Below, one piece after another: positions 1 to 64,000 of a stretch of 64,000 nt of DNA (its first letter is position 1; each line of letters opens with the position of its first letter). Made by a program: the position numbers and the translations under genes. The notes below the pieces were generated by a model. The model saw only the letters and a program-made list of their open reading frames with translations. It was not told the DNA's origin and did no database searches. Source of the DNA: an uncultured Spartobacteria bacterium (GTDB lineage Bacteria > Verrucomicrobiota > Verrucomicrobiia > Chthoniobacterales > Chthoniobacteraceae); NCBI GenBank assembly GCA_903882875.1, contig CAIRYQ010000115.1:1-64000 (forward strand), in the 5' to 3' direction.

Positions 1-26
1 CCGCACTCCCCGTTCCGCACTTCCAG

Positions 27-752
27 CTACAGCACGCGGATCTGCGCGGGGTCGCTCCAGAGGCCCATCACGCCCTTGAGGCCGACGGTGCGCACGCGCA
101 CCCACACGACGGTGCCGGGCGTGAGGCCCGTCAGCTCCGCGCGTCCGCCCTGGAACATCCCCTTGGTCGTCCAGTTCGCCTCCACGTTCGGGTCGCCGGT
201 GCAGGTCTGCACCTCGTTCGTGCTGCCTTGCCGGTCCGGCTTGTGGCGGGCGACGATGCCGCCGCTCTGGTCGCCGTGCGCCAGGCGGAGGTTCTGCGGC
301 GCGGCGGGCGCCGAAAAATCCGGCGGGTGCGCGGTGTCGTAGCTGGGGAACCCGCTCTGCTCCACGATCCCAGGGTCGCCCTTGGCGATGCTGTTGACGT
401 AGTTGCCGAGCACGCCGAGGGTTTCCTCCAGCGTGGCGCGCGCCGCGTTGAAGGCCACGATGTCCGCCTTTGCGTTGCTCGCGCGGGCGATGAGCTTTGC
501 GTCGTAGTCTGTGGCCTGTGTCAGCAGCGTCGCCATCGGCACGGCGGGCGTCGCGAAGGTCGCGACGCTGGCGAGCATCTTGTCGTGGATGGTGTGGGCG
601 GTGGGGCCGAGTTCGGCGGCGGTGTAGTCGCTGAAATCAATGATGGCTTTGGTGGTGTTCATGGCTTTGCGTTTTGGTTTCGCCAGACTGTCCCATGTGA
701 TGCCGGTGTCGTATGCGATCCCCGGCTGGTCCCATGTGTTCGGATCTGGCAT
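27..752 (-). CDS. Hypothetical protein with C-terminal fibronectin type III-like domain
   Basis: The 241-residue protein ends in an Fn3-like beta-sandwich from about residue 149. The strand pattern with LTGLTPGTVVWVRVR and a final WSDPAQIRVL is typical of Fn3. The middle (about 31-130) is alanine-rich and probably helical. No signal peptide is visible. An internal ATG at 660-662 (MNTTKAI) could be the real start; the 30 residues before it are rich in W, D and P and look like a separate short segment. Similar proteins with a helical N-terminus and Fn3 tail occur in Verrucomicrobia, but I know of no assigned function. The role could be surface adhesion or scaffolding; I cannot tell which. Confidence 0.7.
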   Translation of the reverse strand: MPDPNTWDQPGIAYDTGITWDSLAKPKRKAMNTTKAIIDFSDYTAAELGPTAHTIHDKMLASVATFATPAVPMATLLTQATDYDAKLIARASNAKADIVAFNAARATLEETLGVLGNYVNSIAKGDPGIVEQSGFPSYDTAHPPDFSAPAAPQNLRLAHGDQSGGIVARHKPDRQGSTNEVQTCTGDPNVEANWTTKGMFQGGRAELTGLTPGTVVWVRVRTVGLKGVMGLWSDPAQIRVL

Positions 753-820
753 GGTTGGGTTGTGGGATTAGTTGGCTTTCGAAGGAAGTGGGCCCGTGCG
801 GTTGGTTGGCAAAGCGCCTT

Positions 821-1032
821 TGAAAATAGCCCGGCGATTTATCGCTGGGTACGCGGTGCGGTGTGGACAAAGTCCCGCATGGGACGGCAGGACCGAGCGG
901 AGCGGGACGCCTGCCGGAAGGCATCCCCAGGGACGCACGCGGCGTTGCGCGGCAACCGGTTCTTCCGTCCCTGGCGGGACTTTGTTGCCTTCCTTCGGCG
1001 ATCCCCAGCGATGAATCGCTGGGCTATTTTCA
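821..1032. repeat. Large imperfect palindrome (REP/MITE-like element)
   Basis: The outer arms 821-850 and 1001-1032 are near-perfect inverted copies built on AAAATAGCCC-GCGATT-ATCGCTGGG. An inner pair (867-887 and 965-985) carries ACAAAGTCCCGC and its complement. Each outer arm also contains its own small palindrome around CAGCGAT-ATCGCTG. The whole 212 bp could fold into one long cruciform. No transposase is encoded, so it is either non-autonomous or a REP/BIME type repeat. Confidence 0.75.
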
Positions 1033-1090
1033 CCATGATTTCCCGCTGCGTTGTCATCGAACCGGACAGGCAGGGCAAACGGCTCTGGGG

Positions 1091-1237
1091 GATTGCCAAG
1101 AAGCCTGAGCCGATTGCCAAAAGGCCTGAGCCGATTGCCGAAAGGCCTGAGCCGATTGCCGAAAGACCTGAGCCGATTGCCAAAAGGCATGAGCCGATTG
1201 CCAAAAGCCCCGGCCCGATTGCCGCAAGTCTTGGGCA
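1091..1237. repeat. Tandem array of seven 21-bp units
   Basis: Seven consecutive units follow the pattern GATTGCC-AAAGGCCTGAGCC. The outer units are more diverged than the central ones. The period of 21 is a multiple of three, so every frame on both strands stays open and gives heptad peptides such as RPEPIAK (plus strand) or FGNRLRP (minus strand). No spacers separate the units, so it is not a CRISPR array. Whether any frame is translated is unknown. Confidence 0.85.
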
Positions 1238-1447
1238 AATGTGCCGGAAACACGCCCATTCCGGCCATTTCCCCGAGCCGATGCCGCAATCCCGCCCCGC
1301 TGCGCACTTCACCCTTCGCCCTGCGCGCCGCCCGGCGTGCCCGGCGCGGGCTCGCCTCGTGCGACGCCACGGCGGGGCTCGGCGGGAGCGGATTCCGGTG
1401 CTGGGGGTTCGTGCGTTGCATGGGTGCATTTCAGCATCCCTGCGGCG

Positions 1448-2161
1448 TCATGTCTCCGGCGGTTTACCGCCCGACGGTAAACCGGCGGGGCCCGTTTCCT
1501 CTTTTGCCCGGAAACTGCTCAGCAGGGCGTCCAGCGGCGCGCCGTCCTTGAGGCGGCGGAGGGCGTGGCTGAGAATGCGGATGAGCATGTGGCGGAATGT
1601 GCCCGGCGCGATGGGCTCCATGAAGGGCATCGCCGTCTCATTCCGCGCAATCGCCTCACCGAGGAGCATGATCCACCCGAGGGACACATGGATCGCCTGC
1701 GCGCCCTTTTTCTGCGTCTCCAGCCCCGTGCCCGCCGCGGCCCTTTCCATGCCGCCCAGCGTGCTGCGCGGAAAGGAGACCCCGGTGATGTCCTCCTGCG
1801 AATAGCCGAATCCCACGCGCAACTGCCGGAAGAGCCCGCCAAACCACCCGCACAGCCGGTCGCGCTCCGTCTTCGGGTCCACCGGCGGCGGCGCGGGAAC
1901 GGGCGGCACTTTTGCGGGGACAGGCTTCGCCTTTGCCGAAAGCGGCATCGGCTTTGCCGCGACGGGCTTTGCTTTGACAGGGGAACGCTTCGCCTTGACC
2001 GGGGACGGCTTCGCTTTTGCCTGCGAATGCTTCGCCTTAGCCTGGGAAGGCTTCGCTTTGGCTTGGGAAGGCTTCGCTTCAGCGTGGGAAGGCTTCGCCT
2101 TGGGCGCGACCTTCGCCACGGCCTTCGCAACCTTCGCGGCCTTGCTCGCCTTCCGCTTCAC
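1448..2161 (-). CDS. Lysine-rich H1-like tail fused to a degenerate Xre-type HTH domain
   Basis: The N-terminal ~110 of 237 residues are almost only K, A, P, S and V in a seven-residue rhythm (KAKPSQA, KAKPSPV), like histone H1-type tails and bacterial AlgP-like proteins. After a proline linker the sequence changes at about residue 115. The stretch YSQEDITGVSFPRSTLGGME resembles the turn and recognition helix of an Xre/Cro HTH and is followed by an amphipathic helix. DNA binding or nucleoid association is my inference. The C-terminal 25 residues are Gly/Pro-rich. The gene stands alone, divergent from the Roco gene across a 430-bp gap. Repeated codons in the tail produce 21-bp DNA repeats that may expand or contract. 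Confidence 0.72.
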   Translation of the reverse strand: MKRKASKAAKVAKAVAKVAPKAKPSHAEAKPSQAKAKPSQAKAKHSQAKAKPSPVKAKRSPVKAKPVAAKPMPLSAKAKPVPAKVPPVPAPPPVDPKTERDRLCGWFGGLFRQLRVGFGYSQEDITGVSFPRSTLGGMERAAAGTGLETQKKGAQAIHVSLGWIMLLGEAIARNETAMPFMEPIAPGTFRHMLIRILSHALRRLKDGAPLDALLSSFRAKEETGPAGLPSGGKPPET

Positions 2162-2272
2162 CCACCATCCGCCTCCCTTCCTCCGTTCGCTAGTGCCCGC
2201 GCCGCTCCCGAGCCCGGAGGCCCGGTGACGACGGCTGCGGAACCCTGCGGCAATCCCCCGCGCGCCAGCGAA

Positions 2273-2305
2273 GCACGGCTGTGCGGCGGCGACGCACAGC
2301 CGTGC
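2273..2305. repeat. Perfect 13-bp inverted repeat with 7-nt loop
   Basis: The arms GCACGGCTGTGCG (2273-2285) and CGCACAGCCGTGC (2293-2305) are exact complements around a 7-base loop. No T-run follows on either strand, so a Rho-independent terminator is unlikely. It is more likely a REP-like palindrome or a protein-binding site between the divergent genes. Confidence 0.7.
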
Positions 2306-2412
2306 GCGGGGTGAAGTTCGTTGGGAGCTGCTTCATGGGAGGGAACCTTTCCTGCAGAGATGTTGCCCGTGTCATTTCGGTGCGCAAGCGGAAAAATGGC
2401 GGAGCGCGCCGC

Positions 2413-2504
2413 CTCCGTAGCCGCGCTTGTGAAAGCGCGGGCACTCCTTTGCAGGCGAACTCGGAAGGATCAGCCCACGCTCTCACGAGGCGCGGCTACG
2501 GAGC
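2413..2504. repeat. Imperfect inverted repeat, arms about 26 bp
   Basis: The left arm near 2413-2437 (CTCCGTAGCCGCGC, then TGTGAAAGCG) pairs with the right arm 2478-2503, whose complement reads CTCCGTAGCCGCGCCTCGTG. The loop is about 40 bases. This resembles the dispersed palindromes often found between verrucomicrobial genes; that comparison is from memory. It sits about 90 bp before the Roco start codon. Confidence 0.65.
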
Positions 2505-2594
2505 AGGCCCCGCCGAAACACCCGCGGAGCGACGCGTCCCACCCTGCGGGCTTGACACGCCCCGCTCCCTCCGCCAGCAACGCCCCACCCGCCC

Positions 2595-5294
2595 ATGCCA
2601 CCTCCGAAGATGAATGCGAAGGAACAGGAAGCCTATGACGAGGCGCTGCGGCGCATCGAGGAATGTCGGCTGAAGGGGAAGGAGGGGACCGATCTCAATT
2701 TGATTGGGTTGGGTCTCACGATGCTGCCGCCGCAGATCAGCCAGCTCATGTGGCTGTTGAGGCTTCACCTCAACGAAAACCAGCTCACGACGCTTCCGCC
2801 GGAGATCGCCAAGCTCACAGCGCTTCAGGCGCTTTTCCTCCAGCGAAACCAGCTCACGACCCTGCCGCCGGAGATTTGCCAACTAACGGCGCTCACTGTG
2901 CTTTCCCTCCAAGGCAACAAGCTCACAACGCTTCCGCCGGAGATCGCCCAGCTCACGGAGCTGAGGGACCTTTCCCTCAACTCCAACCAACTCACGGCGC
3001 TGCCGCCTGAGTTCGTCAAGCTTTCGTTGCTATGGGGGCTTCACCTCGACAACAACCCGCTCACGACGCTGCCTCCGGAGATCGTCCAGCTTTCGGCGCT
3101 GATGGAGCTTGACCTCAGCGGCAACCAGCTCACGACGCTGCCTCCGGAGATCGGGCGGCTCGTGAACTTGGAACGTCTCAACCTTGAGGACAATGCCCTG
3201 CGCGAACTGCCGGAAAGCCTGAAGGGACTTTCAAAGCTGAGAGCGCTTTTCCTGCATGGAAATGACGCGCTCGGCCTGCCAGCCGAGGTGCTGGGGCAGA
3301 TATGGTTCGGTTCTGGCCCAGAGAAACCCCCGGCGAAGCCGCAGGAGATTCTCCGCTACTACTTCGCCCAACGGGAAGGAAAGCGGCGACCGCTGAATGA
3401 GGTGAAGGTGCTGGTGGTGGGCGAGAGCGAGGTGGGGAAGACATCGCTCATCCGGCAACTGCGGGGCGAGGCCCACGATCCCAAGCAGGATAAGACGCAC
3501 GGGATCGAGCGGCACCGGGTTCCGATGAAGTGCGGGAGGCTCGGGGACGTCCGGCTGAACGTGTGGGACTTCGGCGGGCAGGACATCATGCACGCGACGC
3601 ACCAGTTTTTCCTCACGCGACGGAGCGTGTACCTGCTGGTGCTGGACAGCCGGCAGAACGAGCGCCAGAGCCGGATTGACTACTGGCTGCGGCTCATTGC
3701 GTCCTTCGGCGGGGACTCGCCGGTGATCGTGGTATGCAACAAGGCGGACCAGCAGGTGATGCAACTGAACTGGACGGGCCTCCAGCGGGAATACCCGCAG
3801 ATTGCGGGATTCGCGAAGGAGGTGTGCTGCTACCACTATGGAGAAGTGGATCGGCGCAGGGGGCTGGACGAACTGAAGGAGCAGATCGCCGAGGCGGTGG
3901 CGAATGATGTGAAGGAGGTGGATAAGCCGATCCTGGAGAGCTGGCTGGATTTGAAGGACGAGCTGGAGACGGACGGACGGCCCTTCATCTCGCTGCAGCA
4001 GTATCACCGGCTCGCGAAGACGCGGGGCATCAAGACCAAGGAGGATCGTGAGATATTACTAACGCTGATGCACGGGCTGGGCAGCGTGTTGCATTTCAGC
4101 GAGCACGCGATCTTCGAGAAGGAACGGGATGCCAATGCGGCACCTGCGGATGTGGAGGAGTTGAACGTGCTCGATCCCGGCTGGGTGACGGAGGCGATCT
4201 ACAAGCTGCTGAATGACGCAACGCTGATCCGCGCAGGAGGCGTGATGACGCGCGGGGACATGCGCCGTTCGCTGGCGGAACTGCCGGGCGGCAGCGAACG
4301 GTACCCGAAGGACAAGGAGGATTTCATCATCGCGATGATGCGGCGCTTTGAGATCTGCTTTCCTTTCGACGGGGAGGCGGACCGGTGGTTCCTGCCGGAT
4401 CTGCTGCACAAGGATGAAGTGGACACCGGGGACTGGAAGGAGGCGCTGGGCTTCCGTTACAAGTACACGGTGCTGCCCACGAGTGTGATGGGGCGATTGA
4501 TGGTGCGGCTTCACTGGGTCATCGCGAATCGCTGCCTGTGGAGGACCGGGGCGAAGTTCAAACGGGGTGCGTGCGAAGCGCTGGTGCGCAGCGAGCCGGA
4601 AGATGCACGGGTGGACATCCGCATCCGCGGTGGCGACGGGCGTGCGAGGAGGGAATTCCTGGCGGTCATCCGGGAGGCGCTGGCGGCCATCCATGCGTCA
4701 TTCAGCGGGAATCTCGCGGTGGAGGAGAAGGTGCCAGTACCGGGACAGGAGGAAGCCTTCCTCGACTACGAGACGCTTCTGCTGCTTGAAGGCAACGGGA
4801 CGGCGACGACTGCGGTGAAGGTGAACGGACAGCTCGTAACGGTGAACGTAATGGAGGCGCTGGATGGGGTGACGGAGGAGAACGCCCGCCTCCCGGAAAG
4901 GCTCCGGCTCGAGCGGAAGGGCTTTTTGGAACGTGTGGATCGGAAATTGCGGACGACGGCGGAGGAGCTACAACACGACATTGATCGACAAAACCATTGG
5001 CTAAGAATGGCGGGCTTGATCATCTGCGCAGTCATTGCGCTGACTTGCCTGGTGGGCGGCGTTTTCATTTCCATTTGGAAAGCCAGCGCGAATAACGAAA
5101 GTGGGGATAAGCAAAGCAGCCTAAAGATTGGAAGCTGGACGCTCAAAACATCGCAAGATGGGCTAATGCTTGCGGCCATTGGAATCTTGCCGGCGTTCTT
5201 TGTCGTGAATTCCGTGCTCGGAAACCAACGGAATCAGACGCGTTCACAGAGTCTGCAACGGCAAAAGAACGCGCGGGCGAAGGGCAAGGGATAG
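2595..5294 (+). CDS. Roco-family protein: LRR-Roc GTPase-COR with C-terminal membrane anchor
   Basis: The 899-residue protein starts with eight to nine leucine-rich repeats of 23 residues (about residues 35-245, consensus LTTLPPEI). A Ras-like Roc GTPase follows, with P-loop GESEVGKT at 276-283, DFGGQ at 325-329 and NKAD at 382-385. The COR dimerisation region fills about 430-700. Two hydrophobic segments near 805-830 and 856-876 suggest anchoring in the inner membrane; most bacterial Roco proteins known to me are soluble. Roco proteins are dimeric GTPases, and bacterial roles are largely unknown. A second in-frame ATG at residue 6 could be the true start. The gene is not in an operon. Confidence 0.93.
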   Translation: MPPPKMNAKEQEAYDEALRRIEECRLKGKEGTDLNLIGLGLTMLPPQISQLMWLLRLHLNENQLTTLPPEIAKLTALQALFLQRNQLTTLPPEICQLTALTVLSLQGNKLTTLPPEIAQLTELRDLSLNSNQLTALPPEFVKLSLLWGLHLDNNPLTTLPPEIVQLSALMELDLSGNQLTTLPPEIGRLVNLERLNLEDNALRELPESLKGLSKLRALFLHGNDALGLPAEVLGQIWFGSGPEKPPAKPQEILRYYFAQREGKRRPLNEVKVLVVGESEVGKTSLIRQLRGEAHDPKQDKTHGIERHRVPMKCGRLGDVRLNVWDFGGQDIMHATHQFFLTRRSVYLLVLDSRQNERQSRIDYWLRLIASFGGDSPVIVVCNKADQQVMQLNWTGLQREYPQIAGFAKEVCCYHYGEVDRRRGLDELKEQIAEAVANDVKEVDKPILESWLDLKDELETDGRPFISLQQYHRLAKTRGIKTKEDREILLTLMHGLGSVLHFSEHAIFEKERDANAAPADVEELNVLDPGWVTEAIYKLLNDATLIRAGGVMTRGDMRRSLAELPGGSERYPKDKEDFIIAMMRRFEICFPFDGEADRWFLPDLLHKDEVDTGDWKEALGFRYKYTVLPTSVMGRLMVRLHWVIANRCLWRTGAKFKRGACEALVRSEPEDARVDIRIRGGDGRARREFLAVIREALAAIHASFSGNLAVEEKVPVPGQEEAFLDYETLLLLEGNGTATTAVKVNGQLVTVNVMEALDGVTEENARLPERLRLERKGFLERVDRKLRTTAEELQHDIDRQNHWLRMAGLIICAVIALTCLVGGVFISIWKASANNESGDKQSSLKIGSWTLKTSQDGLMLAAIGILPAFFVVNSVLGNQRNQTRSQSLQRQKNARAKGKG

Positions 5295-5666
5295 ACGTAA
5301 TGCTGCGGCTGCGTGCGGAAACCGCGCGGCCGATGGGCACGGAGCACGCGAAGGCGATTCACGGGGATTCCCTTTCACCCGATGTCTGTTCTCCATGTCC
5401 TTCGTGTTCCTCGTGTCCTTCGTATGCTTCGTATGCTTCGCAGTTCAAATGGCCCCGTGACCTCCTTTCGGCCCTCGTCGCCGAACTCATCGCCTGTGGA
5501 TAGTGTCCTGTTTTGAATGAGGAAGCCATGAAGCCGTGAAAAGCAGACTTCTCCCTCCTGCCCTTCCATCATTTCTTCCTTTTCTTTCCCGGTTTCCAAA
5601 TTGTGACACAGCCCGCCTGTGGTAGCGCTGGCGCGCGAACCGGATCCGGGGCAGGGTGGCGGGAAC
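5295..5666. other. 372-bp gap with short degenerate 9-bp repeats
   Basis: Around 5400-5441 there are about five imperfect 9-bp units of the type CTTCGTGTT/CTTCGTATG, a simple-sequence tract. The rest shows no convincing gene. The promoter for the downstream reductase should lie in the AT-richer part near 5560-5610, but I cannot define its boxes. Confidence 0.5.
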
Positions 5667-6779
5667 ATGAACCACACTGCATCCGCGAACACTTCACCCC
5701 ACCTGCTCTCCGCCTTTGACCTGCGCGGGCTGCCGCTGCGCAACCGCGTGGTGATGGCCCCACTGACCCGCGGCCGCGCCGGGCGTGAACGGGTGCCGAA
5801 CGACCTGATGGCGGAGTATTACACGCAGCGCGCCTCGGCAGGGCTCATCATCGCGGAGGCGACGACGATTTCCGAGCAGGGGTTTGGCTGGGTGGATTCG
5901 CCGGGCATCTACAACGACGCGCAGGTGGCGGGCTGGAAGAAGATCACGTCGGCGCTTCATGCGCGCGGGACGCCCTTCTTTCTCCAGCTCTGGCACTGCG
6001 GGCGGGCGTCGCACAGCAGCTTCCACGGCGGGAAGCCGGCGGTGTCGGCGTCGGCCATCAAGATCAATGGCGACACCATCCACACGCCCGTGGGCAAGCA
6101 GCCCTATGAGGTGCCGCGCGCGCTGGAGACGGCGGAGGTTTGGCTGGTGGTGGAGGATTACCGGCGCGCGGCGGAGCGGGCGAAGGCGGCGGGATTCGAT
6201 GGCGTGGAAATTCACGCGGCCAACGGCTACCTCATCAACCAGTTCCTCGACTCGAAGACCAATCACCGGACGGACCAATACGGAGGGAGCGTGGAGAACC
6301 GGTACCGTTTCCTGAAGGAGATCGTGGAGGCGATTCTGACCGTGTGGCCGGCGAACCGCGTGGCCGTGCGGCTGTCGCCGAATGGGAATTTCAACGACAT
6401 GGGCTCCCCCGATTTCCGCGAGACGTTCACGCATGTCGCCACGCAGCTGAACGCCTACGGCCTGGCCTACCTGCATGTGGTGGACGGGCTGGCGTTTGGA
6501 TTCCATGAGCAGGGCAAGCCGGTGACACTGCCGGAATTTCGCGCGGTGTTCTCCGGGCCGCTCATGGGCAACTGCGGCTACACGCAGGAGACGGCGGAGG
6601 CGGCGATCGCGTCCGGCCAGGCGGATCTGATTGCGTTCGGACGGCCCTACCTGAGCAATCCCGATCTCGTGGAGCGGTTCACGCACGGCTGGGCATTGAA
6701 TCCGCCCGCAGACTTGAAGGCGTGGTCAGCCCCGACGGCGGAGGGCTACACCGACTTCCCGTTCCACCCAGCGGCCTGA
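5667..6779 (+). CDS. Old Yellow Enzyme family alkene reductase (NemA-like)
   Basis: This is an FMN-dependent NAD(P)H ene-reductase of 370 residues, the usual family length. The N-terminal RNRVVMAPLTRGRA is the FMN-binding start of the TIM barrel. HAANGYLINQF carries the H-x-x-N pair that binds the substrate carbonyl, and DQYGGSVENRYRF is the family signature after it. The C-terminal GRPYLSNPDL binds the FMN phosphate. I chose the ATG at 5667; an upstream in-frame ATG at 5619 would add 16 residues unlike the family. Such enzymes reduce activated alkenes, maleimides and nitro-esters, often in electrophile detoxification. The gene converges with the permease. Confidence 0.92.
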   Translation: MNHTASANTSPHLLSAFDLRGLPLRNRVVMAPLTRGRAGRERVPNDLMAEYYTQRASAGLIIAEATTISEQGFGWVDSPGIYNDAQVAGWKKITSALHARGTPFFLQLWHCGRASHSSFHGGKPAVSASAIKINGDTIHTPVGKQPYEVPRALETAEVWLVVEDYRRAAERAKAAGFDGVEIHAANGYLINQFLDSKTNHRTDQYGGSVENRYRFLKEIVEAILTVWPANRVAVRLSPNGNFNDMGSPDFRETFTHVATQLNAYGLAYLHVVDGLAFGFHEQGKPVTLPEFRAVFSGPLMGNCGYTQETAEAAIASGQADLIAFGRPYLSNPDLVERFTHGWALNPPADLKAWSAPTAEGYTDFPFHPAA

Positions 6780-6832
6780 GCCGCTACCCCGGGGCGTTCC
6801 GCGCACGGGTGCGGGGTTTCCCAGGGCCGGGA

Positions 6833-8143
6833 TCAGAAGTTTTCTTTTTTCTTCTGCGGAGGAGAGAGGAAGAAGATCACGAGGCCCGAGAGGATCGTGC
6901 CGAGGCCTGCGAGGGATTCGCGCGGATGCGTGGCGAAGCCGTGCCAGAGCATCCAGCCGTTCACGATGAGGAAAATCGCAGGCGTGACCGGATAGCCCCA
7001 TGCGCGGACGGGGCGGGGGAGATTCGGCTCGCGCACGCGGAGGACGAATACGCCGAGCACGACCAGCCCGGAGCAGAGGGTGATGGTGAACTGGACGTAG
7101 ATGACGACACTCTGAAATGTCCCCGTGTAGAGCATGAATGCGGCAATCGCCGTCTGCACGAGCGTGGCGAAAATCGGGATGCCGGCGGTGTTGACGATGG
7201 ATAGGGGCCGGAGGATGCGGTTGTCCTCGCCCATCGTTGCGGTGACGCGCGGGCCGATCCACTGCATCGAGCCGATGTGGGAGAGGAGGCCCGCGGCGAT
7301 GAGCAGCGCCATCCACTTTCCGCCGGCGACGCCAAAGACGTGCGTGCCCGCGATGAGGCCGACCTCGGGCTTGCCGGCGAGTTCCGCGGCCGGTGCGGCG
7401 TGGAGAAAAATCGCGTTCAGCGCGAGGTAGAGCACGGTGACGATGATAGTGCCGATCGCCATCGAGAGCGGGACGTTGCGCGAGGGGTTGCGCACTTCGC
7501 CGGTCACGTAGGTTGAGGCATTCCAGCCCGCATAGGCGAACATGACCCAGAACAGATCCGAGGCGAATGTCTTGCTGAACACCTGGGTGGCATCGCCCGC
7601 CTGCGGCGCGAGCGAGCTGCCGTGGCCGGGCGCGAAAAAGCCGAAGCCAAGGAAGACGAGGATGGCGAGGAAGGAGAGCGATGTGGAGATGTTCTGGAAC
7701 CACTCGCGCAGCCGCGCGCTGACGAGCATCGCCACCGTGACGAATCCGAGCGCGGCGAAGGCGAGGAGTTTCGCGTCGAGGGCCGGGTTGACTCCGTTGA
7801 TGTAGTTTCCAAACGCGATCGCACCGGCAGCGACGGGCGCGGCAAAGCCTGCGGTGATCGAAACCCATCCGGCGAGGAAGCCGACGGACGGGTGGAAGAT
7901 GCGCGAGAGGAAATGGTATTCGCCGCCGGAGCGCGGAAGCGCCGAGGCCAGCTCCGCATACGCGACGCCGCCGCAGAACGCACACACGCCGCCGACGAGC
8001 CACAGGATGAGGATGACAAAGGGCGTCAGCCCGTCCCCGACCTGGAAGCCGAGGCTCGTGAAGACGCCGGTGCCGACCATATTGGCGACGACGAGGCAGG
8101 TCGCCGTGTAGAGCGACATGGTGCGGATTTTTCCTTGGGACAT
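6833..8143 (-). CDS. APC-superfamily amino-acid permease
   Basis: The 436-residue protein has about 12 hydrophobic segments throughout. TM1 contains NMVGTGVFTS, the unwound glycine motif of the APC fold that binds the amino-acid backbone. PRSGGEYHFLSR after TM2-3 is also typical of the family. It probably imports or exchanges an amino acid across the inner membrane; the substrate cannot be read from the sequence. It converges with the ene-reductase gene and has no partner genes. A 185-bp palindromic element lies 5' of it. Confidence 0.9.
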   Translation of the reverse strand: MSQGKIRTMSLYTATCLVVANMVGTGVFTSLGFQVGDGLTPFVILILWLVGGVCAFCGGVAYAELASALPRSGGEYHFLSRIFHPSVGFLAGWVSITAGFAAPVAAGAIAFGNYINGVNPALDAKLLAFAALGFVTVAMLVSARLREWFQNISTSLSFLAILVFLGFGFFAPGHGSSLAPQAGDATQVFSKTFASDLFWVMFAYAGWNASTYVTGEVRNPSRNVPLSMAIGTIIVTVLYLALNAIFLHAAPAAELAGKPEVGLIAGTHVFGVAGGKWMALLIAAGLLSHIGSMQWIGPRVTATMGEDNRILRPLSIVNTAGIPIFATLVQTAIAAFMLYTGTFQSVVIYVQFTITLCSGLVVLGVFVLRVREPNLPRPVRAWGYPVTPAIFLIVNGWMLWHGFATHPRESLAGLGTILSGLVIFFLSPPQKKKENF

Positions 8144-8240
8144 GGGCGCGGAGACAAGCGGGCCGCCCGCCTGAAGGCGAGGAGGAATCGCTGGCAGGGC
8201 TTACGCATCAAAATGACGCTGGCGTGGGAGCGCGACGCTT

Positions 8241-8425
8241 GGGTGGAGCACGCGACTCGCGTGCTGTTTCCGGCGACCCGCCGGGAACACCGCGTGACGG
8301 GTGAGCAACCGCACAGGATCACCAAATCTGTGTGTCATCAAATCTGCACGCCGATTGCAAACACACATGCATCGGGTGTCTGCGGCGAGTCGCCGCAGAC
8401 CGCACGCGAGTCGCGTGCTCCACCC
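8241..8425 (+). repeat. 185-bp palindromic element, copy 1
   Basis: The element begins GGGTGGAGCACGCGACTCGC and ends with the matching inverted sequence. Inner arms carry GTTTCCGGCGACCCGCCGG on the left and GTCTGCGGCGAGTCGCCGCAG on the left side of the right arm. The centre reads CCAAATCTGTGTGTCATCAA. A second copy of identical length lies at 27801-27985 in reverse orientation. One frame is open through each copy in the same relative position. The structure fits a non-autonomous mobile palindrome. It fills much of the 372-bp gap 8144-8515, where I see no gene. Confidence 0.85.
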
Positions 8426-8515
8426 GAAAGCTGGTGCTCGCCGCTGCCACGATTTTGGTGATCGCGAAGGCGGATGACGGACAAACGGCAGGCTTGGTCT
8501 GTCCGGCGGACGCGA

Positions 8516-10840
8516 TTACTTCGCGACGTGGATCGTGTTCAGGATGCGTCCGGGCACCGGCGTGCCGTCCTCGCCGTTCACGTTCATCTTGATCTCCATC
8601 TGATCCACTTTGCGCACGCCCTCGATTTCGAGGAACACCTTCCTGCGGTCGGCGCTGAGCTTTGCGGATTTCACGGTGAGCGTGTCCTTGCCCTTGCTGT
8701 CGTCGGAGGGCTTGTAGTTCGCGCTGCCGTAGTTCGAGGTCCACTTGTAGTTCCAGTGCTCCACGGCGTAGTTCGCCGTGTCGCCGGCGGACTTTTCATC
8801 AAGCGGATTCGTGAAGCCGATCTCCACGCCATTCGCGCGGACGTTCAGCGACGACGGGAAGAAAATTTTCTTCCCCGTGTAGCGCACGCGCTGGAGGCAG
8901 CCGTCCTTGGCGGCGCTGGTCTGCCAGCCCTTGAGGCCGCAGATCCAGAGCTGTCCGTCGAGCGCGTTGAACCTCGCGCGCATCGTGCCGCTCTCGAATT
9001 TCACGGGGAAGCGGAAGACGCCGCCCTGCGTGATGCCGTCCACCGTTTCCGAAAGCACCGCGTGAAGTCCGCAGGTGCCGTAGCTGAGGTGGAGGAGCTG
9101 GCCCGCGGGCAGGCCCCACTTGTCGCCAGTGACCCACGCCTGGCCGCCGCCGGAATTGTCCACGTCCTTCGGCATGTAGCAGATGTGCTTGCCGGGTTCG
9201 GTCGGCGGATTCGGGAGATGCGCGAGGTCGGGCACGCTGATGAAGTCGTGCGGCTTCACGATGTGGACGTAGCACATCGGCACCCACGTGCCTTCGTTGT
9301 CGCCGGTCGTGACGACGTCGCCGGGACCGACGCCGATGCCGTTCGGCGCGCGCAGGCCCGTGGCGAAAATCTCGAACTTCTTTCCGTCGGGCGAAATCTT
9401 GAACATGCAGCCGTTGTGATCGCTCAGCGGGCCCCATCCGCGTCCGCCGGGATTCACCGGGCCGCCTTTGGCAAAGTAGAAGTTGCCCTTGCTGTCCGTC
9501 TGCAAGTCGAACGTGAACTCGTGGAACCCCGGCGTGACTTGCACATCGTTGTTGAAGCACTCGTAGAAGTCCGCCTCGCCGTCGTTGTTTAGATCATGCA
9601 GCCGTGTGATCTGATCGCGACCGAGGACATACACCACGTCATCCACGATGCGCAGCCCGAGCGCATGGAAGAGCCCGCTCGCGTACCGCCGCCACGTGAC
9701 CTCGCCGGTGAAGTCCTTGTTCGCAGGCGACATGATCCATACGTCGCCGCTCCATGTGCTGAGCGCGACGCGGCCATCCTTGAAGAAGTCGAATCCGCCG
9801 GGGCGAATCCACGACTTGCTCGGATTCGCGAATGGCAGCTCGACCGTGTCCACCACATACGCGTCGTGCTCGCCGGGCGTGCCGGACTTCAGCGCGGTCT
9901 TCACGGTTTCCTTCGAGTGCGCCGCGCCGCCTTTTGTGAAAGGCGCGAGATCCTGCGGCTTCGCTGCGCCTTTCACTGCGGCGATCAGTTTCGCTTCGTC
10001 CGCGGCGATGCCCTTCGCGTATGTGATCTTGAAATTCTGTCCGGCGGCAAATGCGGGCAGTTGCAGGATCACCTTCGTTCCATCCACTGCGAACTTCGCA
10101 CCGGCCGGCAGTCCGACGCCGGCAATCACCACGCGGCTCTCGGCGTTCTTCTTGTCATCAGTGACGACGACCGCGCCGTCCTTTTCCACCGCGCTCGCAC
10201 CTTCGCCATCGAACACGATCTCGCTGCTCGCAGCGCCTGCCCCGGTCACATTCGTCGTGCGCGTGAGCAACTGCTGGTCGTTCACCTTTTCGAGTGCGGG
10301 CATTTCGAGCAACGGTGCCGTGCCGACCGTGTAGCTAATCACTACATCGTCACCGTGAACATAGAGCCCGCGATACTGCGCCCAGTCATGCGGCAGCGGA
10401 CCGAACGGCACAGTTGCCGCACCTTTGCCGGAGGGGAGCCTGCGCGGATCGGCGAATGCGCCGCCCTTGCTCCACGTCGGCGTCGGGTTCGTCTGGAAGT
10501 GGACGCTCGTGCCTTTCGCCGGCGAAGGATTCGGCCCGTGCGCGCCGTCGAAGACCACGCCCTTGTAAGTGATGTAGCCACCCGTCCAGCCGCCCGCCCA
10601 GCGGCACAGGTCGGTGTCGAAAAGCATCCCGCCCTCGTCGTCGCCGAGCTTGATCGCTATGCCCTTGTTCGCGCAGCAGCCGCCGCCCTTCAGCGTGTTC
10701 TTGCCCTCGGTGTTGTCCCACGACGCCGTGAGGAAACGCCCGTAGTCCATCTCCTCGTATTTCGTGTTCTTTTTCGCAGCGAAAATGGCGGTGGTGGAAA
10801 GTGCGAGGAGTGCCGTGATGGCGATTCGTGTTTGGAGCAT
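8516..10840 (-). CDS. Secreted PVC-type protein with sugar-dehydrogenase-like beta-propeller (DUF6797-like N-terminus)
   Basis: I chose the ATG at 10838-10840, which gives 774 residues and a clean Sec signal peptide (MLQTRIAITALLALSTTAIF, then AAKK). An upstream in-frame start would bury the signal. The N-terminal half (DYGRFLTASW, NKGIAIKLGDD) matches what I remember as DUF6797. The second half looks like a GSDH/PQQ-type propeller: GGFDFFKDGRVALSTWSGDV, LHDLNNDGEADFYECFNND and RAPNGIGVGPGD. Such proteins are common in Verrucomicrobia and Planctomycetes, are periplasmic, and are thought to act on carbohydrates. No c-type heme motif (CxxCH) is visible. The gene is divergent from the DUF116 fusion. 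Confidence 0.78.
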   Translation of the reverse strand: MLQTRIAITALLALSTTAIFAAKKNTKYEEMDYGRFLTASWDNTEGKNTLKGGGCCANKGIAIKLGDDEGGMLFDTDLCRWAGGWTGGYITYKGVVFDGAHGPNPSPAKGTSVHFQTNPTPTWSKGGAFADPRRLPSGKGAATVPFGPLPHDWAQYRGLYVHGDDVVISYTVGTAPLLEMPALEKVNDQQLLTRTTNVTGAGAASSEIVFDGEGASAVEKDGAVVVTDDKKNAESRVVIAGVGLPAGAKFAVDGTKVILQLPAFAAGQNFKITYAKGIAADEAKLIAAVKGAAKPQDLAPFTKGGAAHSKETVKTALKSGTPGEHDAYVVDTVELPFANPSKSWIRPGGFDFFKDGRVALSTWSGDVWIMSPANKDFTGEVTWRRYASGLFHALGLRIVDDVVYVLGRDQITRLHDLNNDGEADFYECFNNDVQVTPGFHEFTFDLQTDSKGNFYFAKGGPVNPGGRGWGPLSDHNGCMFKISPDGKKFEIFATGLRAPNGIGVGPGDVVTTGDNEGTWVPMCYVHIVKPHDFISVPDLAHLPNPPTEPGKHICYMPKDVDNSGGGQAWVTGDKWGLPAGQLLHLSYGTCGLHAVLSETVDGITQGGVFRFPVKFESGTMRARFNALDGQLWICGLKGWQTSAAKDGCLQRVRYTGKKIFFPSSLNVRANGVEIGFTNPLDEKSAGDTANYAVEHWNYKWTSNYGSANYKPSDDSKGKDTLTVKSAKLSADRRKVFLEIEGVRKVDQMEIKMNVNGEDGTPVPGRILNTIHVAK

Positions 10841-11054
10841 GAGAGTGGCTGTGTGCGGAGTCCTGCGACAATCTGGGAGCGTGCGCAACCTTGGGCTGAA
10901 AGGGCCGCACGATTGCGCCAGCGGAACTGCGCGGACCAATGGCTTTGCGGTGCCATCGAGGAGTCGAGGCTGACGAGGCGTTCGTTTGACGACCAAGGAA
11001 ACAAAGAACCTCGGCCCTTGCGGATGGTTCAGCGAAGCGATACCCGTCATCACC

Positions 11055-12836
11055 ATGTCCGAACTGCCCCGCAAAGAGGTGCCCCCGATTTCCCTCAGTC
11101 TTCCGAAGCCCATCGCGCCCGCGCGCTACCGGCAGCCGAAGAAGAACATCCCGCAGACGCCGGAGGAACGGACGCGCATTTTGCACGCGGTACGGAATTA
11201 TGTCGCGGAATATTCGCCGACGCCGCCGGTGCCCGTCGCGGAACTTGCGGAGCACGCCGATCGCGTGGTGCAGCATCTCGGCATCCTGCCGATCTACCGC
11301 GACTACGTGGGCGTGCTCATCAACAACGAACTCTGGCGCGAGCAGCTCGCCGCCGTCCCTTTTGAGCGCCGCCTGCTGCTGATGCCGAAGTGCCTGCGCG
11401 TCGAGAGCAAGTGCCCCGCGCCGTTCGATGAGTTCGGCCTGCTGTGCAAGCAGTGCGGGCTTTGCTCGATCCAGGATTTGCAAAATGAGGCGGAGCGTCT
11501 CGGCTACGCGGTGCTCGTGGCGGAAGGCAGCGCGATCGTGATGTCACTGATCCAGACCGGGCAGATTGAGGCCATCGTGGGTATCTCGTGCCTGAGCGTG
11601 CTCGAGCGCAGCTTTCCTTACATGGAGGCCGCGGCCATTCCCGGTGTGGCGGTGCCGCTGCTGCAGGACGACTGCATTGACACGACTGTGGATCTCGACT
11701 GGGTGTGGGACTACATCCACCTCACCGCCGACGACAAGACGCGGCGGCTCGACCTCGGCTCGCTGCGCGGCGAGGTGGACGCATGGTTTTCCGACGAATC
11801 GCTCACCGCGATCATGGGCGTGGCCGAGGATGAAACCGAGCGCATCGGCCGCGAATGGCTCGCACGCGCGGGCAAACGCTGGCGTCCCTTCCTCGCCGTC
11901 GCCGCGTGGCGCGCGCTTGCGGGTGTGGACGCGGCGATGCCGGAGGATTTGAAGAAAGTCGCAGTCGCCGTGGAGTGCTTCCACAAGGCTTCGCTGATCC
12001 ACGACGACATCGAGGACAACGACGCGACGCGCTACGGCGAAAAGACGCTGCACGAGGAGCACGGCGTCGCCGTCGCGCTGAACGTGGGCGATCTGCTCAT
12101 CGGCGAAGGCTACCGTCTGCTCGCCGCAGCCAACGTGAGCGCTGAGCAGCGTGTCGCGATGGTCGCCATCGCCGCCGCGGGCCAGCGCGAACTCAGCCGC
12201 GGCCAGGGTGCGGAACTGCTCTGGGCGCGCAAGCCCGAGCCGCTCACGAGTCTTCAGGTGCTGGACATTTTCAAAAAGAAAACCGCGCCCGCATTCGAGG
12301 TCGCGCTGCGCATCGGCGCGATCTTCGCGGGTGTGGATTCGCACGACGAAGTGGCCGACGTGCTCCGCGCCTACAGCGAGGCGCTCGGCATCGCGTATCA
12401 AATCCGCGACGATCTCGCCGATCTCGGGCAGACCGAGGACACGAGCGACATCGCCGGCCTGCGGCCGAGCCTCCTGCTTGCGACTGCGCACGAGCGCGCC
12501 GAATGCGACAAACGCAAGCTCACGAGCGCGCTGTGGGAACGCCGCCTGCCGGAAGGCACGGGCGTCGCGCAAATCGAGCAGCTTTACCGCGACCTCAAGG
12601 CTGACGAACGCTGCAAGGAATTGCTCGAACGCTACAAGGAGGAAGCGATCCGCAGCCTGCGCGATCTTGAAAACGCGAGCCTCAAGGGCCTGCTCCGCCG
12701 CGTCATCGGGAAGATTTTCAACGACACGGAAATCAAGGGCTGGTGCAAGGAATTCGAGGCGAAGAATCTCCTGAACGTCACCGGCACCGATGCCGCGCTG
12801 GAAAAAATCGCGCCGCGTGTGACCGCAACGGTCTGA
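11055..12836 (+). CDS. DUF116 domain fused to trans-isoprenyl diphosphate synthase
   Basis: The N-terminal ~210 of 593 residues form a DUF116-like domain with a cysteine cluster (CLRVESKCPAP, then CKQCGLC), probably a metal site. The C-terminal ~350 residues are an all-alpha polyprenyl synthase. GKRWRPFL precedes the first aspartate motif HDDIEDND (317-321), and the second, DDLAD, lies at 452-456. Both DDxxD motifs are intact, so condensation of isopentenyl diphosphate with an allylic diphosphate is expected. I chose the ATG at 11055; an earlier in-frame ATG at 10986 adds an unlikely leader. The product chain length is unknown. A link to undecaprenyl carriers, quinones or carotenoids is possible. 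Confidence 0.85.
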   Translation: MSELPRKEVPPISLSLPKPIAPARYRQPKKNIPQTPEERTRILHAVRNYVAEYSPTPPVPVAELAEHADRVVQHLGILPIYRDYVGVLINNELWREQLAAVPFERRLLLMPKCLRVESKCPAPFDEFGLLCKQCGLCSIQDLQNEAERLGYAVLVAEGSAIVMSLIQTGQIEAIVGISCLSVLERSFPYMEAAAIPGVAVPLLQDDCIDTTVDLDWVWDYIHLTADDKTRRLDLGSLRGEVDAWFSDESLTAIMGVAEDETERIGREWLARAGKRWRPFLAVAAWRALAGVDAAMPEDLKKVAVAVECFHKASLIHDDIEDNDATRYGEKTLHEEHGVAVALNVGDLLIGEGYRLLAAANVSAEQRVAMVAIAAAGQRELSRGQGAELLWARKPEPLTSLQVLDIFKKKTAPAFEVALRIGAIFAGVDSHDEVADVLRAYSEALGIAYQIRDDLADLGQTEDTSDIAGLRPSLLLATAHERAECDKRKLTSALWERRLPEGTGVAQIEQLYRDLKADERCKELLERYKEEAIRSLRDLENASLKGLLRRVIGKIFNDTEIKGWCKEFEAKNLLNVTGTDAALEKIAPRVTATV

Positions 12837-12905
12837 TTCCGCGTTTGCCGCTGGCTCTGCTCTACCCCGAGGATAGTTGTCGGCCGCACGGGATCGGTGA
12901 TCTGC

Positions 12906-12925
12906 GCCTTTGCTCAGACAAAGGC
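12906..12925. terminator. Possible hairpin between convergent genes
   Basis: GCCTTTG (12906-12912) and CAAAGGC (12919-12925) form a 7-bp stem with a 6-base loop between the ends of two convergent genes. No T-run follows, so termination is only a suggestion from position. Confidence 0.3.
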
Positions 12926-12947
12926 CGCGGTGCCATCTTGAAATGCC

Positions 12948-13718
12948 CTATTCCGCCAACGGCAGTCGGTCGCGGTATTTCCGCATGAGGCCCACGAGTT
13001 TTCTCGCCTTCCAGTAGCGGGGGATGAATTTCCGCGGCTCGGAGAGCGAGCGGAAAAGCCAGCCGAGAAAAACGTAGTCGGCCCACATCGGGATGTTCAC
13101 TTGCTCGCCGCTGAGGAAGCCGATCGCTGCGCCGATGCAGTGGATGCCCGGCTTGTAGTCGAGCGCGCGTTTGAGATGCAGGCCGAGCCGTTCCTGCACG
13201 CCGCCACCGAGTCCGACGATGATGTGCCGCGGGCGCTTTTGGTGAATCATTTCCACGAGCGCGGGAACGCTCAGTTCGCCTTTTGCATACATCGGCGCGA
13301 GGTAGCAGTCGTCGTTCGTCGTCGGGAATCCCTGCGATTGCAGCCATGCCACATTTTTGTCGCGCGCAGCGGGCGTGGGCATGATCCACAGCACCGCGCC
13401 GGGTTCGCGGATGGACGGCTCGGCGAGCATGAGCTTGAGGTATTCAAGGCCCGAGACGCGCGTGATGCGCTCACCGGTGATGCGCCGCCAGAGCAGCACC
13501 ATCAGCCCGCTGTCGGTGATCGCGAGGTCCGAATTGACAAGCGCTTCGCGGTACGGCGCGTCGTGCGGCAAGTCCACCAGCGCGGGCGCTGCCGGCACCA
13601 CGACGAGCCCGCCGCGCATTCCGATCGCGAGCGCTTCACGGGGAGTCCCCGTGAAAAAACGGATGCCGAGAATTTGCCGGAAGGGAACGCCCTCGGGCGG
13701 CTGAGGTGCGTCCGACAT
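12948..13718 (-). CDS. WecB/TagA/CpsF family glycosyltransferase (GT26)
   Basis: The 256-residue cytoplasmic or peripheral protein shows the family signatures: LVNSDLAITDSGLMVLLWRR carries the conserved Asp, RVSGLEYLKLML follows it, and IIVGLGGGVQERL forms the nucleotide-sugar pocket. The C-terminal GFLSGEQVNIPMWAD and WLFRSLSEPRKFIPRYW match the family end. GT26 enzymes transfer N-acetylmannosaminuronic acid, ManNAc or glucose to a lipid-linked sugar early in surface polysaccharide assembly. It lies 9 bp after the epimerase gene on the same strand, so the two form a small operon at the left edge of the polysaccharide locus. Confidence 0.9.
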   Translation of the reverse strand: MSDAPQPPEGVPFRQILGIRFFTGTPREALAIGMRGGLVVVPAAPALVDLPHDAPYREALVNSDLAITDSGLMVLLWRRITGERITRVSGLEYLKLMLAEPSIREPGAVLWIMPTPAARDKNVAWLQSQGFPTTNDDCYLAPMYAKGELSVPALVEMIHQKRPRHIIVGLGGGVQERLGLHLKRALDYKPGIHCIGAAIGFLSGEQVNIPMWADYVFLGWLFRSLSEPRKFIPRYWKARKLVGLMRKYRDRLPLAE

Positions 13719-13727
13719 CCGCGCGGG

Positions 13728-14714
13728 TTACTGCTTCGTGTTGCCCGCGACGATCTGGTCGTGGATCCACGCGTATGTTTTTTCCAGCCCGTCGCGCAGC
13801 TTCGTGCCCGGCTCCCAGCCGAATACTTTTTGGATCAGCGTGTTGTCGCTGTTGCGGCCGTTCACGCCTTTCGGCGCGTCGAGATTGTATTTCCGAGCGA
13901 GCTTCACGCCCGCGATGTTTTCGACGATGTCCACGAGCTGATTGATCGAAACCATCTCGCTGCTGCCGATGTTGATCGGCTCGACGAAATCGCTGTGCGT
14001 AAGCATCTGCGTGCCGTGCAGGCAGTCCGCGATGTACATGAAGCTGCGCGTCTGCTTCCCGTCGCCCCAGATGTCTATCTCGTGCTTCCCGCTGCGCTTC
14101 GCCTGGATGACCTTGCGGCAAATTGCCGCCGGCGCCTTCTCTCGTCCGCCGTCCCATGTGCCGTTCGGGCCGTACACATTATGGTAGCGCGCGACACGTG
14201 TGGTCACGCCGAAGTCCTCGCGAAAGTGCCGGCACATGCGCTCGCTGAAAAGTTTCTCCCAGCCGTAGCCGTCCTCGGGCAAACCGGGATACGCGTCCTC
14301 CTCCTTCAGCGCCGTCACATTCGGATCGCGCTGCTTGTCCGCATTGTAAACGCACGCGCTTGACGCATAGAAAAACCGCTCCACGCCGATGTCCTTCGCC
14401 GCTTCGAGCAGGTGCGTATTGATGAGCACGCTCAGCATGCACAGCGCCTTGTTGTTTTCGATGAAGCCCATCCCGCCCATGTCCGCCGCGAGATTATACA
14501 CGACCACCGCTCCCTGAAGCGCGTCGTAGCACGCCTGCTTGTTTTGCAAGTCGAGCACGCGGTTGTCCACGTCAGGAAAAAATTGATACCAGTCCTTGAT
14601 GGATTTGCGATCCACGCAGCGAATGCGCGTGAAGCCCTGCCGGCGAAGATCAGCGACGAGATGACCGCCGATGAATCCACCGCCGCCACATACGACTACG
14701 AGATTGTCTTTCAT
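13728..14714 (-). CDS. GDP-mannose 3,5-epimerase-like extended SDR
   Basis: The 328-residue NAD-dependent extended SDR has the Rossmann motif GGGGFIGGHL at the N-terminus. The segments NLAADMGGMGFIE and EDGYGWEKLFSERM, the latter with the catalytic Tyr/Lys, are characteristic of GDP-mannose 3,5-epimerases. SSACVYN gives the third catalytic residue. The substrate could differ; related bacterial enzymes act on other GDP- or UDP-sugars. It is transcribed together with the WecB-family gene just downstream. Confidence 0.88.
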   Translation of the reverse strand: MKDNLVVVCGGGGFIGGHLVADLRRQGFTRIRCVDRKSIKDWYQFFPDVDNRVLDLQNKQACYDALQGAVVVYNLAADMGGMGFIENNKALCMLSVLINTHLLEAAKDIGVERFFYASSACVYNADKQRDPNVTALKEEDAYPGLPEDGYGWEKLFSERMCRHFREDFGVTTRVARYHNVYGPNGTWDGGREKAPAAICRKVIQAKRSGKHEIDIWGDGKQTRSFMYIADCLHGTQMLTHSDFVEPINIGSSEMVSINQLVDIVENIAGVKLARKYNLDAPKGVNGRNSDNTLIQKVFGWEPGTKLRDGLEKTYAWIHDQIVAGNTKQ

Positions 14715-14964
14715 GATTTCGGGATAAAGATTTTTTGAAAAGGGAGCGCGTAGCTAGTCGAGACTCACGCGAGGTTCAAAGAAAAATGTGAGGCACGCTC
14801 AGAATCTTGCCTGAAGCGCGCAGAATCACACGGCTCACATGAATACCTCGCTCAAGCGCCGGAAGGTGATCCATGTGTAGATGGCGTCGGAACTTTGTCC
14901 GGAAATCGGTTTTCGAGCAACGATGCTTCCCATCGCCCGGTGCAGTATTCACTATTCCGAACCC

Positions 14965-15204
14965 ATGAGTATTCCCGCCACGATCCGCCGCCGCTTTCAT
15001 CCGCTTTGGAGAATCCGATGCACTCTCTGGCTCTTCGAGATTTTTCACAGTCTGGAATTCCCGCTCTGGGTCCGGTGCCGCTCTCTCGGGATGAAAATGC
15101 GGATGATGTGGTTCCGCGACATGAACTGGCTGTTCAAGCCGGCTCCAAAGGAATCCGAATTCAACGAACTCATGGAGCGGCAGGCCGGCTGCCATGTGTT
15201 ATGA
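14965..15204 (+). CDS. Small ORF, possible N-terminal remnant of a methyltransferase
   Basis: This 79-residue product is basic and aromatic-rich (RRRFHPLWRIR, WFRDMNWLFKP) and ends ESEFNELMERQAG, then CHVL. To me it resembles the start of FkbM-type methyltransferases just before the glycine-rich SAM motif, which is absent. The stop codon overlaps the ATG of the next gene (ATGA), so translation is coupled. It may be a truncated gene fused by recombination to the acyltransferase, or a real small protein. An in-frame ATG at 14881 would give 107 residues. Confidence 0.45.
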   Translation: MSIPATIRRRFHPLWRIRCTLWLFEIFHSLEFPLWVRCRSLGMKMRMMWFRDMNWLFKPAPKESEFNELMERQAGCHVL

Positions 15205-16349
15205 AAGCGAAACTCGAAAAACTCGAAATGTTGCGCGGATTTGCGGCGCTCTATGTCTTTGCGGGTCACTTTCTCTTTGCCCGCATTCTTCCGAAGGAAA
15301 GCAGCGGAGGATTCATTTTCCGTTTCGGGCAGGAGGCAGTCATGCTCTTTTTTGTGATTTCTGGTTTTGTCGTTTATTACTCAACGGCGAAGCACGGAGA
15401 TCATGCGTTTGGGCCGTATTTCGCCAGACGAGTTAGAAGAATTTTCCCGATTTTCCTGATCGCTCTGGTCCTTTCATGTGTGACCGGCAGGCTACTTGGC
15501 CGGGCGAACGCAGGCGCATTCTCCTTTTTGCAATTGCTCGGAAACGTATTCATGCTTCAGGATTTCGATGGAGGAAAACCAGGGGTTTGGGTTTCGCCTT
15601 TCAACGGCAATTTGGCTCTTTGGTCCCTTTCTTACGAGTGGTGGTTCTATATGCTGTTTTTTCCAATTTACCGTTTCGTGCCGGCAAAGCTGCAGATCCA
15701 TGTTGTCGCTGCGCTCTCGCTTTTGGGATTCATCACATTTTCGATTCTTCATAATCAGGTGTCTCTTTTCCTGATGTATTTCGTTCTTTGGTGGAGCGGT
15801 GCAGAACTGGCTCGGGCATATCTTAGTCGTGTTCCCTTGACCATCATGTCACAACGCCGTTCTATCCTCTATCTTACGTTGTTTAGCATCTTGGCCGCGG
15901 CACCCGTATGGTTCGCCCGTGTCCACCATCAACCACTCTCGTTCGGAATTCACCCCATACTGGAGTTTCGGCATTTCTTGGCGTGTTTGCTTTTTCTCAT
16001 TATTGGGCTGTTATGGGCTCACATTCGGTGGGTGGGATTTCGTTCCATTTTCGGTGCTTTTGCCTATGTCGCGCCGATTTCATACGGGCTATATGTGTTT
16101 CACTTTCCGCTCGCTGTTAACTCTTCGTATCTGGAGGCGATCAACTTTGCTCCGCTGGAGCTTTCTGGATATGTGGCGATCACATTTCTGATAGCTTACC
16201 TTGCCGAGGTGCCATTTCAGAATTGGATCAACCAAAAGACAAGCTCGTTGGTTGAACGGCCTAATGCGGCATTTGTGAACGGTGTTGCCTCTGGGCCCGC
16301 TGCTTCCGGACTCCCGAGTAGTGAGCAGTCCGTTGGTAGCGAACTGTGA
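15201..16349 (+). CDS. Acyltransferase 3 family membrane protein (O-acetyltransferase type)
   Basis: The 382-residue integral membrane protein has about ten hydrophobic segments. The start KLEMLRGFAALYVFAGHFLF holds the conserved R and H of the family. FGQEAVMLFFVISGFVVYY and FARRVRRIFPIFL are two more signatures. These enzymes move acetyl or other acyl groups onto surface sugars at the inner membrane. The start overlaps the preceding small ORF by ATGA. The DNA is visibly AT-richer than its neighbours, which suggests a separate origin. The last ~40 residues are Ser/Pro-rich and probably unstructured. Confidence 0.9.
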   Translation: MKAKLEKLEMLRGFAALYVFAGHFLFARILPKESSGGFIFRFGQEAVMLFFVISGFVVYYSTAKHGDHAFGPYFARRVRRIFPIFLIALVLSCVTGRLLGRANAGAFSFLQLLGNVFMLQDFDGGKPGVWVSPFNGNLALWSLSYEWWFYMLFFPIYRFVPAKLQIHVVAALSLLGFITFSILHNQVSLFLMYFVLWWSGAELARAYLSRVPLTIMSQRRSILYLTLFSILAAAPVWFARVHHQPLSFGIHPILEFRHFLACLLFLIIGLLWAHIRWVGFRSIFGAFAYVAPISYGLYVFHFPLAVNSSYLEAINFAPLELSGYVAITFLIAYLAEVPFQNWINQKTSSLVERPNAAFVNGVASGPAASGLPSSEQSVGSEL

Positions 16350-16649
16350 TGAAACTCTGTGAAAGCTTTCAACTTCTGAGCCCATGTCTGGGTGGTCTTT
16401 GCGATTGTCCGCTTGGACAGCTATTTGGCAGTCCTTCCGGCACTGTTCGAATGAGCCGGTGCGATTACCAAGAACTTGGCTTGGGTGGAATGAAGCTCAG
16501 CGACGCTCTGAATCCTGCAGATTTGCAAAGCCCCGACGCAGGTTTTCTCATCCGCGAAATCACGTTCCCCTTGTCGCCGTGCGCCGCTGCTGCGTAGCTT
16601 CGCGGCTCGCAATGTTTCGCCACGCAATTCCAACCGTCATCCTCATTTT
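16350..16649. other. 300-bp gap without convincing gene
   Basis: This stretch keeps the lower GC of the preceding acyltransferase gene. A short open frame (16346-16597) has no recognisable domain and an unlikely composition. No strong hairpin was seen. It may carry a promoter for the long plus-strand run that begins at 16650. Confidence 0.4.
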
Positions 16650-17567
16650 GTGAAGATCCTCGTCACCGGCAGCAGGGGATTCGTCGGCGCGAGCTTCGGC
16701 GTTTTCGCTTCGGCCGCAGGGCACGAGGTGCTCGGCATCAGCCGATCCAGCCAGCCCGAACCCGGCTGGCCGGGGCGGCATGTGCAGGGCGACGCCGCAC
16801 AGGCAGACCTCGCGCCGATCATCCGCGATTTCGCTCCCGACCTGCTCCTTCAGGCCGCCGGCTCCGCGTCCGTCGGCGCATCCATCGCCGATCCCGTCGG
16901 CGATTTCCGTGCGACCGCCATCACGCTTACGAATGTCCTCGACGGCGTCCGCCGTTCCGGGCGCAAGCCGCTCGTCGTCTTTCCGTCGAGCGCCGCGGTC
17001 TATGGGAATCCCGCGAGTCTGCCCGTCGCCGAGGATGCGCCGTGCGCGCCGATCTCGCCGTACGGTTTTCACAAGACCGCGTGCGAGATTTTTGCACGGG
17101 AATACGCGCACTGCTTCGGACTGAGCACCGTCGTGTGCCGCATCTTCTCGCTCTTCGGCAGCCGGCAGCGGCGGCTTCTCGCGTGGGAGATTTTTGCGCA
17201 GCTCGCCGGAAAATCCCCCGCGCTCGAACTCCAGGGCACCGGCACCGAGACGCGCGACTTCCTGCACATGGACGATCTGTCGCGCGCGATCCTCACGCTC
17301 ACTCCCGCCGTCCCGCGCGGGCAATGCACGATCCTGAACGTCGCCAGCGGACGCGAGACGCCCATCATGGAACTTGCCGAGACGATGCGCGCGATCGTCG
17401 CGCCGGAGAAAAAAATCACCTGCCGCGGAATCGCGCGCCCCGGCGATCCGCACCGCTGGTGCGCAGACGTCCGCCTGCTCCGTTCGCTCATCCCGGATTG
17501 GCAGCCGCAGGATTTTTCCGCCGCGCTCGGCGAGACCATCGTCCAATGGAAATCGCTCGCAGCGTAG
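16650..17567 (+). CDS. NAD-dependent epimerase/dehydratase (extended SDR)
   Basis: The gene uses a GTG start directly before the Rossmann strand KILVTGSRGFVGASF; no upstream ATG fits. The 305-residue protein has VVFPSSAAVYGNP with the catalytic Ser and SPYGFHKTACE with the Tyr-x-x-x-Lys pair. ETRDFLHMDDLSRAIL is the usual substrate-domain signature. It probably acts on a nucleotide sugar, as epimerase, dehydratase or 4-reductase; the exact reaction is not readable. It is followed 28 bp later by the flippase gene and starts a long plus-strand run of polysaccharide genes. Confidence 0.85.
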   Translation: MKILVTGSRGFVGASFGVFASAAGHEVLGISRSSQPEPGWPGRHVQGDAAQADLAPIIRDFAPDLLLQAAGSASVGASIADPVGDFRATAITLTNVLDGVRRSGRKPLVVFPSSAAVYGNPASLPVAEDAPCAPISPYGFHKTACEIFAREYAHCFGLSTVVCRIFSLFGSRQRRLLAWEIFAQLAGKSPALELQGTGTETRDFLHMDDLSRAILTLTPAVPRGQCTILNVASGRETPIMELAETMRAIVAPEKKITCRGIARPGDPHRWCADVRLLRSLIPDWQPQDFSAALGETIVQWKSLAA

Positions 17568-17595
17568 CGCGGCACGGACCGTCCCCGATCACGCG

Positions 17596-18918
17596 ATGAG
17601 CGGCGCCCTCTCCGATCGCCACCGGAAATGGCTCGGCTGGCTGAACCTGCTCGCGCGGTTCGCCTCCGTGCAGCTCGTCATCCAGATGCTCGGCTTCGTC
17701 AGCGGCATCCTCATCGTCCGCCACCTCTCGAAGCCCGACTACGCGTGGTTCACGATTGCGACCACCTTCGTCGCCACGATGGGAATGCTCGCGGACTGCG
17801 GCGTGCTCGGCGCGTGCTCCGCGGTCGGCGGCACGATTTGGCAGGACAAGGTGAAATTCAGCTCGCTCATCCTCACCGCGTTGTCGTTCCGCCGAAAGCT
17901 CGCCATCGCGGCCGTCGCGATCCTCACCGGGCCGTTCATCTGGATGCTGGCGAAAAAGCAGGCTCCTGCCGCAGTCATCGCCGTCGTGGTACCGGTTGCG
18001 CTGCTCGGATTTTTCCTGCAAATGACGGTGAACCTCCTCAGCAGCGGCATGTGGTACCGCCAGCAGTTGCGGCGGATGCAGCTGCTTGGCCTCGCTCCGG
18101 CGATTTTCCGCGCCGCGCTCATTGCGCTTGCGTGTCTGCTCGTGCTCGATGCGCGCATCGCGATCGGGATCGGCACCGTCGCGATCGTGCTCCAGGTGCT
18201 GCTCCTTTACCGTTGGGAGCGCGAGTCGCTTGACTGGGGCGCGCCATACAGCCCCGAGTACGCGGGCCGTATCCGCACGATTCTGAAAAAGCAGGCGCCG
18301 CTCACGATTTTTCACTGCGTGCAGGGGCAAATCGTCGTGTGGCTCATCAGCATTTTCGGCGGCAAGGATCAGGTCGCGGAGATCGGCGCGCTCGGGCGCT
18401 TCGCGATCATTTTCACGGTCGTCTCGCCGGTCATCAACAACGTCATCCTGCCGCGCTTCGCCCGCTGCCAGGATCCCGCCATGCTGAAGCGGCGCTACCG
18501 CCAGATCGCGCTCGGATTCGTGGCAATGGCGGGCGCGCTCGTGACATTGGCGGCCATTTTTCCAAAGCCGCTCATCTGGCTCATTGGTGCGAAGTACGCG
18601 AACCTCGAAGGCCAGGTCTGGCTCATGATGCTCTACGCCGCGCTCGGCGGCACCTTCGGATGCCTCGTGTCGCTGACGTATGTGAAAGGCTGGATCCTTC
18701 CCGCCGCCATCAGCATCCCGATGGAAATCGCGACGCAGGTGATTTTGATCCTCTGTTTCGACCTCTCGAAAATCAGCAGCGTCCTCGTCGTCGGCTGCAT
18801 TGGCCAGTTGCCGCCGATCCTGCTCGCCTTCATCGTCGCGCAGCGCGAACTGAAAAAGGCTGCGCTATCCCCGACACCGCCCGCTGTCGCGGATGCGGAG
18901 TCCCCAAAGCCCGAGTGA
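17596..18918 (+). CDS. Wzx-like polysaccharide flippase (MOP superfamily)
   Basis: The 440-residue product has 12 or so hydrophobic segments and the N-terminal pattern of Wzx/RfbX proteins: a short basic head, then FASVQLVIQMLGFVSGILIV and RHLSKPDYAWFTIA. It would flip lipid-linked oligosaccharide repeat units across the inner membrane for polymerisation by the Wzy-like protein at 34.6 kb. I chose the ATG at 17596, after the upstream stop codon; an in-frame start within the epimerase gene would create a long basic leader unlike the family. The C-terminal tail is Pro/Ala-rich. Confidence 0.87.
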   Translation: MSGALSDRHRKWLGWLNLLARFASVQLVIQMLGFVSGILIVRHLSKPDYAWFTIATTFVATMGMLADCGVLGACSAVGGTIWQDKVKFSSLILTALSFRRKLAIAAVAILTGPFIWMLAKKQAPAAVIAVVVPVALLGFFLQMTVNLLSSGMWYRQQLRRMQLLGLAPAIFRAALIALACLLVLDARIAIGIGTVAIVLQVLLLYRWERESLDWGAPYSPEYAGRIRTILKKQAPLTIFHCVQGQIVVWLISIFGGKDQVAEIGALGRFAIIFTVVSPVINNVILPRFARCQDPAMLKRRYRQIALGFVAMAGALVTLAAIFPKPLIWLIGAKYANLEGQVWLMMLYAALGGTFGCLVSLTYVKGWILPAAISIPMEIATQVILILCFDLSKISSVLVVGCIGQLPPILLAFIVAQRELKKAALSPTPPAVADAESPKPE

Positions 18919-19139
18919 TCCGGCAGGTTCGCCGCGCCGTAACGCATCGCAATCCTGCCCGCCGTTTCCTTCTTACGCTGCGTCACCGAATCCCCGCAAT
19001 TCATCACTTGTGAAACCCGCGCTCCTCCACTACACGAACCCACCTTTCACCCTGATCCGAATGCCCCGGCAGTCTCCACAACCCCAGTTCCAGCGCCCGC
19101 AGCCCGCGCATCCGGCCGCATTTTTCTGCACCGATAAAA

Positions 19140-20183
19140 ATGTCCGCTAGCGCCACCCCACTCAGGATCGGTGTCATCGGCTGCGGCCATTGGGGGCCGA
19201 ACCACATCCGCACTTTCTCCGCGATGAAGGTCAGCATTGTCACCGCCATCGCGGATGCGAATGCGAAGCGCCTCGCGTCCGTCTGCGAGATGTTCCCGCA
19301 CGTCCGCGGCTTTGAGGATCACAACTCGCTGCTGCGGGACGGCGGCGTGGATGCCGTGGTCGTCGTCACACCCACTCGCTCGCACTTTGCCGTCGTCACT
19401 GATGCTCTGAACGCGGGCAAGCACGTCCTCTGCGAAAAGCCGCTGTGCATTGATACCGGCGAGGGCGAGCAGCTCGTCGCGCTGGCAAAAAGCAGGGGCC
19501 TCGTGCTCATGGTCGGCCACATTTTCCTGTTCAATCCCGGCATCCTCAAAGTGAAGGATCTTGTGGACAAGGGCGAGGTCGGCGACGTGCGCTCACTCTC
19601 CGCCGTGCGGACGAATCTCGGCCCCGTGCGCAGCGACGTGAACGCCGCATGGGATCTTGCCTCGCATGACATCGCGATTTTCAACTGGCTGCTCGGCTCC
19701 GAGCCGATCGAGGTGCAGGCGATGGGCGCGGCCTTTCTCCAGCCCGGCATCGAGGACGTGGTCAACATTTCGCTCAAATATCCCGGCAACGTGCTCGCCT
19801 CGATCCAGTGCAGTTGGCTCGACCCGAAAAAAGTCCGCCAGATCACGCTCGTCGGCAGCAAGCGCATGATAACGTGGGACGACCTCGCTCTCTCGAATCC
19901 GGTGGCCGTTTATGAAAAAACCGTCGAGACCAACCGGGAAGTCGGCGACTACGGCGAATTTCTCCGGCTCTCGATGCTCGACGGGGACGTGCGCCTGCCA
20001 AAAATTCAGGCCGCCGAACCGCTCAAGGCGCAGAACATCGCTTTCGTGCAAGCCGTGCGTGAAGGCAAAACGCCGCGCTCCGACGGCCCGTTTGGCACCG
20101 GAGTAGTTCGCGTCCTCGCGCGTGTGGAAGCGAATTTGCGAAAGTGCGGCTTGATTGGTAGTAAATCCTCAACTGAAAAATAA
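19140..20183 (+). CDS. Gfo/Idh/MocA family nucleotide-sugar 3-dehydrogenase (WlbA/WbpB-like)
   Basis: The 347-residue protein has the NAD-binding start IGVIGCGHWGPNHIRTF and the catalytic CEKP motif (C98-P101, with Lys100). The C-terminal half fits the family's beta-sheet substrate domain. WlbA/WbpB-type enzymes oxidise C3 of a UDP-sugar so that a PLP aminotransferase can place a 3-amino group. A DegT aminotransferase lies 4 kb downstream on the same strand, which supports this role. The UDP-GlcNAc 6-dehydrogenase of the classical pathway is not in the window. The gene directly precedes the AT-rich acyl cassette. Confidence 0.85.
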   Translation: MSASATPLRIGVIGCGHWGPNHIRTFSAMKVSIVTAIADANAKRLASVCEMFPHVRGFEDHNSLLRDGGVDAVVVVTPTRSHFAVVTDALNAGKHVLCEKPLCIDTGEGEQLVALAKSRGLVLMVGHIFLFNPGILKVKDLVDKGEVGDVRSLSAVRTNLGPVRSDVNAAWDLASHDIAIFNWLLGSEPIEVQAMGAAFLQPGIEDVVNISLKYPGNVLASIQCSWLDPKKVRQITLVGSKRMITWDDLALSNPVAVYEKTVETNREVGDYGEFLRLSMLDGDVRLPKIQAAEPLKAQNIAFVQAVREGKTPRSDGPFGTGVVRVLARVEANLRKCGLIGSKSSTEK

Positions 20184-20199
20184 TATAAAACACAAAGTT

Positions 20200-20418
20200 A
20201 TGAAAGAGTTCATACAACATCTCGAAAACATGCTCGAACTTCAACCCGGAGAATTGCAAGCCACCACTCCATTGATTGATATCACCGGTTGGGACTCGAT
20301 GGCGGCCGTGGGCTTTCTGGCTCTGGCTGACCGCGATTACGGAAAGGCCGTCTCTCCTGCCGCCATCAAAATATGCAAGACAGTCGGCGACCTTGCCGCA
20401 CTGGTTGGACAGTCGTAG
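20200..20418 (+). CDS. Acyl carrier protein
   Basis: The 72-residue acidic, helical protein carries GWDSMAAVGFLALAD around Ser33. This is the attachment site for 4'-phosphopantetheine, with DSM in place of the usual DSL. It would hold acyl intermediates for the two KAS III enzymes and the reductase encoded next. It is clearly not the housekeeping AcpP, whose motif is DSLD. The ATG at 20200 follows an AT-rich leader without a Shine-Dalgarno sequence, in contrast to the GC-rich gene before it. The leader marks the left edge of the inserted cassette. Confidence 0.88.
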   Translation: MKEFIQHLENMLELQPGELQATTPLIDITGWDSMAAVGFLALADRDYGKAVSPAAIKICKTVGDLAALVGQS

Positions 20419-20427
20419 GAGCCCGCC

Positions 20428-21495
20428 ATGATCACCACCACACTGCGCGGTTCGCGGATTGCCGGCATCTGCACGGTCGTCCCGAAAAGGACTGCAGGAA
20501 TCGCTGATTTGGAAAGCATCTTCGGACCGGAGGAGGCTGCCAAGGTCGCGAAGTCAACCGGCGTTCTCCAGCGCCGGATTGCCGGGGGTGGTCTTTGCAC
20601 GTCGGATTTGTGCTTCGCTTCAGCACGACAACTCCTCAATGATCTTGGCTGGGATCCTGCCACGGTTCAGGCGGTCGTCTTTGTATCCCAGACGCCCGAC
20701 TACCGCCTGCCAGCCACTGCTTGCGTCCTCCACGGGAAACTCGGCTTGCCCAAAAATTGCGTCGCCTTCGATGTCAATCTGGGATGTTCGGGATACATCT
20801 ACGGTCTCTGGATGGTCGCCCAATTCATTCAGGCAAGTGGGTTGCAGCGAGCGCTGCTCTTGGTGGGCGACACAAGCACCTACTACTTATCTGACAAAGA
20901 TCGTTCCACCTATCCTATATTTGGCGATGCGGGAACCGCGACAGCCATTGAATCTGTTCGGGATTCGCAGATCTCTTTTGCTTTGGGCAGCGATGGTGCT
21001 GGTTCGGAGAACCTGCTTGTTCCAGCAGGGTGTTTTCGACTGCCGCACAATGAGAAAACCGCCTGCCGGAGTGAGCGTGAAAACGGGAACTGGCGTAGCG
21101 ATGAGAATCTCTTCATGAACGGGGCGGAGGTGTTTGCCTTTACCCTCCGCGAGGTGCCTGCCCTGATTGACGGAATTCTGGCAGTTGCAGGATGGGAACG
21201 CGTGTCGGTTGACCAGTTTGTTTTCCATCAGGCCAACAAATTTATGTTGGATCATCTTGCAAAGAAGATGAAGCTGCCCATTGAAAAAGTTCCGCTCAGC
21301 ATTGCCGATTATGGCAATACCAGTTCTGCCTCCATCCCGTTGACCATCTCGGCCTGCCTCAGGGAGAAACTAACCCAGTCGCAAACCCAAAAGATGGTTC
21401 TTGCCGGCTTTGGTGTGGGGTGGTCTTGGGGAGCCTGCGCAATAGAAATGGGATCTCTCGTTCTGCCCCCAATCTTGGAAATTTCCGAACCATGA
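20428..21495 (+). CDS. 3-oxoacyl-ACP synthase III family protein (FabH-like), first copy
   Basis: The 355-residue thiolase-fold protein has the full Cys-His-Asn triad: C120 in NLGCSGYIYGL, H267 in FHQANKFML, and N297 in YGNTSSASIP. An active decarboxylating condensation is therefore expected, most simply acyl-CoA with malonyl-ACP to a 3-oxoacyl-ACP. It starts 9 bp after the ACP gene, with TAGGAG placed as ribosome binding site. It is longer than the second copy because of an insertion around residues 190-225 (HNEKTACRSE region). The stop overlaps the start of the reductase gene (ATGA). It is probably dedicated to making an acyl group for a surface sugar. Confidence 0.9.
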   Translation: MITTTLRGSRIAGICTVVPKRTAGIADLESIFGPEEAAKVAKSTGVLQRRIAGGGLCTSDLCFASARQLLNDLGWDPATVQAVVFVSQTPDYRLPATACVLHGKLGLPKNCVAFDVNLGCSGYIYGLWMVAQFIQASGLQRALLLVGDTSTYYLSDKDRSTYPIFGDAGTATAIESVRDSQISFALGSDGAGSENLLVPAGCFRLPHNEKTACRSERENGNWRSDENLFMNGAEVFAFTLREVPALIDGILAVAGWERVSVDQFVFHQANKFMLDHLAKKMKLPIEKVPLSIADYGNTSSASIPLTISACLREKLTQSQTQKMVLAGFGVGWSWGACAIEMGSLVLPPILEISEP

Positions 21496-22250
21496 AAAAT
21501 CCTCTGGATATGACTGGTCGTCGGGTGCTGGTCACCGGAGCCTCCTCGGGCATCGGTCAAGCGACCGCGATTTTGCTGGCGGAACTGGGCTGCCAAGTGG
21601 TTCTGGTTGCCAGAAGCGAAGATCGTCTGCAAGCGACCCGCGCCCTAATGCCGGGAGGCGGACATACCATTAAAGCTTTTGACCTTTCCAAAGTTGAAAC
21701 TATTGAGTCTTGGTTGAAAGAAGTTACCACCTCAACCGGACCATTAAACGGGTTGGTTCACAGTGCTGGGATACACAGGACAACACCAATTCGCTTTGAG
21801 AAGCCTTCTGTGGATGACCCGCTTTGGCGTATTAACTATCATGCTTCAGTGGCCCTGCTAATCGCATTTCGAAAGCCTGCTAACCGTGCCCAAAGCGCTA
21901 GCGTGGTGTTGGTATCCTCTATTGTTGGATTGATTGGGCAGCCGGGTATTTCTGCTTATTGTGCTTCAAAGGGAGCATTGATTGCCTATGCTCGTGCTGC
22001 CGCTCTTGAGTTGGCTCGCGAACGAATCCGTGTCAACTGTGTTGCCCCAGGTCATGTGCATAGCGCGTTGAGCGCAGCGGCAGAGAGCAAGCTTACTGAA
22101 GCGCAAGTCAAGGCGATTGAAGATGGTCATCCTCTCGGCCTTGGTAAACCGGAAGATGTTGCGAATGCTATCACCTTTTTATTAGCCGAGACCGGGCGCT
22201 GGATTACCGGCACAACGCTGGTGGTGGATGGTGGCTACACCGCCCACTGA
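21492..22250 (+). CDS. SDR-family 3-oxoacyl-ACP reductase-like protein (FabG-like)
   Basis: The 252-residue classical SDR has TGASSGIGQAT for NAD(P) binding, the catalytic Ser in VLVSSIVGLIG (S142/S143) and Y156-x-x-x-K160 in SAYCASKGAL. The C-terminal TGTTLVVDGGYTAH is the usual SDR end. The start is the ATG at 21492, which overlaps the preceding stop and couples translation. From context it would reduce the 3-oxoacyl-ACP made by the KAS III enzymes to a 3-hydroxyacyl-ACP. A sugar ketoreductase role is the alternative. The DNA is among the most AT-rich in the window. Confidence 0.86.
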   Translation: MKNPLDMTGRRVLVTGASSGIGQATAILLAELGCQVVLVARSEDRLQATRALMPGGGHTIKAFDLSKVETIESWLKEVTTSTGPLNGLVHSAGIHRTTPIRFEKPSVDDPLWRINYHASVALLIAFRKPANRAQSASVVLVSSIVGLIGQPGISAYCASKGALIAYARAAALELARERIRVNCVAPGHVHSALSAAAESKLTEAQVKAIEDGHPLGLGKPEDVANAITFLLAETGRWITGTTLVVDGGYTAH

Positions 22251-22258
22251 ATCTGAAT

Positions 22259-23248
22259 ATGAAGGCTGTCATTCGGGCTATTGCCACTTACCTCCCCGAA
22301 GCTGTGCTGACGAACGATGCAATTGCTGCATCTTTTCCAGACTGGCCGGCAGACAAGATTGAGAAGAAGTTGGGGATTCGTGCGCGACACATTTCTGGTC
22401 CTCAAGAATTCACATCCAATCTAGCGACTGCGGCTGCCGAGCGGCTTTTTGCCCAGACAGGTGTGGATCGCGCGAGTGTGGACGGATTGATTGTGGTCAC
22501 CCAGACACCGGATTATTTATTGCCGACGACGGCTTGCGTTGTGCAGCACGAGTTGCGGCTGCAAAAAAAAATACTGGCCTTTGATCTCAACCTCGGCTGC
22601 TCCGGTTTTGTGTATGCCTTGAGTGTGGCCAAAGGACTCGTCGAGGTCGGATTGATCCGGCGGTTGTTGCTGATCACCGCTGACACCTACACGAAGTTGC
22701 TAGACCCAACCGACCAGGCCGTGCGCACTCTTTTTGGGGACGGGGCAACAGCTACCCTCATCGAGGGCGTAGAGTCGGAGCGCAACTTCATCGGCTCGTT
22801 TGATTTTGGCACGGACGGAGCCTGCGCGAGCGATTTGATGGCACACGGTTCAGCGATGCGGCTCCCGGCGGAAACCATGACATCGTGCCTGCGGATGAAT
22901 GGGGCGGAGGTTTTTGCCTTCACCTTGCGAGCAGTGCCGCCATCGGTGGAAGCGGTTCTCACACAATCCGGCCTCGCCTTGGAACAAATTGACCTGTTCG
23001 TTTTTCACCAAGCCAATGTCTATCTGCTTGAGCACTTGCGACAGAAGTGTCGGATCCCGCGCGAGAAGTTTGTCGTGGCCATGGCCGAATGTGGAAATAC
23101 TGTCTCGTCCAGCATACCAATGGCGTTGGGGCAAGTATTGGTCCAAAAACGACTCCGAAACGGGGCGAAAGTGCTGTTGTCTGGATTCGGCGTTGGAGCC
23201 TCGTGGGCAAGTTGTCTGGTCGAATGGGCTGATGGAGATGCTTCATAA
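22259..23248 (+). CDS. 3-oxoacyl-ACP synthase III family protein (FabH-like), second copy
   Basis: The 329-residue protein is related to the product of 20428-21495 and also keeps the full triad: C114 in NLGCSGFVYAL, H250 in FHQANVYLLEHL, and N280 in CGNTVSSSIP. Two competent KAS III enzymes in one cassette suggest two elongation steps, two chain lengths, or a working heteromer. It starts 8 bp after the reductase stop. A run of nine A residues (22563-22571) lies in the coding sequence and could slip. The gene lies inside the AT-rich cassette. Confidence 0.9.
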   Translation: MKAVIRAIATYLPEAVLTNDAIAASFPDWPADKIEKKLGIRARHISGPQEFTSNLATAAAERLFAQTGVDRASVDGLIVVTQTPDYLLPTTACVVQHELRLQKKILAFDLNLGCSGFVYALSVAKGLVEVGLIRRLLLITADTYTKLLDPTDQAVRTLFGDGATATLIEGVESERNFIGSFDFGTDGACASDLMAHGSAMRLPAETMTSCLRMNGAEVFAFTLRAVPPSVEAVLTQSGLALEQIDLFVFHQANVYLLEHLRQKCRIPREKFVVAMAECGNTVSSSIPMALGQVLVQKRLRNGAKVLLSGFGVGASWASCLVEWADGDAS

Positions 23249-23257
23249 AATCATGGT

Positions 23258-23749
23258 ATGATAGACTTGATTAAACAAGCTTCCACACCAAGAGTGATGG
23301 ACGTTACTTTTCAATCAGAACTTCCGTCTCTCATGCGGAGCCTGCTTGAAGCCGTTTGCTTCTTCAACCCACGGCAATCAAACTGGGCCACACAAATCCG
23401 ACAAGTGGTCGAAAAGCACGGCGTGCCGGAGATTAAGGAGGTTGGCGGCAAGATCACAATCGTCCTTCGCGGAAACGCAAATACGCAGACACTGTTTAGC
23501 GTCAATCCGCAGCAGCCAGACCTTCTGGAAGGCGTGATCATTTACAGCCGGATAAATTATTCCGAAATCCTCGTGCTGCATCTGGCTCTAGCCGAGCTTC
23601 CACTTATGCCTGCGTTCGCATTGCCCGAGACCGGGGGCCCCATGAATTTCCTAGGACTGGTCACGGCGTTTTCGAAACTGGCCAAGAGTATTGCGGGGGT
23701 GGAGCGTTTACGTTTTGCCTACTGGAATCAGGTCATTCCCATTGTCTGA
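23258..23749 (+). CDS. Hypothetical protein in acyl-sugar cassette
   Basis: I do not recognise this 163-residue protein. It looks compact and globular, with alternating strands and helices (ITIVLRGNANTQTLF, GVIIYSRINYSEILVLHLAL) and no signal peptide or membrane segment. The strand GVIIYSR followed by a helix faintly recalls GNAT-type folds, but no acetyl-CoA loop is visible. It starts 9 bp after the second KAS III stop and shares the cassette's base composition, so a role in making or transferring the acyl group is plausible. An alternative in-frame ATG lies at 23297. Confidence 0.65.
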   Translation: MIDLIKQASTPRVMDVTFQSELPSLMRSLLEAVCFFNPRQSNWATQIRQVVEKHGVPEIKEVGGKITIVLRGNANTQTLFSVNPQQPDLLEGVIIYSRINYSEILVLHLALAELPLMPAFALPETGGPMNFLGLVTAFSKLAKSIAGVERLRFAYWNQVIPIV

Positions 23750-23814
23750 CAAGACTGCAGGCACATGACACGTTCCCGATTACAGCCGATTTGATAAATC
23801 AGTAAAAATTATTT

Positions 23815-24402
23815 ATGAAACAGTTTGCTGAAATAGAAGGAAAATACACGTTGCTAAAACCCATGACCGAGGCGGATGCGCAGTTCTTGTTTGATTTACG
23901 CAACGACCCGGAACTCTCCGCCCTCGTGAACGACGGTCCGCCGACTCTGGCCGACCAGCAACGCTGGATGCAGAAATATTTTGCTCGGGATGATGATCAC
24001 AATTTTATTGTCCATAGCCGGACATTGAAGACGCGCGTGGGAACCGTGGCGTTGTATGACATTGATTTCGAGAAAAAGAGTGCCGAACCAGGCCGCTGGC
24101 TGGTTCGGCAGGACTCGTTGGCGGCCATTGAAGCAGACCTGTTGATGACCTGCTATGCCTTCGAAACACTGGGGCTGGAAACAGTGCATTTTTCCGTCTT
24201 CATGCCCAATGCCAAGGTTCTCGCATACCACATGCGAACAGGTGCCCGAAAAACCGAGATTCTACCTGGCTTTTTCAAAAAATCCGGCGTGCTTTACGAC
24301 GCGCAAATGTTCGAACTGGATCGCGAAACCTTTCTGAAGGTGAGGAAACCAATGCTGGAAAAGATTCTTTACTATGAGCGAACCAAAAATCCAATTCGTT
24401 GA
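23815..24402 (+). CDS. GNAT family N-acetyl/acyltransferase
   Basis: The 195-residue protein starts with a GNAT-type strand and helix ([20 protein letters not shown]), then [19 protein letters not shown] as in RimJ/PseH-like sugar N-acetyltransferases. [20 protein letters not shown] is the central strand pair and [20 protein letters not shown] the C-terminal core. From context it transfers the acyl group, possibly from the cassette's own ACP or from acetyl-CoA, to the amino sugar made by the aminotransferase. Its end overlaps the aminotransferase start by 29 bp. The ATG follows an AT-rich leader without a Shine-Dalgarno sequence. Confidence 0.85.
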
Positions 24403-25483
24403 CCTGCTCCGGCAATATCAAAACCTCAAGCCCGAAATGGACGCCGCCATTTTGCGCGCGGTGGGTCGCGGCGATTTCATCCTTGGCGAGGACACGCGCG
24501 AGTTTGAGAAGGAGTTCGCCGCTTTCAATCAGGCGCCGCACTGCATCGGTGTCGCCGATGGCACGGATGCGCTGCACCTCGCGCTGCTCGCGCTCGACAT
24601 CGGGCCGGGCGACGAAGTGATCGTGCCGACGCACACCTACATCGCGAGTGCGCTGGCGATCTCGAATACCGGAGCGAAGCCGGTGTTCGTGGACTGCGAG
24701 CCGGATTTTTACTCGGTGGATGTGAAGGCCATCGAGCGCGCGCTCACGCCGCGCACGAAGGCGATCATGCCCGTGCATCTCTACGGGCATCCCGCCGACA
24801 TGGATCCGATTTTGCAGATCGCAAAGGATCGCAAGCTCGCCGTCGTCGAGGACACCGCGCAGGGCCACGGCGCGACTTACAAAGGGCGGCTTTGTGGCAC
24901 GATGGGCGACATCGGCTGCTTCAGCTTTTACCCCGGCAAGAATCTTGGCGCTTACGGCGATGGCGGCGCTGTCGTCACGCGCGACGCAGGGCTTGCGGAG
25001 AAAATCTCGCTGCTGCGCAACTACGGGCAGAAGGTGAAATACGTCCACACGATGAAGGGATTCAACTCGCGCCTCGACACCGTGCAGGCCGCAATCCTGC
25101 GTGTGAAACTTCCGCACCTCGCAAAGTGGAACGACCAGCGCCGCGCCGCCGCCGCGCGTTACGGAGAACTGCTTGCGGGCACGAAACTCGGCCTGCCCAA
25201 GGTCGCGCCGTATGCGAATCCCGTGTGGCATCTTTACGTCGTGCAGACGGACAATCGCGAGGGCCTGCAAAAGGCGCTCGATGCAGCGAACGTGTCGCAC
25301 GGCATCCACTACCCGATCCCGGTTCACCTGCAGGAGGCTTATCGCGAACTCGGCCACAAGCAGGGTGACTTCCCCGTCACCGAAGCGCTCGCGCCGCGCA
25401 TTCTCTCGCTGCCGATGTTCCCGGAAATCCGTGGCGATGAAGTCGAACGTGTCGCGTCGGCGGTGCGCGGTTTTTCACCGTAA
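24374..25483 (+). CDS. DegT/DnrJ/EryC1 family sugar aminotransferase (WbpE/WlbC-like)
   Basis: The 369-residue PLP enzyme has the family start [22 protein letters not shown] for phosphate binding, EDTAQGHGA with the PLP-ring Asp, and the Schiff-base lysine K189 in [16 protein letters not shown]. The C-terminal [11 protein letters not shown] is also typical. It would transfer an amino group from glutamate to a 3- or 4-keto nucleotide sugar. Pairing with the Gfo/Idh/MocA gene at 19140 suggests a 3-amino sugar. The DNA returns to high GC here, so the acyl cassette ends within the 29-bp overlap or just before it. Confidence 0.9.
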
Positions 25484-25484
25484 G

Positions 25485-26732
25485 ATGAATCCAATGCCTC
25501 TGCCGGCCGGGCTGAAGAAACGGCTGAAAAATTTCCCGGCCTTCCTCGCGCTGAACAAGTTTCGGCACAAGGCGTTTCGAGTCCTGTGCAATCTCGTGGG
25601 GAAGCTGCCGATTTCGTCGCTCACGTTTGGCCCGCCGAAGGGGCGTCACTTCAGCACACGGAAGTTCGTCGAGCAGTGGAAGTCCGACCCGGCAAACCCG
25701 GCTGCATTTCACCTTGTCCACGAGGGCACGGACGTCGTCGTTCCGGCACCGAAGCGGATCACCGGAACGACGAAGGAGCTTTACCTTACCGGCAAGACGT
25801 ATCGCTCGGAGGATGCATTCATCGCCACGATTCCGTGGGGGAGATTTTACCGCCAGCCGCATGCGATCATCGGCCCGGACGACCGGCTGCTCGTGGACAT
25901 GTCGCCCTGGTGGGGCGAGAAATGGGAGGATCACTGGATCTTCGACCGCATCAAGCTGAAGAAGGCGCGCACGCTGCGAGGCAAATCGCTTTGCCTCGGC
26001 TCGACGGCATGGTTCTTCCACTTCCTCTTCGACCACCTGCCGATCCTCGACATGGTGGAACGCACAGGGATGCGGCTCGCGGATTTTGATCACATCATCC
26101 TCGAAAACCACGGGCAGCCTTTTGCGAATGCGGCAATCGATCACCTGCGCATTCCGCGGGAGAAAATTGTGGATCCGCGCAAGCACCCGCATCTCCTCTG
26201 CGAGAGCCTCACTGCGGCGTCGCATCCGATGGATTGGGGTGCTTGGCGTCCGGCGTATCTGCGGCGCGCATTCGAGGACTGCCGCGCGACGCCGCCGTTT
26301 TCATCGAGGAGAATCTACATCACGCGCCGGAACGCACCGGGCCGCCGCGTGGTGAACGAGCACGAGATCCTGCCGCTGCTCGAGCGCCGCGGCTTTGAGA
26401 TCATCGAGATGGAGAAATACACCCTGCCCGAGCAGATCGCGATTTTCCGCCAGGCGGAGGTCATCGTCGGGGTGGGTGGCGCGGCCTTCACGCTGCTCTC
26501 ATTCAGCAGGCCGGGGACGAAGGTGATGTCACTCTTTTCCGACGAGGACAAGACCGACGGTGCCACGATGAAAATGTGGGACATGATCGGCGCTCTGAAC
26601 GGGATCGAATTCAACATGCTTTGCGCACCTTCGCCGAACCTTCACGTCAACATCGGCGCTCCGTGCTTCATCGCGGATATTGAACCCGACGTGAAACTAT
26701 TCGAGCAAATGATCGGCGCGATGATTTCCTGA
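25485..26732 (+). CDS. Glycosyltransferase family 61 protein
   Basis: The 415-residue protein resembles GT61 (DUF563) capsule-type transferases. Markers are TAWFFHFLFDHLPILDMVE, the strand RRIYITRRNAPGRRVVNE, and GVGGAAFTLLSFSRPGTKV near the C-terminus. No signal peptide or TM segment is visible, so it is probably cytoplasmic. The ATG at 25485 lies 1 bp after the aminotransferase stop, so the two are co-transcribed. The GT61 donor is often a UDP-sugar such as xylose or GlcNAc; the substrate here is unknown. Confidence 0.84.
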   Translation: MNPMPLPAGLKKRLKNFPAFLALNKFRHKAFRVLCNLVGKLPISSLTFGPPKGRHFSTRKFVEQWKSDPANPAAFHLVHEGTDVVVPAPKRITGTTKELYLTGKTYRSEDAFIATIPWGRFYRQPHAIIGPDDRLLVDMSPWWGEKWEDHWIFDRIKLKKARTLRGKSLCLGSTAWFFHFLFDHLPILDMVERTGMRLADFDHIILENHGQPFANAAIDHLRIPREKIVDPRKHPHLLCESLTAASHPMDWGAWRPAYLRRAFEDCRATPPFSSRRIYITRRNAPGRRVVNEHEILPLLERRGFEIIEMEKYTLPEQIAIFRQAEVIVGVGGAAFTLLSFSRPGTKVMSLFSDEDKTDGATMKMWDMIGALNGIEFNMLCAPSPNLHVNIGAPCFIADIEPDVKLFEQMIGAMIS

Positions 26733-26749
26733 TGCCTGTCGCAGGCATC
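26731..26749. terminator. Hairpin at the end of the GT61 gene
   Basis: GATGCCTG and CAGGCATC are exact 8-bp arms around a TCG loop, starting inside the stop codon. There is no T-run, so a terminator role is uncertain. A hairpin with the same TCG loop occurs at 32368-32388. Confidence 0.35.
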
Positions 26750-27120
26750 TCGTCTGTTTACGGCTGCATTTTTCACGCGGTGCGAAAGGTGGCGGCGGCT
26801 CATTTCAAATCCGTGCTCCTCTTGAAGTGAGGAAAGCTCAATGCCTCGCGCGCGTGCGCGCGTGTGGGCGCGCGCGCGCCCGCGCTCCTGTTTTTGGCCT
26901 GCGCGTGCGCGAGCAGGGAAACGATGACCCACTGCAGAGGCCGCCGGAAATCCGCGGAACTCCGGCCGATTTGAGCGGAGGTTTCTAATCCGGGCCATCA
27001 CCCCGAGGTTGAGTCGGCTGCCCAAAGTGATGCCATGTTCCACATTCGTGTGGGCGGCGGCATCAACTTCCGGCTTTCGATTCTTGTGGGGCACTGCGAT
27101 GTCGTTAGACTTCAAAAAAT
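26750..27120. other. 371-bp gap holding an alternating CG tract
   Basis: No gene is convincing here. The main feature is the alternating pyrimidine-purine tract at 26846-26885. AT-richer sequence just before 27120 may hold the promoter of the methyltransferase gene. Confidence 0.5.
26846..26885. repeat. Alternating CG/TG tract (possible Z-DNA former)
   Basis: About 40 bases are almost purely alternating pyrimidine-purine (CGCGCGTGCGCGCGTGTG, one GG break, then GCGCGCGCGC). A second short one, CTGCGCGTGCGCG, lies near 26900. Such tracts can adopt the Z form under negative supercoiling. The tract sits between two polysaccharide genes. Confidence 0.75.
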
Positions 27121-27789
27121 ATGAGCAACGCCAGTGTCCGGGAAAAAGTGTATGCGAACGATGGGAATCCCGAGGTGCTCCGCTGGGTTCCTTCCTCAGC
27201 CAGGCGGATTTTGGATCTCGGCTGCGGCGCAGGTGGCAACGCTGCCGCACTGTCGGGCCGTGTGGAACGGATCGAAGGGGTGACGCTTTCCGAGGAGGAG
27301 GCCTCGCGCGCGAGGGAAGTCTGCCACGAGGTTTTCGTCCATAATCTTGAGGAAGGTCTCCCGCGGGACACCCACCCGCCGTACGATGTCGTTCTTGCAT
27401 CCCATGTCCTCGAACACATTTGCTTTCCTGAGAAGCTGCTTCGCGACGTTGCGACGCAATTGACGCCGGGAGGAACATTGATTGTCGCTCTGCCGAACTT
27501 GATGAACTTCAAGTTCCGCATCCCGCTAATCATGGGAAGGTTCGAATACCAGAACGGGGGCATCATGGATAACACCCACTTCCGGTGGTACACCTTCAAG
27601 TCTGGGCGACGGCTGCTTGAGGCGCATGGTTTCCGTGTGGTGCGCGCCTATGCGTCGGGACATTTTCCGCTGCCGTTCATCGGGCGGCTGATGCCCCCGG
27701 CAATTCGGCGGTGGATTGATCTCGGTGCGACGAGATTTTCGCCTGGTTTCTTCGGAGTCCAGCTTATCTACGTGGCTGTGAAGGACTGA
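27121..27789 (+). CDS. Class I SAM-dependent methyltransferase
   Basis: The 222-residue protein has RRILDLGCGAGGNAAAL as the SAM-binding glycine loop, YDVVLASHVLEHI as motif for the acidic loop and helix, and GGTLIVALPNLMN after it. This is the Methyltransf_11/23 type often found in polysaccharide clusters for O-methylation of sugars or end groups. Its target is unknown. It stands between two repeat-rich gaps and is probably its own transcription unit. Confidence 0.85.
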   Translation: MSNASVREKVYANDGNPEVLRWVPSSARRILDLGCGAGGNAAALSGRVERIEGVTLSEEEASRAREVCHEVFVHNLEEGLPRDTHPPYDVVLASHVLEHICFPEKLLRDVATQLTPGGTLIVALPNLMNFKFRIPLIMGRFEYQNGGIMDNTHFRWYTFKSGRRLLEAHGFRVVRAYASGHFPLPFIGRLMPPAIRRWIDLGATRFSPGFFGVQLIYVAVKD

Positions 27790-27800
27790 GGCTTTCTCCT

Positions 27801-27985
27801 GGGTGGAGCACCCGACTCGGGTGCTGTCTGCGGCCACTGGCCGCAGACACTCGACGCGCGTATGTTCGTGATTGGCTCACAAATCTGACGACACACAGAT
27901 TTGGAAGTGCTGAGTGTTTGCCCATGCGCCACGAAGTGTTTCCGGCGGGTCGCCGGAAACAGCACGCGAGTCGCGTGCTCCACCC
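27801..27985 (-). repeat. 185-bp palindromic element, copy 2 (reverse orientation)
   Basis: Reading the minus strand, this copy begins GGGTGGAGCACGCGACTCGC and continues through the same inner arms and the same centre (CCAAATCTGTGTGTCGTCAG) as the copy at 8241-8425. Length is also 185 bp. It lies 12 bp after the methyltransferase stop codon. The rest of the gap to 28134 shows no gene. Confidence 0.85.
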
Positions 27986-28134
27986 GGGAGCCCGCGCCGG
28001 TCACCGACGTGATTTTGATTCGTGAACCCCGGCGATCCGGGAGAAAGTGCTTGTCTTGACTTGGCTCAAATTCCACGTTCCCGCGCTTTTCTAAGGAGCT
28101 CCACTTCCGCCCCTCTCATTCATTCACGATCTCC

Positions 28135-29127
28135 ATGTCCAAGAAAGTCCTCGTCACCGGCGCTGCCGGATTCATCGGCTCGCACGTCGTTGACCACTGC
28201 CTCGCCCTCGGGATGGAGGTCGTCGCGACGGACGATCTGTCCGGCGGGTTCATCGAGAATGTGAACCCGCGCGCGACGTGGGTGCAGGGCGATCTGCGCG
28301 ATGCGGACTTTACGGAGTCGCTCTGGTCGCACGGGCCGTTCCGCACCGTCTATCACCTCGGCGCATACGCGGCGGAGGGGCTCTCGCATTTCATCCGGCA
28401 TTACAACTACAACACGAACCTCCTAGGCAGCATCAACCTGATCAACCGCGCCGTGCGGCACAAGGTGGAGTGTTTCGTCTTCACTTCGAGCATCGCGGTG
28501 TATGGCAGGAACCAGGTTCCTATGACCGAGGAACTCGTCCCGCAACCTGAGGATCCGTACGGGATTTCAAAGTATGCCGTGGAACTCGATCTGAAGGCGG
28601 CGCACGAGATATTCGGGCTGAATTACATCATCTTCCGCCCGCACAACGTCTATGGCGAGCGGCAGAACATCGCGGACAAATACCGGAACGTGATCGGCAT
28701 TTTCATGAACCAGACGCTGCAAGGCGAGCCGATGACGGCGTTCGGCGACGGCATGCAGACGCGCGCCTTCTCACATGTGGACGATGTCGCGCCGCTCATC
28801 GCACGAGCGCCGTCGGTGCCGGGTGCGATGAACGAGGCGTTCAACATCGGCGCGGATACGCCGCACACGGTGCTCGATCTCGCGCGTGAGGTGGCGTCGG
28901 CATTTGGAAAGCCGCTGAATGTGAAACATCTTCCCGCGCGCAACGAGGTCGTCCATGCGTTCAGCGACCACTCGAAGCTCTCGCGCGTGTTCGGACACAC
29001 GGAGCCGGTCTCGCTGCGCGACGGCATCGCGCGCATGGCGGCCTGGGTGAAGTCGCGCGGCCCGGCGCAGCCCGTGGAATTCAAGAACATCGAGATCCGC
29101 GAGAAGCTCCCGCCGAGCTGGGCGTAA
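28135..29127 (+). CDS. NAD-dependent epimerase/dehydratase (UDP-glucose 4-epimerase-like)
   Basis: The 330-residue extended SDR starts VLVTGAAGFIGSHVVDHCLA, followed by DDLSGGFIENVNP for adenine binding. FTSSIAVYGRNQVPM and DPYGISKYAVE hold the catalytic Ser and Tyr-x-x-x-Lys. FRPHNVYGERQNIADKYRN is a signature of GalE/WbpP-type enzymes. It probably epimerises a UDP-hexose at C4. It is followed 12 bp later by a glycosyltransferase gene in the same operon. Confidence 0.87.
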   Translation: MSKKVLVTGAAGFIGSHVVDHCLALGMEVVATDDLSGGFIENVNPRATWVQGDLRDADFTESLWSHGPFRTVYHLGAYAAEGLSHFIRHYNYNTNLLGSINLINRAVRHKVECFVFTSSIAVYGRNQVPMTEELVPQPEDPYGISKYAVELDLKAAHEIFGLNYIIFRPHNVYGERQNIADKYRNVIGIFMNQTLQGEPMTAFGDGMQTRAFSHVDDVAPLIARAPSVPGAMNEAFNIGADTPHTVLDLAREVASAFGKPLNVKHLPARNEVVHAFSDHSKLSRVFGHTEPVSLRDGIARMAAWVKSRGPAQPVEFKNIEIREKLPPSWA

Positions 29128-29139
29128 TATTCGCGCGCC

Positions 29140-30123
29140 ATGGCCGTCTCAGTCATCATCAGCAACATGAACGGCGCGGCATTCCTCCCGCGCCTGCTCG
29201 AAACGCTCAAGGCGCAGCGCGGCGTGACGCTGGAAATCATCGTGGTGGACCGCCATAGCAAGGACGAGTCCGCGGCGATTCTCGCGAAGCATCCCGACGT
29301 AAAAGTCGTCAGCCATCCGCCGGAGACCGGCCTCGTGAGCGGCTACCATTGCGGCTACCTCGCGTCCACATGCGAGCATCTTTTCATGATGAACGAGGAC
29401 ATGTGGCTCGACCCGGACTGCCTGCGGCTGCTTGAGGAGCGCATTGATCTCGGCAAGCGGATCGCCGCCGCCGACCCGTGGCAGTGGAGCTACGACGGGA
29501 AGCGTTGGATTCACGGCGGCACGCGCTTCCGCAAAGTGAAGTGGGCCATCAATGGCGGGCATCCTTCGTTCGACAACGAATTCACCGTGGATCTTCCCGC
29601 CGGTTCGCGTGTGCCTTACCCGTGTGCCGGCGCGCTGCTCATCCACCGCAAGGCGTACGAGGACATCGGATTTTGGGACACGAGCTTCTTTCTCGACAAT
29701 GAGGACACGGATTTTTTCCTGCGCGCGTGGCAGAAAAACTGGCACACCGTCATGGTGCCGGAGGCGAAGGTTTACCACGCGGTCGGGATGTCGAACACCG
29801 GCCCGAAGATGGCGAGCGGGCAGAAACGTGCCGGCAAACGCCGCTACATCTCGAACCGGATCGGCAAGACCGTCGTGGCATGGAAATATTTCTCGCCGCC
29901 AAAGGCAGTCCTCCTCGGCAGCGCGATATGGTTCGTCACGTTTGCGAACAACCTCGTGAAGCTGCGCTTCCGAACGGTCGGATGGGATATGAAAGTGCTC
30001 CTCGAATGCCTGCGCCGGCTCCCGGCGATCCGCACATTCCGCAAGGCAAATGCCGCCGCAAACCGCGAGCACCCCGGCGAAAAGTTTTTCGCCGAGCCGG
30101 AGTTCCGCATGCAGGAAAAGTAG
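29140..30123 (+). CDS. Glycosyltransferase family 2 protein
   Basis: The 327-residue protein has the GT-A fold start SVIISNMNGAAFLPRLLETL and IIVVDRHSKDES for the UDP-sugar. MMNEDMWLDPD takes the DxD-like place, and GFWDTSFFLDNEDTDFFLRA holds the catalytic acidic residues of rhamnosyltransferase-like GT2 enzymes. A weakly hydrophobic patch near 255-270 may associate with the membrane. It is co-transcribed with the epimerase before it. Confidence 0.87.
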   Translation: MAVSVIISNMNGAAFLPRLLETLKAQRGVTLEIIVVDRHSKDESAAILAKHPDVKVVSHPPETGLVSGYHCGYLASTCEHLFMMNEDMWLDPDCLRLLEERIDLGKRIAAADPWQWSYDGKRWIHGGTRFRKVKWAINGGHPSFDNEFTVDLPAGSRVPYPCAGALLIHRKAYEDIGFWDTSFFLDNEDTDFFLRAWQKNWHTVMVPEAKVYHAVGMSNTGPKMASGQKRAGKRRYISNRIGKTVVAWKYFSPPKAVLLGSAIWFVTFANNLVKLRFRTVGWDMKVLLECLRRLPAIRTFRKANAAANREHPGEKFFAEPEFRMQEK

Positions 30124-30128
30124 GGATA

Positions 30129-30281
30129 AATGTGGTGCCGACAATCTGTCGCCCGGGAGGATGGACGATGGCGGCGGGATGGCGCGGAGCAAGAGACATC
30201 CCTCATCCGGGGTGTGCGGGTGTCTGCATTTGCGTCCTGCGCTGGATGACCCGTGCCGACAGATTTGTCGGCACCACATTC
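30129..30281. repeat. 153-bp element with about 28-bp terminal inverted repeats
   Basis: The left end 30129-30157 (AATGTGGTGCCGACAATCTG) is repeated in inverse at 30250-30281 with only a few differences. The core is unrelated to the 185-bp element. It starts just after a stop codon and its right end meets the stop of the convergent acyltransferase gene. It is probably another non-autonomous palindromic repeat. Confidence 0.75.
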
Positions 30282-30906
30282 ACTCCGGCCTCATGCCGAT
30301 CTTCCGCGCGGGCACGCCCGCCCAGATCTCGTAATCGCCGACGGATTTCGTGACCACCGCGCCTGCGCCGATGATCGCGCAGCGGCCAATCGTGACGCCG
30401 CGCAGGATCACGCATTCGACGCCGATCCACGCGAACTCGCCGAGCACGATCGCCCCGTGCCGTGTCTGCTCGGGCACCGGGGGCGCGGCCGGATCGGGCC
30501 GGATGAGTTCGTGATCGTGGTCAATGAAACGGCAGCCTGACGCGATCTGGGCATGGTTGCCGATCACGATCCCGCGTTGGATGTTGAACTCGCAGCCCGT
30601 CCCGATGAAGACGCGGTCGCCGATGACGATGGACGGCCCTTCGCGGCACGGGCCGTCGAATCGGAAAAAGATGCCGTCCTCCAGCAGGCAACGCGCGCCG
30701 ATGGAAACCTGGTGTGGCCACGTCGCACGGATCGGCGGCAGCAGCGTCCGTGCGCCGACTTTCATGCCGAGCATCTTCCACCAGAGCGTGCGAAGCCGCG
30801 CCCGCACGATCCACGCGTATTGCCGGAGACGGAAGATGATCTTATGAAAGGTGCGGCGCATGGATTTTGCGGCGATTCTTGTGCCGTTGCGAAGGGGATT
30901 CGCCAA
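30280..30906 (-). CDS. Left-handed beta-helix acetyltransferase (hexapeptide repeat family)
   Basis: The 208-residue protein has a basic helical N-terminus (about 1-45), then hexapeptide turns such as VIGDRVFIGTGCEFNIQRGI and VIGNHAQIASGC. IDHDHE carries the catalytic His used by CysE/WcaF-type O-acetyltransferases. The end, IGAGAVVTKSVGDYEIWAGV, is the family signature. It would acetylate a sugar hydroxyl with acetyl-CoA, as in colanic-acid-type polymers. It is the only minus-strand gene inside the central locus, so it has its own promoter. Confidence 0.88.
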   Translation of the reverse strand: MANPLRNGTRIAAKSMRRTFHKIIFRLRQYAWIVRARLRTLWWKMLGMKVGARTLLPPIRATWPHQVSIGARCLLEDGIFFRFDGPCREGPSIVIGDRVFIGTGCEFNIQRGIVIGNHAQIASGCRFIDHDHELIRPDPAAPPVPEQTRHGAIVLGEFAWIGVECVILRGVTIGRCAIIGAGAVVTKSVGDYEIWAGVPARKIGMRPE

Positions 30907-31151
30907 GCGTGTTCGGAGTGCGCGCGACTCGTTTCAAGTTGACACCCGGCGGGCCGTGAGTGAGGAACCGCGCCCGCTTTCAAAAACCGCCGCAACATGT
31001 CCTTAGCCAGCATCATTGAGCACTTTCAGTGGAGTGTCGCCAGCAAGTGGATACGCCCCGCTCGATTTAACGCTGCGCGAGCTCGTTGTGGCAGCGATGG
31101 TCTATTTTTTCCGCGCATGCAGCGAGGACGGGAGAGACACATTTTTCTCCG

Positions 31152-32345
31152 GTGAAAATAGCATTCATCACCAGTTCCGCAGAACCGGGCAAGGACGGCA
31201 TGGGCGACTACACGCTGTCGCTCGCGGCGGCGCTGCAAGGCATCGGGCATGAGGTGCTCGTCGTCGGGCTGAATGATCGCTGGCTTGCCGATCAGAGCGC
31301 CGTGGTGAGCGGCGCAAATTCCGAAGGAGTCCTTCTGAATCGCTGCCCGCAGGGGCTTCCGTATTCCGTGCGGATCGGGCGTGTCGCTGCGCGCCTGCGG
31401 GATTTCGGAGCGGACTGGGCGAGCTTCCAGATGTCTTGCTACGCGTATCATCCGAAGGGTTTGATTTTCGGATTGAACCGGCACCTGCCGAGGCTCGCGG
31501 CGGCGGTTGAAAACTGGCAGGTGATGTTCCAAGAGTTGTGGATCGCGTTCAATCGGGGTGTTTCGCTGAAGGAACGGATCGTCGGCATGTTGCAACGCTA
31601 TTCAATCAAGGGTGGTGTGCGCGCCTTGCGACCAAAGCTCTTTCACACGAGCACGCCACTGTTCCGTGCGTTGCTGAAGACCATCGGGATCGGAGCATCC
31701 ATCCTGCCGCTTGCCGGGAGCATCCCGGTGAATCCCGATCCCGGAACGGAGTGGTTCCAGGGCCTGCTCGGCACTGGTGGCGCGCCGATCGCGGCGGATC
31801 AGCGCAGCGGGCATCTCGTCGTGGGATTCTTCGGCGCGATCTATCCGAACTGGGAGCCGGAGCCGTTCTTCTCGTCGTTGCGGAAAGTCATGCAAAAGAC
31901 CGGGCGGAAGATCACAATCCTCGCGGCAGGACGGATGGGCCGTGGCGGCGAGGAAATCTGGGGGCGGCTCGCGCCTGCGTATCCCGATTTCCGTTTTCAA
32001 AAATTCGGTGAGATGTCCTTCGCCCGCGTGTCGCAATATCTCAGGAACCTCGACATCGGGATTGCGGCGACGCCGTGGCTTGCGATTGGAAAGAGCAGCG
32101 CGACGGCCGCGATGCTCGATCACGGAATCCCGGTGATGGTGACGCGCAATGACTCCCGGCCGCGCCAACGTCTCCAGATTGATTCACCGGAAAATCCGCT
32201 GCTCATCCTTGCTGAGCACGATGTAACCGAGCGCATTCTCGCCGGATTTACACGGCACGAACCACGGCACACGGCGCGGGATCTCGCGGAGGAATTTGTT
32301 CGGCGCATGGAGCAGGTGAAGCCCGCGCCGGGGGCTGGCCGGTGA
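31152..32345 (+). CDS. Glycosyltransferase (GT-B fold, GT4-like)
   Basis: I place the start at the GTG of 31152, just before the first Rossmann strand KIAFITSSAEPGKDGMGDYT; upstream in-frame residues look unlike protein. The 397-residue product shows two Rossmann halves, GFFGAIYPNWEPEP starting the second. The later part (VSQYLRNLDIGIAATPWLAI) fits a donor-binding domain, but the E-x7-E motif is not clear. The sugar and acceptor are unknown. A short intergenic region without obvious coupling precedes the next transferase. Confidence 0.78.
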   Translation: MKIAFITSSAEPGKDGMGDYTLSLAAALQGIGHEVLVVGLNDRWLADQSAVVSGANSEGVLLNRCPQGLPYSVRIGRVAARLRDFGADWASFQMSCYAYHPKGLIFGLNRHLPRLAAAVENWQVMFQELWIAFNRGVSLKERIVGMLQRYSIKGGVRALRPKLFHTSTPLFRALLKTIGIGASILPLAGSIPVNPDPGTEWFQGLLGTGGAPIAADQRSGHLVVGFFGAIYPNWEPEPFFSSLRKVMQKTGRKITILAAGRMGRGGEEIWGRLAPAYPDFRFQKFGEMSFARVSQYLRNLDIGIAATPWLAIGKSSATAAMLDHGIPVMVTRNDSRPRQRLQIDSPENPLLILAEHDVTERILAGFTRHEPRHTARDLAEEFVRRMEQVKPAPGAGR

Positions 32346-32669
32346 GGGAGCCGCTGATGAAAGCGGATCACAGGCGTCGCGCCTGTGAAGGCAGGCAGAC
32401 CGTCTTGGCTGCCCCGCCGCGTGCCCAAGCAGGCGGGACGCCCGCTAGCCGGGACGGACGTGTTCCGCACGCACCGCGTTGCGACCTGATTCAGCGATTC
32501 ATGAGGCACGCGCGGTTCGCAAAAATGTCACTGGATTTCCCAAGCCACTTACGGATTCTGTAGGCCATGTTTTTCGATCCCGCATGAGACGCCCCCGCGG
32601 CTACCGTCTTGCGCTGTGCGCATGAGACTGCTCCCCGATCCAGCCGCGGAATCGAACAGCGCGGTTCCG
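32346..32669. other. 324-bp gap with a perfect hairpin
   Basis: TCACAGGCG (32368-32376) and CGCCTGTGA (32380-32388) form an exact 9-bp stem with a TCG loop, shortly after the end of a transferase gene. No T-run follows. The rest holds no gene I can support, except a possible earlier start of the next gene at 32622. Confidence 0.45.
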
Positions 32670-33365
32670 ATGCGCGTCGCGATCGTCTCGCCTTGCTTCG
32701 GTGTGCTCGGAGGGCTCGAGACTTTTGTCTGCACGCTCGCTAAGGCGCTGGTCGCGCAGCCCGACGTTGAGGTGACGTTTTGCTTCAAGAAGGTGAAGAG
32801 TTTCCAATTTGATCCGCTACTCGAAAAAGCCGCGCGCGCAACCGGGAACGGGGTGGTCTTCGTCGAGCGTGCGTCGCGGGCGCTTGCCGCCGTGATCCGG
32901 AATGCGGACATCGTCCAATGCCAGAGCCCATGCTTTGATGTGGCGGTGATTACGAAGCTTTTTCGCAAGCGTCTTGTGCTCACGATGCACAGCCAGCGGC
33001 ATCGGAATCCGCGCCCGCGCGAGATCGCGCGGATGATCGCGTGGCACATGGCAGATCGGCGATGGTATAATTCCGAATCTAACTGGAACACCTGGGATTT
33101 GGGGTGCAACGGGGCGAATAGTGCGCGGTTGCCTGTGGTTTCGAGCCTTCCAGCCGGGCGTATGCCAACAGGCAAGCGTCGTGGCGTTGTCTTTGTCGCG
33201 CGATGGATAGGGAACAAGGGCATTGATTCCCTCGTCGAAGCCTATGCGCGGGCAATACTTGATCGAAAACAATGGCCACTGATCCTAATGGGCGATGGCC
33301 CGTTGTGGCCCATGATCGAGGCGAAATCCCGGATGAGCGCAATGACGGGCGCGGGATCCGCCTAA
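32670..33365 (+). CDS. Truncated GT4-type glycosyltransferase
   Basis: The N-terminus MRVAIVSPCFGVLGGLETFV is a standard GT4 start, and GKRRGVVFVARWIGNKGIDS begins the donor domain. The protein ends only 45 residues later, after PLILMGDGPLWPMIE, with an unrelated tail (SRMSAMTGAGSA). The remaining ~130 residues, including the E-x7-E catalytic motif, are missing, so it is probably inactive. Length is 231 residues against about 370 for the family. The break suggests recombination with the AT-richer block that follows. An earlier ATG at 32622 is possible. Confidence 0.75.
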   Translation: MRVAIVSPCFGVLGGLETFVCTLAKALVAQPDVEVTFCFKKVKSFQFDPLLEKAARATGNGVVFVERASRALAAVIRNADIVQCQSPCFDVAVITKLFRKRLVLTMHSQRHRNPRPREIARMIAWHMADRRWYNSESNWNTWDLGCNGANSARLPVVSSLPAGRMPTGKRRGVVFVARWIGNKGIDSLVEAYARAILDRKQWPLILMGDGPLWPMIEAKSRMSAMTGAGSA

Positions 33366-33405
33366 GAGCCTGGCATGGAATGCGACGCCCGATGATTGGC
33401 TCCCG

Positions 33406-34428
33406 ATGAAAATCCTGATCTCTTCTTACGCGTTTGCACCGAGTATCGGTGGGATCGAGACGGTTTCCGCCTTACTGGCGGAGGAGTTCGTACGGTTGGG
33501 AGCCTCAGTGAGTCTGATTACCGAGACCCCGGCGGAGTCTAGTTGCGATGGAAGTGCGAGCTTTCCATTTTCGGTAATACGAAGCCCCAGCGCGCATGAA
33601 CTCCTCCGCCTCGTCCGATGGTGCGATGTGGTGTGGCACAATAACCTTAGCCTGCGCACCGCATGGCCGCTTCTGTTTTTCAAAAAGCCTTTCTTCATCA
33701 CGCACGCGGGTTCGTACTGTGCAAAACCTAAGGGCATCGATCTACGAAATCGTCTTAAACATGCGGTCGTGAATCGAGCGGTCAGCATCGCGCTGAACCA
33801 AACTGTGGCCGACAGTTTCGCCGTAAAATCGGTCATTATTCCAAATCCGTTTGATGCGAGAGTCTTCAAGAACCGGGTACCGTGGAAGGAGAGACGTGGC
33901 GAATTAGTTTTCGTCGGGCGGCTCTACACTGAAAAGGGGTTGCATTTTCTTGTTCAGGCTCTGGGCCGGCTGCGCCAAAAAGGCGTCCGGCCTAGACTCA
34001 CGGTGGTCGGCGATGGCCCGGAAAAGCCCGCCATCACGCAGATGGCAGATGATCTCGGTGTGCTTGAGCAGATTAGTTTCGCGGGGCGGATGCGCGGCGA
34101 GGCTATTGCCGACGTTTTGAACCAGCACAAGTTTCAAGTTGTTCCTTCGCGAAACGAAGCGTTTGGCGTAGCGGCCCTCGAAGGAATCGCCTGTGGCTGC
34201 GTGGTGGTAGGCTCCGAAGTCGGCGGGCTTCCGACAACGATCGGAAAATGTGGGGCGACATATGCTGCCGGGGATATTCAGGCACTGGCGAACACCTTGG
34301 AAAGCCTGATTGGAAATCCTGATGCACAGGCCCGTCTTGTTCGGCATTCGAATGGACACTTGGCCCAGTTCCATCCGACGGTGGTTGCGAACAGGTATTT
34401 GGAGCTTTTTAAATCCTCTTTTACATGA
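33406..34428 (+). CDS. GT4-family glycosyltransferase
   Basis: The 340-residue GT-B enzyme starts KILISSYAFAPSIGGIETVS. The donor domain begins with GELVFVGRLYTEKGLHFLVQ, and the catalytic region NEAFGVAALEGIACG keeps the E-x7-E pattern. It is complete, unlike the truncated relative 40 bp upstream. The DNA is AT-richer than the flanking genes, as is the polymerase gene after it, so both may have arrived together. The nucleotide-sugar donor cannot be deduced. Confidence 0.88.
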   Translation: MKILISSYAFAPSIGGIETVSALLAEEFVRLGASVSLITETPAESSCDGSASFPFSVIRSPSAHELLRLVRWCDVVWHNNLSLRTAWPLLFFKKPFFITHAGSYCAKPKGIDLRNRLKHAVVNRAVSIALNQTVADSFAVKSVIIPNPFDARVFKNRVPWKERRGELVFVGRLYTEKGLHFLVQALGRLRQKGVRPRLTVVGDGPEKPAITQMADDLGVLEQISFAGRMRGEAIADVLNQHKFQVVPSRNEAFGVAALEGIACGCVVVGSEVGGLPTTIGKCGATYAAGDIQALANTLESLIGNPDAQARLVRHSNGHLAQFHPTVVANRYLELFKSSFT

Positions 34429-34550
34429 TGCCATGGCACAAACAACAGTCAGGGAGTTGATGATTTTTTCCAACCTATACCAGTCTGCCATGGGGACTGT
34501 CGCGATGTCGTGCCTCATCGGTGTCGCGTCTCGGCACGAATAACACCAAG

Positions 34551-35939
34551 ATGAATCCTGATTCCACGCAAAATCCGAGCATCGTCACCACGAGGCGGCT
34601 GATCTGGCTGTATTGCATCGTATGGCTCATTGAGGGGGCGATCCGGAAATGGGTGGTTCCCCAATTTTCCATCCAACTGCTGCTGGTGCGGGATCCGGTG
34701 GCACTGTTAATCTATTACTTTGCCGGCCGGGCGAGGGTGTTTCCTTTCAATGGCTGGATTGGTTCTCTGTGGGCCATTACGGGACTGATTTCCGCACAGG
34801 CGCTCATCCACTTGACGACGGGTGACGTCTCGTTGGCCGTTGCTGTATTTGGAATCCGGACCTTTATCCTGCATATGCCACTGATCTGGGTCATCCCTGC
34901 CATTTTGGGCCGCAAGGAGATCACGGCTCTTGGCAGGTGGGTGCTATATCTCGCCCCTTTTTTGGCAGCCCTAATGGTGATCCAGTTTAAGGTTGGTGAG
35001 GATCACTGGCTGAATGTGGCGACCCTCAAAGGTGGCGCACAGATCGGGTCAGTTTTTGGGAAGATTCGCCCGCCGGCGCTGTTTTCGTTTATCAGCGGCC
35101 CGATCCACTATTTTGCCCTCGTCAGCGCGTTTGTCGTGGGCGGCGTGCTCACCAAGAAGCTCTATCCCCCGTGGCTGATCGGGGCGGGTGCAGTATCTGT
35201 GCTCATGGCCATGAGTGTCGCCGCCAGCCGCAGTCTGGTGCTCGGGTGCGGCTTGGTCGCCGTTGCCGGCATGGTGGCGAGTCTTTCCACCGGAAAGCGA
35301 GTCGGTGCCGTCCTGGCGCTGGGGGGGGGGCTGATCGGGGCTTTTATTGTGCTCGTTTCCTTTGGAGTGATGAAAGAGGGCGTTGATGCGTTTCTCGATC
35401 GTTGGGGTTCTGAGGAGGAGTCGGGTGCGGCTGGCGGCAAGGTGATGACCCAGCGGGTGGGAAGCGGCTTTACATCGGCATTTGAGTGGGCGGAAAAGGT
35501 TCCTGTCACTGGCCTTGGCGTCGGTCTCTCCAGCAATCTGGCGACGCAACGCAATGCTTACGTTTCGGGAGTCGAGGGCGAATGGGAACGGGTCATCTAC
35601 GAAGTCGGGCCGGTCACGGGTTTCCTGTATTTGGGGTTTCGCACCGCGCTTTCTTTGCACATGTTGTTGGTCGGTTTTTCAGCGCTTCGATCCGGCAACT
35701 TTCTGTGCTTTCTTCTGGGCTCGGCATGCTTTTACGATGTCATGACGGGCAACGTCCGGCAGGTGACGACCTACGGTTACATTGGCGTCTGTGCCGGCCT
35801 TTGCCTTGCGGCACGCAAGGCGTTTTCCGAGGACGAGGAATCGCCGATCGCCGAGCAGGTCGAGGAGCTCTTGCAGGAACAGCCGAGGGCGCGGGGCAGG
35901 GGGCGGTTTGCGGTTGGCGGCGCTCCGGTGCAGTCGTGA
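34551..35939 (+). CDS. Wzy-like O-antigen polymerase/ligase family membrane protein
   Basis: The 462-residue product has about ten hydrophobic segments and a long periplasmic loop (about residues 280-340, EEESGAAGGKVMTQRVGSGF and onward) as in Wzy/WaaL proteins. GVGLSSNLATQRN and YEVGPVTGFLYLGFR fit the O-antigen ligase domain. It would polymerise repeat units flipped by the Wzx-like protein. The C-terminal ~40 residues are charged and cytoplasmic. A run of ten G residues (35321-35330) lies in the coding sequence and could cause phase variation. The stop overlaps the GTG of the next gene. Confidence 0.85.
   Translation: MNPDSTQNPSIVTTRRLIWLYCIVWLIEGAIRKWVVPQFSIQLLLVRDPVALLIYYFAGRARVFPFNGWIGSLWAITGLISAQALIHLTTGDVSLAVAVFGIRTFILHMPLIWVIPAILGRKEITALGRWVLYLAPFLAALMVIQFKVGEDHWLNVATLKGGAQIGSVFGKIRPPALFSFISGPIHYFALVSAFVVGGVLTKKLYPPWLIGAGAVSVLMAMSVAASRSLVLGCGLVAVAGMVASLSTGKRVGAVLALGGGLIGAFIVLVSFGVMKEGVDAFLDRWGSEEESGAAGGKVMTQRVGSGFTSAFEWAEKVPVTGLGVGLSSNLATQRNAYVSGVEGEWERVIYEVGPVTGFLYLGFRTALSLHMLLVGFSALRSGNFLCFLLGSACFYDVMTGNVRQVTTYGYIGVCAGLCLAARKAFSEDEESPIAEQVEELLQEQPRARGRGRFAVGGAPVQS
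35321..35330 (+). repeat. Ten-G homopolymer inside the polymerase gene
   Basis: Ten consecutive G residues encode part of LALGGGLIG. In the rest of this gene glycine codons are mixed, so the run is not forced by the protein sequence. Loss or gain of one base would shift the frame after about residue 259 of 462. It could also be an assembly or sequencing length error. Confidence 0.9.
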
Positions 35940-37105
35940 ATGCCGTCGTCTGCCACCCCGGGACGCAACATGCCGGGAAGCTGGCGTCGCTGCTCAGGCG
36001 GGAAAATCTGCTCGGCACTTTTTTCACCGGCTACCGCGTGAGTCCCGACTCCTTTCTCGGCCGGCGGCTGCGCCTCAGCGGACTTCGTGCGCTGGACGAA
36101 TCACTCGCGGACTGCACGCGCCAGATCCGGGTGCCCGAACTGCTCGCCAAGCTCGCGCAGTGCCTCGGCTGGGGCGGCGAGCGCCTTATGCGCCTGCGCA
36201 ACGCGTGGTTCCAGAAACTCATCCCCGACCGCGCCATCGCGGCGTGCGACGCGGTGATCGGCTTTGATACGTCGTCGTGGATTCTTGCGAAGCGTGCAAA
36301 GAAACTCGGCAAGCCGTTTTTCCTCGACCGCGCAGCGATCCACCGCCGCACGCGGGCCGCGATCCGTGCCTCGGTGCGCTCGGGGATCGCGGCTCCGGCG
36401 GGCGATGTGCAGGATGCCATCGAGACGGAGGAAATGGAATTAGCGTCGCGCATCGTGGCCGCGAGCCGCTTCGCCGAACGCTCGGTGTACGAGGCCGGAA
36501 TCGCCGCGGAAAAAATCGCGGTGATCCCGTACGGCGTGGATTCGGATGCGTTCGCTCCCGGCTGGAGGCGCGATACCGGCGCGGGGCGGATCGTGTTTCT
36601 TTTTGTCGGCCTGTTGAAAAAGGAAAAGGGAATCCTCACGTTGCTCACTGCGTGGAAACAGCTCGCCGCGCCGAGTGCGGAACTGTGGCTCGCGGGGGGC
36701 GGCGAGGCCGACGTAATCGAGGCCGCAAGCGGGGTGCCGGGTGTGAAGGTATCCGGCAAGCTTGCGCAGCAGGAACTCCGGCAGATTTACCGCGATGCGG
36801 ACGTGTTTGTGTTCCCGACTTTCTACGATGGGTTCGGGATGGTGTTGCTCGAAGCGATGGCGAGCGGGCTTCCTGTCATCGCGACTCCAAACTGCGCGGC
36901 ACCCGAGCTGATCCGCGATGGCGGGGCCGGTGCGGTTTTTCCTGCCGGCGATGTGGCCGCGCTGCGCACTGCGATGGCGGATGCGTGTGCGAACCGCGCT
37001 GCATGGACGCAGCGTGGAGCGGCTGCGCGCGAGATTGCAAAGTCACATTCGTGGGATGCGTACGGAAAGCGCTGGGCCGCGCTGCTCCGGGAGGTTGCGG
37101 CATGA
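35936..37105 (+). CDS. GT4-family glycosyltransferase (GTG start)
   Basis: The start is the GTG at 35936, which overlaps the polymerase stop (GTGA). The product of 389 residues begins NAVVCHPGTQHAGKLASLL. The donor domain opens with RIVFLFVGLLKKEKGILTLL, and FPTFYDGFGMVLLEAMASGL stands in the catalytic place. Here the first acidic residue of the E-x7-E motif is Asp instead of Glu. Many GT4 enzymes of this type transfer mannose or glucose. The next transferase overlaps its stop (ATGA), giving a tightly coupled trio with the polymerase. Confidence 0.88.
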   Translation: MNAVVCHPGTQHAGKLASLLRRENLLGTFFTGYRVSPDSFLGRRLRLSGLRALDESLADCTRQIRVPELLAKLAQCLGWGGERLMRLRNAWFQKLIPDRAIAACDAVIGFDTSSWILAKRAKKLGKPFFLDRAAIHRRTRAAIRASVRSGIAAPAGDVQDAIETEEMELASRIVAASRFAERSVYEAGIAAEKIAVIPYGVDSDAFAPGWRRDTGAGRIVFLFVGLLKKEKGILTLLTAWKQLAAPSAELWLAGGGEADVIEAASGVPGVKVSGKLAQQELRQIYRDADVFVFPTFYDGFGMVLLEAMASGLPVIATPNCAAPELIRDGGAGAVFPAGDVAALRTAMADACANRAAWTQRGAAAREIAKSHSWDAYGKRWAALLREVAA

Positions 37106-38259
37106 GCAGGAAGCTGCTGATTTTTGATTCGCATCCGGTGCAATACAAGGCGCCGGTTTATCAGCAGCTCGCGAAGCTGAAGCCGGGTGCGCTGAAGGTC
37201 GCGTATTGCACGGATTGCTCGGTGCGCGGGCATCGCGACCAGGACTTCGGGCAGGTCGTCGCGTGGGACACGCCGCTGCTCGAAGGCTACGAATCCGTCG
37301 TGCTGAACAACGAACGCGGCGAGCCGCTGAAGGGCGCGCGCAGCCTCACGGGACGCGGCGTTTTCCGGCTGCTGAAAAATGAGAGGCCGGATGCCGTGCT
37401 GATCTCGCAGTTCCTCTACCAGGCGGATCTTGCCGCGTATCTTTCCTGCCTCCGGCTGCGGATTCCGATCTGGATCCGGCATGAGACGCAGGACGAGGCG
37501 TTCCGTCGCCGGCCTTGGAAACGGATGCTGCGTTCACTGGCATATCGCGTCATCTATTCGGGTGTGTCCCATGCGTTCTACATCGGGCAGTTGAACCGCG
37601 AGCACCTGCTCCGGCACGGGATGAAGGAGGCACGGCTCAGTTTCGCACCGTATTGCGTGGATTCGCCGATTCCCGCGATGAGCGCCGAGGCAAAGGCTGC
37701 GATGCGACGCGAGATGCGGGCAAAACTTGGCATCCGCGACGGCGACACGGCCGTGCTGTTTTCCGGCAAGCTGATCCAGAAAAAGGCGCCGGACTTGATC
37801 CTCGATGCGTTCAGCCGATTGAGCGCCGAGCGCAGGGCCGCGACGCGGATCGTTTTTCTCGGATCGGGCATCATGGTGGACGAGCTGAAGGCGCGGGCGG
37901 AACAATTTCCCGGCAGCGCGATTTTTCCCGGCTTTGTGAATCAGCGTGACCTGCCCGGTTATTACCTTGCCGCGGACATGCTCGTTCTCCCATCGCGCCG
38001 CATGGGCGAGACTTGGGGCCTCGTGGTGAATGAGGCGCTCCACGCAGGCTGCTGTGTCATCGTGAGTGATGCGGTCGGGAGCCACCGGGAGTTCGGCGGG
38101 TGGGAGCGCGTCCGAGTGATCAAGGAGGAGGCCGCGGACGCGTGTGCGGCCGCCATCGAGCAGCTTGCGAAGTTTCCGCGATCCTTCGACTGGTGTGAGA
38201 AGGCGATGGAGCAATACACCGTTCATGCCGCGGCCTCGGCGATCGCTGCGAAGCTGTGA
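37102..38259 (+). CDS. GT4-family glycosyltransferase
   Basis: The 385-residue GT-B enzyme starts KLLIFDSHPVQYKAPVYQQL, a pattern seen in polysaccharide-cluster GT4 enzymes. The donor half begins TAVLFSGKLIQKKAPDLILD. SRRMGETWGLVVNEALHAGC holds the E-x7-E motif. Its ATG overlaps the preceding stop. The sugar is unknown. A palindromic repeat follows the stop, which probably ends the operon begun at the polymerase. Confidence 0.88.
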   Translation: MSRKLLIFDSHPVQYKAPVYQQLAKLKPGALKVAYCTDCSVRGHRDQDFGQVVAWDTPLLEGYESVVLNNERGEPLKGARSLTGRGVFRLLKNERPDAVLISQFLYQADLAAYLSCLRLRIPIWIRHETQDEAFRRRPWKRMLRSLAYRVIYSGVSHAFYIGQLNREHLLRHGMKEARLSFAPYCVDSPIPAMSAEAKAAMRREMRAKLGIRDGDTAVLFSGKLIQKKAPDLILDAFSRLSAERRAATRIVFLGSGIMVDELKARAEQFPGSAIFPGFVNQRDLPGYYLAADMLVLPSRRMGETWGLVVNEALHAGCCVIVSDAVGSHREFGGWERVRVIKEEAADACAAAIEQLAKFPRSFDWCEKAMEQYTVHAAASAIAAKL

Positions 38260-38302
38260 TACCGCCGCGGGAGCTTCGTCCACCCAGATGAGGAAAATGT
38301 TC

Positions 38303-38370
38303 ACCGCGGATTTCACGGATGGGATTGGAAGAGCGATATTTTCATCCGTGCCATCCGTGAAATCCGTGGT
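38303..38370. repeat. Inverted repeat with 19-bp arms
   Basis: ACCGCGGATTTCACGGATG (38303-38321) pairs with CATCCGTGAAATCCGTGGT (38352-38370), with a single mismatch and a 30-base loop. This motif resembles a widespread bacterial intergenic repeat that I have seen in other genomes; the comparison is from memory. It lies in the 203-bp gap between two transferase genes. Confidence 0.75.
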
Positions 38371-38462
38371 TTCTCCCTGCAGCTTTTCCGTCCGATGCTG
38401 CGTGGGGAATCGCGGGGATTTCTTCGCGCGGACGGAATGCGGTTGAGATTCGCGGCGAAACA

Positions 38463-40940
38463 TTGCATGAGACGCGCGCCCTGCGTTTCCGCCGTGACAT
38501 CTGTCCCTCCCCATCATCCGACGTTCCTGTGAGCCGCCCTTTCAGCGAGTTCAAACGCGTTGTCGTTTACCGGTTCGGCAGCCTTGGCGACACCTTGGTG
38601 GTGCTGCCGGCATTCCACCTCGTGCGAAAGGCATTTCCCAACGCTCGCATCACGCTGCTCACGAATATCCCGGTCCATGCCAAGGCCGCACCGATGGAGG
38701 CTGTCCTCGGCGGTGCGGGTTTTTACGACGATGTGCTGCGGTATCCTGTTTCGATGCGGAATTTTGACGGCCTCGTGCGGCTGCGGAAATCGCTGAAGGA
38801 GGGGGCGTACGACTGCCTCGTGTATCTCGCTTCGCCGAAGGGCGGACTGATGACGAGCGTGCGCGATTTTCTCTTTTTTCGTTCGTGCGGGATTCCGCAT
38901 GTGATCGGGGTTCCATTCTCGCGATCCACGTTGCGCAGCCTGCCGGTGCCGGGGACGAACCTTTACACGTCGAGAACAGCGCGTGCCATCGAGTCGCTCG
39001 CGATGCTCGGTGTGCTGGACGTGAACGATCCTCGCGCATGGGATATCCGTCTTCTTGCGGAGGAAATGACGGAGGGAGAAAATGTGCTCGCAAGACATGG
39101 GATCGGGACGCGGTTCCTCGCTGCGAGCGTGGGGACCAAGAACCAGTCGAACGACTGGGAGGAGCACAATTGGCGGAGCCTGATGGAGCGGCTGGCGGCG
39201 GAGTTTCCTGGCGTGCCGCTGGTGCTTTTCGGCGCGGGCGACGAGCGGGAACGCTCGGAGCGGCTCGCCCAAATCTGGCAGGGGCCAAAGGCGAACCTGT
39301 GCGGTGTGACATCGCCGCGCGTGAGTGCGGCGATCATGCGGAGCGCCGCCGTGATGATCTGCCATGACAGCGGCCCGATGCATCTTGCGGCGACGATGGG
39401 TGTGCCGTGTGTCGCGATTTTTTCCGCGAGGAATGCGCCGGGCGAATGGTTCCCGCATGGGGACAACCATGTCGTCTTCTACCACAAGACTCCGTGCTGG
39501 GGGTGCAAGCTCACGGAGTGTGTGGAGAGAAAAAAGGTGTGCATTCTCTCGATCACCGTGGACGAGGTCTTTGCCGCGTCCGTCAAGCAGTTGGCGCGTC
39601 GCGGCATCTCCGCACGCAGCGAGGCTGCTAAGACCGCAGGCACGAACGCAGTGCGCAAGGGGATTGAGAGTGGCGTCCGCTCGTGGCCCCTTTCCCCGGC
39701 GCGGATTCCCCGTGTGTCGGACTCGCTTGCAGAGGCCGGGCGGACGGGTGTGTCAACGTTCCGGGTGATCCTCCTCGCGAACTATGAGCCGGACGGACAG
39801 CAGAGCATGCAGCGGTTTGCCGCCGCCATGTCAAAGGGGCTGGCAGCAGCCGGGATCGAGGTCTCGGTGATCCGCCCCGAGCCGGTTTTCGGGCGGCTGC
39901 ATCCCGGCGCGCGCGGCCTCGGAAAATGGCTTGGCTACCTCGACAAATTCCTCGTCTTTCCCGGACGCCTGCGCCGCGCGATCCGCGATGCGCGGAGAGG
40001 GGACGGCGTTTCGCTGCTCGTCCACATCTGCGATCACTCGAACGCATTCTACACGAGCCATCTCCGCGATGTGCCGCACATCGTGACGTGCCACGACATG
40101 CTGGCCGTACGTTCCGCGCTCGGCGAGATCCCGCAGAACCGCACGCGCTGGTCGGGCCGCATTATGCAGCGGCTCGTGGTTCGCGGGCTGGAGGGCGCGC
40201 GCGCAGTCACCTGTGTCTCGGCGACGACGCATCACGATTTTTTGCGGCTCGTGACGGACGCGGCCCGGCGATCTTCAGTCGAAAAGGGCGGATTCACGGG
40301 GTCCTTTCATCCGATGGCGAGGGATGAGGCCCGTGCGCGCGTGGCCTCGCTCTTGGGTGTGCTGGGGCGGATTTTCCCGGCGGATGGCCGCTATATCCTG
40401 CATGTGGGCGACGACTCGTGGTACAAGAACCGCCGCACCGTCGTGGAGATGTTCGGCGAACTGCGGCGCGCAACCGATCAGACGGATCTGTGGCTCCTGA
40501 TGGTCGGCAGGCCGCTCGGTCCGGAATTGCGCGCGCTGGCCGCGGAGATGGGAGTCGCGGAACGGGTCGTGGAACTCGCCGCGATCCAGCACGAGGACTT
40601 GTGCGCGATTTATTCCGCGGCGGAGCTGCTCTTTTTTCCGTCCTTGCAGGAGGGCTTCGGCCTGCCGCCCCTTGAAGCGCAGGCGTGCGGATGCCGTGTG
40701 GTCACCACCGGCCGCGGGCCGATGAATGAGATCGGCGGAGACGCAGCCGTGTACTTGCAGCCGGAGGATTTCGGCGCGTCGCTCGATGTGCTGCTGAATG
40801 TGCTGTACGAGGACGAACGGCAGCGGCAGGCGAGGATCGAACGCGGCATGGCGAACGCGGGGCAGTATTCGACCGAACGGATGATCGGGAGCTATGTCGC
40901 GCTGTATCGCACGGTCGTGGGAGAGGTGTCGCATGTGTGA
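38463..40940 (+). CDS. Bifunctional glycosyltransferase: GT9 (heptosyltransferase-like) fused to GT4
   Basis: The 825-residue protein joins two glycosyltransferases. The N-terminal half (about 30-375) is GT9-like: VVVYRFGSLGDTLVVLPAFH, LAASVGTKNQSNDWEEHNW, and MICHDSGPMHLAATMGVPCV. The C-terminal half (about 430-820) is GT4: ILLANYEPDGQQSMQRFAAA, ILHVGDDSWYKNRRTVVEMF, and FFPSLQEGFGLPPLEAQACG with an intact E-x7-E. A low-complexity linker of about 50 residues joins them. Two successive sugar transfers by one chain are likely. The GTG at 38529 is an alternative start that removes 22 Arg-rich residues. Confidence 0.87.
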   Translation: MHETRALRFRRDICPSPSSDVPVSRPFSEFKRVVVYRFGSLGDTLVVLPAFHLVRKAFPNARITLLTNIPVHAKAAPMEAVLGGAGFYDDVLRYPVSMRNFDGLVRLRKSLKEGAYDCLVYLASPKGGLMTSVRDFLFFRSCGIPHVIGVPFSRSTLRSLPVPGTNLYTSRTARAIESLAMLGVLDVNDPRAWDIRLLAEEMTEGENVLARHGIGTRFLAASVGTKNQSNDWEEHNWRSLMERLAAEFPGVPLVLFGAGDERERSERLAQIWQGPKANLCGVTSPRVSAAIMRSAAVMICHDSGPMHLAATMGVPCVAIFSARNAPGEWFPHGDNHVVFYHKTPCWGCKLTECVERKKVCILSITVDEVFAASVKQLARRGISARSEAAKTAGTNAVRKGIESGVRSWPLSPARIPRVSDSLAEAGRTGVSTFRVILLANYEPDGQQSMQRFAAAMSKGLAAAGIEVSVIRPEPVFGRLHPGARGLGKWLGYLDKFLVFPGRLRRAIRDARRGDGVSLLVHICDHSNAFYTSHLRDVPHIVTCHDMLAVRSALGEIPQNRTRWSGRIMQRLVVRGLEGARAVTCVSATTHHDFLRLVTDAARRSSVEKGGFTGSFHPMARDEARARVASLLGVLGRIFPADGRYILHVGDDSWYKNRRTVVEMFGELRRATDQTDLWLLMVGRPLGPELRALAAEMGVAERVVELAAIQHEDLCAIYSAAELLFFPSLQEGFGLPPLEAQACGCRVVTTGRGPMNEIGGDAAVYLQPEDFGASLDVLLNVLYEDERQRQARIERGMANAGQYSTERMIGSYVALYRTVVGEVSHV

Positions 40941-41017
40941 AGGGGCCAACATAAACAAAAGTTTTTTCGACGGGCCGCCGTTTTCATCCATGCTGAAATT
41001 TCAAATGCCCGACTAGA

Positions 41018-42838
41018 ATGTGTGGAATCGCCGCAGTGATCGTTGCCGATGGATACGCAGCGCCGATGAATCTCGGGCGTCTGCGCCACCGTGGGCCTGA
41101 CGCTCAGGGCGAGTGGACTTCGCCGGATGGAAAAATCTGGTTCGGGCACACGCGGCTCTCGATCGTGGATCTGTCGCCGACCGGTGCGCAGCCGATGCAC
41201 GATCCCGAGACGGGAAACGTCATCATTTTCAACGGCGAAATCTACAACCACGCGAAGCTGCGCGAGGAGATGCGCGTCTCGGGTGCGGCGGTGAAATGGG
41301 CCGGGACTTCGGACACTGAGACGCTGCTGGTCGCATACAGGCTGTGGGGCAGGGCGATGCTCCCTCGGTTGAAGGGCATGTTCGCGTTTGTGATCTACGA
41401 TGCCGCGACGCAGGGCGTTTTCATCGCGCGCGGGCCATCCGGCATCAAGCCGCTGTACTACACGCGATCCCGGGGGATGCTGCGCTTTGCATCCGAGGCC
41501 CGCGCGCTCTTCGGGGACTCCGGGCCAGCCTATGACCGGCGGAGCGTGAGCGCCTATCTCCAATGGGGATCTTGTCCCGAGGATGGTTTCATTTTTCCGC
41601 GCACGCGCATCCTGCCCAGTGGCAGCTTGATGACCGTGAAGGCTGACACGAGCGTGGAGACCGAGCACTACTGGCCGAAGAAATCGTACCCGCTTTCGAG
41701 CGGCGAGGATGCGCCGAGACGGGTGCGCAAACTTCTGGAGACCGCCGTCGAGGAACATCTGATGGCGGACGTGCCGGTCGCATCGTTCCTGAGCGGAGGG
41801 ATTGATTCGTCCGTCGTCACCGCGCTCGCCTCTCGCGCGCTCGGGCCGGGAAGGCTCCAGACTTTCAGTGTCGGTTTTTCAGAGGGCGAATTCGACGAGA
41901 CACAGATCGCGGGCATCGTCGCGAAGCAATACCAGACCGACCACCACCGCATCGAACTCGGCGAGGAGGAGATCGTCCGCCTCGTGCAGGAAGCTGTGAG
42001 CCGCATGGACGCTCCGTCGCAGGACGCCATCAACACCTACATCGTCTCGAAAAAAATCGCGGAGTGCGGGATCAAGGTCGCCCTCTCCGGCCTGGGGGGT
42101 GACGAACTTTTCGGCGGCTACCCGAGTTTCCGCGACGCGCCGATTTTGCGGCGGCTCGCCGGGATGCCGCAGTGGATGCGCCGCCTCGCGCGCGGGTTTG
42201 GAAAACTCGGCGAGCGTATGGCGGATATCCCCGGCGGCGACATCATGGCGATCGCGATCTGGCGGCGCAGATTGTGGACCGACGCCATGCTGCGCAAGGC
42301 CGGCCTGCCCGTGAGCCCGCTGCACACGCTGCCCTCGCCGGAGTTTGGCGACGACTTTGCAAAAATTAGTTGGGCGGAGATGTCCGTGTACATGGGGCAG
42401 ACGCTGCTGCGCGACGCCGATCAGATGAGCATGGCGGTCTCGCTCGAACTGCGCGTGCCATTCCTCGACGAGGAGCTGATCGAATACGTCCTGAGCCTCC
42501 CTGCTCATGAAAAAACGCGGTACCGGATCACCAAGGGGTTGCTTGTCGAAGCGTGCAAGGATCTGCTCCCGGAGCGCGTGTACCAGCGGAGGAAGATGGG
42601 CTTCGCACTGCCGATGGACGCATGGATGCGCGGCCCGCTGAAGGAATTCAAAATGGAGGGAGTCGACGAGGTGAAACGCCTCGGGCTTCTCGCGCCGGGC
42701 GCGGTGGAGTGGATTGTTGCGGAGTTTGAGGATGGAAGGATCCACTGGACGCGAGTCTGGTCGCTCGTGATCCTCGGGCACTATCTGAAAAGAAACGCGA
42801 TGCAGGCGGACGTGAGGGAGTTGGAACTTAAGAATTAG
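41018..42838 (+). CDS. Asparagine synthetase B-type glutamine amidotransferase
   Basis: The 606-residue protein starts MCGIAAVIV, with Cys2 as the Ntn-type glutaminase nucleophile. The synthetase half has SGGIDSS at 259-265 for ATP pyrophosphate binding, and GLGGDELFGGYPSFR follows. Family length and both domains are complete. Inside a polysaccharide locus such enzymes often amidate a uronic acid or an amino acid on a sugar rather than make free asparagine. The 77-bp gap before it has no hairpin. Which role applies cannot be read from the sequence. Confidence 0.9.
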   Translation: MCGIAAVIVADGYAAPMNLGRLRHRGPDAQGEWTSPDGKIWFGHTRLSIVDLSPTGAQPMHDPETGNVIIFNGEIYNHAKLREEMRVSGAAVKWAGTSDTETLLVAYRLWGRAMLPRLKGMFAFVIYDAATQGVFIARGPSGIKPLYYTRSRGMLRFASEARALFGDSGPAYDRRSVSAYLQWGSCPEDGFIFPRTRILPSGSLMTVKADTSVETEHYWPKKSYPLSSGEDAPRRVRKLLETAVEEHLMADVPVASFLSGGIDSSVVTALASRALGPGRLQTFSVGFSEGEFDETQIAGIVAKQYQTDHHRIELGEEEIVRLVQEAVSRMDAPSQDAINTYIVSKKIAECGIKVALSGLGGDELFGGYPSFRDAPILRRLAGMPQWMRRLARGFGKLGERMADIPGGDIMAIAIWRRRLWTDAMLRKAGLPVSPLHTLPSPEFGDDFAKISWAEMSVYMGQTLLRDADQMSMAVSLELRVPFLDEELIEYVLSLPAHEKTRYRITKGLLVEACKDLLPERVYQRRKMGFALPMDAWMRGPLKEFKMEGVDEVKRLGLLAPGAVEWIVAEFEDGRIHWTRVWSLVILGHYLKRNAMQADVRELELKN

Positions 42839-42965
42839 GATTTCAGATTTAGGATTTCGAACATCTTCCGCACGATCGTGTTGTCGCTGTGGCCTTGACG
42901 CTCACTCGTCTTGCAAGTTTTTCAGCAGGGCCAAACCTTAAATCTCAAATCGCAAATCTTGAATT
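42832..42965. repeat. AT-rich imperfect inverted repeat overlapping the asnB-type stop
   Basis: GAATTAGGATTTCAGATTT near 42832 pairs imperfectly with the complement of the sequence ending TCAAATCGCAAATCTTGAATT near 42965. The left arm includes the stop codon of the amidotransferase gene, and the right arm ends 6 bp before the next start codon. The A/T-rich composition stands out from the flanking genes. Confidence 0.55.
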
Positions 42966-42970
42966 CCCCC

Positions 42971-44137
42971 ATGCGCCTTCTCCGCTCGATCCGCTCCGTC
43001 AATCCCGCGGACGGAGGCCCGATCGAGGGCATCAAGCAGGTCGCGCGAGTCCACGCCGCCGCCGGGCACGAGACGGAACTTGTCTCGTTTGATTCTCCCG
43101 ACGACGCGTGGGTGCGCGAGTGCCCCGTGAAAGTTCACGCGATGGGCCCCGTGCGATCCGGCTACGGCTACTCGGCGAAATTTGTCCCGTGGCTCGCGGC
43201 GCACCGCGCGGAGTACAATGCGGTGATCGTGAGCGGGCTCTGGCAATACAGCGGCTTCGGCGTGTGGCGCGCGCTGTGCGGGACGGACACGCCGTATTTT
43301 GTTTTTCCGCACGGCATGTTGGACCCGTGGTTCAAGCGCGCGTATCCGCTCAAGCATTTGAAAAAATGGCTCTACTGGCCGTGGGCCGACTACCGGATGC
43401 TTCGCGACGCGCGCGCCGTGCTTTTCACCTCCGAGGAGGAATGCCGCGCCGCACGCGAATCCTTCTGGCTCTACCGCTGCAACGAAGTCGTCGTGAACTA
43501 CGGCATCGCCGCGCCGACGGGTGACGTGGACTCGCAAAAGCTCTCGGTCCTGCAGCGTTTCCCCGAACTTGCGGGCAAGCGCGCATTCGTTTTTCTCAGC
43601 CGCATCCATGAAAAAAAGGGATGCGATTTGCTCATCCGTGCATTCGCAAAAATCGCACGCTCAGACGATTCGCTGCGTCTCGTCTTCGCCGGGCCCGATC
43701 AGACCGGCTGGGCCGCGTCACTCCGCGCACTCGGCGAGTCGCTCGGCATCGCGGATCGCATCGTGTGGACGGGCATGATCTCAGGCGATTTGAAATGGGG
43801 GATGCTGCATCTCGCCGAGGCGTTCGTGCTGCCGTCGCATCAGGAAAATTTCGGCATCGCCGTCGCCGAGGCGCTCGCGTGCGGCACGCCCGTGCTCATT
43901 TCCAACAAGGTGAACATCTGGCGCGAAATCGAACAGGATCGCGCGGGCCTCGTGGACGAGGACGACGAGCCCGGCACCGTGCGGCTGTTGCAAAGATGGC
44001 TCGCACTTTCCAATGATGAAAAGGACGCGATGCGGAAAACCGCGCGGCAGACTTTTCGAGCGCGCTTTGAAGTCACTCGGGCCGCGGAGGCGCTGATCGG
44101 GACGATTGCGCGGCATTTGAAACGGCCCGGTGAATAG
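42971..44137 (+). CDS. GT4-family glycosyltransferase
   Basis: I chose the ATG at 42971 (MRLLRSIRSVNPADGGPIEG), the usual GT4 N-terminus; an earlier in-frame ATG would translate the repeat. The 388-residue product has KRAFVFLSRIHEKKGCDLLI opening the donor domain and SHQENFGIAVAEALACGTPV with the E-x7-E motif. It is close in layout to polysaccharide GT4 enzymes that use GDP-mannose or UDP-sugars. It starts 132 bp after the amidotransferase gene and is followed by the carbamoyltransferase after 162 bp. Confidence 0.88.
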   Translation: MRLLRSIRSVNPADGGPIEGIKQVARVHAAAGHETELVSFDSPDDAWVRECPVKVHAMGPVRSGYGYSAKFVPWLAAHRAEYNAVIVSGLWQYSGFGVWRALCGTDTPYFVFPHGMLDPWFKRAYPLKHLKKWLYWPWADYRMLRDARAVLFTSEEECRAARESFWLYRCNEVVVNYGIAAPTGDVDSQKLSVLQRFPELAGKRAFVFLSRIHEKKGCDLLIRAFAKIARSDDSLRLVFAGPDQTGWAASLRALGESLGIADRIVWTGMISGDLKWGMLHLAEAFVLPSHQENFGIAVAEALACGTPVLISNKVNIWREIEQDRAGLVDEDDEPGTVRLLQRWLALSNDEKDAMRKTARQTFRARFEVTRAAEALIGTIARHLKRPGE

Positions 44138-44299
44138 CGTGCTCGCGGCGGACGGAACGTGCCCGGCACGAGCCGAATCGCTTGACGGGAAATTCGTCTT
44201 GCGGCATTGGAGCGCCCCCCTTGAGGCGGCTTCGTTCCGTGCGCTGGCTACTTTGAGCCGCGCTGCGAGACGCCTGACGAAGCACGCCACGAAAATCCC

Positions 44300-46060
44300 A
44301 TGTCCCTCATCCTCGGAATCAACGCCTATCACCCCGACGCCTCCGCCTGCATCGTGCTGGACGGCAAGCTCGTCGCCGCCGTCGCGGAGGAACGCCTCGG
44401 CGTCCGCTTCAAGCACATCGCGGGTTTCCCGGCGCAGGCGATCCGCCGTGTGCTTGCGATGGCCGGTGCCACGGCGAAGGATCTCGATTTCGTCGCCGTG
44501 GGCCACGACAGCAACGCGAACAAGTCGGCGAAAATGCGGCGTGTGATTTCCAATCCGATCCGCTCGGCGAAGGCGGTCGCATCGTTTTTGAAAAGGCGCA
44601 CGCGTTTCGAGAGCCTCGGCGATCAGGTCGCGAAGGCGTGCGACGTGGGCCGTGCGGACTGCCGCTTCCAGCAGGTGGATGTCGAGCATCACCTCGCGCA
44701 TCTCGCGAGTTCGTTTTATTCCAGCGACTTCGACTCTGCGGCGGGCCTGTCGTACGACGGATCGGGTGATTTTGTCTCCGCGATGACCGCGAAGTGCGAG
44801 GGCGACACGATCACGCCGCTGAAGCGTTTCTTCGTCCCGAACTCGCTCGGCTACCTCTACACGGCCATCTGCCAGTTCATCGGCTTCGACCACTTCGGTG
44901 AGGAATACAAGGTGATGGGCCTCGCCGCGTACGGGGAACCGAAATACGTGGATATGCTCAGGCAATTCGTATCAACGGACGGGAAAGGGAACTACCGGCT
45001 CGACGAAAAATACATCCGAGCGAGCGGCGGGAGCTTCGAGGAATGCATCAATGAAAAGGGCGAGATCGTCCTCGCGCGACTCTACACGGACGAGCTGGTG
45101 AAGAAGCTCGGCAAACCGCGCAAGCGCGGCGACGAACTCACGCAGCGCGACAAGGATATCGCTGCGTCGTGCCAGAAATATTTCGAGCAGATCGTGCTGG
45201 AACTCCTCGCGACGCTGCACGGGCAGATGTCCACGGACAGGCTCGTGACGGCCGGCGGCTGCGCACTGAACGGCGTGTGCAACGCGCGCATCCGCCGCGA
45301 GACGCCATTTCAAAAAACGTACATCCAGTGTGCGGCATCGGATGACGGCACCGCGATCGGCGCGGCGCTGCATGTCTGGAATTCTGTGCTGAAAAAGCCG
45401 CGTTCGCCGATGATCGATCACGCCTCGTGGGGGCCGGAATATTCCGTCGCCGAGTGCGAATTCGCGATGAAGGCGGCGGGGTTGCCGTATGAGCGATTCG
45501 ACGGCGATGCGCTTTACAAACGCGGTGCCGCGCACCTCAAGGCCGGTCATGTGATGGGCTGGTATCAGGGCCGCAGTGAATGGGGCCCGCGTGCGCTCGG
45601 CAACCGTTCCATCGTCGCGAATCCCGGCTGGCCGGGCATGAAGGATCTCATCAACGCGAAGATCAAACGCCGCGAGGCATTCCGTCCTTTCGCACCGTCC
45701 ATTCTCGCCGACCGCGTGCCCGAGTATTTCGAGCAGGATGTCGAGAGCCCGTTCATGATGCACGTCGTGAAAATCCGCCCCGAGAAGCGCGCCGAACTCG
45801 CCGCCGTTTGCCACGAGGATTTCACGGGCCGCCTGCACACGGTGAAGCGTTCGCAGAATGAAAAGTACTACGGCCTCATCAGCGAGTTCGCCGCGCAGTC
45901 CGGCACGCCGGTGGTGCTAAACACGAGCTTCAACGAGAACGAGCCGATCGTGGACACGCCGGAGCAGGCCATCGCGTGCTACGTGCGGACGGACATGGAC
46001 GCGCTGTGCCTCGGGCCGTTCGTCACGACAAAGCCGGGCAAGTCGCTGCCAGCGACATAG
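44300..46060 (+). CDS. Carbamoyltransferase (NodU/CmcH/TobZ family)
   Basis: The 586-residue protein starts SLILGINAYHPDASACIVLD and VAAVAEERLGVRFKH, the Kae1-like half that makes carbamoyl-adenylate from carbamoyl phosphate and ATP. The C-terminal half has YQGRSEWGPRALGNRSIVAN and KRREAFRPFAPSIL, which are signatures of the family. It transfers the carbamoyl group to a hydroxyl, here probably of a surface sugar, as NodU does for Nod factors. It is followed after only 6 bp by a GT2 gene, so the two are co-transcribed. Confidence 0.92.
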   Translation: MSLILGINAYHPDASACIVLDGKLVAAVAEERLGVRFKHIAGFPAQAIRRVLAMAGATAKDLDFVAVGHDSNANKSAKMRRVISNPIRSAKAVASFLKRRTRFESLGDQVAKACDVGRADCRFQQVDVEHHLAHLASSFYSSDFDSAAGLSYDGSGDFVSAMTAKCEGDTITPLKRFFVPNSLGYLYTAICQFIGFDHFGEEYKVMGLAAYGEPKYVDMLRQFVSTDGKGNYRLDEKYIRASGGSFEECINEKGEIVLARLYTDELVKKLGKPRKRGDELTQRDKDIAASCQKYFEQIVLELLATLHGQMSTDRLVTAGGCALNGVCNARIRRETPFQKTYIQCAASDDGTAIGAALHVWNSVLKKPRSPMIDHASWGPEYSVAECEFAMKAAGLPYERFDGDALYKRGAAHLKAGHVMGWYQGRSEWGPRALGNRSIVANPGWPGMKDLINAKIKRREAFRPFAPSILADRVPEYFEQDVESPFMMHVVKIRPEKRAELAAVCHEDFTGRLHTVKRSQNEKYYGLISEFAAQSGTPVVLNTSFNENEPIVDTPEQAIACYVRTDMDALCLGPFVTTKPGKSLPAT

Positions 46061-46066
46061 AGCGCA

Positions 46067-46939
46067 ATGTCCATCCCGGTCTCCATTCTCATCCCGATTA
46101 AAAATGAAGCCGGGAATCTCCCACGCTGCCTCGCCTCGGTCGCTTGGGCGGATGAAATTTTCGTCGTGGATTCGCAGAGCACGGACGGCTCGCAGCAGAT
46201 CGCGGAGCAGCACGGCGCGAAGGTCGTGCAGTTCCATTTTAACGGCACATGGCCGAAGAAAAAAAATTGGGCGCTCGAAAATCTGCCGTTCACGCACGAG
46301 TGGGTTTTCATCCTCGATGCGGACGAGGTGATGCCGCCGGAGGCCGAGGCGGAATTCCGCGCGATCGTGAGCGACAAAAATCACGCGACCGCCGGCTACT
46401 GGATCAACCGCCGTTTCATGTTCATGGGAAAATGGCTGCGCCACGCGTACTATCCGAACTGGAACCTGCGCCTTTTCAAACACCGCCTCGGGCGCCACGA
46501 GAAGCTCACCGACGTGGACACGCAGAGCGGTGATAACGAAGTCCACGAGCACGTCGTCGTGCAGGGCGAGACCGCGCGCCTGCGCTGCGAGATGGATCAC
46601 TACGCGTTTCCGTCCGTCGCGGTATTTGTGGAGAAACACAACCGCTACTCGAACTGGGAGGCGCGTGTGGCGCTCGATCGCTACCTGCACGGCGACGCGA
46701 AGCATCTGCAAAAGGCCGATGTCGGTTTCCGGCGAAAACTGAAGCAGTGGTCGCAGATGCTGCCCTTCCGCGGACTCCAGCGGTTCCTCTACGTCTATGT
46801 GGTGCAGCGTGGTTTTCTCGACGGGCTTGCGGGATTTTATTTCGCGCGGCTGCATGCGTTCTACGAATTCCTGAGCGTGGCGAAGACGTATGAGCTCAAG
46901 CAGCAGGCAAAGCGCGGCGATGGCGGCGCGCCGAAGTGA
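46067..46939 (+). CDS. GT2-family glycosyltransferase (WaaE/KdtX-like)
   Basis: The 290-residue protein starts SILIPIKNEAGNLPRCLASV, then ADEIFVVDSQSTDGS for UDP-sugar binding. FILDADEVMPPE supplies the DxD motif. This layout and the later WLRHAYYPNWNLRLFKHRLG match WaaE-type beta-1,4-glucosyltransferases of the LPS inner core and related lipid-A-linked enzymes. A role in core or oligosaccharide extension is inferred. A basic amphipathic C-terminus suggests membrane association. It ends the long central run. Confidence 0.88.
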   Translation: MSIPVSILIPIKNEAGNLPRCLASVAWADEIFVVDSQSTDGSQQIAEQHGAKVVQFHFNGTWPKKKNWALENLPFTHEWVFILDADEVMPPEAEAEFRAIVSDKNHATAGYWINRRFMFMGKWLRHAYYPNWNLRLFKHRLGRHEKLTDVDTQSGDNEVHEHVVVQGETARLRCEMDHYAFPSVAVFVEKHNRYSNWEARVALDRYLHGDAKHLQKADVGFRRKLKQWSQMLPFRGLQRFLYVYVVQRGFLDGLAGFYFARLHAFYEFLSVAKTYELKQQAKRGDGGAPK

Positions 46940-47187
46940 CTGCAACACCTTGCCGGGCTGCTCGCGTTCATGTGCGCGATTGAGATTGCGCAATGTGGAT
47001 ATCAGGGCGCACCAGTTCGCCGGCCGATGTTTGCACGGGTTGGAGCGGCATTTTTTCCGCGCGGCTTTTCTCCGAGTTGTTGGATGCGCGCGCGGAAAGC
47101 GCCTCGCGCAAGTGATTGCGCTGGCGCGTGCAAAGTATCATTGGCAGGAAGACGCATTGAGGGTAACATTTCTGGGAATTCACTATC

Positions 47188-48912
47188 GTGCAGCCTCTCG
47201 AAACGCTACTTGCCCCCGAGCTTCAGGAAGCGCGAAAACGCCGCCGGAACTGGCTGGTCGTTGTCGTCGTGCTTGTGTTGGCGCTGTGCGTGCTGCTGCT
47301 CGAATGGCGTCCGTTTTACGCGTGGCTCCAGGGTGTGCGCTCTCGGCGGCTCGCAGCAAAGGCTGAGGCGGAAATCTTTTCGGGAAACATCGAGGAGGCT
47401 GTGAAAAAGGCGCGCACTGCGTACTGGACGAAGCCGGATGAACCGGCAGCAATCCGTGCCGCCGCAAGGGCGCAGCGGATGACTGGCCAGTACGCCGCGG
47501 ACGTCCCGCTCTGGGCGCAGCTCAGGAAGACCGGCGCCCTGCGGCCCGAGGATCGCCTGCCTTACGCGGAGGATCTCATCATGTCCGGCGCAGTGGCCGA
47601 GGCCGGAAATGAGATTGAGGCATTGCTGAAGGAAAACAATTCCGACGGCGCACTGTTCCGGCTGGCGGCGCGATGGTCGGCCACCGAAGGCAATGGCGAG
47701 AGGGCGCGTGATTTTGCGGCGAAGGCCGTGAAGGCGGAGCCCGAGAGCCACGAGGGACGGCTGCTGCTCGCGCTGCTCCAGCTCTCCGCGGGAACGGAAC
47801 CGCTGCGGGAGGAGGCCACGCGCGTGCTGCTTGCCCTCGGGGCTGAGGACTCGCGCGAAGGCCTTGAGGCGATCCGGAAGCTCGGCACGCTCCGGGGCAT
47901 CTCGCCGGAGGTGGCGGCAAAGGTGGTCGCTCTTTTGCAGCGGCACCCGCTCGCGATCGAGCAGCACCGGATTCTCGCCTTCAATCTCGATCTGGATCTT
48001 CACCCTGCGGAGAAAGCCGCGATGCTGGATGCGGCCGTGAAAAAATACAGTGCGGCCGCTCCCGCCGCACGTTGCGCGTTCGGCGTCTGGCTGAACGGGC
48101 ACGGCGAATTTGAGCGGATGCTGAAGCTCATCCCGGTGGAGGAGGGGCTCAAGCGGCAGGACATGCTGCTCGTGGTGCTCGACTCCCTCGCGGCCCTCGG
48201 GCGCTGGCAGGAGATCGAGCGGATACTGGAGACCAGAGACGTGCCTCTCTACACGGCGATGAAGGAACTCTATCTCGCGCGGGTCGCCGAGGAGATGGGA
48301 ACCAAGGCCGCGGCGGAGCTGCACTGGCACCGCGCGCATCTCGCAGCGGCGCCATCGCCGGAGCAGATGCGGGAAATCGCGCTCTATGCGGAAAAGTTGG
48401 GACGCCCCGAACAGGCCGAGCTTGCATACCGTTCGCTCGTCTCAAACGCAAACACCGCCCGCCCCGCCATGGAGGCGCTGCTGAAGCTTGCGGGAAGCCG
48501 GGGCGACATGGACACCGTGCGCGACACCCTGAAAAAAATGCACGAACGCTGGCCGCAGGATGACGCGGTGAAAAACGATCTCGCGTATTTCAATCTCCTC
48601 GCTGGCAAGTCGGTGGAGGAATCGCTGGCGGTCGCGAAGGATCTCGTCGCCCATTCGCCGAGAAATCTCCCGCACATCACCACGCTCGCGCTCGCCATGC
48701 TCCGCAAAAAGGATCCCGCCGCGGCGCTCTCCGTATATCAGGGGCTGCAGATCCCGTGGGAGCGGATTGCGGCCTCGCAGCGCGCCGTGCATGCGGCGGT
48801 GCTCGGCGCAAATGGGAAGACGGACATGGCGTCGGAGGAAGCCGCCGCGCTGCGCTGGGAAGATCTGCGCGCCGAGGAAAAGGAGCTCATCAAGCAGTGG
48901 CGGAAGCAGTGA
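47188..48912 (+). CDS. Membrane-anchored TPR protein linked to exosortase
   Basis: The gene uses a GTG start. The 574-residue product has one N-terminal transmembrane helix (about 22-41, WLVVVVVLVLALCVLLLEW) preceded by positive residues, so the bulk faces the periplasm. The rest is helical with repeated TPR-like pairs such as AEIFSGNIEEAVKKARTAYW. The stop overlaps the start of the exosortase gene (GTGA), which argues for a joint function. Exosortase loci often carry TPR proteins, thought to assist export or assembly of exopolysaccharide. No catalytic motif is visible. Confidence 0.8.
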   Translation: MQPLETLLAPELQEARKRRRNWLVVVVVLVLALCVLLLEWRPFYAWLQGVRSRRLAAKAEAEIFSGNIEEAVKKARTAYWTKPDEPAAIRAAARAQRMTGQYAADVPLWAQLRKTGALRPEDRLPYAEDLIMSGAVAEAGNEIEALLKENNSDGALFRLAARWSATEGNGERARDFAAKAVKAEPESHEGRLLLALLQLSAGTEPLREEATRVLLALGAEDSREGLEAIRKLGTLRGISPEVAAKVVALLQRHPLAIEQHRILAFNLDLDLHPAEKAAMLDAAVKKYSAAAPAARCAFGVWLNGHGEFERMLKLIPVEEGLKRQDMLLVVLDSLAALGRWQEIERILETRDVPLYTAMKELYLARVAEEMGTKAAAELHWHRAHLAAAPSPEQMREIALYAEKLGRPEQAELAYRSLVSNANTARPAMEALLKLAGSRGDMDTVRDTLKKMHERWPQDDAVKNDLAYFNLLAGKSVEESLAVAKDLVAHSPRNLPHITTLALAMLRKKDPAAALSVYQGLQIPWERIAASQRAVHAAVLGANGKTDMASEEAAALRWEDLRAEEKELIKQWRKQ

Positions 48913-50492
48913 GCGCATCCGAGGATGTCCCGGCGGCGGGACGGATGGATTCCGCGCCGTGGTGGCCGGTCTTCGCCGTGCTCGCTCTGCTCTGGCTGCT
49001 CGCCGTGCGGCAGCTCCGCTTCGAGTGGACGAACAACCCGCAGTACACCTTCGGCTGGACGGTGCCGTTCCTCGCCGGGTACCTGTTCCTTGAGCGGTGG
49101 AAACGCCGCCCTCCCGCGCAGGCACTGGGCTCGCGGCGCGGTCTGGCGATCGTCGTGATCACGCTGGCATTCCTTCTTCTGCCCGTGCGGCTCATGCAGG
49201 AATCCGCACCGGACTGGCGTCTGCTCGGCTGGGCGATGGGCGGGATCTGCGTCGCGATCACGCTGGCCGCCGTCTATTTTGCGGGAGGCCGCGGTTGGCT
49301 GCGGCACTTTGCTTTTTCGGTCGCATTTTTTCTTGTGGCGGTTCCGTGGCCGGTGCCGGTGGAGCAGCCGCTCGTGCAGTTGCTCATGCGCTCGGTCACG
49401 CAGATTTGCGTGGAGGCGCTCAGTTGGGCGGGCATTCCCGCGATCCAGAGCGGGAACGTGATCCAGATCAGTGCCACGGCGAAAGTCGGCGTTGAGGAGG
49501 CGTGCAGCGGCGTCCGCTCGCTGCAGACCACATTGATGATTGCTCTCTTCATGGGGGAGCTGCTGCGCTTTCGCATTCTTCGCCGGCTCGTCCTCCTCGT
49601 GGGCGGGCTCGTCGTCGCTTTCGTCTGCAATGCCAGCCGCGCATATTTCCTCGTCTGGGTGAGCGCAAAATCCGGCACTGAGGCAATCGCGAAATGGCAC
49701 GACAATGTGGGCATGGCGGTGCTCTTCGGGAGCCTCGTCGGAGTCGGCATCCTCTGTGCGCTCTTAAATCCCAAGCGTGATGAAACCAACGAGACCGACG
49801 AGACCGTGGGGGCATCGCTCGATCCGGGCCTGCTCCGTGCGGGGGATCCTCCCGGAAAAGGCATCCTCATCGCGCTGGTCGTGTGGTTCGCCGTGATCGA
49901 GATCGGCACCGAGGCTTGGTATCGCACCGCCGAATCGCATTTTCCAAAGGCGACTGCGTGGACGGTCCGCTGGCCCGTCGCGCAGAGGGGATTTCGCGAC
50001 GTCGAGTTCAGCGACGTCACGCGCAACATTTTGAAATACACCGACGCGCGTTCCGCCGTCTGGGCGGATGAGCAGAACCGCCGCTGGGCGATGGTGCTGC
50101 TGCGCTGGGCACCGGGCCGAACCTCGGTCCAGCTTGCGCGCTCCCACGGCCCCGAGGTGTGCCTCCCCGCGGGCGGTGCGAAAATGACCGCCGACCTCGG
50201 CCTGCACCCGATGAGGATCAATGGCGTGAATCTTCCTGTCCACGCGTACACGTTCAGCGCACGGGATCAGGTGCTCCACGTTTTCTACTGCCTTTGGGAA
50301 CAGCGCCCTGATGCGAGCGGTCCGCAGAGTACCGTCGAGGAACTCAACATCTCGAGCCGCCTGAATGCGGTTCGCAGGGGTGTGCGCAACGCCGGCCAGC
50401 AGGCAATCGAAGTCGCACTTTCCGATGTCGCCAGCCCCGAGCAGGCGGAAGCATTGGTGAGGAGCTTCCTCGAAAAAACCATCCAGCCCTGA
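48909..50492 (+). CDS. Exosortase fused to EpsI-type C-terminal domain
   Basis: I place the start at the GTG of 48909, overlapping the preceding stop; GTG at 48897 and ATG at 48945 are alternatives. The 527-residue protein has about eight TM helices (about 15-295) with the exosortase catalytic set C199 in EEACSGVRSLQTT, R244 in NASRAYFLVW, and H264 in AKWHDNVG. The periplasmic C-terminal part (about 330-527) resembles EpsI, which is usually a separate gene. Exosortases cleave and transfer PEP-CTERM-type proteins. No PEP-CTERM substrate is present in this window. Confidence 0.88.
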   Translation: MSASEDVPAAGRMDSAPWWPVFAVLALLWLLAVRQLRFEWTNNPQYTFGWTVPFLAGYLFLERWKRRPPAQALGSRRGLAIVVITLAFLLLPVRLMQESAPDWRLLGWAMGGICVAITLAAVYFAGGRGWLRHFAFSVAFFLVAVPWPVPVEQPLVQLLMRSVTQICVEALSWAGIPAIQSGNVIQISATAKVGVEEACSGVRSLQTTLMIALFMGELLRFRILRRLVLLVGGLVVAFVCNASRAYFLVWVSAKSGTEAIAKWHDNVGMAVLFGSLVGVGILCALLNPKRDETNETDETVGASLDPGLLRAGDPPGKGILIALVVWFAVIEIGTEAWYRTAESHFPKATAWTVRWPVAQRGFRDVEFSDVTRNILKYTDARSAVWADEQNRRWAMVLLRWAPGRTSVQLARSHGPEVCLPAGGAKMTADLGLHPMRINGVNLPVHAYTFSARDQVLHVFYCLWEQRPDASGPQSTVEELNISSRLNAVRRGVRNAGQQAIEVALSDVASPEQAEALVRSFLEKTIQP

Positions 50493-50508
50493 GCCGGGAT
50501 GCAGATTT

Positions 50509-51690
50509 TCAAACGCCGCGGATCACCACGCGGCGCAGCGTGAGGTGAAGAATCTCCGCCGGCGCCTGAATGCGGACCGGGAACCAGTTGCCCACGCCGT
50601 TGGACACGACGAGCGCACCCGAACGACGCGAGTAGAGGCCGCTCCAGTAGCGGTAAAAAAGCGGGCCCGCGCCGAGCCGTCCCGTGAGCATGAGCTGCCC
50701 GCCGTGTGTGTGACCGGAAAGAGTGAGCGGGATTTCCCCCGCAAAATCCCACGCGTGCGGATGGTGTGCGAGCAGCAGCGGCCACGCGCCAGGATCGCGC
50801 CGTGTGAGCAACGCCGCAGTGCTGTCGCGCATTCCGGTGACGCTGTGGTTCCACGGCAACCCGAGGAATTGCACGCGCTGGCCGCGGATGTCCGCCGTTG
50901 CACTGTCGCCGCGCAGCAGCGGCATCCCGCCGCGCTCCGCCTCGCGGTGGAAAATCCCCGCGTCCTCGATGAGGTCGTGGTTGCCCTCACATGCCGCGAC
51001 GATGTGCCGCGCGCGCAGCGCTCGCACGACATCCAGCGCCGCCGGGAGATCGCGCAGCGAGTGGTTGATGAAATCGCCCGTGAGCGCGATCACGTCCGCG
51101 TCGAGCCGGTTCGTCTCCTCGACGATGCGTTCGAGCACGCGGCCTCGCGTGAAGCGCCCGACGTGAAAATCAGACACATGCGCGATGGTCATGCCTTCGA
51201 GCGCGGGCGGCAGTTCCGGCACGGGCACCTCGATGCGCCGGATGCGAAAGCCATCGAGCTGCGCCTCGCCGATTCCCGCGGCGGCAAGTGTGAGCGCCGG
51301 CGGCACGAGCGCCGCGGCTGCCCCGAGAAACTCGCGCCGTGTGCCGGCAGGAATCTCGCCCACCTGCACCGGATCCGCTTTTTCCTCAGAACGAAAGAGG
51401 CGCACGATTTTCCAAATCGTCGCGCCGATTGCCCGCACGATTCGCCACGCGAGCCACGGCAGCAGGATGACGACGTGCCAAGCGAGAATCATCGAATGCA
51501 GCGGGCGTGGCAGCACTTCCTCGATCCCCACGCCGCCACGCGAAAGAAGAATCGTCATGAGGCCGGCACCCTGAAGTGCGCCGAAGATGCCGAGTGTCCA
51601 CCGCATCCATCGCCTCGGCAGCCGCATCGCAGAGACGCACCAAAGGAGATCGCCGAGCGCCATGCAGGTGAGGAGAATGAGGAACGTCAT
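50509..51690 (-). CDS. Membrane metallophosphoesterase (YkuE/LpxG-like)
   Basis: The 393-residue protein has three or so hydrophobic segments in the first 100 residues, then a calcineurin-like phosphoesterase domain. All metal motifs are present: IAHVSDFHVG, VIALTGDFI, CEGNHDL, LLLAHHPHAW and SGHTHGGQ. A short Ala/Pro-rich linker around residue 140 joins the parts. Relatives hydrolyse phospholipid or UDP-diacylglucosamine (LpxG), so a lipid or lipid-A substrate is possible. It converges with the exosortase gene; the intervening 16 bp hold no terminator hairpin. Confidence 0.87.
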   Translation of the reverse strand: MTFLILLTCMALGDLLWCVSAMRLPRRWMRWTLGIFGALQGAGLMTILLSRGGVGIEEVLPRPLHSMILAWHVVILLPWLAWRIVRAIGATIWKIVRLFRSEEKADPVQVGEIPAGTRREFLGAAAALVPPALTLAAAGIGEAQLDGFRIRRIEVPVPELPPALEGMTIAHVSDFHVGRFTRGRVLERIVEETNRLDADVIALTGDFINHSLRDLPAALDVVRALRARHIVAACEGNHDLIEDAGIFHREAERGGMPLLRGDSATADIRGQRVQFLGLPWNHSVTGMRDSTAALLTRRDPGAWPLLLAHHPHAWDFAGEIPLTLSGHTHGGQLMLTGRLGAGPLFYRYWSGLYSRRSGALVVSNGVGNWFPVRIQAPAEILHLTLRRVVIRGV

Positions 51691-51775
51691 GCCTTGCGCG
51701 ATTTATCGCCTGAAAATACGCGCACTGCAAATCAACCGTAGCAGAACCGCGAAACGGAGTGGCGGCAAAGGTCGC

Positions 51776-52696
51776 CTACTTTGCCGCCGCGCGCCACGCC
51801 TCGAATGTCCCGACGTGGATGCGGACGATTTTCATGATGTCGCGCGTGTAGCCACCGGCGAGCACCCACGCTACCGGGATGCCTTGTGAACGCGCGAATT
51901 CGAACACGCGGAGGTCGCGTGCGCGCAGATCGTCCGCATTGAGCGCGAGCGGCGAATACGGATCCTCGAAATACGGATCGGCCCCAGCCTGGTAGAGCAG
52001 CAGGTCCGGCTTCCAGTCCGCGATCAGCGGCAGTGCATCGTCCATGATGCGCTGCATCGTCGCGCGATCGCAGCCCGCGGGCAGTGCGAATGAGTGGTGG
52101 TTTTCCCCGTCCCGGTGTCGGCGTTCGCGCACGTCGCGGTAGGGCACGTTGTTCCAATAGTCGTTGCCGTAAATCGAGACGGCGAAAATGTGTGGACGCA
52201 CCGCGGCGAGTTGCGCGGTGCCGTTGCCGTAGTGGAGATCCATGTCGAGGATCGCGACCCGCCGCGTTTCGCCCGCTGCGAAAAGGGCATCGGCTGCAAC
52301 GATGAGGCCGTTGAACGTGCAGAAGCCTTCGCCGTGATCGGCGCACGCGTGGTGAAAGCCGCTCGCAATCGCGGCGGACGCCCCGTCGCGCAGCGCCGTG
52401 CGCGCCGCGGCGATGCATGCGCCATTCGTGAGCAGCACGCTGGGAAAGAGGGCGGGCGACCACGGGAATTTTTGAGACTCAGCGAGCGCGCGCGGCTCGC
52501 CGGTCCGGACTGCGTCCACGTAGTGACGCGTGTGGACGCGCAGCAAATCGGCTTCGGATACGGGAAGCGGCTCCGCAATTTTCACGCCGGGAATTTTCGC
52601 AACTTCCGCTGCGACGAGCGCAAATTTCCGCATTGGCATGAGGTGATCACCGATCGGCGCGGCGAAGCCGGGATGATGGAAGGCGGTGAGGCTCAA
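51776..52696 (-). CDS. Histone deacetylase-family deacetylase (AcuC/HDAC-like)
   Basis: The 306-residue protein is a zinc-dependent deacetylase of the arginase-HDAC fold. SGFHHACADHGEGFCTFNG contains the paired histidines, and ILDMDLHYGNGTAQ supplies Asp and His for the zinc. YQAGADPYFEDPYS gives the third ligand Asp, and AGGYTRDI closes the site. It could deacetylate acetyl-lysine on proteins or acetylated polyamines or small molecules. Its start overlaps the stop of the GNAT gene by 4 bp (ATGA), so the two are coupled. Confidence 0.9.
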   Translation of the reverse strand: MSLTAFHHPGFAAPIGDHLMPMRKFALVAAEVAKIPGVKIAEPLPVSEADLLRVHTRHYVDAVRTGEPRALAESQKFPWSPALFPSVLLTNGACIAAARTALRDGASAAIASGFHHACADHGEGFCTFNGLIVAADALFAAGETRRVAILDMDLHYGNGTAQLAAVRPHIFAVSIYGNDYWNNVPYRDVRERRHRDGENHHSFALPAGCDRATMQRIMDDALPLIADWKPDLLLYQAGADPYFEDPYSPLALNADDLRARDLRVFEFARSQGIPVAWVLAGGYTRDIMKIVRIHVGTFEAWRAAAK

Positions 52697-53532
52697 AGTC
52701 GTGACGGCGGAGTTGGAATAGAAGTGCGCGCACTCGGCGGAATGAGTGCGATCTCAGATTGATCGGCGGGGAGACTTGCGAGGTTCAGCGCCGGATGCGC
52801 CATGTCCTGTGCGCGGAACTGTGCGCCATACATCGTGTGCAACGCGCGCACGATCCGGCGCACTTCGCCGCCGGGGATCGAATGCTCATGCTCGTTTCCG
52901 ACCCGCCGGATGATGAGATGGAAAGGCAGCGGTTGTGCGCCTCCCGACGCATCAATCATTTCTGGCGGGCGGAAGTCGGGCTGATGATAGCGGACAGTCT
53001 GCGGATCGATCTTGAGGTAGCCCGCGCGCTCATAAGCAAGCAGGCGCAGCGCCTTTCTCGGGTCGCTGCCGTCGTCGTATTCCATTTCACCCACGAGCGT
53101 CACGGTGCATCCGGGCGTGCCGGTTGCCGCGGCGATTTCGCGTGCGGTCAGGATCGGAGCGGCGCGCATCCAGCCCGCAAGTCCGCTGCGTCGCCACTCG
53201 GGAGCGACGAGCAAATGCGAGAGATGGACGATGATCCCGCCGTGGCACGCGATGGCCGTGTGATCGCGCACGGCGGCGATTTCTGTGCCGCGGCGCGCGA
53301 GCAGGATTTCGTAGCGGAGGCGCCCCGCCTCACGCATGCGGGCTGCTAGCACTTCGCGCGTTTCTATTTCATGCGCTGCACCGAACTCGCGCCACAGCGC
53401 GGCGTACGCGGTTTCAAAATAGGGATCGTCGCACGAACGGATCTGTGACCACGAAAATTGCGCCGGGTCGAGGGTCGCCGATTTTCCGTCGCCGGGGGCG
53501 AGCAGGTCGGGTGTCAGCAGCGCGGCGTCCAT
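52693..53532 (-). CDS. GNAT-type acyltransferase-like protein
   Basis: The 279-residue protein carries a GNAT-like core. HLSHLLVAPEWRRSGLAGWM holds the acetyl-CoA loop (Q/R-x-x-G-x-G/A variant), and the strand GCTVTLVGEMEYDDG follows. The N-terminal ~40 residues and the last ~80 are outside the core. The stop overlaps the start of the deacetylase gene, an arrangement like the Bacillus acuA/acuC pair, where one acetylates and the other deacetylates a protein. This pairing is an inference from context. The acyl donor and target are unknown. Confidence 0.72.
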   Translation of the reverse strand: MDAALLTPDLLAPGDGKSATLDPAQFSWSQIRSCDDPYFETAYAALWREFGAAHEIETREVLAARMREAGRLRYEILLARRGTEIAAVRDHTAIACHGGIIVHLSHLLVAPEWRRSGLAGWMRAAPILTAREIAAATGTPGCTVTLVGEMEYDDGSDPRKALRLLAYERAGYLKIDPQTVRYHQPDFRPPEMIDASGGAQPLPFHLIIRRVGNEHEHSIPGGEVRRIVRALHTMYGAQFRAQDMAHPALNLASLPADQSEIALIPPSARTSIPTPPSRL

Positions 53533-53594
53533 GAGCGCAATGTCCCACGAGTGTGGCGATCATGCGAGCCTCGCGATGCGCGGCGAGGCGTGCG

Positions 53595-54896
53595 TCAGGG
53601 CGTGAAATGTTCGACTCGCAGCAGCGTCGGCGCGCCCTCGACGGACGGGAGTGCGGTGATGCGTGCGATGGCCTCGCGCACCTGAGCGTGTGTGGCGTCG
53701 TGGAGCATCAGGATGAGCTCCGCGCTCTGGCCGTCGCTCTCGGGCTGGATCATCGAGCTGATGCCGATGTTCAGCGCGCCGAGCACGCCGGCGACCTGCG
53801 CGAGCACGCCGGGTTTGTCGTCCACGGGGATGCGCAGGTAGTACTGGCAGAGGATTTCGTCGAGAGGTTTGCAGTCGCCGTAGAGGCCGTGCGGCATGAA
53901 GCCGAAGTCGCGCCGTTTCGAATCGAGCGCGTGAGCGGCCTCGGCGAGATCGGCGATGACGGCGCTTGCGGTCGGATCCTGTCCCGCGCCGCGTCCGTAA
54001 AACAAAGTTTCACCGACGACGTCGCCGTTGACGCACAGCGCGTTGAAGACGCCGTTCACGCTCGCGAGGACGTGCTTCTCCGGGATGAGCGTGGGATGCA
54101 CGCGCACTTCGATGCTTCTGCTTCCGTCGTCATCCGCCTTGATGATGCCGAGCAGCTTGATGCGGTAGCCGAGCATTTTCGCAAAACCGATGTCGCGCGC
54201 GGTGACTTTCTCGATGCCTTCGACGAACACCTTCGACGGGCAAATCCACGTCCCATACGCGAGCGATGCGAGGATGATCGCCTTGTGCGCCGCGTCCCAG
54301 CCGTTCACGTCGAGCGTCGGATCGGATTCCGCGTAGCCCTGCGCCTGCGCCTCACCGAGCGCGTGCGCGTAGTCGAGCCCGGCTTCGGTCATGCGCGTCA
54401 AAATGTAGTTCGTCGTGCCATTGATGATCCCATGCACCGACTTGATGTGATTCCCGATGAACGACTCGCGCACCGCCTTGATGATCGGGATGCCGCCCGC
54501 GACCGCCGCCTCAAAAAAGATCGGCACCTGCTTCGCCGTCGCGAGGTCGAAGAGTTCCTTCCCGTGCTTTGCGAGCAGCGCCTTATTGCCTGTCACGACC
54601 GTCTTTCCCGCCTCAATGGCGCGGGTGATGAGCCGCAGCGGCTCTTCGATGCCGCCCATCAGCTCGACGATGATCTGCACCCCGGGATCGACGATGAGAT
54701 CCTCCCAGTTTCCGGTGACAGGCTGCGCCGATGTGTCGACGGAACGGCTCTTATTCGGGTCGAGAACCGCGATGCGGCGCACCCAAAGTTCGAACCCGAG
54801 CCGTTGGGACAGCAGGTTACGATTCCGCGAGAGGTGTCTGAAAACACCCATGCCCACAGTGCCGAATCCGGCGAGGCCGATGCCGATTTGTTTCAT
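53595..54896 (-). CDS. hom: Homoserine dehydrogenase
   Basis: The 433-residue protein has the NAD(P) motif GLAGFGTVGMGVFRH at the N-terminus and the catalytic-domain signature GTTNYILTRMTEAGLDYAHA, followed by AQAQGYAESDPTLDVNGWDA. The C-terminal ~80 residues form an ACT domain (RIPVDDKPGVLAQVAGVLGA), so feedback by threonine is likely. It reduces aspartate-semialdehyde to homoserine in the methionine/threonine branch. It is not flanked by thrB or thrC. The start codon lies upstream of an apparent divergent promoter shared with the DUF1501 gene. Confidence 0.96.
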   Translation of the reverse strand: MKQIGIGLAGFGTVGMGVFRHLSRNRNLLSQRLGFELWVRRIAVLDPNKSRSVDTSAQPVTGNWEDLIVDPGVQIIVELMGGIEEPLRLITRAIEAGKTVVTGNKALLAKHGKELFDLATAKQVPIFFEAAVAGGIPIIKAVRESFIGNHIKSVHGIINGTTNYILTRMTEAGLDYAHALGEAQAQGYAESDPTLDVNGWDAAHKAIILASLAYGTWICPSKVFVEGIEKVTARDIGFAKMLGYRIKLLGIIKADDDGSRSIEVRVHPTLIPEKHVLASVNGVFNALCVNGDVVGETLFYGRGAGQDPTASAVIADLAEAAHALDSKRRDFGFMPHGLYGDCKPLDEILCQYYLRIPVDDKPGVLAQVAGVLGALNIGISSMIQPESDGQSAELILMLHDATHAQVREAIARITALPSVEGAPTLLRVEHFTP

Positions 54897-55077
54897 AAAA
54901 ATGGGCGCGGACTATCGAAGCGCCGCACGCGAGCGGCAAGCGCGGAGTGGCGGTGATTCGGTGGATGGCGAGCCGCGTCGTCCTGCTCAGGAAGGAGTCC
55001 CGCGTGTCGGTTTATTGGACAGGATGGATGCGATTGCCCATGCTAAGAAAGAAGCGCACTCCAGCTCATTTTTCACA

Positions 55078-56517
55078 ATGTCCGAACCGTCTAATTTTTT
55101 CCCCCTCCATGCGAGCCGTTGCCGCGGCCCGATCTCGCGCCGCAGTTTCCTGGAGTTTGGTGCGTTGGGCCTGCTCGGGCTCGGCATGAGCGATGTGCTG
55201 CGCGCGGAGTCGGTGGCGAAGGCCGCTGGCAAAAAGGTGCGGGAGAAGAGCGTCATTTTCATCTGGCTGCCAGGCGGCATGTCGCATCTCGAAAGCTACG
55301 ACATGAAACCCGACGCGCCGTCGGAGTACCGCGGCAGCTTCAGCCCGATCAAAACGAACGTGCCGGGCATCGAGGTGTGCGAACTTTTCCCGCGGCACGC
55401 GAAGATTGCGGACAAGTTCAACATCATCCGATCGGTGTGCCACGAGTTCGCCGACCACGGTGGCGGGCACAAGCGGTTCCTCACCGGACGCATGCCTGCG
55501 ACGCCGACAGGCTTTGTGAACGACGCACCGGCGGTGACTTCGATCATCAGCAAAAAGCTCACGCGTGCGGATCAGCCGATGCCCGCGACCGTGCTCGGCG
55601 TGGACGGGGGCCGGCAGGCGATTGATATTTTTTCATTCGGCGCGGCGTATCTCGGCGCGAGCACGACGCCATTTGTCGTCGCGGGCGATCCGAGCGCGCC
55701 GGATTTCAAGGTGCAGAACATCGGCCTCACGCCCGACATGCAGACGCGGCTCGACGACCGAGTGCATCTGCTCGGCGGTATTGACCGGCTGAAGCGCGAC
55801 GCGGACACGAGCGGGCTGATGGGCGCGATGGATGAGTTCAGCCAGCGCGCATTCCACATGCTCACGTCGCCGAAAGTGCAGGCTGCATTTGATCTCAGCC
55901 GCGAGCCGGAAAAATTGCGCGAGCGGTACGGACGCAGCGCGTACGGACAGCGCGGCATCATGGCGCGGCGTCTCGTCGAGGCGGGCACCCGCTTTGTCTC
56001 GATGGTGTGGGAGAATCCATTTCCCGGCGGGCAGATTCCCCAGAACTGCTGCTACAACTGGGATTCGCACGCGGTGAACTGCCACATGTTCGACGACAGC
56101 CGCTGGCGCATGCCCGTATATGATCAGGCGCTCACCGCGCTCATCGAGGACATCTACGACCGCGGTCTCGACAAGGACGTGATGGTGATCGCGACGGGCG
56201 AATTTGGTCGGACGCCTAAGATTAGCACGGCAGTCGGCACGCAGACGAAAGTCACGCAGCCCGGCCGCGACCACTGGCCGAATGCGATGTCCATGCTAGT
56301 GACCGGCGGCGGAATGCGCACCGGCCAGATCATCGGCGCGACGAATGCGCGCGGCGAGCATCCCGTGGAGCGCCAGTTTTCGCCGAATGATCTCTGGGCC
56401 ACGGTCTATCGCCACCTCGGCATTGATTACGACGACAGCTTTCCTGATCATCAGGGCCGCCCGATGCCGATCCTGCCGTTCGGCTCGCCAATCGAGGAGA
56501 TCCTGCCGGTTGGTTGA
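55078..56517 (+). CDS. DUF1501 family Tat-exported protein
   Basis: The 479-residue protein has a Tat-type signal with SRRSFLEFGALGLLGLGMSD near residues 20-37. The sequence then follows the DUF1501 (sulfatase-like fold) pattern: FIWLPGGMSHLESYDMKPDA, GGGHKRFLTGRMP, and ATGEFGRTPKI. DUF1501 genes are abundant in Verrucomicrobia and Planctomycetes, often beside DUF1549/1553 cytochrome-like genes; no such partner is present here. The activity is unknown, possibly sulfatase-related. The ATG at 55078 was chosen because an upstream in-frame start would lie inside hom on the other strand. Confidence 0.92.
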   Translation: MSEPSNFFPLHASRCRGPISRRSFLEFGALGLLGLGMSDVLRAESVAKAAGKKVREKSVIFIWLPGGMSHLESYDMKPDAPSEYRGSFSPIKTNVPGIEVCELFPRHAKIADKFNIIRSVCHEFADHGGGHKRFLTGRMPATPTGFVNDAPAVTSIISKKLTRADQPMPATVLGVDGGRQAIDIFSFGAAYLGASTTPFVVAGDPSAPDFKVQNIGLTPDMQTRLDDRVHLLGGIDRLKRDADTSGLMGAMDEFSQRAFHMLTSPKVQAAFDLSREPEKLRERYGRSAYGQRGIMARRLVEAGTRFVSMVWENPFPGGQIPQNCCYNWDSHAVNCHMFDDSRWRMPVYDQALTALIEDIYDRGLDKDVMVIATGEFGRTPKISTAVGTQTKVTQPGRDHWPNAMSMLVTGGGMRTGQIIGATNARGEHPVERQFSPNDLWATVYRHLGIDYDDSFPDHQGRPMPILPFGSPIEEILPVG

Positions 56518-56627
56518 GTTCGGAGCGCCGACCCTAACTTCGACACGCTGCGCTCCGTTTGCGTGTCACGCGTCTGTTGCAAAAAATGTGCGGGCATCGC
56601 GGTGACGTGCTGCTAGTGCTCTGAACG

Positions 56628-57803
56628 ATGTCCTGGTTCCTCGGATTCCTGCTGCTCGTCGCGCTCGTCGCGTGGTGGCGCCGTGAATCGCAGCACCGCC
56701 GCCGCGAGACCGCGCACGCAAGGCGCGCGCAGGATCTCCTGCGCGAGCACGAGGTGCTTCGCAATCAGCGCACGCTCGCGGAGGCGAATCTGGAAATCAT
56801 TTTGTCCTCGATGCAGGAGGGCGTGCTCGTGCTCGACAAGCGGCGCACCGTGCGGCTCGCGAATCCTGCGGCGCAAAAGCTTTTCAACCTCCCGGAGGAA
56901 TACACGGGCCGAGCGGTGCTCGAACTGCTCCGCGAGCCGGCGGTGGACGGCATGGTAATCGCGGCGGTCGCGAAATCCGAGGCGTGCGAGGCGGAACTGA
57001 ACCTGCCCGCACGCAGGCCGCCGTTGGTGCTCGCAGTCCGCGTCGCGCCGATGCGCGACGCATCGGGTGAGCCGGCTGCGCTCGCGATGTTCCGCGACAT
57101 CGGGCACACGAAGCGGCTCGAGGAGGTGCGGCGCGAATTTGTCGCAAACGTCTCGCACGAACTGCGCACGCCGCTTGCGATTTTCCAGGGCTACGTCGAG
57201 CAGCTCATGGACGTGCCGGACATGCCGCGCAAGGAGCAGGCGGAGGCGTTCGACGTGCTGGACCGGCACACGAGGCGGCTCACGGCGCTCGTCGAAGATC
57301 TCCTCGTGCTCGCGCGGATGGAGTCGCGCGAGGGCGAGCTTTTGCCGGAGGAAATCGCGCTGCCGGATTTTTTCTCCGGCATTGCGCGCGACTTTGCACT
57401 GCGCGCAAAAAAGAAGGGCGTGACACTGAGCGTGGATGTGCCCGCGGACATCGCACCGCTGCACGCGGACCCGCTGCGCATGGAGCAGGTCTTCACAAAC
57501 CTTACGGACAACGCGCTGAAATTCACGCCCGTGGGCGGCACGGTCACGCTCGGCGCGTCACTCACGGGGAAGGAATTCCTGCTGTGGGTGAGCGACACGG
57601 GGCAGGGGATCTTGTCGAGCCACCTGCCGCACATTTTCGAACGGTTCTACCGCGTGGACAAGGGCCGCAGCCGCGATGTCGGCGGGACCGGACTCGGGCT
57701 CAGCATCGTGAAGCACATCGCCCGCGCACACGGCGGCGACGTGGAGGCGGAAAGCACGTTCGGAAAAGGAACGACGATCCGGCTGCGGCTGCCGAATTTA
57801 TAG
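56628..57803 (+). CDS. Sensor histidine kinase (PhoR/ResE-like)
   Basis: The 391-residue protein has an N-terminal hydrophobic segment (about 3-18), a short basic helical stretch, a PAS-like domain (about 45-155, VLDKRRTVRLANPAAQKLFN), and a HisKA domain with the phospho-acceptor H177 in NVSHELRTPLAIFQGY. The HATPase domain has NLTDNALKFTPVG, DTGQGI and GGTGLGLSIVKHI. It lacks a periplasmic sensor domain, which fits PhoR-like kinases that sense through partners. No response regulator gene is adjacent, so it is orphan in this window. It converges with rho, only 6 bp apart. Confidence 0.93.
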   Translation: MSWFLGFLLLVALVAWWRRESQHRRRETAHARRAQDLLREHEVLRNQRTLAEANLEIILSSMQEGVLVLDKRRTVRLANPAAQKLFNLPEEYTGRAVLELLREPAVDGMVIAAVAKSEACEAELNLPARRPPLVLAVRVAPMRDASGEPAALAMFRDIGHTKRLEEVRREFVANVSHELRTPLAIFQGYVEQLMDVPDMPRKEQAEAFDVLDRHTRRLTALVEDLLVLARMESREGELLPEEIALPDFFSGIARDFALRAKKKGVTLSVDVPADIAPLHADPLRMEQVFTNLTDNALKFTPVGGTVTLGASLTGKEFLLWVSDTGQGILSSHLPHIFERFYRVDKGRSRDVGGTGLGLSIVKHIARAHGGDVEAESTFGKGTTIRLRLPNL

Positions 57804-57809
57804 CGGCGG

Positions 57810-59630
57810 TCAGCCCGGAATTTCGCGGAGCAACTGCGAGTTCGTCGGGAATTTCTTCACGAAGGTCAGCAGTCGTTCGATTGCTTCCAAGGGCTTGTGG
57901 CCCGCGAGGCCGCGGCGGATGACGCTGATCTTGTGCAGGTCGTCGCTCGGGATGAGCAGTTCGTCGCGCCGCGTGCCGCTCTGGAAAATATCAATCGCGG
58001 GATACACGCGCTGGTCGCTGATTTTGCGGTCGAGCACGATCTCGCTGTTGCCGGTGCCCTTGAACTCCTGGAAGATCAGTTCGTCCATGCGGCTGCCGGT
58101 ATCAATGAGCGCGGTGGCGACGATGGTCAGCGAGCCGGCCTCCTCGGTGTTGCGCGCGGCGGCGAAAATTTTCCGCGGGATTTCCAAGGCGCGGCTGTCC
58201 ACGCCGCCGGACATCGTGCGTCCGCCGCCGGCGATGGCGTTGTTGAACGCGCGTCCGAGCCGTGTGATCGAGTCGAGGAGGATGAACACGTCGCGTCCGC
58301 TTTCCACGAGCCTCTTCGCGCGCTCGATGCAGAGCTGCGCGATGCGCGTGTGGGATTTCACGTCCATGTCGTTCGAGCTGGCCCAGAGTTCCGCGGCGGG
58401 GATGTTGCGCTTGAAGTCGGTGACCTCCTCGGGGCGTTCGTCCACGAGCAGGATCATCAGCTTCACGTCGGGATGATTTTTCACGACCGCCTCCGCCATG
58501 TGGTGCAGCAGCGTGGTCTTGCCCGTGCGCGGCGGCGCGACGATGAGGCCGCGCTGGCCTTTGCCGATGGGCGTGACGAGATCAATGATGCGCGTGGTGA
58601 AACGATCCGGCACCGTCTCCAGCTTCATGCGCTCGAGCGGGCTGATCGTGGTGAGATCGTCGAATGCAGGCCACGCCTTTGCGTCATCGGGATCCGCATC
58701 GTTGATCTTCAGGATGCGGTGAATCTGGAGTCCGCGATGGCTCTTACGCGCCTCGGCCTTGAGCCATTGCCCGTCGCGCAGGCCGTATTTTTTCACCGCC
58801 TCGGGCGTGACGAAAACATCGCTCGGATGCGGCTGGAAAAAGCGCGAGGGGTCGCGCAGGAAGCCGAAGCCCTTGCCCGAGATTTCGCAGTAGCCTTCGC
58901 ACTCGACGAGTTCATCGGGTTCCGGCTCGCGCGAGGGCTGCGGCGGGGCTTCCTGCTGTTCACGGTTTTGCTCGCGGCTTTGGTCACGGTTTTGCTCGCG
59001 GTTCTGCTGCTGGTCGCGGCGTTGCTGGCGATGGTCGGGACGATCCTGCCGTTCGCGGCCACGGTTCTGCTGCTGCGGCGCTTGGGGATTTTGTGCAGGC
59101 TGTGCGGCGGGTGCCGTTGCCTCGGCCTGCGGTGCGCCTGCGGCCGGAGCGTTCGCCGCGAATGCCTGCTGCGCGGCCATCTTTGCGCCCATCATTGCCG
59201 ACATGATCGCGTCGAGCTGCGCCTTTTCCTGAGGGATCGGGATGTTTGCGGCGCGCAGGAATGCTTCGACCTCGCGCGGGATGTAGAGCGGGCGCGGCCT
59301 CGGTGCATCGCCACCCGGAGCGGGCGCGGCGGGAGGGACGGGCGCCGCCGGAGCAGCGATCGGCGCCGTTGCGATCTCCGCAACGGGAGTCGCAGGAACA
59401 ACCGGCGCAGGCTCGCCTGCGGGCGCGACCACGGGTTCGATTCCGAGTTCGGGCTGTGCGGGAGTCTCCTCTGTCGCAGCGGCCTTCTTCGGCGTCGCGC
59501 GTTTCGCAGCTTTCGCGGGTGCCTTTTTGGCAGTCACCGTGGTTGTTGTTGTGCCTGCGGCCTTTTTCTTTGCCGCCTTTTTTTTCGGAACCTGCTCGTC
59601 GAGCAGATCCGGTTCTGTTTTTTTGCTCAT
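57810..59630 (-). CDS. rho: Transcription termination factor Rho with long disordered N-terminal region
   Basis: The 606-residue protein is much longer than E. coli Rho (419). The N-terminal part is Lys/Ala/Pro/Thr-rich, followed by a Q/R/N/E-rich tract at about residues 195-245 (NREQNRDQSREQNREQQ). The RNA-binding cold-shock part (EGYCEISGKGFGFLRDPSRF) and the RecA-like ATPase follow, with P-loop APPRTGKT at 365-372 and GGGRTMSGGVDS for secondary RNA binding. I chose the ATG at 59628-59630; upstream in-frame residues are unlikely. Such disordered inserts occur in Rho of several phyla and can drive condensation, as reported for Bacteroides Rho. Confidence 0.95.
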   Translation of the reverse strand: MSKKTEPDLLDEQVPKKKAAKKKAAGTTTTTVTAKKAPAKAAKRATPKKAAATEETPAQPELGIEPVVAPAGEPAPVVPATPVAEIATAPIAAPAAPVPPAAPAPGGDAPRPRPLYIPREVEAFLRAANIPIPQEKAQLDAIMSAMMGAKMAAQQAFAANAPAAGAPQAEATAPAAQPAQNPQAPQQQNRGRERQDRPDHRQQRRDQQQNREQNRDQSREQNREQQEAPPQPSREPEPDELVECEGYCEISGKGFGFLRDPSRFFQPHPSDVFVTPEAVKKYGLRDGQWLKAEARKSHRGLQIHRILKINDADPDDAKAWPAFDDLTTISPLERMKLETVPDRFTTRIIDLVTPIGKGQRGLIVAPPRTGKTTLLHHMAEAVVKNHPDVKLMILLVDERPEEVTDFKRNIPAAELWASSNDMDVKSHTRIAQLCIERAKRLVESGRDVFILLDSITRLGRAFNNAIAGGGRTMSGGVDSRALEIPRKIFAAARNTEEAGSLTIVATALIDTGSRMDELIFQEFKGTGNSEIVLDRKISDQRVYPAIDIFQSGTRRDELLIPSDDLHKISVIRRGLAGHKPLEAIERLLTFVKKFPTNSQLLREIPG

Positions 59631-60042
59631 GGAAATCTGAAGTCTGGAGTGTGTGCTGCGCCTGTTCCGCAGCGCCGCGGTATGTCTTGCATCCCACATT
59701 TTTCTCCGCAGGCTCGGCCCGCGTTATTCCTCGCCGCTGACGTTGCTCGTCTTGGCGAATGCGCCGGAGGACTGCCCGCGGTGGGGCGGGGGCAGGCGTC
59801 CTGCGCGTCACGTTGGATCACTGGTTGAGCCCAGCCATCATGCGGTGGAAAAGGGAAGGATTGCGCTGCGGTCGGGAGGGTTTGCTGAAGTCGCTGAAGA
59901 CTGGCCCGTTCAGTCGGGGAGACCGAAACCGCTCACGCAAATCGAACGCTGCAAGAATGCAGAGCCCGCGCGTGCCGTCAATGGGAATCTTCGCAATCGC
60001 GAATTTGAAAATGAGATCGGCAGGTGCCGCGCAATCTCCCGG
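59631..60042. other. 412-bp rho leader region without recognised gene
   Basis: This gap lies between the NfeD-like gene and rho, both on the minus strand. No gene is convincing. A partly paired GC-rich stretch near 59768-59803 (AGGACTGCCCGC with its inverse) could fold in the rho leader RNA. Since many rho genes are controlled by attenuation in their leader, this region may be regulatory, but that is inference. Confidence 0.45.
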
Positions 60043-60510
60043 TCAGTCGCAACGATGGACGATCACGCCGGTGCCCTCCACGCGCACGATGCGGACGGAG
60101 GTTCCCCTTTCGAGAAAATCGCCGCCAGTGATCGCGTCCACGCGTTTCCCGCCGACGAGGATCGTGCCGCTCGGGCGCAACGGAGTGATCGCGGTGCCGG
60201 TCTGCCCGGCGAGCTCCGCGAGGCCCGCGGCCTGCGCGGTGCCGGTGTCCGCGGCAGTGAGCGTCATGCGGCGGCCGAACCGCGTGTGCTGGAATTTCGT
60301 CGCCCAGAACCACCAGAGCCCCGCGGTGGCTGCGCTCGCGGCGAGCAGCGTGATGTTGCCGGCGGCCGCGCCGAGGTCGTAATACGCATTGAAGACGGCT
60401 GCGATGAGCAGGATCGCGCCGATGACTCCCGCGATGATTCCTGGCAGGAACATCTCCAGAAAAAGCAGCGCAACGCCAGCGATGGCGAGGGCGATGACGG
60501 TGCTGGTCAT
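60043..60510 (-). CDS. NfeD-like membrane protein with OB-fold domain
   Basis: The 155-residue protein has two to three hydrophobic segments in the first 80 residues (VIALAIAGVALLFLEMFLPG, then GVIGAILLIAAVF) and a C-terminal soluble domain of about 70 residues. The soluble part has GQTGTAITPLRPSGTILVGG and RGTSVRIVRVEGTGVIV, the NfeD-type OB fold. Full-length NfeD proteins pair with stomatin/flotillin partners; none is visible in the window. This short form lacks the ClpP-like protease domain of long NfeD proteins. Role: membrane quality control or microdomain organisation (from family knowledge). Confidence 0.85.
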   Translation of the reverse strand: MTSTVIALAIAGVALLFLEMFLPGIIAGVIGAILLIAAVFNAYYDLGAAAGNITLLAASAATAGLWWFWATKFQHTRFGRRMTLTAADTGTAQAAGLAELAGQTGTAITPLRPSGTILVGGKRVDAITGGDFLERGTSVRIVRVEGTGVIVHRCD

Positions 60511-60534
60511 AGGAAAAGTTGGATAGTGAAAATC

Positions 60535-60607
60535 GAGTGTTGAGAGGCGGGAAATGGAAGGGTGAATGCGGAGTGCCTTTCCTCCCGACTCTCAACCTTC
60601 AACACTC
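60535..60607. repeat. Imperfect inverted repeat between NfeD-like gene and next gene
   Basis: GAGTGTTGAGAGGCGGGAAA (from 60535) pairs with the complement of 60578-60607 with a 7-base bulge. The motif GAGTGTTGA and its inverse TCAACACTC make up the ends. It lies upstream of the NfeD-like start and downstream of the following gene's stop. Confidence 0.55.
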
Positions 60608-60616
60608 AACTCCGCA

Positions 60617-61471
60617 TCAGTCCCGCACGCGGCTCGGCTTCACGTAGTCCTCGTCGGCTCCGCGTTGCGGCTCCGGTGCAGGGCGCGAGCCGTGCGGCCC
60701 GGCCGTGTTGCGATGATCGCCTGTGAAAAGGTTGTGGAAGAAATCGCCGATCTGCCGCCCGCGGCGCTCAAGGTGATTGCTCACCCGTTGGCCCGCGCGA
60801 TCCAGAAAATCATTTGCATCGTCGCTGGCCTGTCGGACGCCGGGCGTAGCGCCGCGGCCTTTCACGGGACGCTCCTCCGGCGCAGGCTGGTAGCGCGGTT
60901 CGGGGGCGGGCGCGGGAACCGGAACGGCCTCCTCGACAGGCGCGGCGGCGACGGGCTTGCGGCGCGCGGTGAGACCGTCGGAAGAAAGCACCTTTCCAGT
61001 CGTCGCCGAGATGTTCACCGTTGCGACGTTACTGCTCTGCTCATCAATCAGCCGCACTTCCCACACGGGCGCGCCGGACTTGCTGCCCGAGTGCAGCCAG
61101 TAGCTCGCGTGGTCGTAGGCAAAGGCGGTCTTTTTTGCCTCGCGCTCGGCGACAGTGTGTGCGCCGTCGCTGTCGAGGCTGAGCTGGCTCATGTTCAGCG
61201 ATGCGCCCTCGGTGCGTGCGGCGCGATCTGCGGAGAGCTGCTTGCCCTGCACGGTGAAGGTTTTTCCGTTCACGCTGCCCGCCGCGCTTTTCACGGTGAT
61301 CTTCCAGGACTTCGGCTCGGGTGCGCCTTTTTCGCCGCGGACCTCGGTCGTGTTGTCAATGAATGCCTCACCCTTTTTTTCCCCGAGCACGCGCAGCGCC
61401 TCGTAGGCGGTGGCTGCGTGCGCGGCTTGCGATGCGATGGCTACGGCGAATGCGAGGAGGGCTGTTCTCAT
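60617..61471 (-). CDS. Hypothetical secreted protein with Pro/Ala-rich middle
   Basis: The 284-residue protein has a Sec signal peptide (MRTALLAFAVAIASQAAHA). I chose the ATG at 61469-61471 for this reason. Residues ~20-175 contain two similar beta-rich halves (SWKITVKSAAGSVNGKTFTV and PVWEVRLIDEQSSNVATVNI) that recall PepSY-like domains. The latter has the typical end of a PepSY unit (SATTGKVLSSDG). A Pro/Ala/Glu-rich linker follows, then a charged tail. No catalytic motif is visible. It lies downstream of obg on the same strand, 68 bp away. Function unknown. Confidence 0.75.
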   Translation of the reverse strand: MRTALLAFAVAIASQAAHAATAYEALRVLGEKKGEAFIDNTTEVRGEKGAPEPKSWKITVKSAAGSVNGKTFTVQGKQLSADRAARTEGASLNMSQLSLDSDGAHTVAEREAKKTAFAYDHASYWLHSGSKSGAPVWEVRLIDEQSSNVATVNISATTGKVLSSDGLTARRKPVAAAPVEEAVPVPAPAPEPRYQPAPEERPVKGRGATPGVRQASDDANDFLDRAGQRVSNHLERRGRQIGDFFHNLFTGDHRNTAGPHGSRPAPEPQRGADEDYVKPSRVRD

Positions 61472-61539
61472 GTGCCTGAATGATGAGGCTGAACTGCGAA
61501 ATTTCCAGCACGAACGCGCGGGCGCTGCCGCGTGGCGGA

Positions 61540-62703
61540 TTAGTTTTCCTCGGCAGCCTCCGGCTCCGCGGGCGCGGGGGGCTCCTCGGGAATCAGCTCG
61601 CCGAGCCGCGCCTTCAGCTTGTCCAGTCCCTCCGACTGCTCTGCGCACACGGGGAAGACTTCCAGCTTTTTGTATCGCGTCTTGAACTGCTTGAGCTTCG
61701 TCTTTGCGCCTTCGAGATCCATTTTGTTCGCGACGACAATCCACTGGCGCTCGCTCAGCGTCGGGTCGTAGAGATCGAGTTCCTTGCGCAATTTTTGCAA
61801 ATCCTCCAGCGGCTCGCGTCCCTCGCTGCCCGCCATGTCGAGCACGAAGATGAGCAGCTTGCAGCGCACGATGTGCCGCAGAAAATCGTGGCCCAGGCCG
61901 ACATTCTCATGTGCGCCCTCGATGAGTCCGGGGATGTCCGCGACCGTTACGCGGCGGTAGTTCGCGAGGTCCACCACGCCAATGTGCGGCGTGAGCGTCG
62001 TGAACGGATACGGCGCGATTTTCGGATGTGCGTTGGAAATGTGTGAGAGCAGCGTGCTCTTGCCGGCATTCGGATAACCGACGAGTCCGGCGTCCGCGAT
62101 CTTCCGCAGTTCAAGGTAAAAGACGCCCTCTTCACCGTCCACGCCATCGGTGAATTGCCGCGGCACGCGGTTGCGGCTGCTCTTGAAATGCACGTTGCCC
62201 TTGCCGCCGTCTCCGCCCTTGCACAGCACGAAATCCACACCCGGACGGTCGAGATCCGCGACGAGTTCGAGTTCGTCGGGATCCACTTTCTTTTTGCGCG
62301 GCTCGTGGCGGTGTTCGAGCTTCGCGGCCTCCTCGTCCGTCAGCGTTTCGAGATCGAGGAATGAAGTCGTGTCGCGCGGGGCGGGGCCGGTCTCCTCCGG
62401 CGTGAAGGGCATCCGGTAAATGAGCGTGCCCACGGGCACCTTGTAGATCATGTCCTGCGCCCCGTGGCCCGTGCAATTTTTCGAGCCGCCGTTGTCGCCG
62501 TTCTTCGCCTTGAGATTCGACTGGTAGTGAAACTCCACGAGGTTGTCCACGTTCGGGTCTGGCCGCAGGATCACGTTGCCGCCGCGTCCGCCGTCGCCGC
62601 CGTCGGGCCCGCCGCGCGGCACAAATTTTTCCCTGCGAAATGAAACGGCCCCGCGCCCGCCCTTGCCGGCCTTTGCGTGAATCTGGATGTGGTCAACGAA
62701 CAT
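61540..62703 (-). CDS. obgE: GTPase Obg/CgtA
   Basis: The 387-residue protein has the glycine-rich Obg domain at the N-terminus (AGKGGRGAVSFRREKFVPRG and GGDGGRGGNVILRPD). The G domain follows with GYPNAGKST at 209-217, ADIPGLIEGAH as switch II, and ANKMDLEGA as NKxD. An insertion of about 40 charged residues (TDEEAAKLEHRHEPRKKK) sits inside the Obg domain around residue 120-150. The C-terminal OCT domain is absent; the chain ends in an acidic Pro/Glu/Ala tail. Obg binds the 50S subunit and acts in ribosome assembly and stress control. Confidence 0.96.
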   Translation of the reverse strand: MFVDHIQIHAKAGKGGRGAVSFRREKFVPRGGPDGGDGGRGGNVILRPDPNVDNLVEFHYQSNLKAKNGDNGGSKNCTGHGAQDMIYKVPVGTLIYRMPFTPEETGPAPRDTTSFLDLETLTDEEAAKLEHRHEPRKKKVDPDELELVADLDRPGVDFVLCKGGDGGKGNVHFKSSRNRVPRQFTDGVDGEEGVFYLELRKIADAGLVGYPNAGKSTLLSHISNAHPKIAPYPFTTLTPHIGVVDLANYRRVTVADIPGLIEGAHENVGLGHDFLRHIVRCKLLIFVLDMAGSEGREPLEDLQKLRKELDLYDPTLSERQWIVVANKMDLEGAKTKLKQFKTRYKKLEVFPVCAEQSEGLDKLKARLGELIPEEPPAPAEPEAAEEN

Positions 62704-62767
62704 CCGCGCACCTTCGTGCGAAGGCCGCCCCGTGTCGAGGCCTGTGCGATTTCAGCGACATGTCGCG

Positions 62768-63775
62768 TCAGTTTGGCGGAATGAGCGGCGCCGCGTCCGT
62801 GATGCGCCGCCCATTTAGAGTCCATCGCTGTACGGCGTCCGCGTGGCCTTTGCGAAGTTGTCTGGAAAGCTCCGGCACGTCGCGTTTCTGCGCGATGAGA
62901 TCCTCGACGCCCGTCTCGCTGCAACTGAGCACCTCGAAGTGCCCCTTCTCGTCGCGCGGGCGTCCGATGATTCGGGAAAATCCGCGGACATTCTTTTCAA
63001 AATCCGCGGCCACCCCGCGCCGCGCGAGCACGAGGAAACTGTACGGCAGCGAGCGCATGTCTATGCCGAGTTCGCGGCCAAACTGCGACCAGCGTGCGTC
63101 GCGCGATGCCTCGGACGGCACGCGCGCGAAGTGATGGCACCAGTGCGCGGAATTTTCCGCCGCGAGCATCCCGCAGCGCGCGGCATGCGTGCAGGGCGCG
63201 ATGATTTCAAATTCCGCGAGCAGCTTCTCCCGCACGGAAATGAGTCGTCGGCTGTCCGCGTGTGTGCCCGCCTCGATCCAGATGATTTCCTGCGCGCGTC
63301 GGGCCGCTGCGATGAGGCGGTGTGCTGCCGCGTCGTCCGCTTCGTTCAGCACATGGCTCACGAGCAGCAGCGATCCGGCGGCCGCATCCGCCGCGTCTGA
63401 TTTCATCCGCGTGCGCAGCGCCGGGAAATTTTCCCGTGCGCGCGATTCCGCGAACCGCATCGCGAGCGGCGAGACATCCGTGAGCGTGAGCGACTCGAAT
63501 CCTTCCCACGCCGCGATCACACGGCGGCCAGCGATGCCGCTGCCGCAGCCCCAGTCCACGACGTTTTTTGCCGACGGGCGCCAGCCGCGCGCGTGCAACT
63601 CGGCGAGCACCGCGTCCCATTTCCACCCGATGCGCTCGCCGAAGCTCGCGTCGTAGAGCGCGAGTTCCGCGTCGCTTTTCCAGTAGCCGCCGCCGGCATT
63701 CGATCCATCGAGAAAGCGCGCGCGCAGTGCCGCAAGCGTGGCGAGTTCCTGGCGGGTAAAAGTGGGGCTCGCCAT
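62768..63775 (-). CDS. Rsm22-like small ribosomal subunit methyltransferase family protein
   Basis: The 335-residue protein has a SAM-type fold (VVDWGCGSGIAGRRVIAAW, then LTLTDVSPLAMRFAE). IIAPCTHAARCGML, then AHWCHHFARV, resembles the cysteine/histidine metal motif of the Rsm22 family. SYSFLVLARR-type ending (LPYSFLVLARRG) also fits. In mitochondria Rsm22/METTL17 supports small-subunit assembly with an Fe-S cluster; bacterial members are uncharacterised. It lies 64 bp before obg on the same strand, a plausible ribosome-assembly pair. Confidence 0.82.
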   Translation of the reverse strand: MASPTFTRQELATLAALRARFLDGSNAGGGYWKSDAELALYDASFGERIGWKWDAVLAELHARGWRPSAKNVVDWGCGSGIAGRRVIAAWEGFESLTLTDVSPLAMRFAESRARENFPALRTRMKSDAADAAAGSLLLVSHVLNEADDAAAHRLIAAARRAQEIIWIEAGTHADSRRLISVREKLLAEFEIIAPCTHAARCGMLAAENSAHWCHHFARVPSEASRDARWSQFGRELGIDMRSLPYSFLVLARRGVAADFEKNVRGFSRIIGRPRDEKGHFEVLSCSETGVEDLIAQKRDVPELSRQLRKGHADAVQRWTLNGRRITDAAPLIPPN

Positions 63776-63796
63776 CCGCGGGATGCCGGGCAGGGG

Positions 63797-63973
63797 TTAC
63801 CTGTCCTTGAGTTCCTTCTTCGGCTCGGGCTGTTCGCCGTTGCGGACCGCGGAGTAGTAGTCATTCCACTCGCCCTTGGGCTTTGGCGGCGAGAAGTCCT
63901 TCCTGTGCGTGACCATGTTGGAATTGCAGCCGACAAGCAGCATGAGGGCGATGGCGGGAACGAGAAATTTCAT
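63797..63973 (-). CDS. Small lipoprotein
   Basis: The 58-residue product starts MKFLVPAIALMLLVGCNSNM. The LVGC sequence is a lipobox, so lipidation at Cys16 and membrane anchoring are expected. The remainder is short, charged and proline-rich with no domain. The ATG at 63971-63973 was chosen because it places the lipobox correctly; an in-frame ATG further out at 63991 would add six residues. It lies 21 bp before the Rsm22-like gene on the same strand. Function unknown. Confidence 0.8.
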   Translation of the reverse strand: MKFLVPAIALMLLVGCNSNMVTHRKDFSPPKPKGEWNDYYSAVRNGEQPEPKKELKDR

Positions 63974-64000
63974 GGCCGCGCAGCGAAGCAAAGCGTGCGC

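Follow-up and report, generated by a model that had tools for sequence, protein, structure and literature searches.

The window, by which we mean the whole 64-kb stretch of DNA analysed here, carries two copies of a palindromic element at 8241-8425 and 27801-27985, each exactly 185 nt long and lying in opposite orientation, just as the first-pass annotation had recorded. Both are intergenic: copy 1 lies between the start of an amino-acid permease gene (8143) and the end of a DUF6797 gene (8516), both on the minus strand, and copy 2 between the end of a methyltransferase gene (27789) and the start of an epimerase gene (28135), both on the plus strand. Their parts are as follows:

8197..8240, no strand: copy 1, left outer arm of subfamily A
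8241..8425, plus strand: copy 1, core palindrome of 185 bp
8242..8289, plus strand: copy 1, first end unit, with the foot GGTGGAG, hairpin 1 at 8248-8264 and hairpin 2 at 8266-8288
8290..8376, no strand: copy 1, non-coding linker with conserved AAATCTG motifs
8377..8424, minus strand: copy 1, second end unit, inverted, with hairpin 1 at 8402-8418 and hairpin 2 at 8378-8400
8426..8466, no strand: copy 1, right outer arm of subfamily A
27801..27985, minus strand: copy 2, core palindrome of 185 bp, in the orientation opposite to copy 1
27802..27849, plus strand: copy 2, end unit, with hairpin 1 at 27808-27824 and hairpin 2 at 27826-27848
27937..27984, minus strand: copy 2, other end unit, inverted, with hairpin 1 at 27962-27978 and hairpin 2 at 27938-27960
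27986..28029, no strand: copy 2, sole preserved outer arm, of subfamily A

Taken as reverse complements, the two copies are 82% identical over their full length with no gaps, and the alignment displays inverted ends of 51 nt in each, in keeping with the terminal inverted repeats described earlier. The end motif GGGTGGAGCACGCGACTCGCGTGCT has four matches in the window at up to three mismatches, whereas the expectation estimated by shuffling dinucleotides 100 times is 0.00, and in one end of copy 2 the sequence has a compensated change, reading GGGTGGAGCACCCGACTCGGGTGCT. The length of exactly 185 bp holds for the core but not as the limit of the element: similarity runs on into arms of about 40 nt (TGACGCATCAAAATC ... 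GATTTTGATGCGTCA), of which copy 1 has one at each end and copy 2 a single one, and the shared unit with these subfamily-specific arms comes to about 270 bp. Outside the arms the flanks are unlike and the two copies share nothing; therefore, they are not parts of a larger duplicated segment, the eventuality that the first-pass annotation had raised against its own reading.

Other repeats lie nearby in the window. A second palindrome at 821-1040 (TGAAAATAGCCCGGCGATTTATCGCTGGG ... GTCCCGCATGGGACGG ... inverted) is unrelated to the 185-bp family. Its hairpins match at 93-96% those flanking a gene for a REP-associated tyrosine transposase (RAYT), an HUH/Y1 enzyme of the IS200/IS605 superfamily, at G000:C92:13522-13872 (G000 being the window's own genome); hence, a partner for the 821-1040 palindrome is present in that genome. 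Tandem repeats occupy 1091-1223, 1911-2103 and 2715-3220, with units of 21 bp (GATTGCCAAAAGGCCTGAGCC), of 21/42/63 bp and of 69 bp, the last of which resemble coding leucine-rich repeats.

Each end of the 185-bp element is a 48-nt unit with the GTRG-type foot GGTGGAG, laid out as GGTGGA followed by two stem-loops, the first of 7 bp and the second of 10 bp, each with a loop of 3 nt and separated by a single free base, and this geometry is fixed across 141 unique ends. The foot has G2 in 137 of these, T3 in 132, G4 in 132 (A4 in 9) and G5 in all 141, thereby conforming to the pattern GT[AG]G, and two such REP-like ends in inverted orientation make up the arrangement by which REP/REPIN elements are recognized. 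Foot and hairpin 1 together measure 23 nt, within the 20-40-nt size of REPs; however, where the textbook REP is a single palindrome of 20-40 nt, the conserved unit here is a double hairpin that reaches 48 nt with its second stem. The arms of these hairpins show the compensatory changes that the first-pass annotation had suggested looking for: in an alignment of 53 distinct ends, picked in register from 30 elements, 9 of the 17 pairs are changed on both sides and 99.0% of the cells are paired. The covariation score of these 53 ends is 0.366 against 0.102 for shuffled alignments (none of 500 shuffles scoring as high), and pairing drops to 28-52% once the partner is shifted by 1-3 columns. Across all 141 unique ends, pairing stands at 97% for hairpin 1 and 91% for hairpin 2, with 89% and 74% in the respective shuffles. 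The sequence of hairpin 2 is usually unlike between the two ends of one element, as with the TTTCCGG and TCTGCGG types of subfamily A.

The 61-codon frame VEHATRVLFPATRR, earlier remarked upon as being kept in both copies, is indeed open in both, on the plus strand of copy 1 and the minus strand of copy 2, but it has no special status. Open frames number 4.1 of 6 across 73 copies and still 3.5 of 6 when the linker is shuffled with the hairpins kept, and core lengths are evenly spread over the three classes modulo 3. Because the hairpin ends hold few stop codons, the frame is a by-product; with its openness persisting in shuffled linkers, this VEHATRV frame was rejected as a gene.

A whole-genome search recovered further copies in the window's own genome (5.78 Mb in 129 contigs), namely about six long copies plus fragments by DNA search and, by pattern searches, shorter deletion forms in which scarcely more than GGGTGGAGCACGCGACTCGCGTGCTCCACCC is left; end units were also found in 14 other genomes of the family. 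Arms of the TGACGCATCAAAATC... type occur in copies of G000, G026, G027 and G029. A younger subfamily B of G029 has unrelated arms (ATACGATT...) in dispersed units of about 270 bp whose arms are near-identical, and the core of G021 has no arms at all, only (T)CCG being conserved outside it. Since the arms are unrelated in the G029 subfamily and absent in G021, the core is the common denominator and the arms are specific to subfamilies. Several subfamilies bear outer arms of 40-55 nt with imperfect inverted repeats of their own; such arms would be superfluous for a plain REPIN, and the composites could be amplified by another transposase. A 78-bp palindrome of G029 consists of arms only; it was rejected as an empty site in favor of a deletion, there being GCCCTT microhomology at the joint, and the short and arms-only forms are altogether best read as deletions. 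An extra palindrome of about 105 bp (GACGCAGAGGCGCGGAG ... CTCCGCGCCTCTGCGTT), nested in the linkers of L133, L135, L136, L137 (G026) and L166 (G027), is apparently a different repeat family inserted into the 185-bp element.

A search of 40 genomes of the family with PF01797 for the transposase partner turned up the autonomous relative of RAYT type that the first-pass annotation had thought worth seeking, in two genomes and flanked by the same inverted ends. On G021:C224, two ends of the family, 601 bp apart, enclose a RAYT, and the entire element sits in frame within recG; on G029:C13, the same ends flank a RAYT in a 664-bp element, likewise in frame within recG. In the Pfam annotation, Y1_Tnp is preceded by the DEAD half and followed by the Helicase_C/RecG_dom3 part of a single open frame, and RecG has one match per genome. 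The HxH motif, the tyrosine and the NP are invariant in 15 of 15 RAYTs, and the AlphaFold2 model of the RecG-resident RAYT (pLDDT 83.6) has as its top PDB match 4er8, the structure of a RAYT in complex with a REP hairpin (E=1.9e-7, TM 0.70). Comparison of empty and filled sites found recG in different states in different genomes: G029, G021 and G020 have a filled site, that of G020 with different ends; G027 has one end as an in-frame scar; and the site is empty in G000, G026, G028, G033 and others. The window's own genome, which is 96% complete, yielded no RecG-clade RAYT, and because its recG is also empty, the window copies look orphaned; they are probably relics whose RAYT would have been lost or would reside in a sister lineage. 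The RAYTs that this genome does encode on C92, C120 and C3 were rejected as partners, as there are no ends of the family within about 1.5 kb of them, and the one on C92 goes with a different palindrome family.

A covariance model of the end, applied to the 40 family genomes with up to 150 candidates scored per genome, gave matches in at least 15 of the 40. The ends number at least 95 in G021, 54 in G029, 45 in G026, 44 in G027, 23 in G037, 17 in G024, 15 in G017, 13 in the window's own genome and 12 in G020, with fewer in others. The best E-values are far weaker in G037, G017, G020 and G024, and hence the ends of these genomes may belong to sister families. A lone Myxococcota match (L206), devoid of a partner end, was judged by eye to be due to chance. 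Among the matches listed, the seven genomes with a RecG-clade RAYT have 7-95 ends and the remaining 33 have 0-23, and the end count is associated with the presence of such a RAYT (Mann-Whitney p=6e-6; within the genus p=0.012; kinship ignored in both). Ends are present in G037, G017 and G000, in which a RecG-clade RAYT was not detected.

Taken together, the further copies, the same ends on RAYT elements of two relatives and the varied state of the recG sites support the earlier conjecture that the palindrome is mobile but non-autonomous and has a partner of RAYT type. We propose, with a probability of roughly 0.8, that the element is a non-autonomous REPIN/BIME-like palindrome with double-hairpin ends, mobilized in trans by a RAYT. 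Recognition of foot and hairpins on single strands and mobilization in trans belong to the established knowledge of RAYTs and of the IS200/IS605 superfamily. In the present element, two inverted end units, each with a GTRG-type foot and two small hairpins, enclose a non-coding linker; by analogy, the RAYT, in this case the one in recG, would recognize the foot and hairpins of its own ends and thereby also mobilize the palindromes, which would move in trans as single-stranded DNA folded into the end hairpins.

Alternatively, the outer arms (subfamily A: CAGGGCTGACGCATCAAAATC; G029 subfamily B: ATACGATT...) might be the terminal inverted repeats of a MITE of a DDE transposon, with the core as a passenger or an insertion. 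The sharing of arms by many copies, the dispersal of the G029 units with their near-identical arms and the arms-only palindrome of that genome agree with such an origin, but the core is common to subfamilies with unrelated arms and stands free of them in G021, while the microhomology at the arms-only joint is what a deletion predicts. Further, direct repeats of 5 bp or more, the signature of target-site duplication, flank the core boundaries in 0 of 28 G021 copies, and visual inspection of the subfamily B arm boundaries in G029 revealed none; we regard a DDE-type MITE as unlikely. The other option of the first-pass annotation, a structured RNA family whose hairpins act in transcripts as a riboregulator, terminator or mRNA stabilizer, would attribute the covariation to selection on RNA. 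It could draw on the very strong compensatory changes in both hairpins and on the position of the window copies between co-directional genes, where they may be transcribed. However, the same hairpins terminate a transposase-bearing element; the palindromic element is near-symmetric on both strands and is present inside coding genes; the number of ends per relative varies from 0 to at least 95; Rfam had no match at the gathering threshold in window positions 7900-28300; and covariation is also expected from a DNA hairpin that serves as a transposase substrate or from inverted repeats correcting each other. Such an RNA family is not needed where the covarying hairpins are the ends of a DNA element, and we deem it highly improbable.

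A cellular role, such as in DNA-binding or mRNA-end sites, has been proposed for the BIMEs of E. coli, and former RAYT elements might similarly be kept by the present host for a function of its own. Copies do persist, with hairpins still well paired, in a genome lacking the cognate RAYT, but they are few there, several are truncated or collapsed, and their arms are decaying as in relics, and such retention is much less likely than the REPIN/BIME-like reading preferred here.

That reading places the element among systems already known as REPs, BIMEs, REPINs and RAYTs (PMC2817692, PMC3116915, PMC3733652, PMC6006769), with which it has in common the inverted palindromic ends with a GTRG foot and the mostly non-coding, dispersed copies. 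Also alike are the RAYT gene lying between two of these inverted ends and having the HUH motif and catalytic tyrosine (in G029 and G021, not in the window's own genome), and the lack of target-site duplication in the G021 copies. Unlike in REPINs and BIMEs, there are two successive hairpins per end (7 bp and 10 bp), a linker of about 85 bp, subfamily-specific outer arms and a cognate RAYT in frame within recG. Double-foot REPs are known from TnpA-Y1 subclass 2.4, their proposed origin being the central deletion of an inverted REP dimer (PMC6006769). This origin fits the 31-bp short forms GGTGGAG ... CTCCACC, which have a foot at both ends; here, however, these are a minority derivative of the 185-bp double-hairpin element. 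Intragenic in-frame REPs have likewise been described, many of them in Opitutus terrae, also a member of the Verrucomicrobia, DNA repair genes being frequent hosts and tRNA synthetases occasional ones (PMC3733652). Common to both is the presence of palindromes within coding genes with the frame intact, whereas in our case the in-frame insert includes the RAYT gene, a kind of insert absent from the part of that account considered. What sets the element apart from the known systems is the double-hairpin end and the RAYT gene in frame within housekeeping genes; given a limited literature search, we rate it as a variant within the known REP/RAYT kind.

Residence inside genes extends to all close relatives of the RecG-resident RAYT that were found. 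At E<1e-40, the family has nine RAYTs of this clade, the frames that hold them measuring 463-1287 aa with the shortest cut by or near a contig edge, and their hosts, identified by Pfam or by sequence reading, are RecG (three), AlaRS (three, in G026, G029 and G032), ThrRS, an HsdM-like methylase and PriA; no genome has more than one AlaRS match. Six more were added at the same threshold by a sample of 288 genomes from the phylum, in frames of 730-1316 aa within AlaRS (four) and RecG (two), these hosts being assigned from conserved motifs read in the sequence and not by Pfam. Thus, 15 of 15 close relatives lie in long frames. All nine in-gene RAYTs of the family have, by sequence and folds, ends with a GTRG-like foot and the two-hairpin layout, and the feet of the other in-gene members of the clade read GTAG, GTGG or GGAG. 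For six of the nine elements, the minimum-energy fold contains both hairpins at one end or at both; for the remaining three (those in the HsdM-like gene and in AlaRS of G026 and G032), it contains hairpin 2, and hairpin 1 can be recognized only as an inverted repeat in the sequence. More distant RAYTs likewise sit in frame within other genes: ClpB is the host in four genomes (G026, G029, G039 and G032; L290, L296, L301 and L302), CarB in G020 (L299) and HsdR in G009 (L306).

Palindromes without a RAYT also sit in frame, in a CusA-type pump (G021, G029) and in an FtsX permease and a GDSL hydrolase frame (G021), and a single Pfam ACR_tran match spans the insert in the G021 pump. The palindromes in the CusA-type pumps of G021 and G029 (L163, ORF 1-2499, plus strand; L277, ORF 327-3587, minus strand) are apparently at the same loop. 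The AlaRS of the window's own genome (L416, G000:C68) has an in-frame tandem repeat of more than ten GGASSPT-like units. Rickettsia palindromic elements (RPEs) resemble some copies of our family, though neither window copy, in being palindromes in frame within protein genes, but we know of no transposase for RPEs, whereas a RAYT with the same ends was found here. A search confined to open-licence papers yielded no description of a RAYT or transposase in frame inside RecG, ClpB or AlaRS, which is weak evidence of absence. One survey discarded unexpectedly long TnpA-Y1 proteins as gene fusions or annotation errors (PMC6006769), and in-gene RAYTs may thereby have been set aside.

In conclusion, an anonymous palindrome family is now tied to a specific transposase, and its double-hairpin REP ends with their unusually clean covariation make recognition by the RAYT directly testable. 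Beyond this, we consider it fairly likely that a clade of Verrucomicrobiota RAYTs has specialized for in-frame life in recG, alaS, thrS, priA and an HsdM-like gene, fused to a host protein that is not disabled, and that it sheds double-hairpin palindromes, which can sit in frame elsewhere. If true, this would be an intein-like niche without splicing, occupied by an HUH transposase. The catalytic residues are retained in the RAYTs of this clade, which lie in frame in housekeeping genes, including a single-copy alanyl-tRNA synthetase. This raises the testable questions of how a transposase is expressed from within a housekeeping protein that still works and whether its host gene guards the transposon against deletion.
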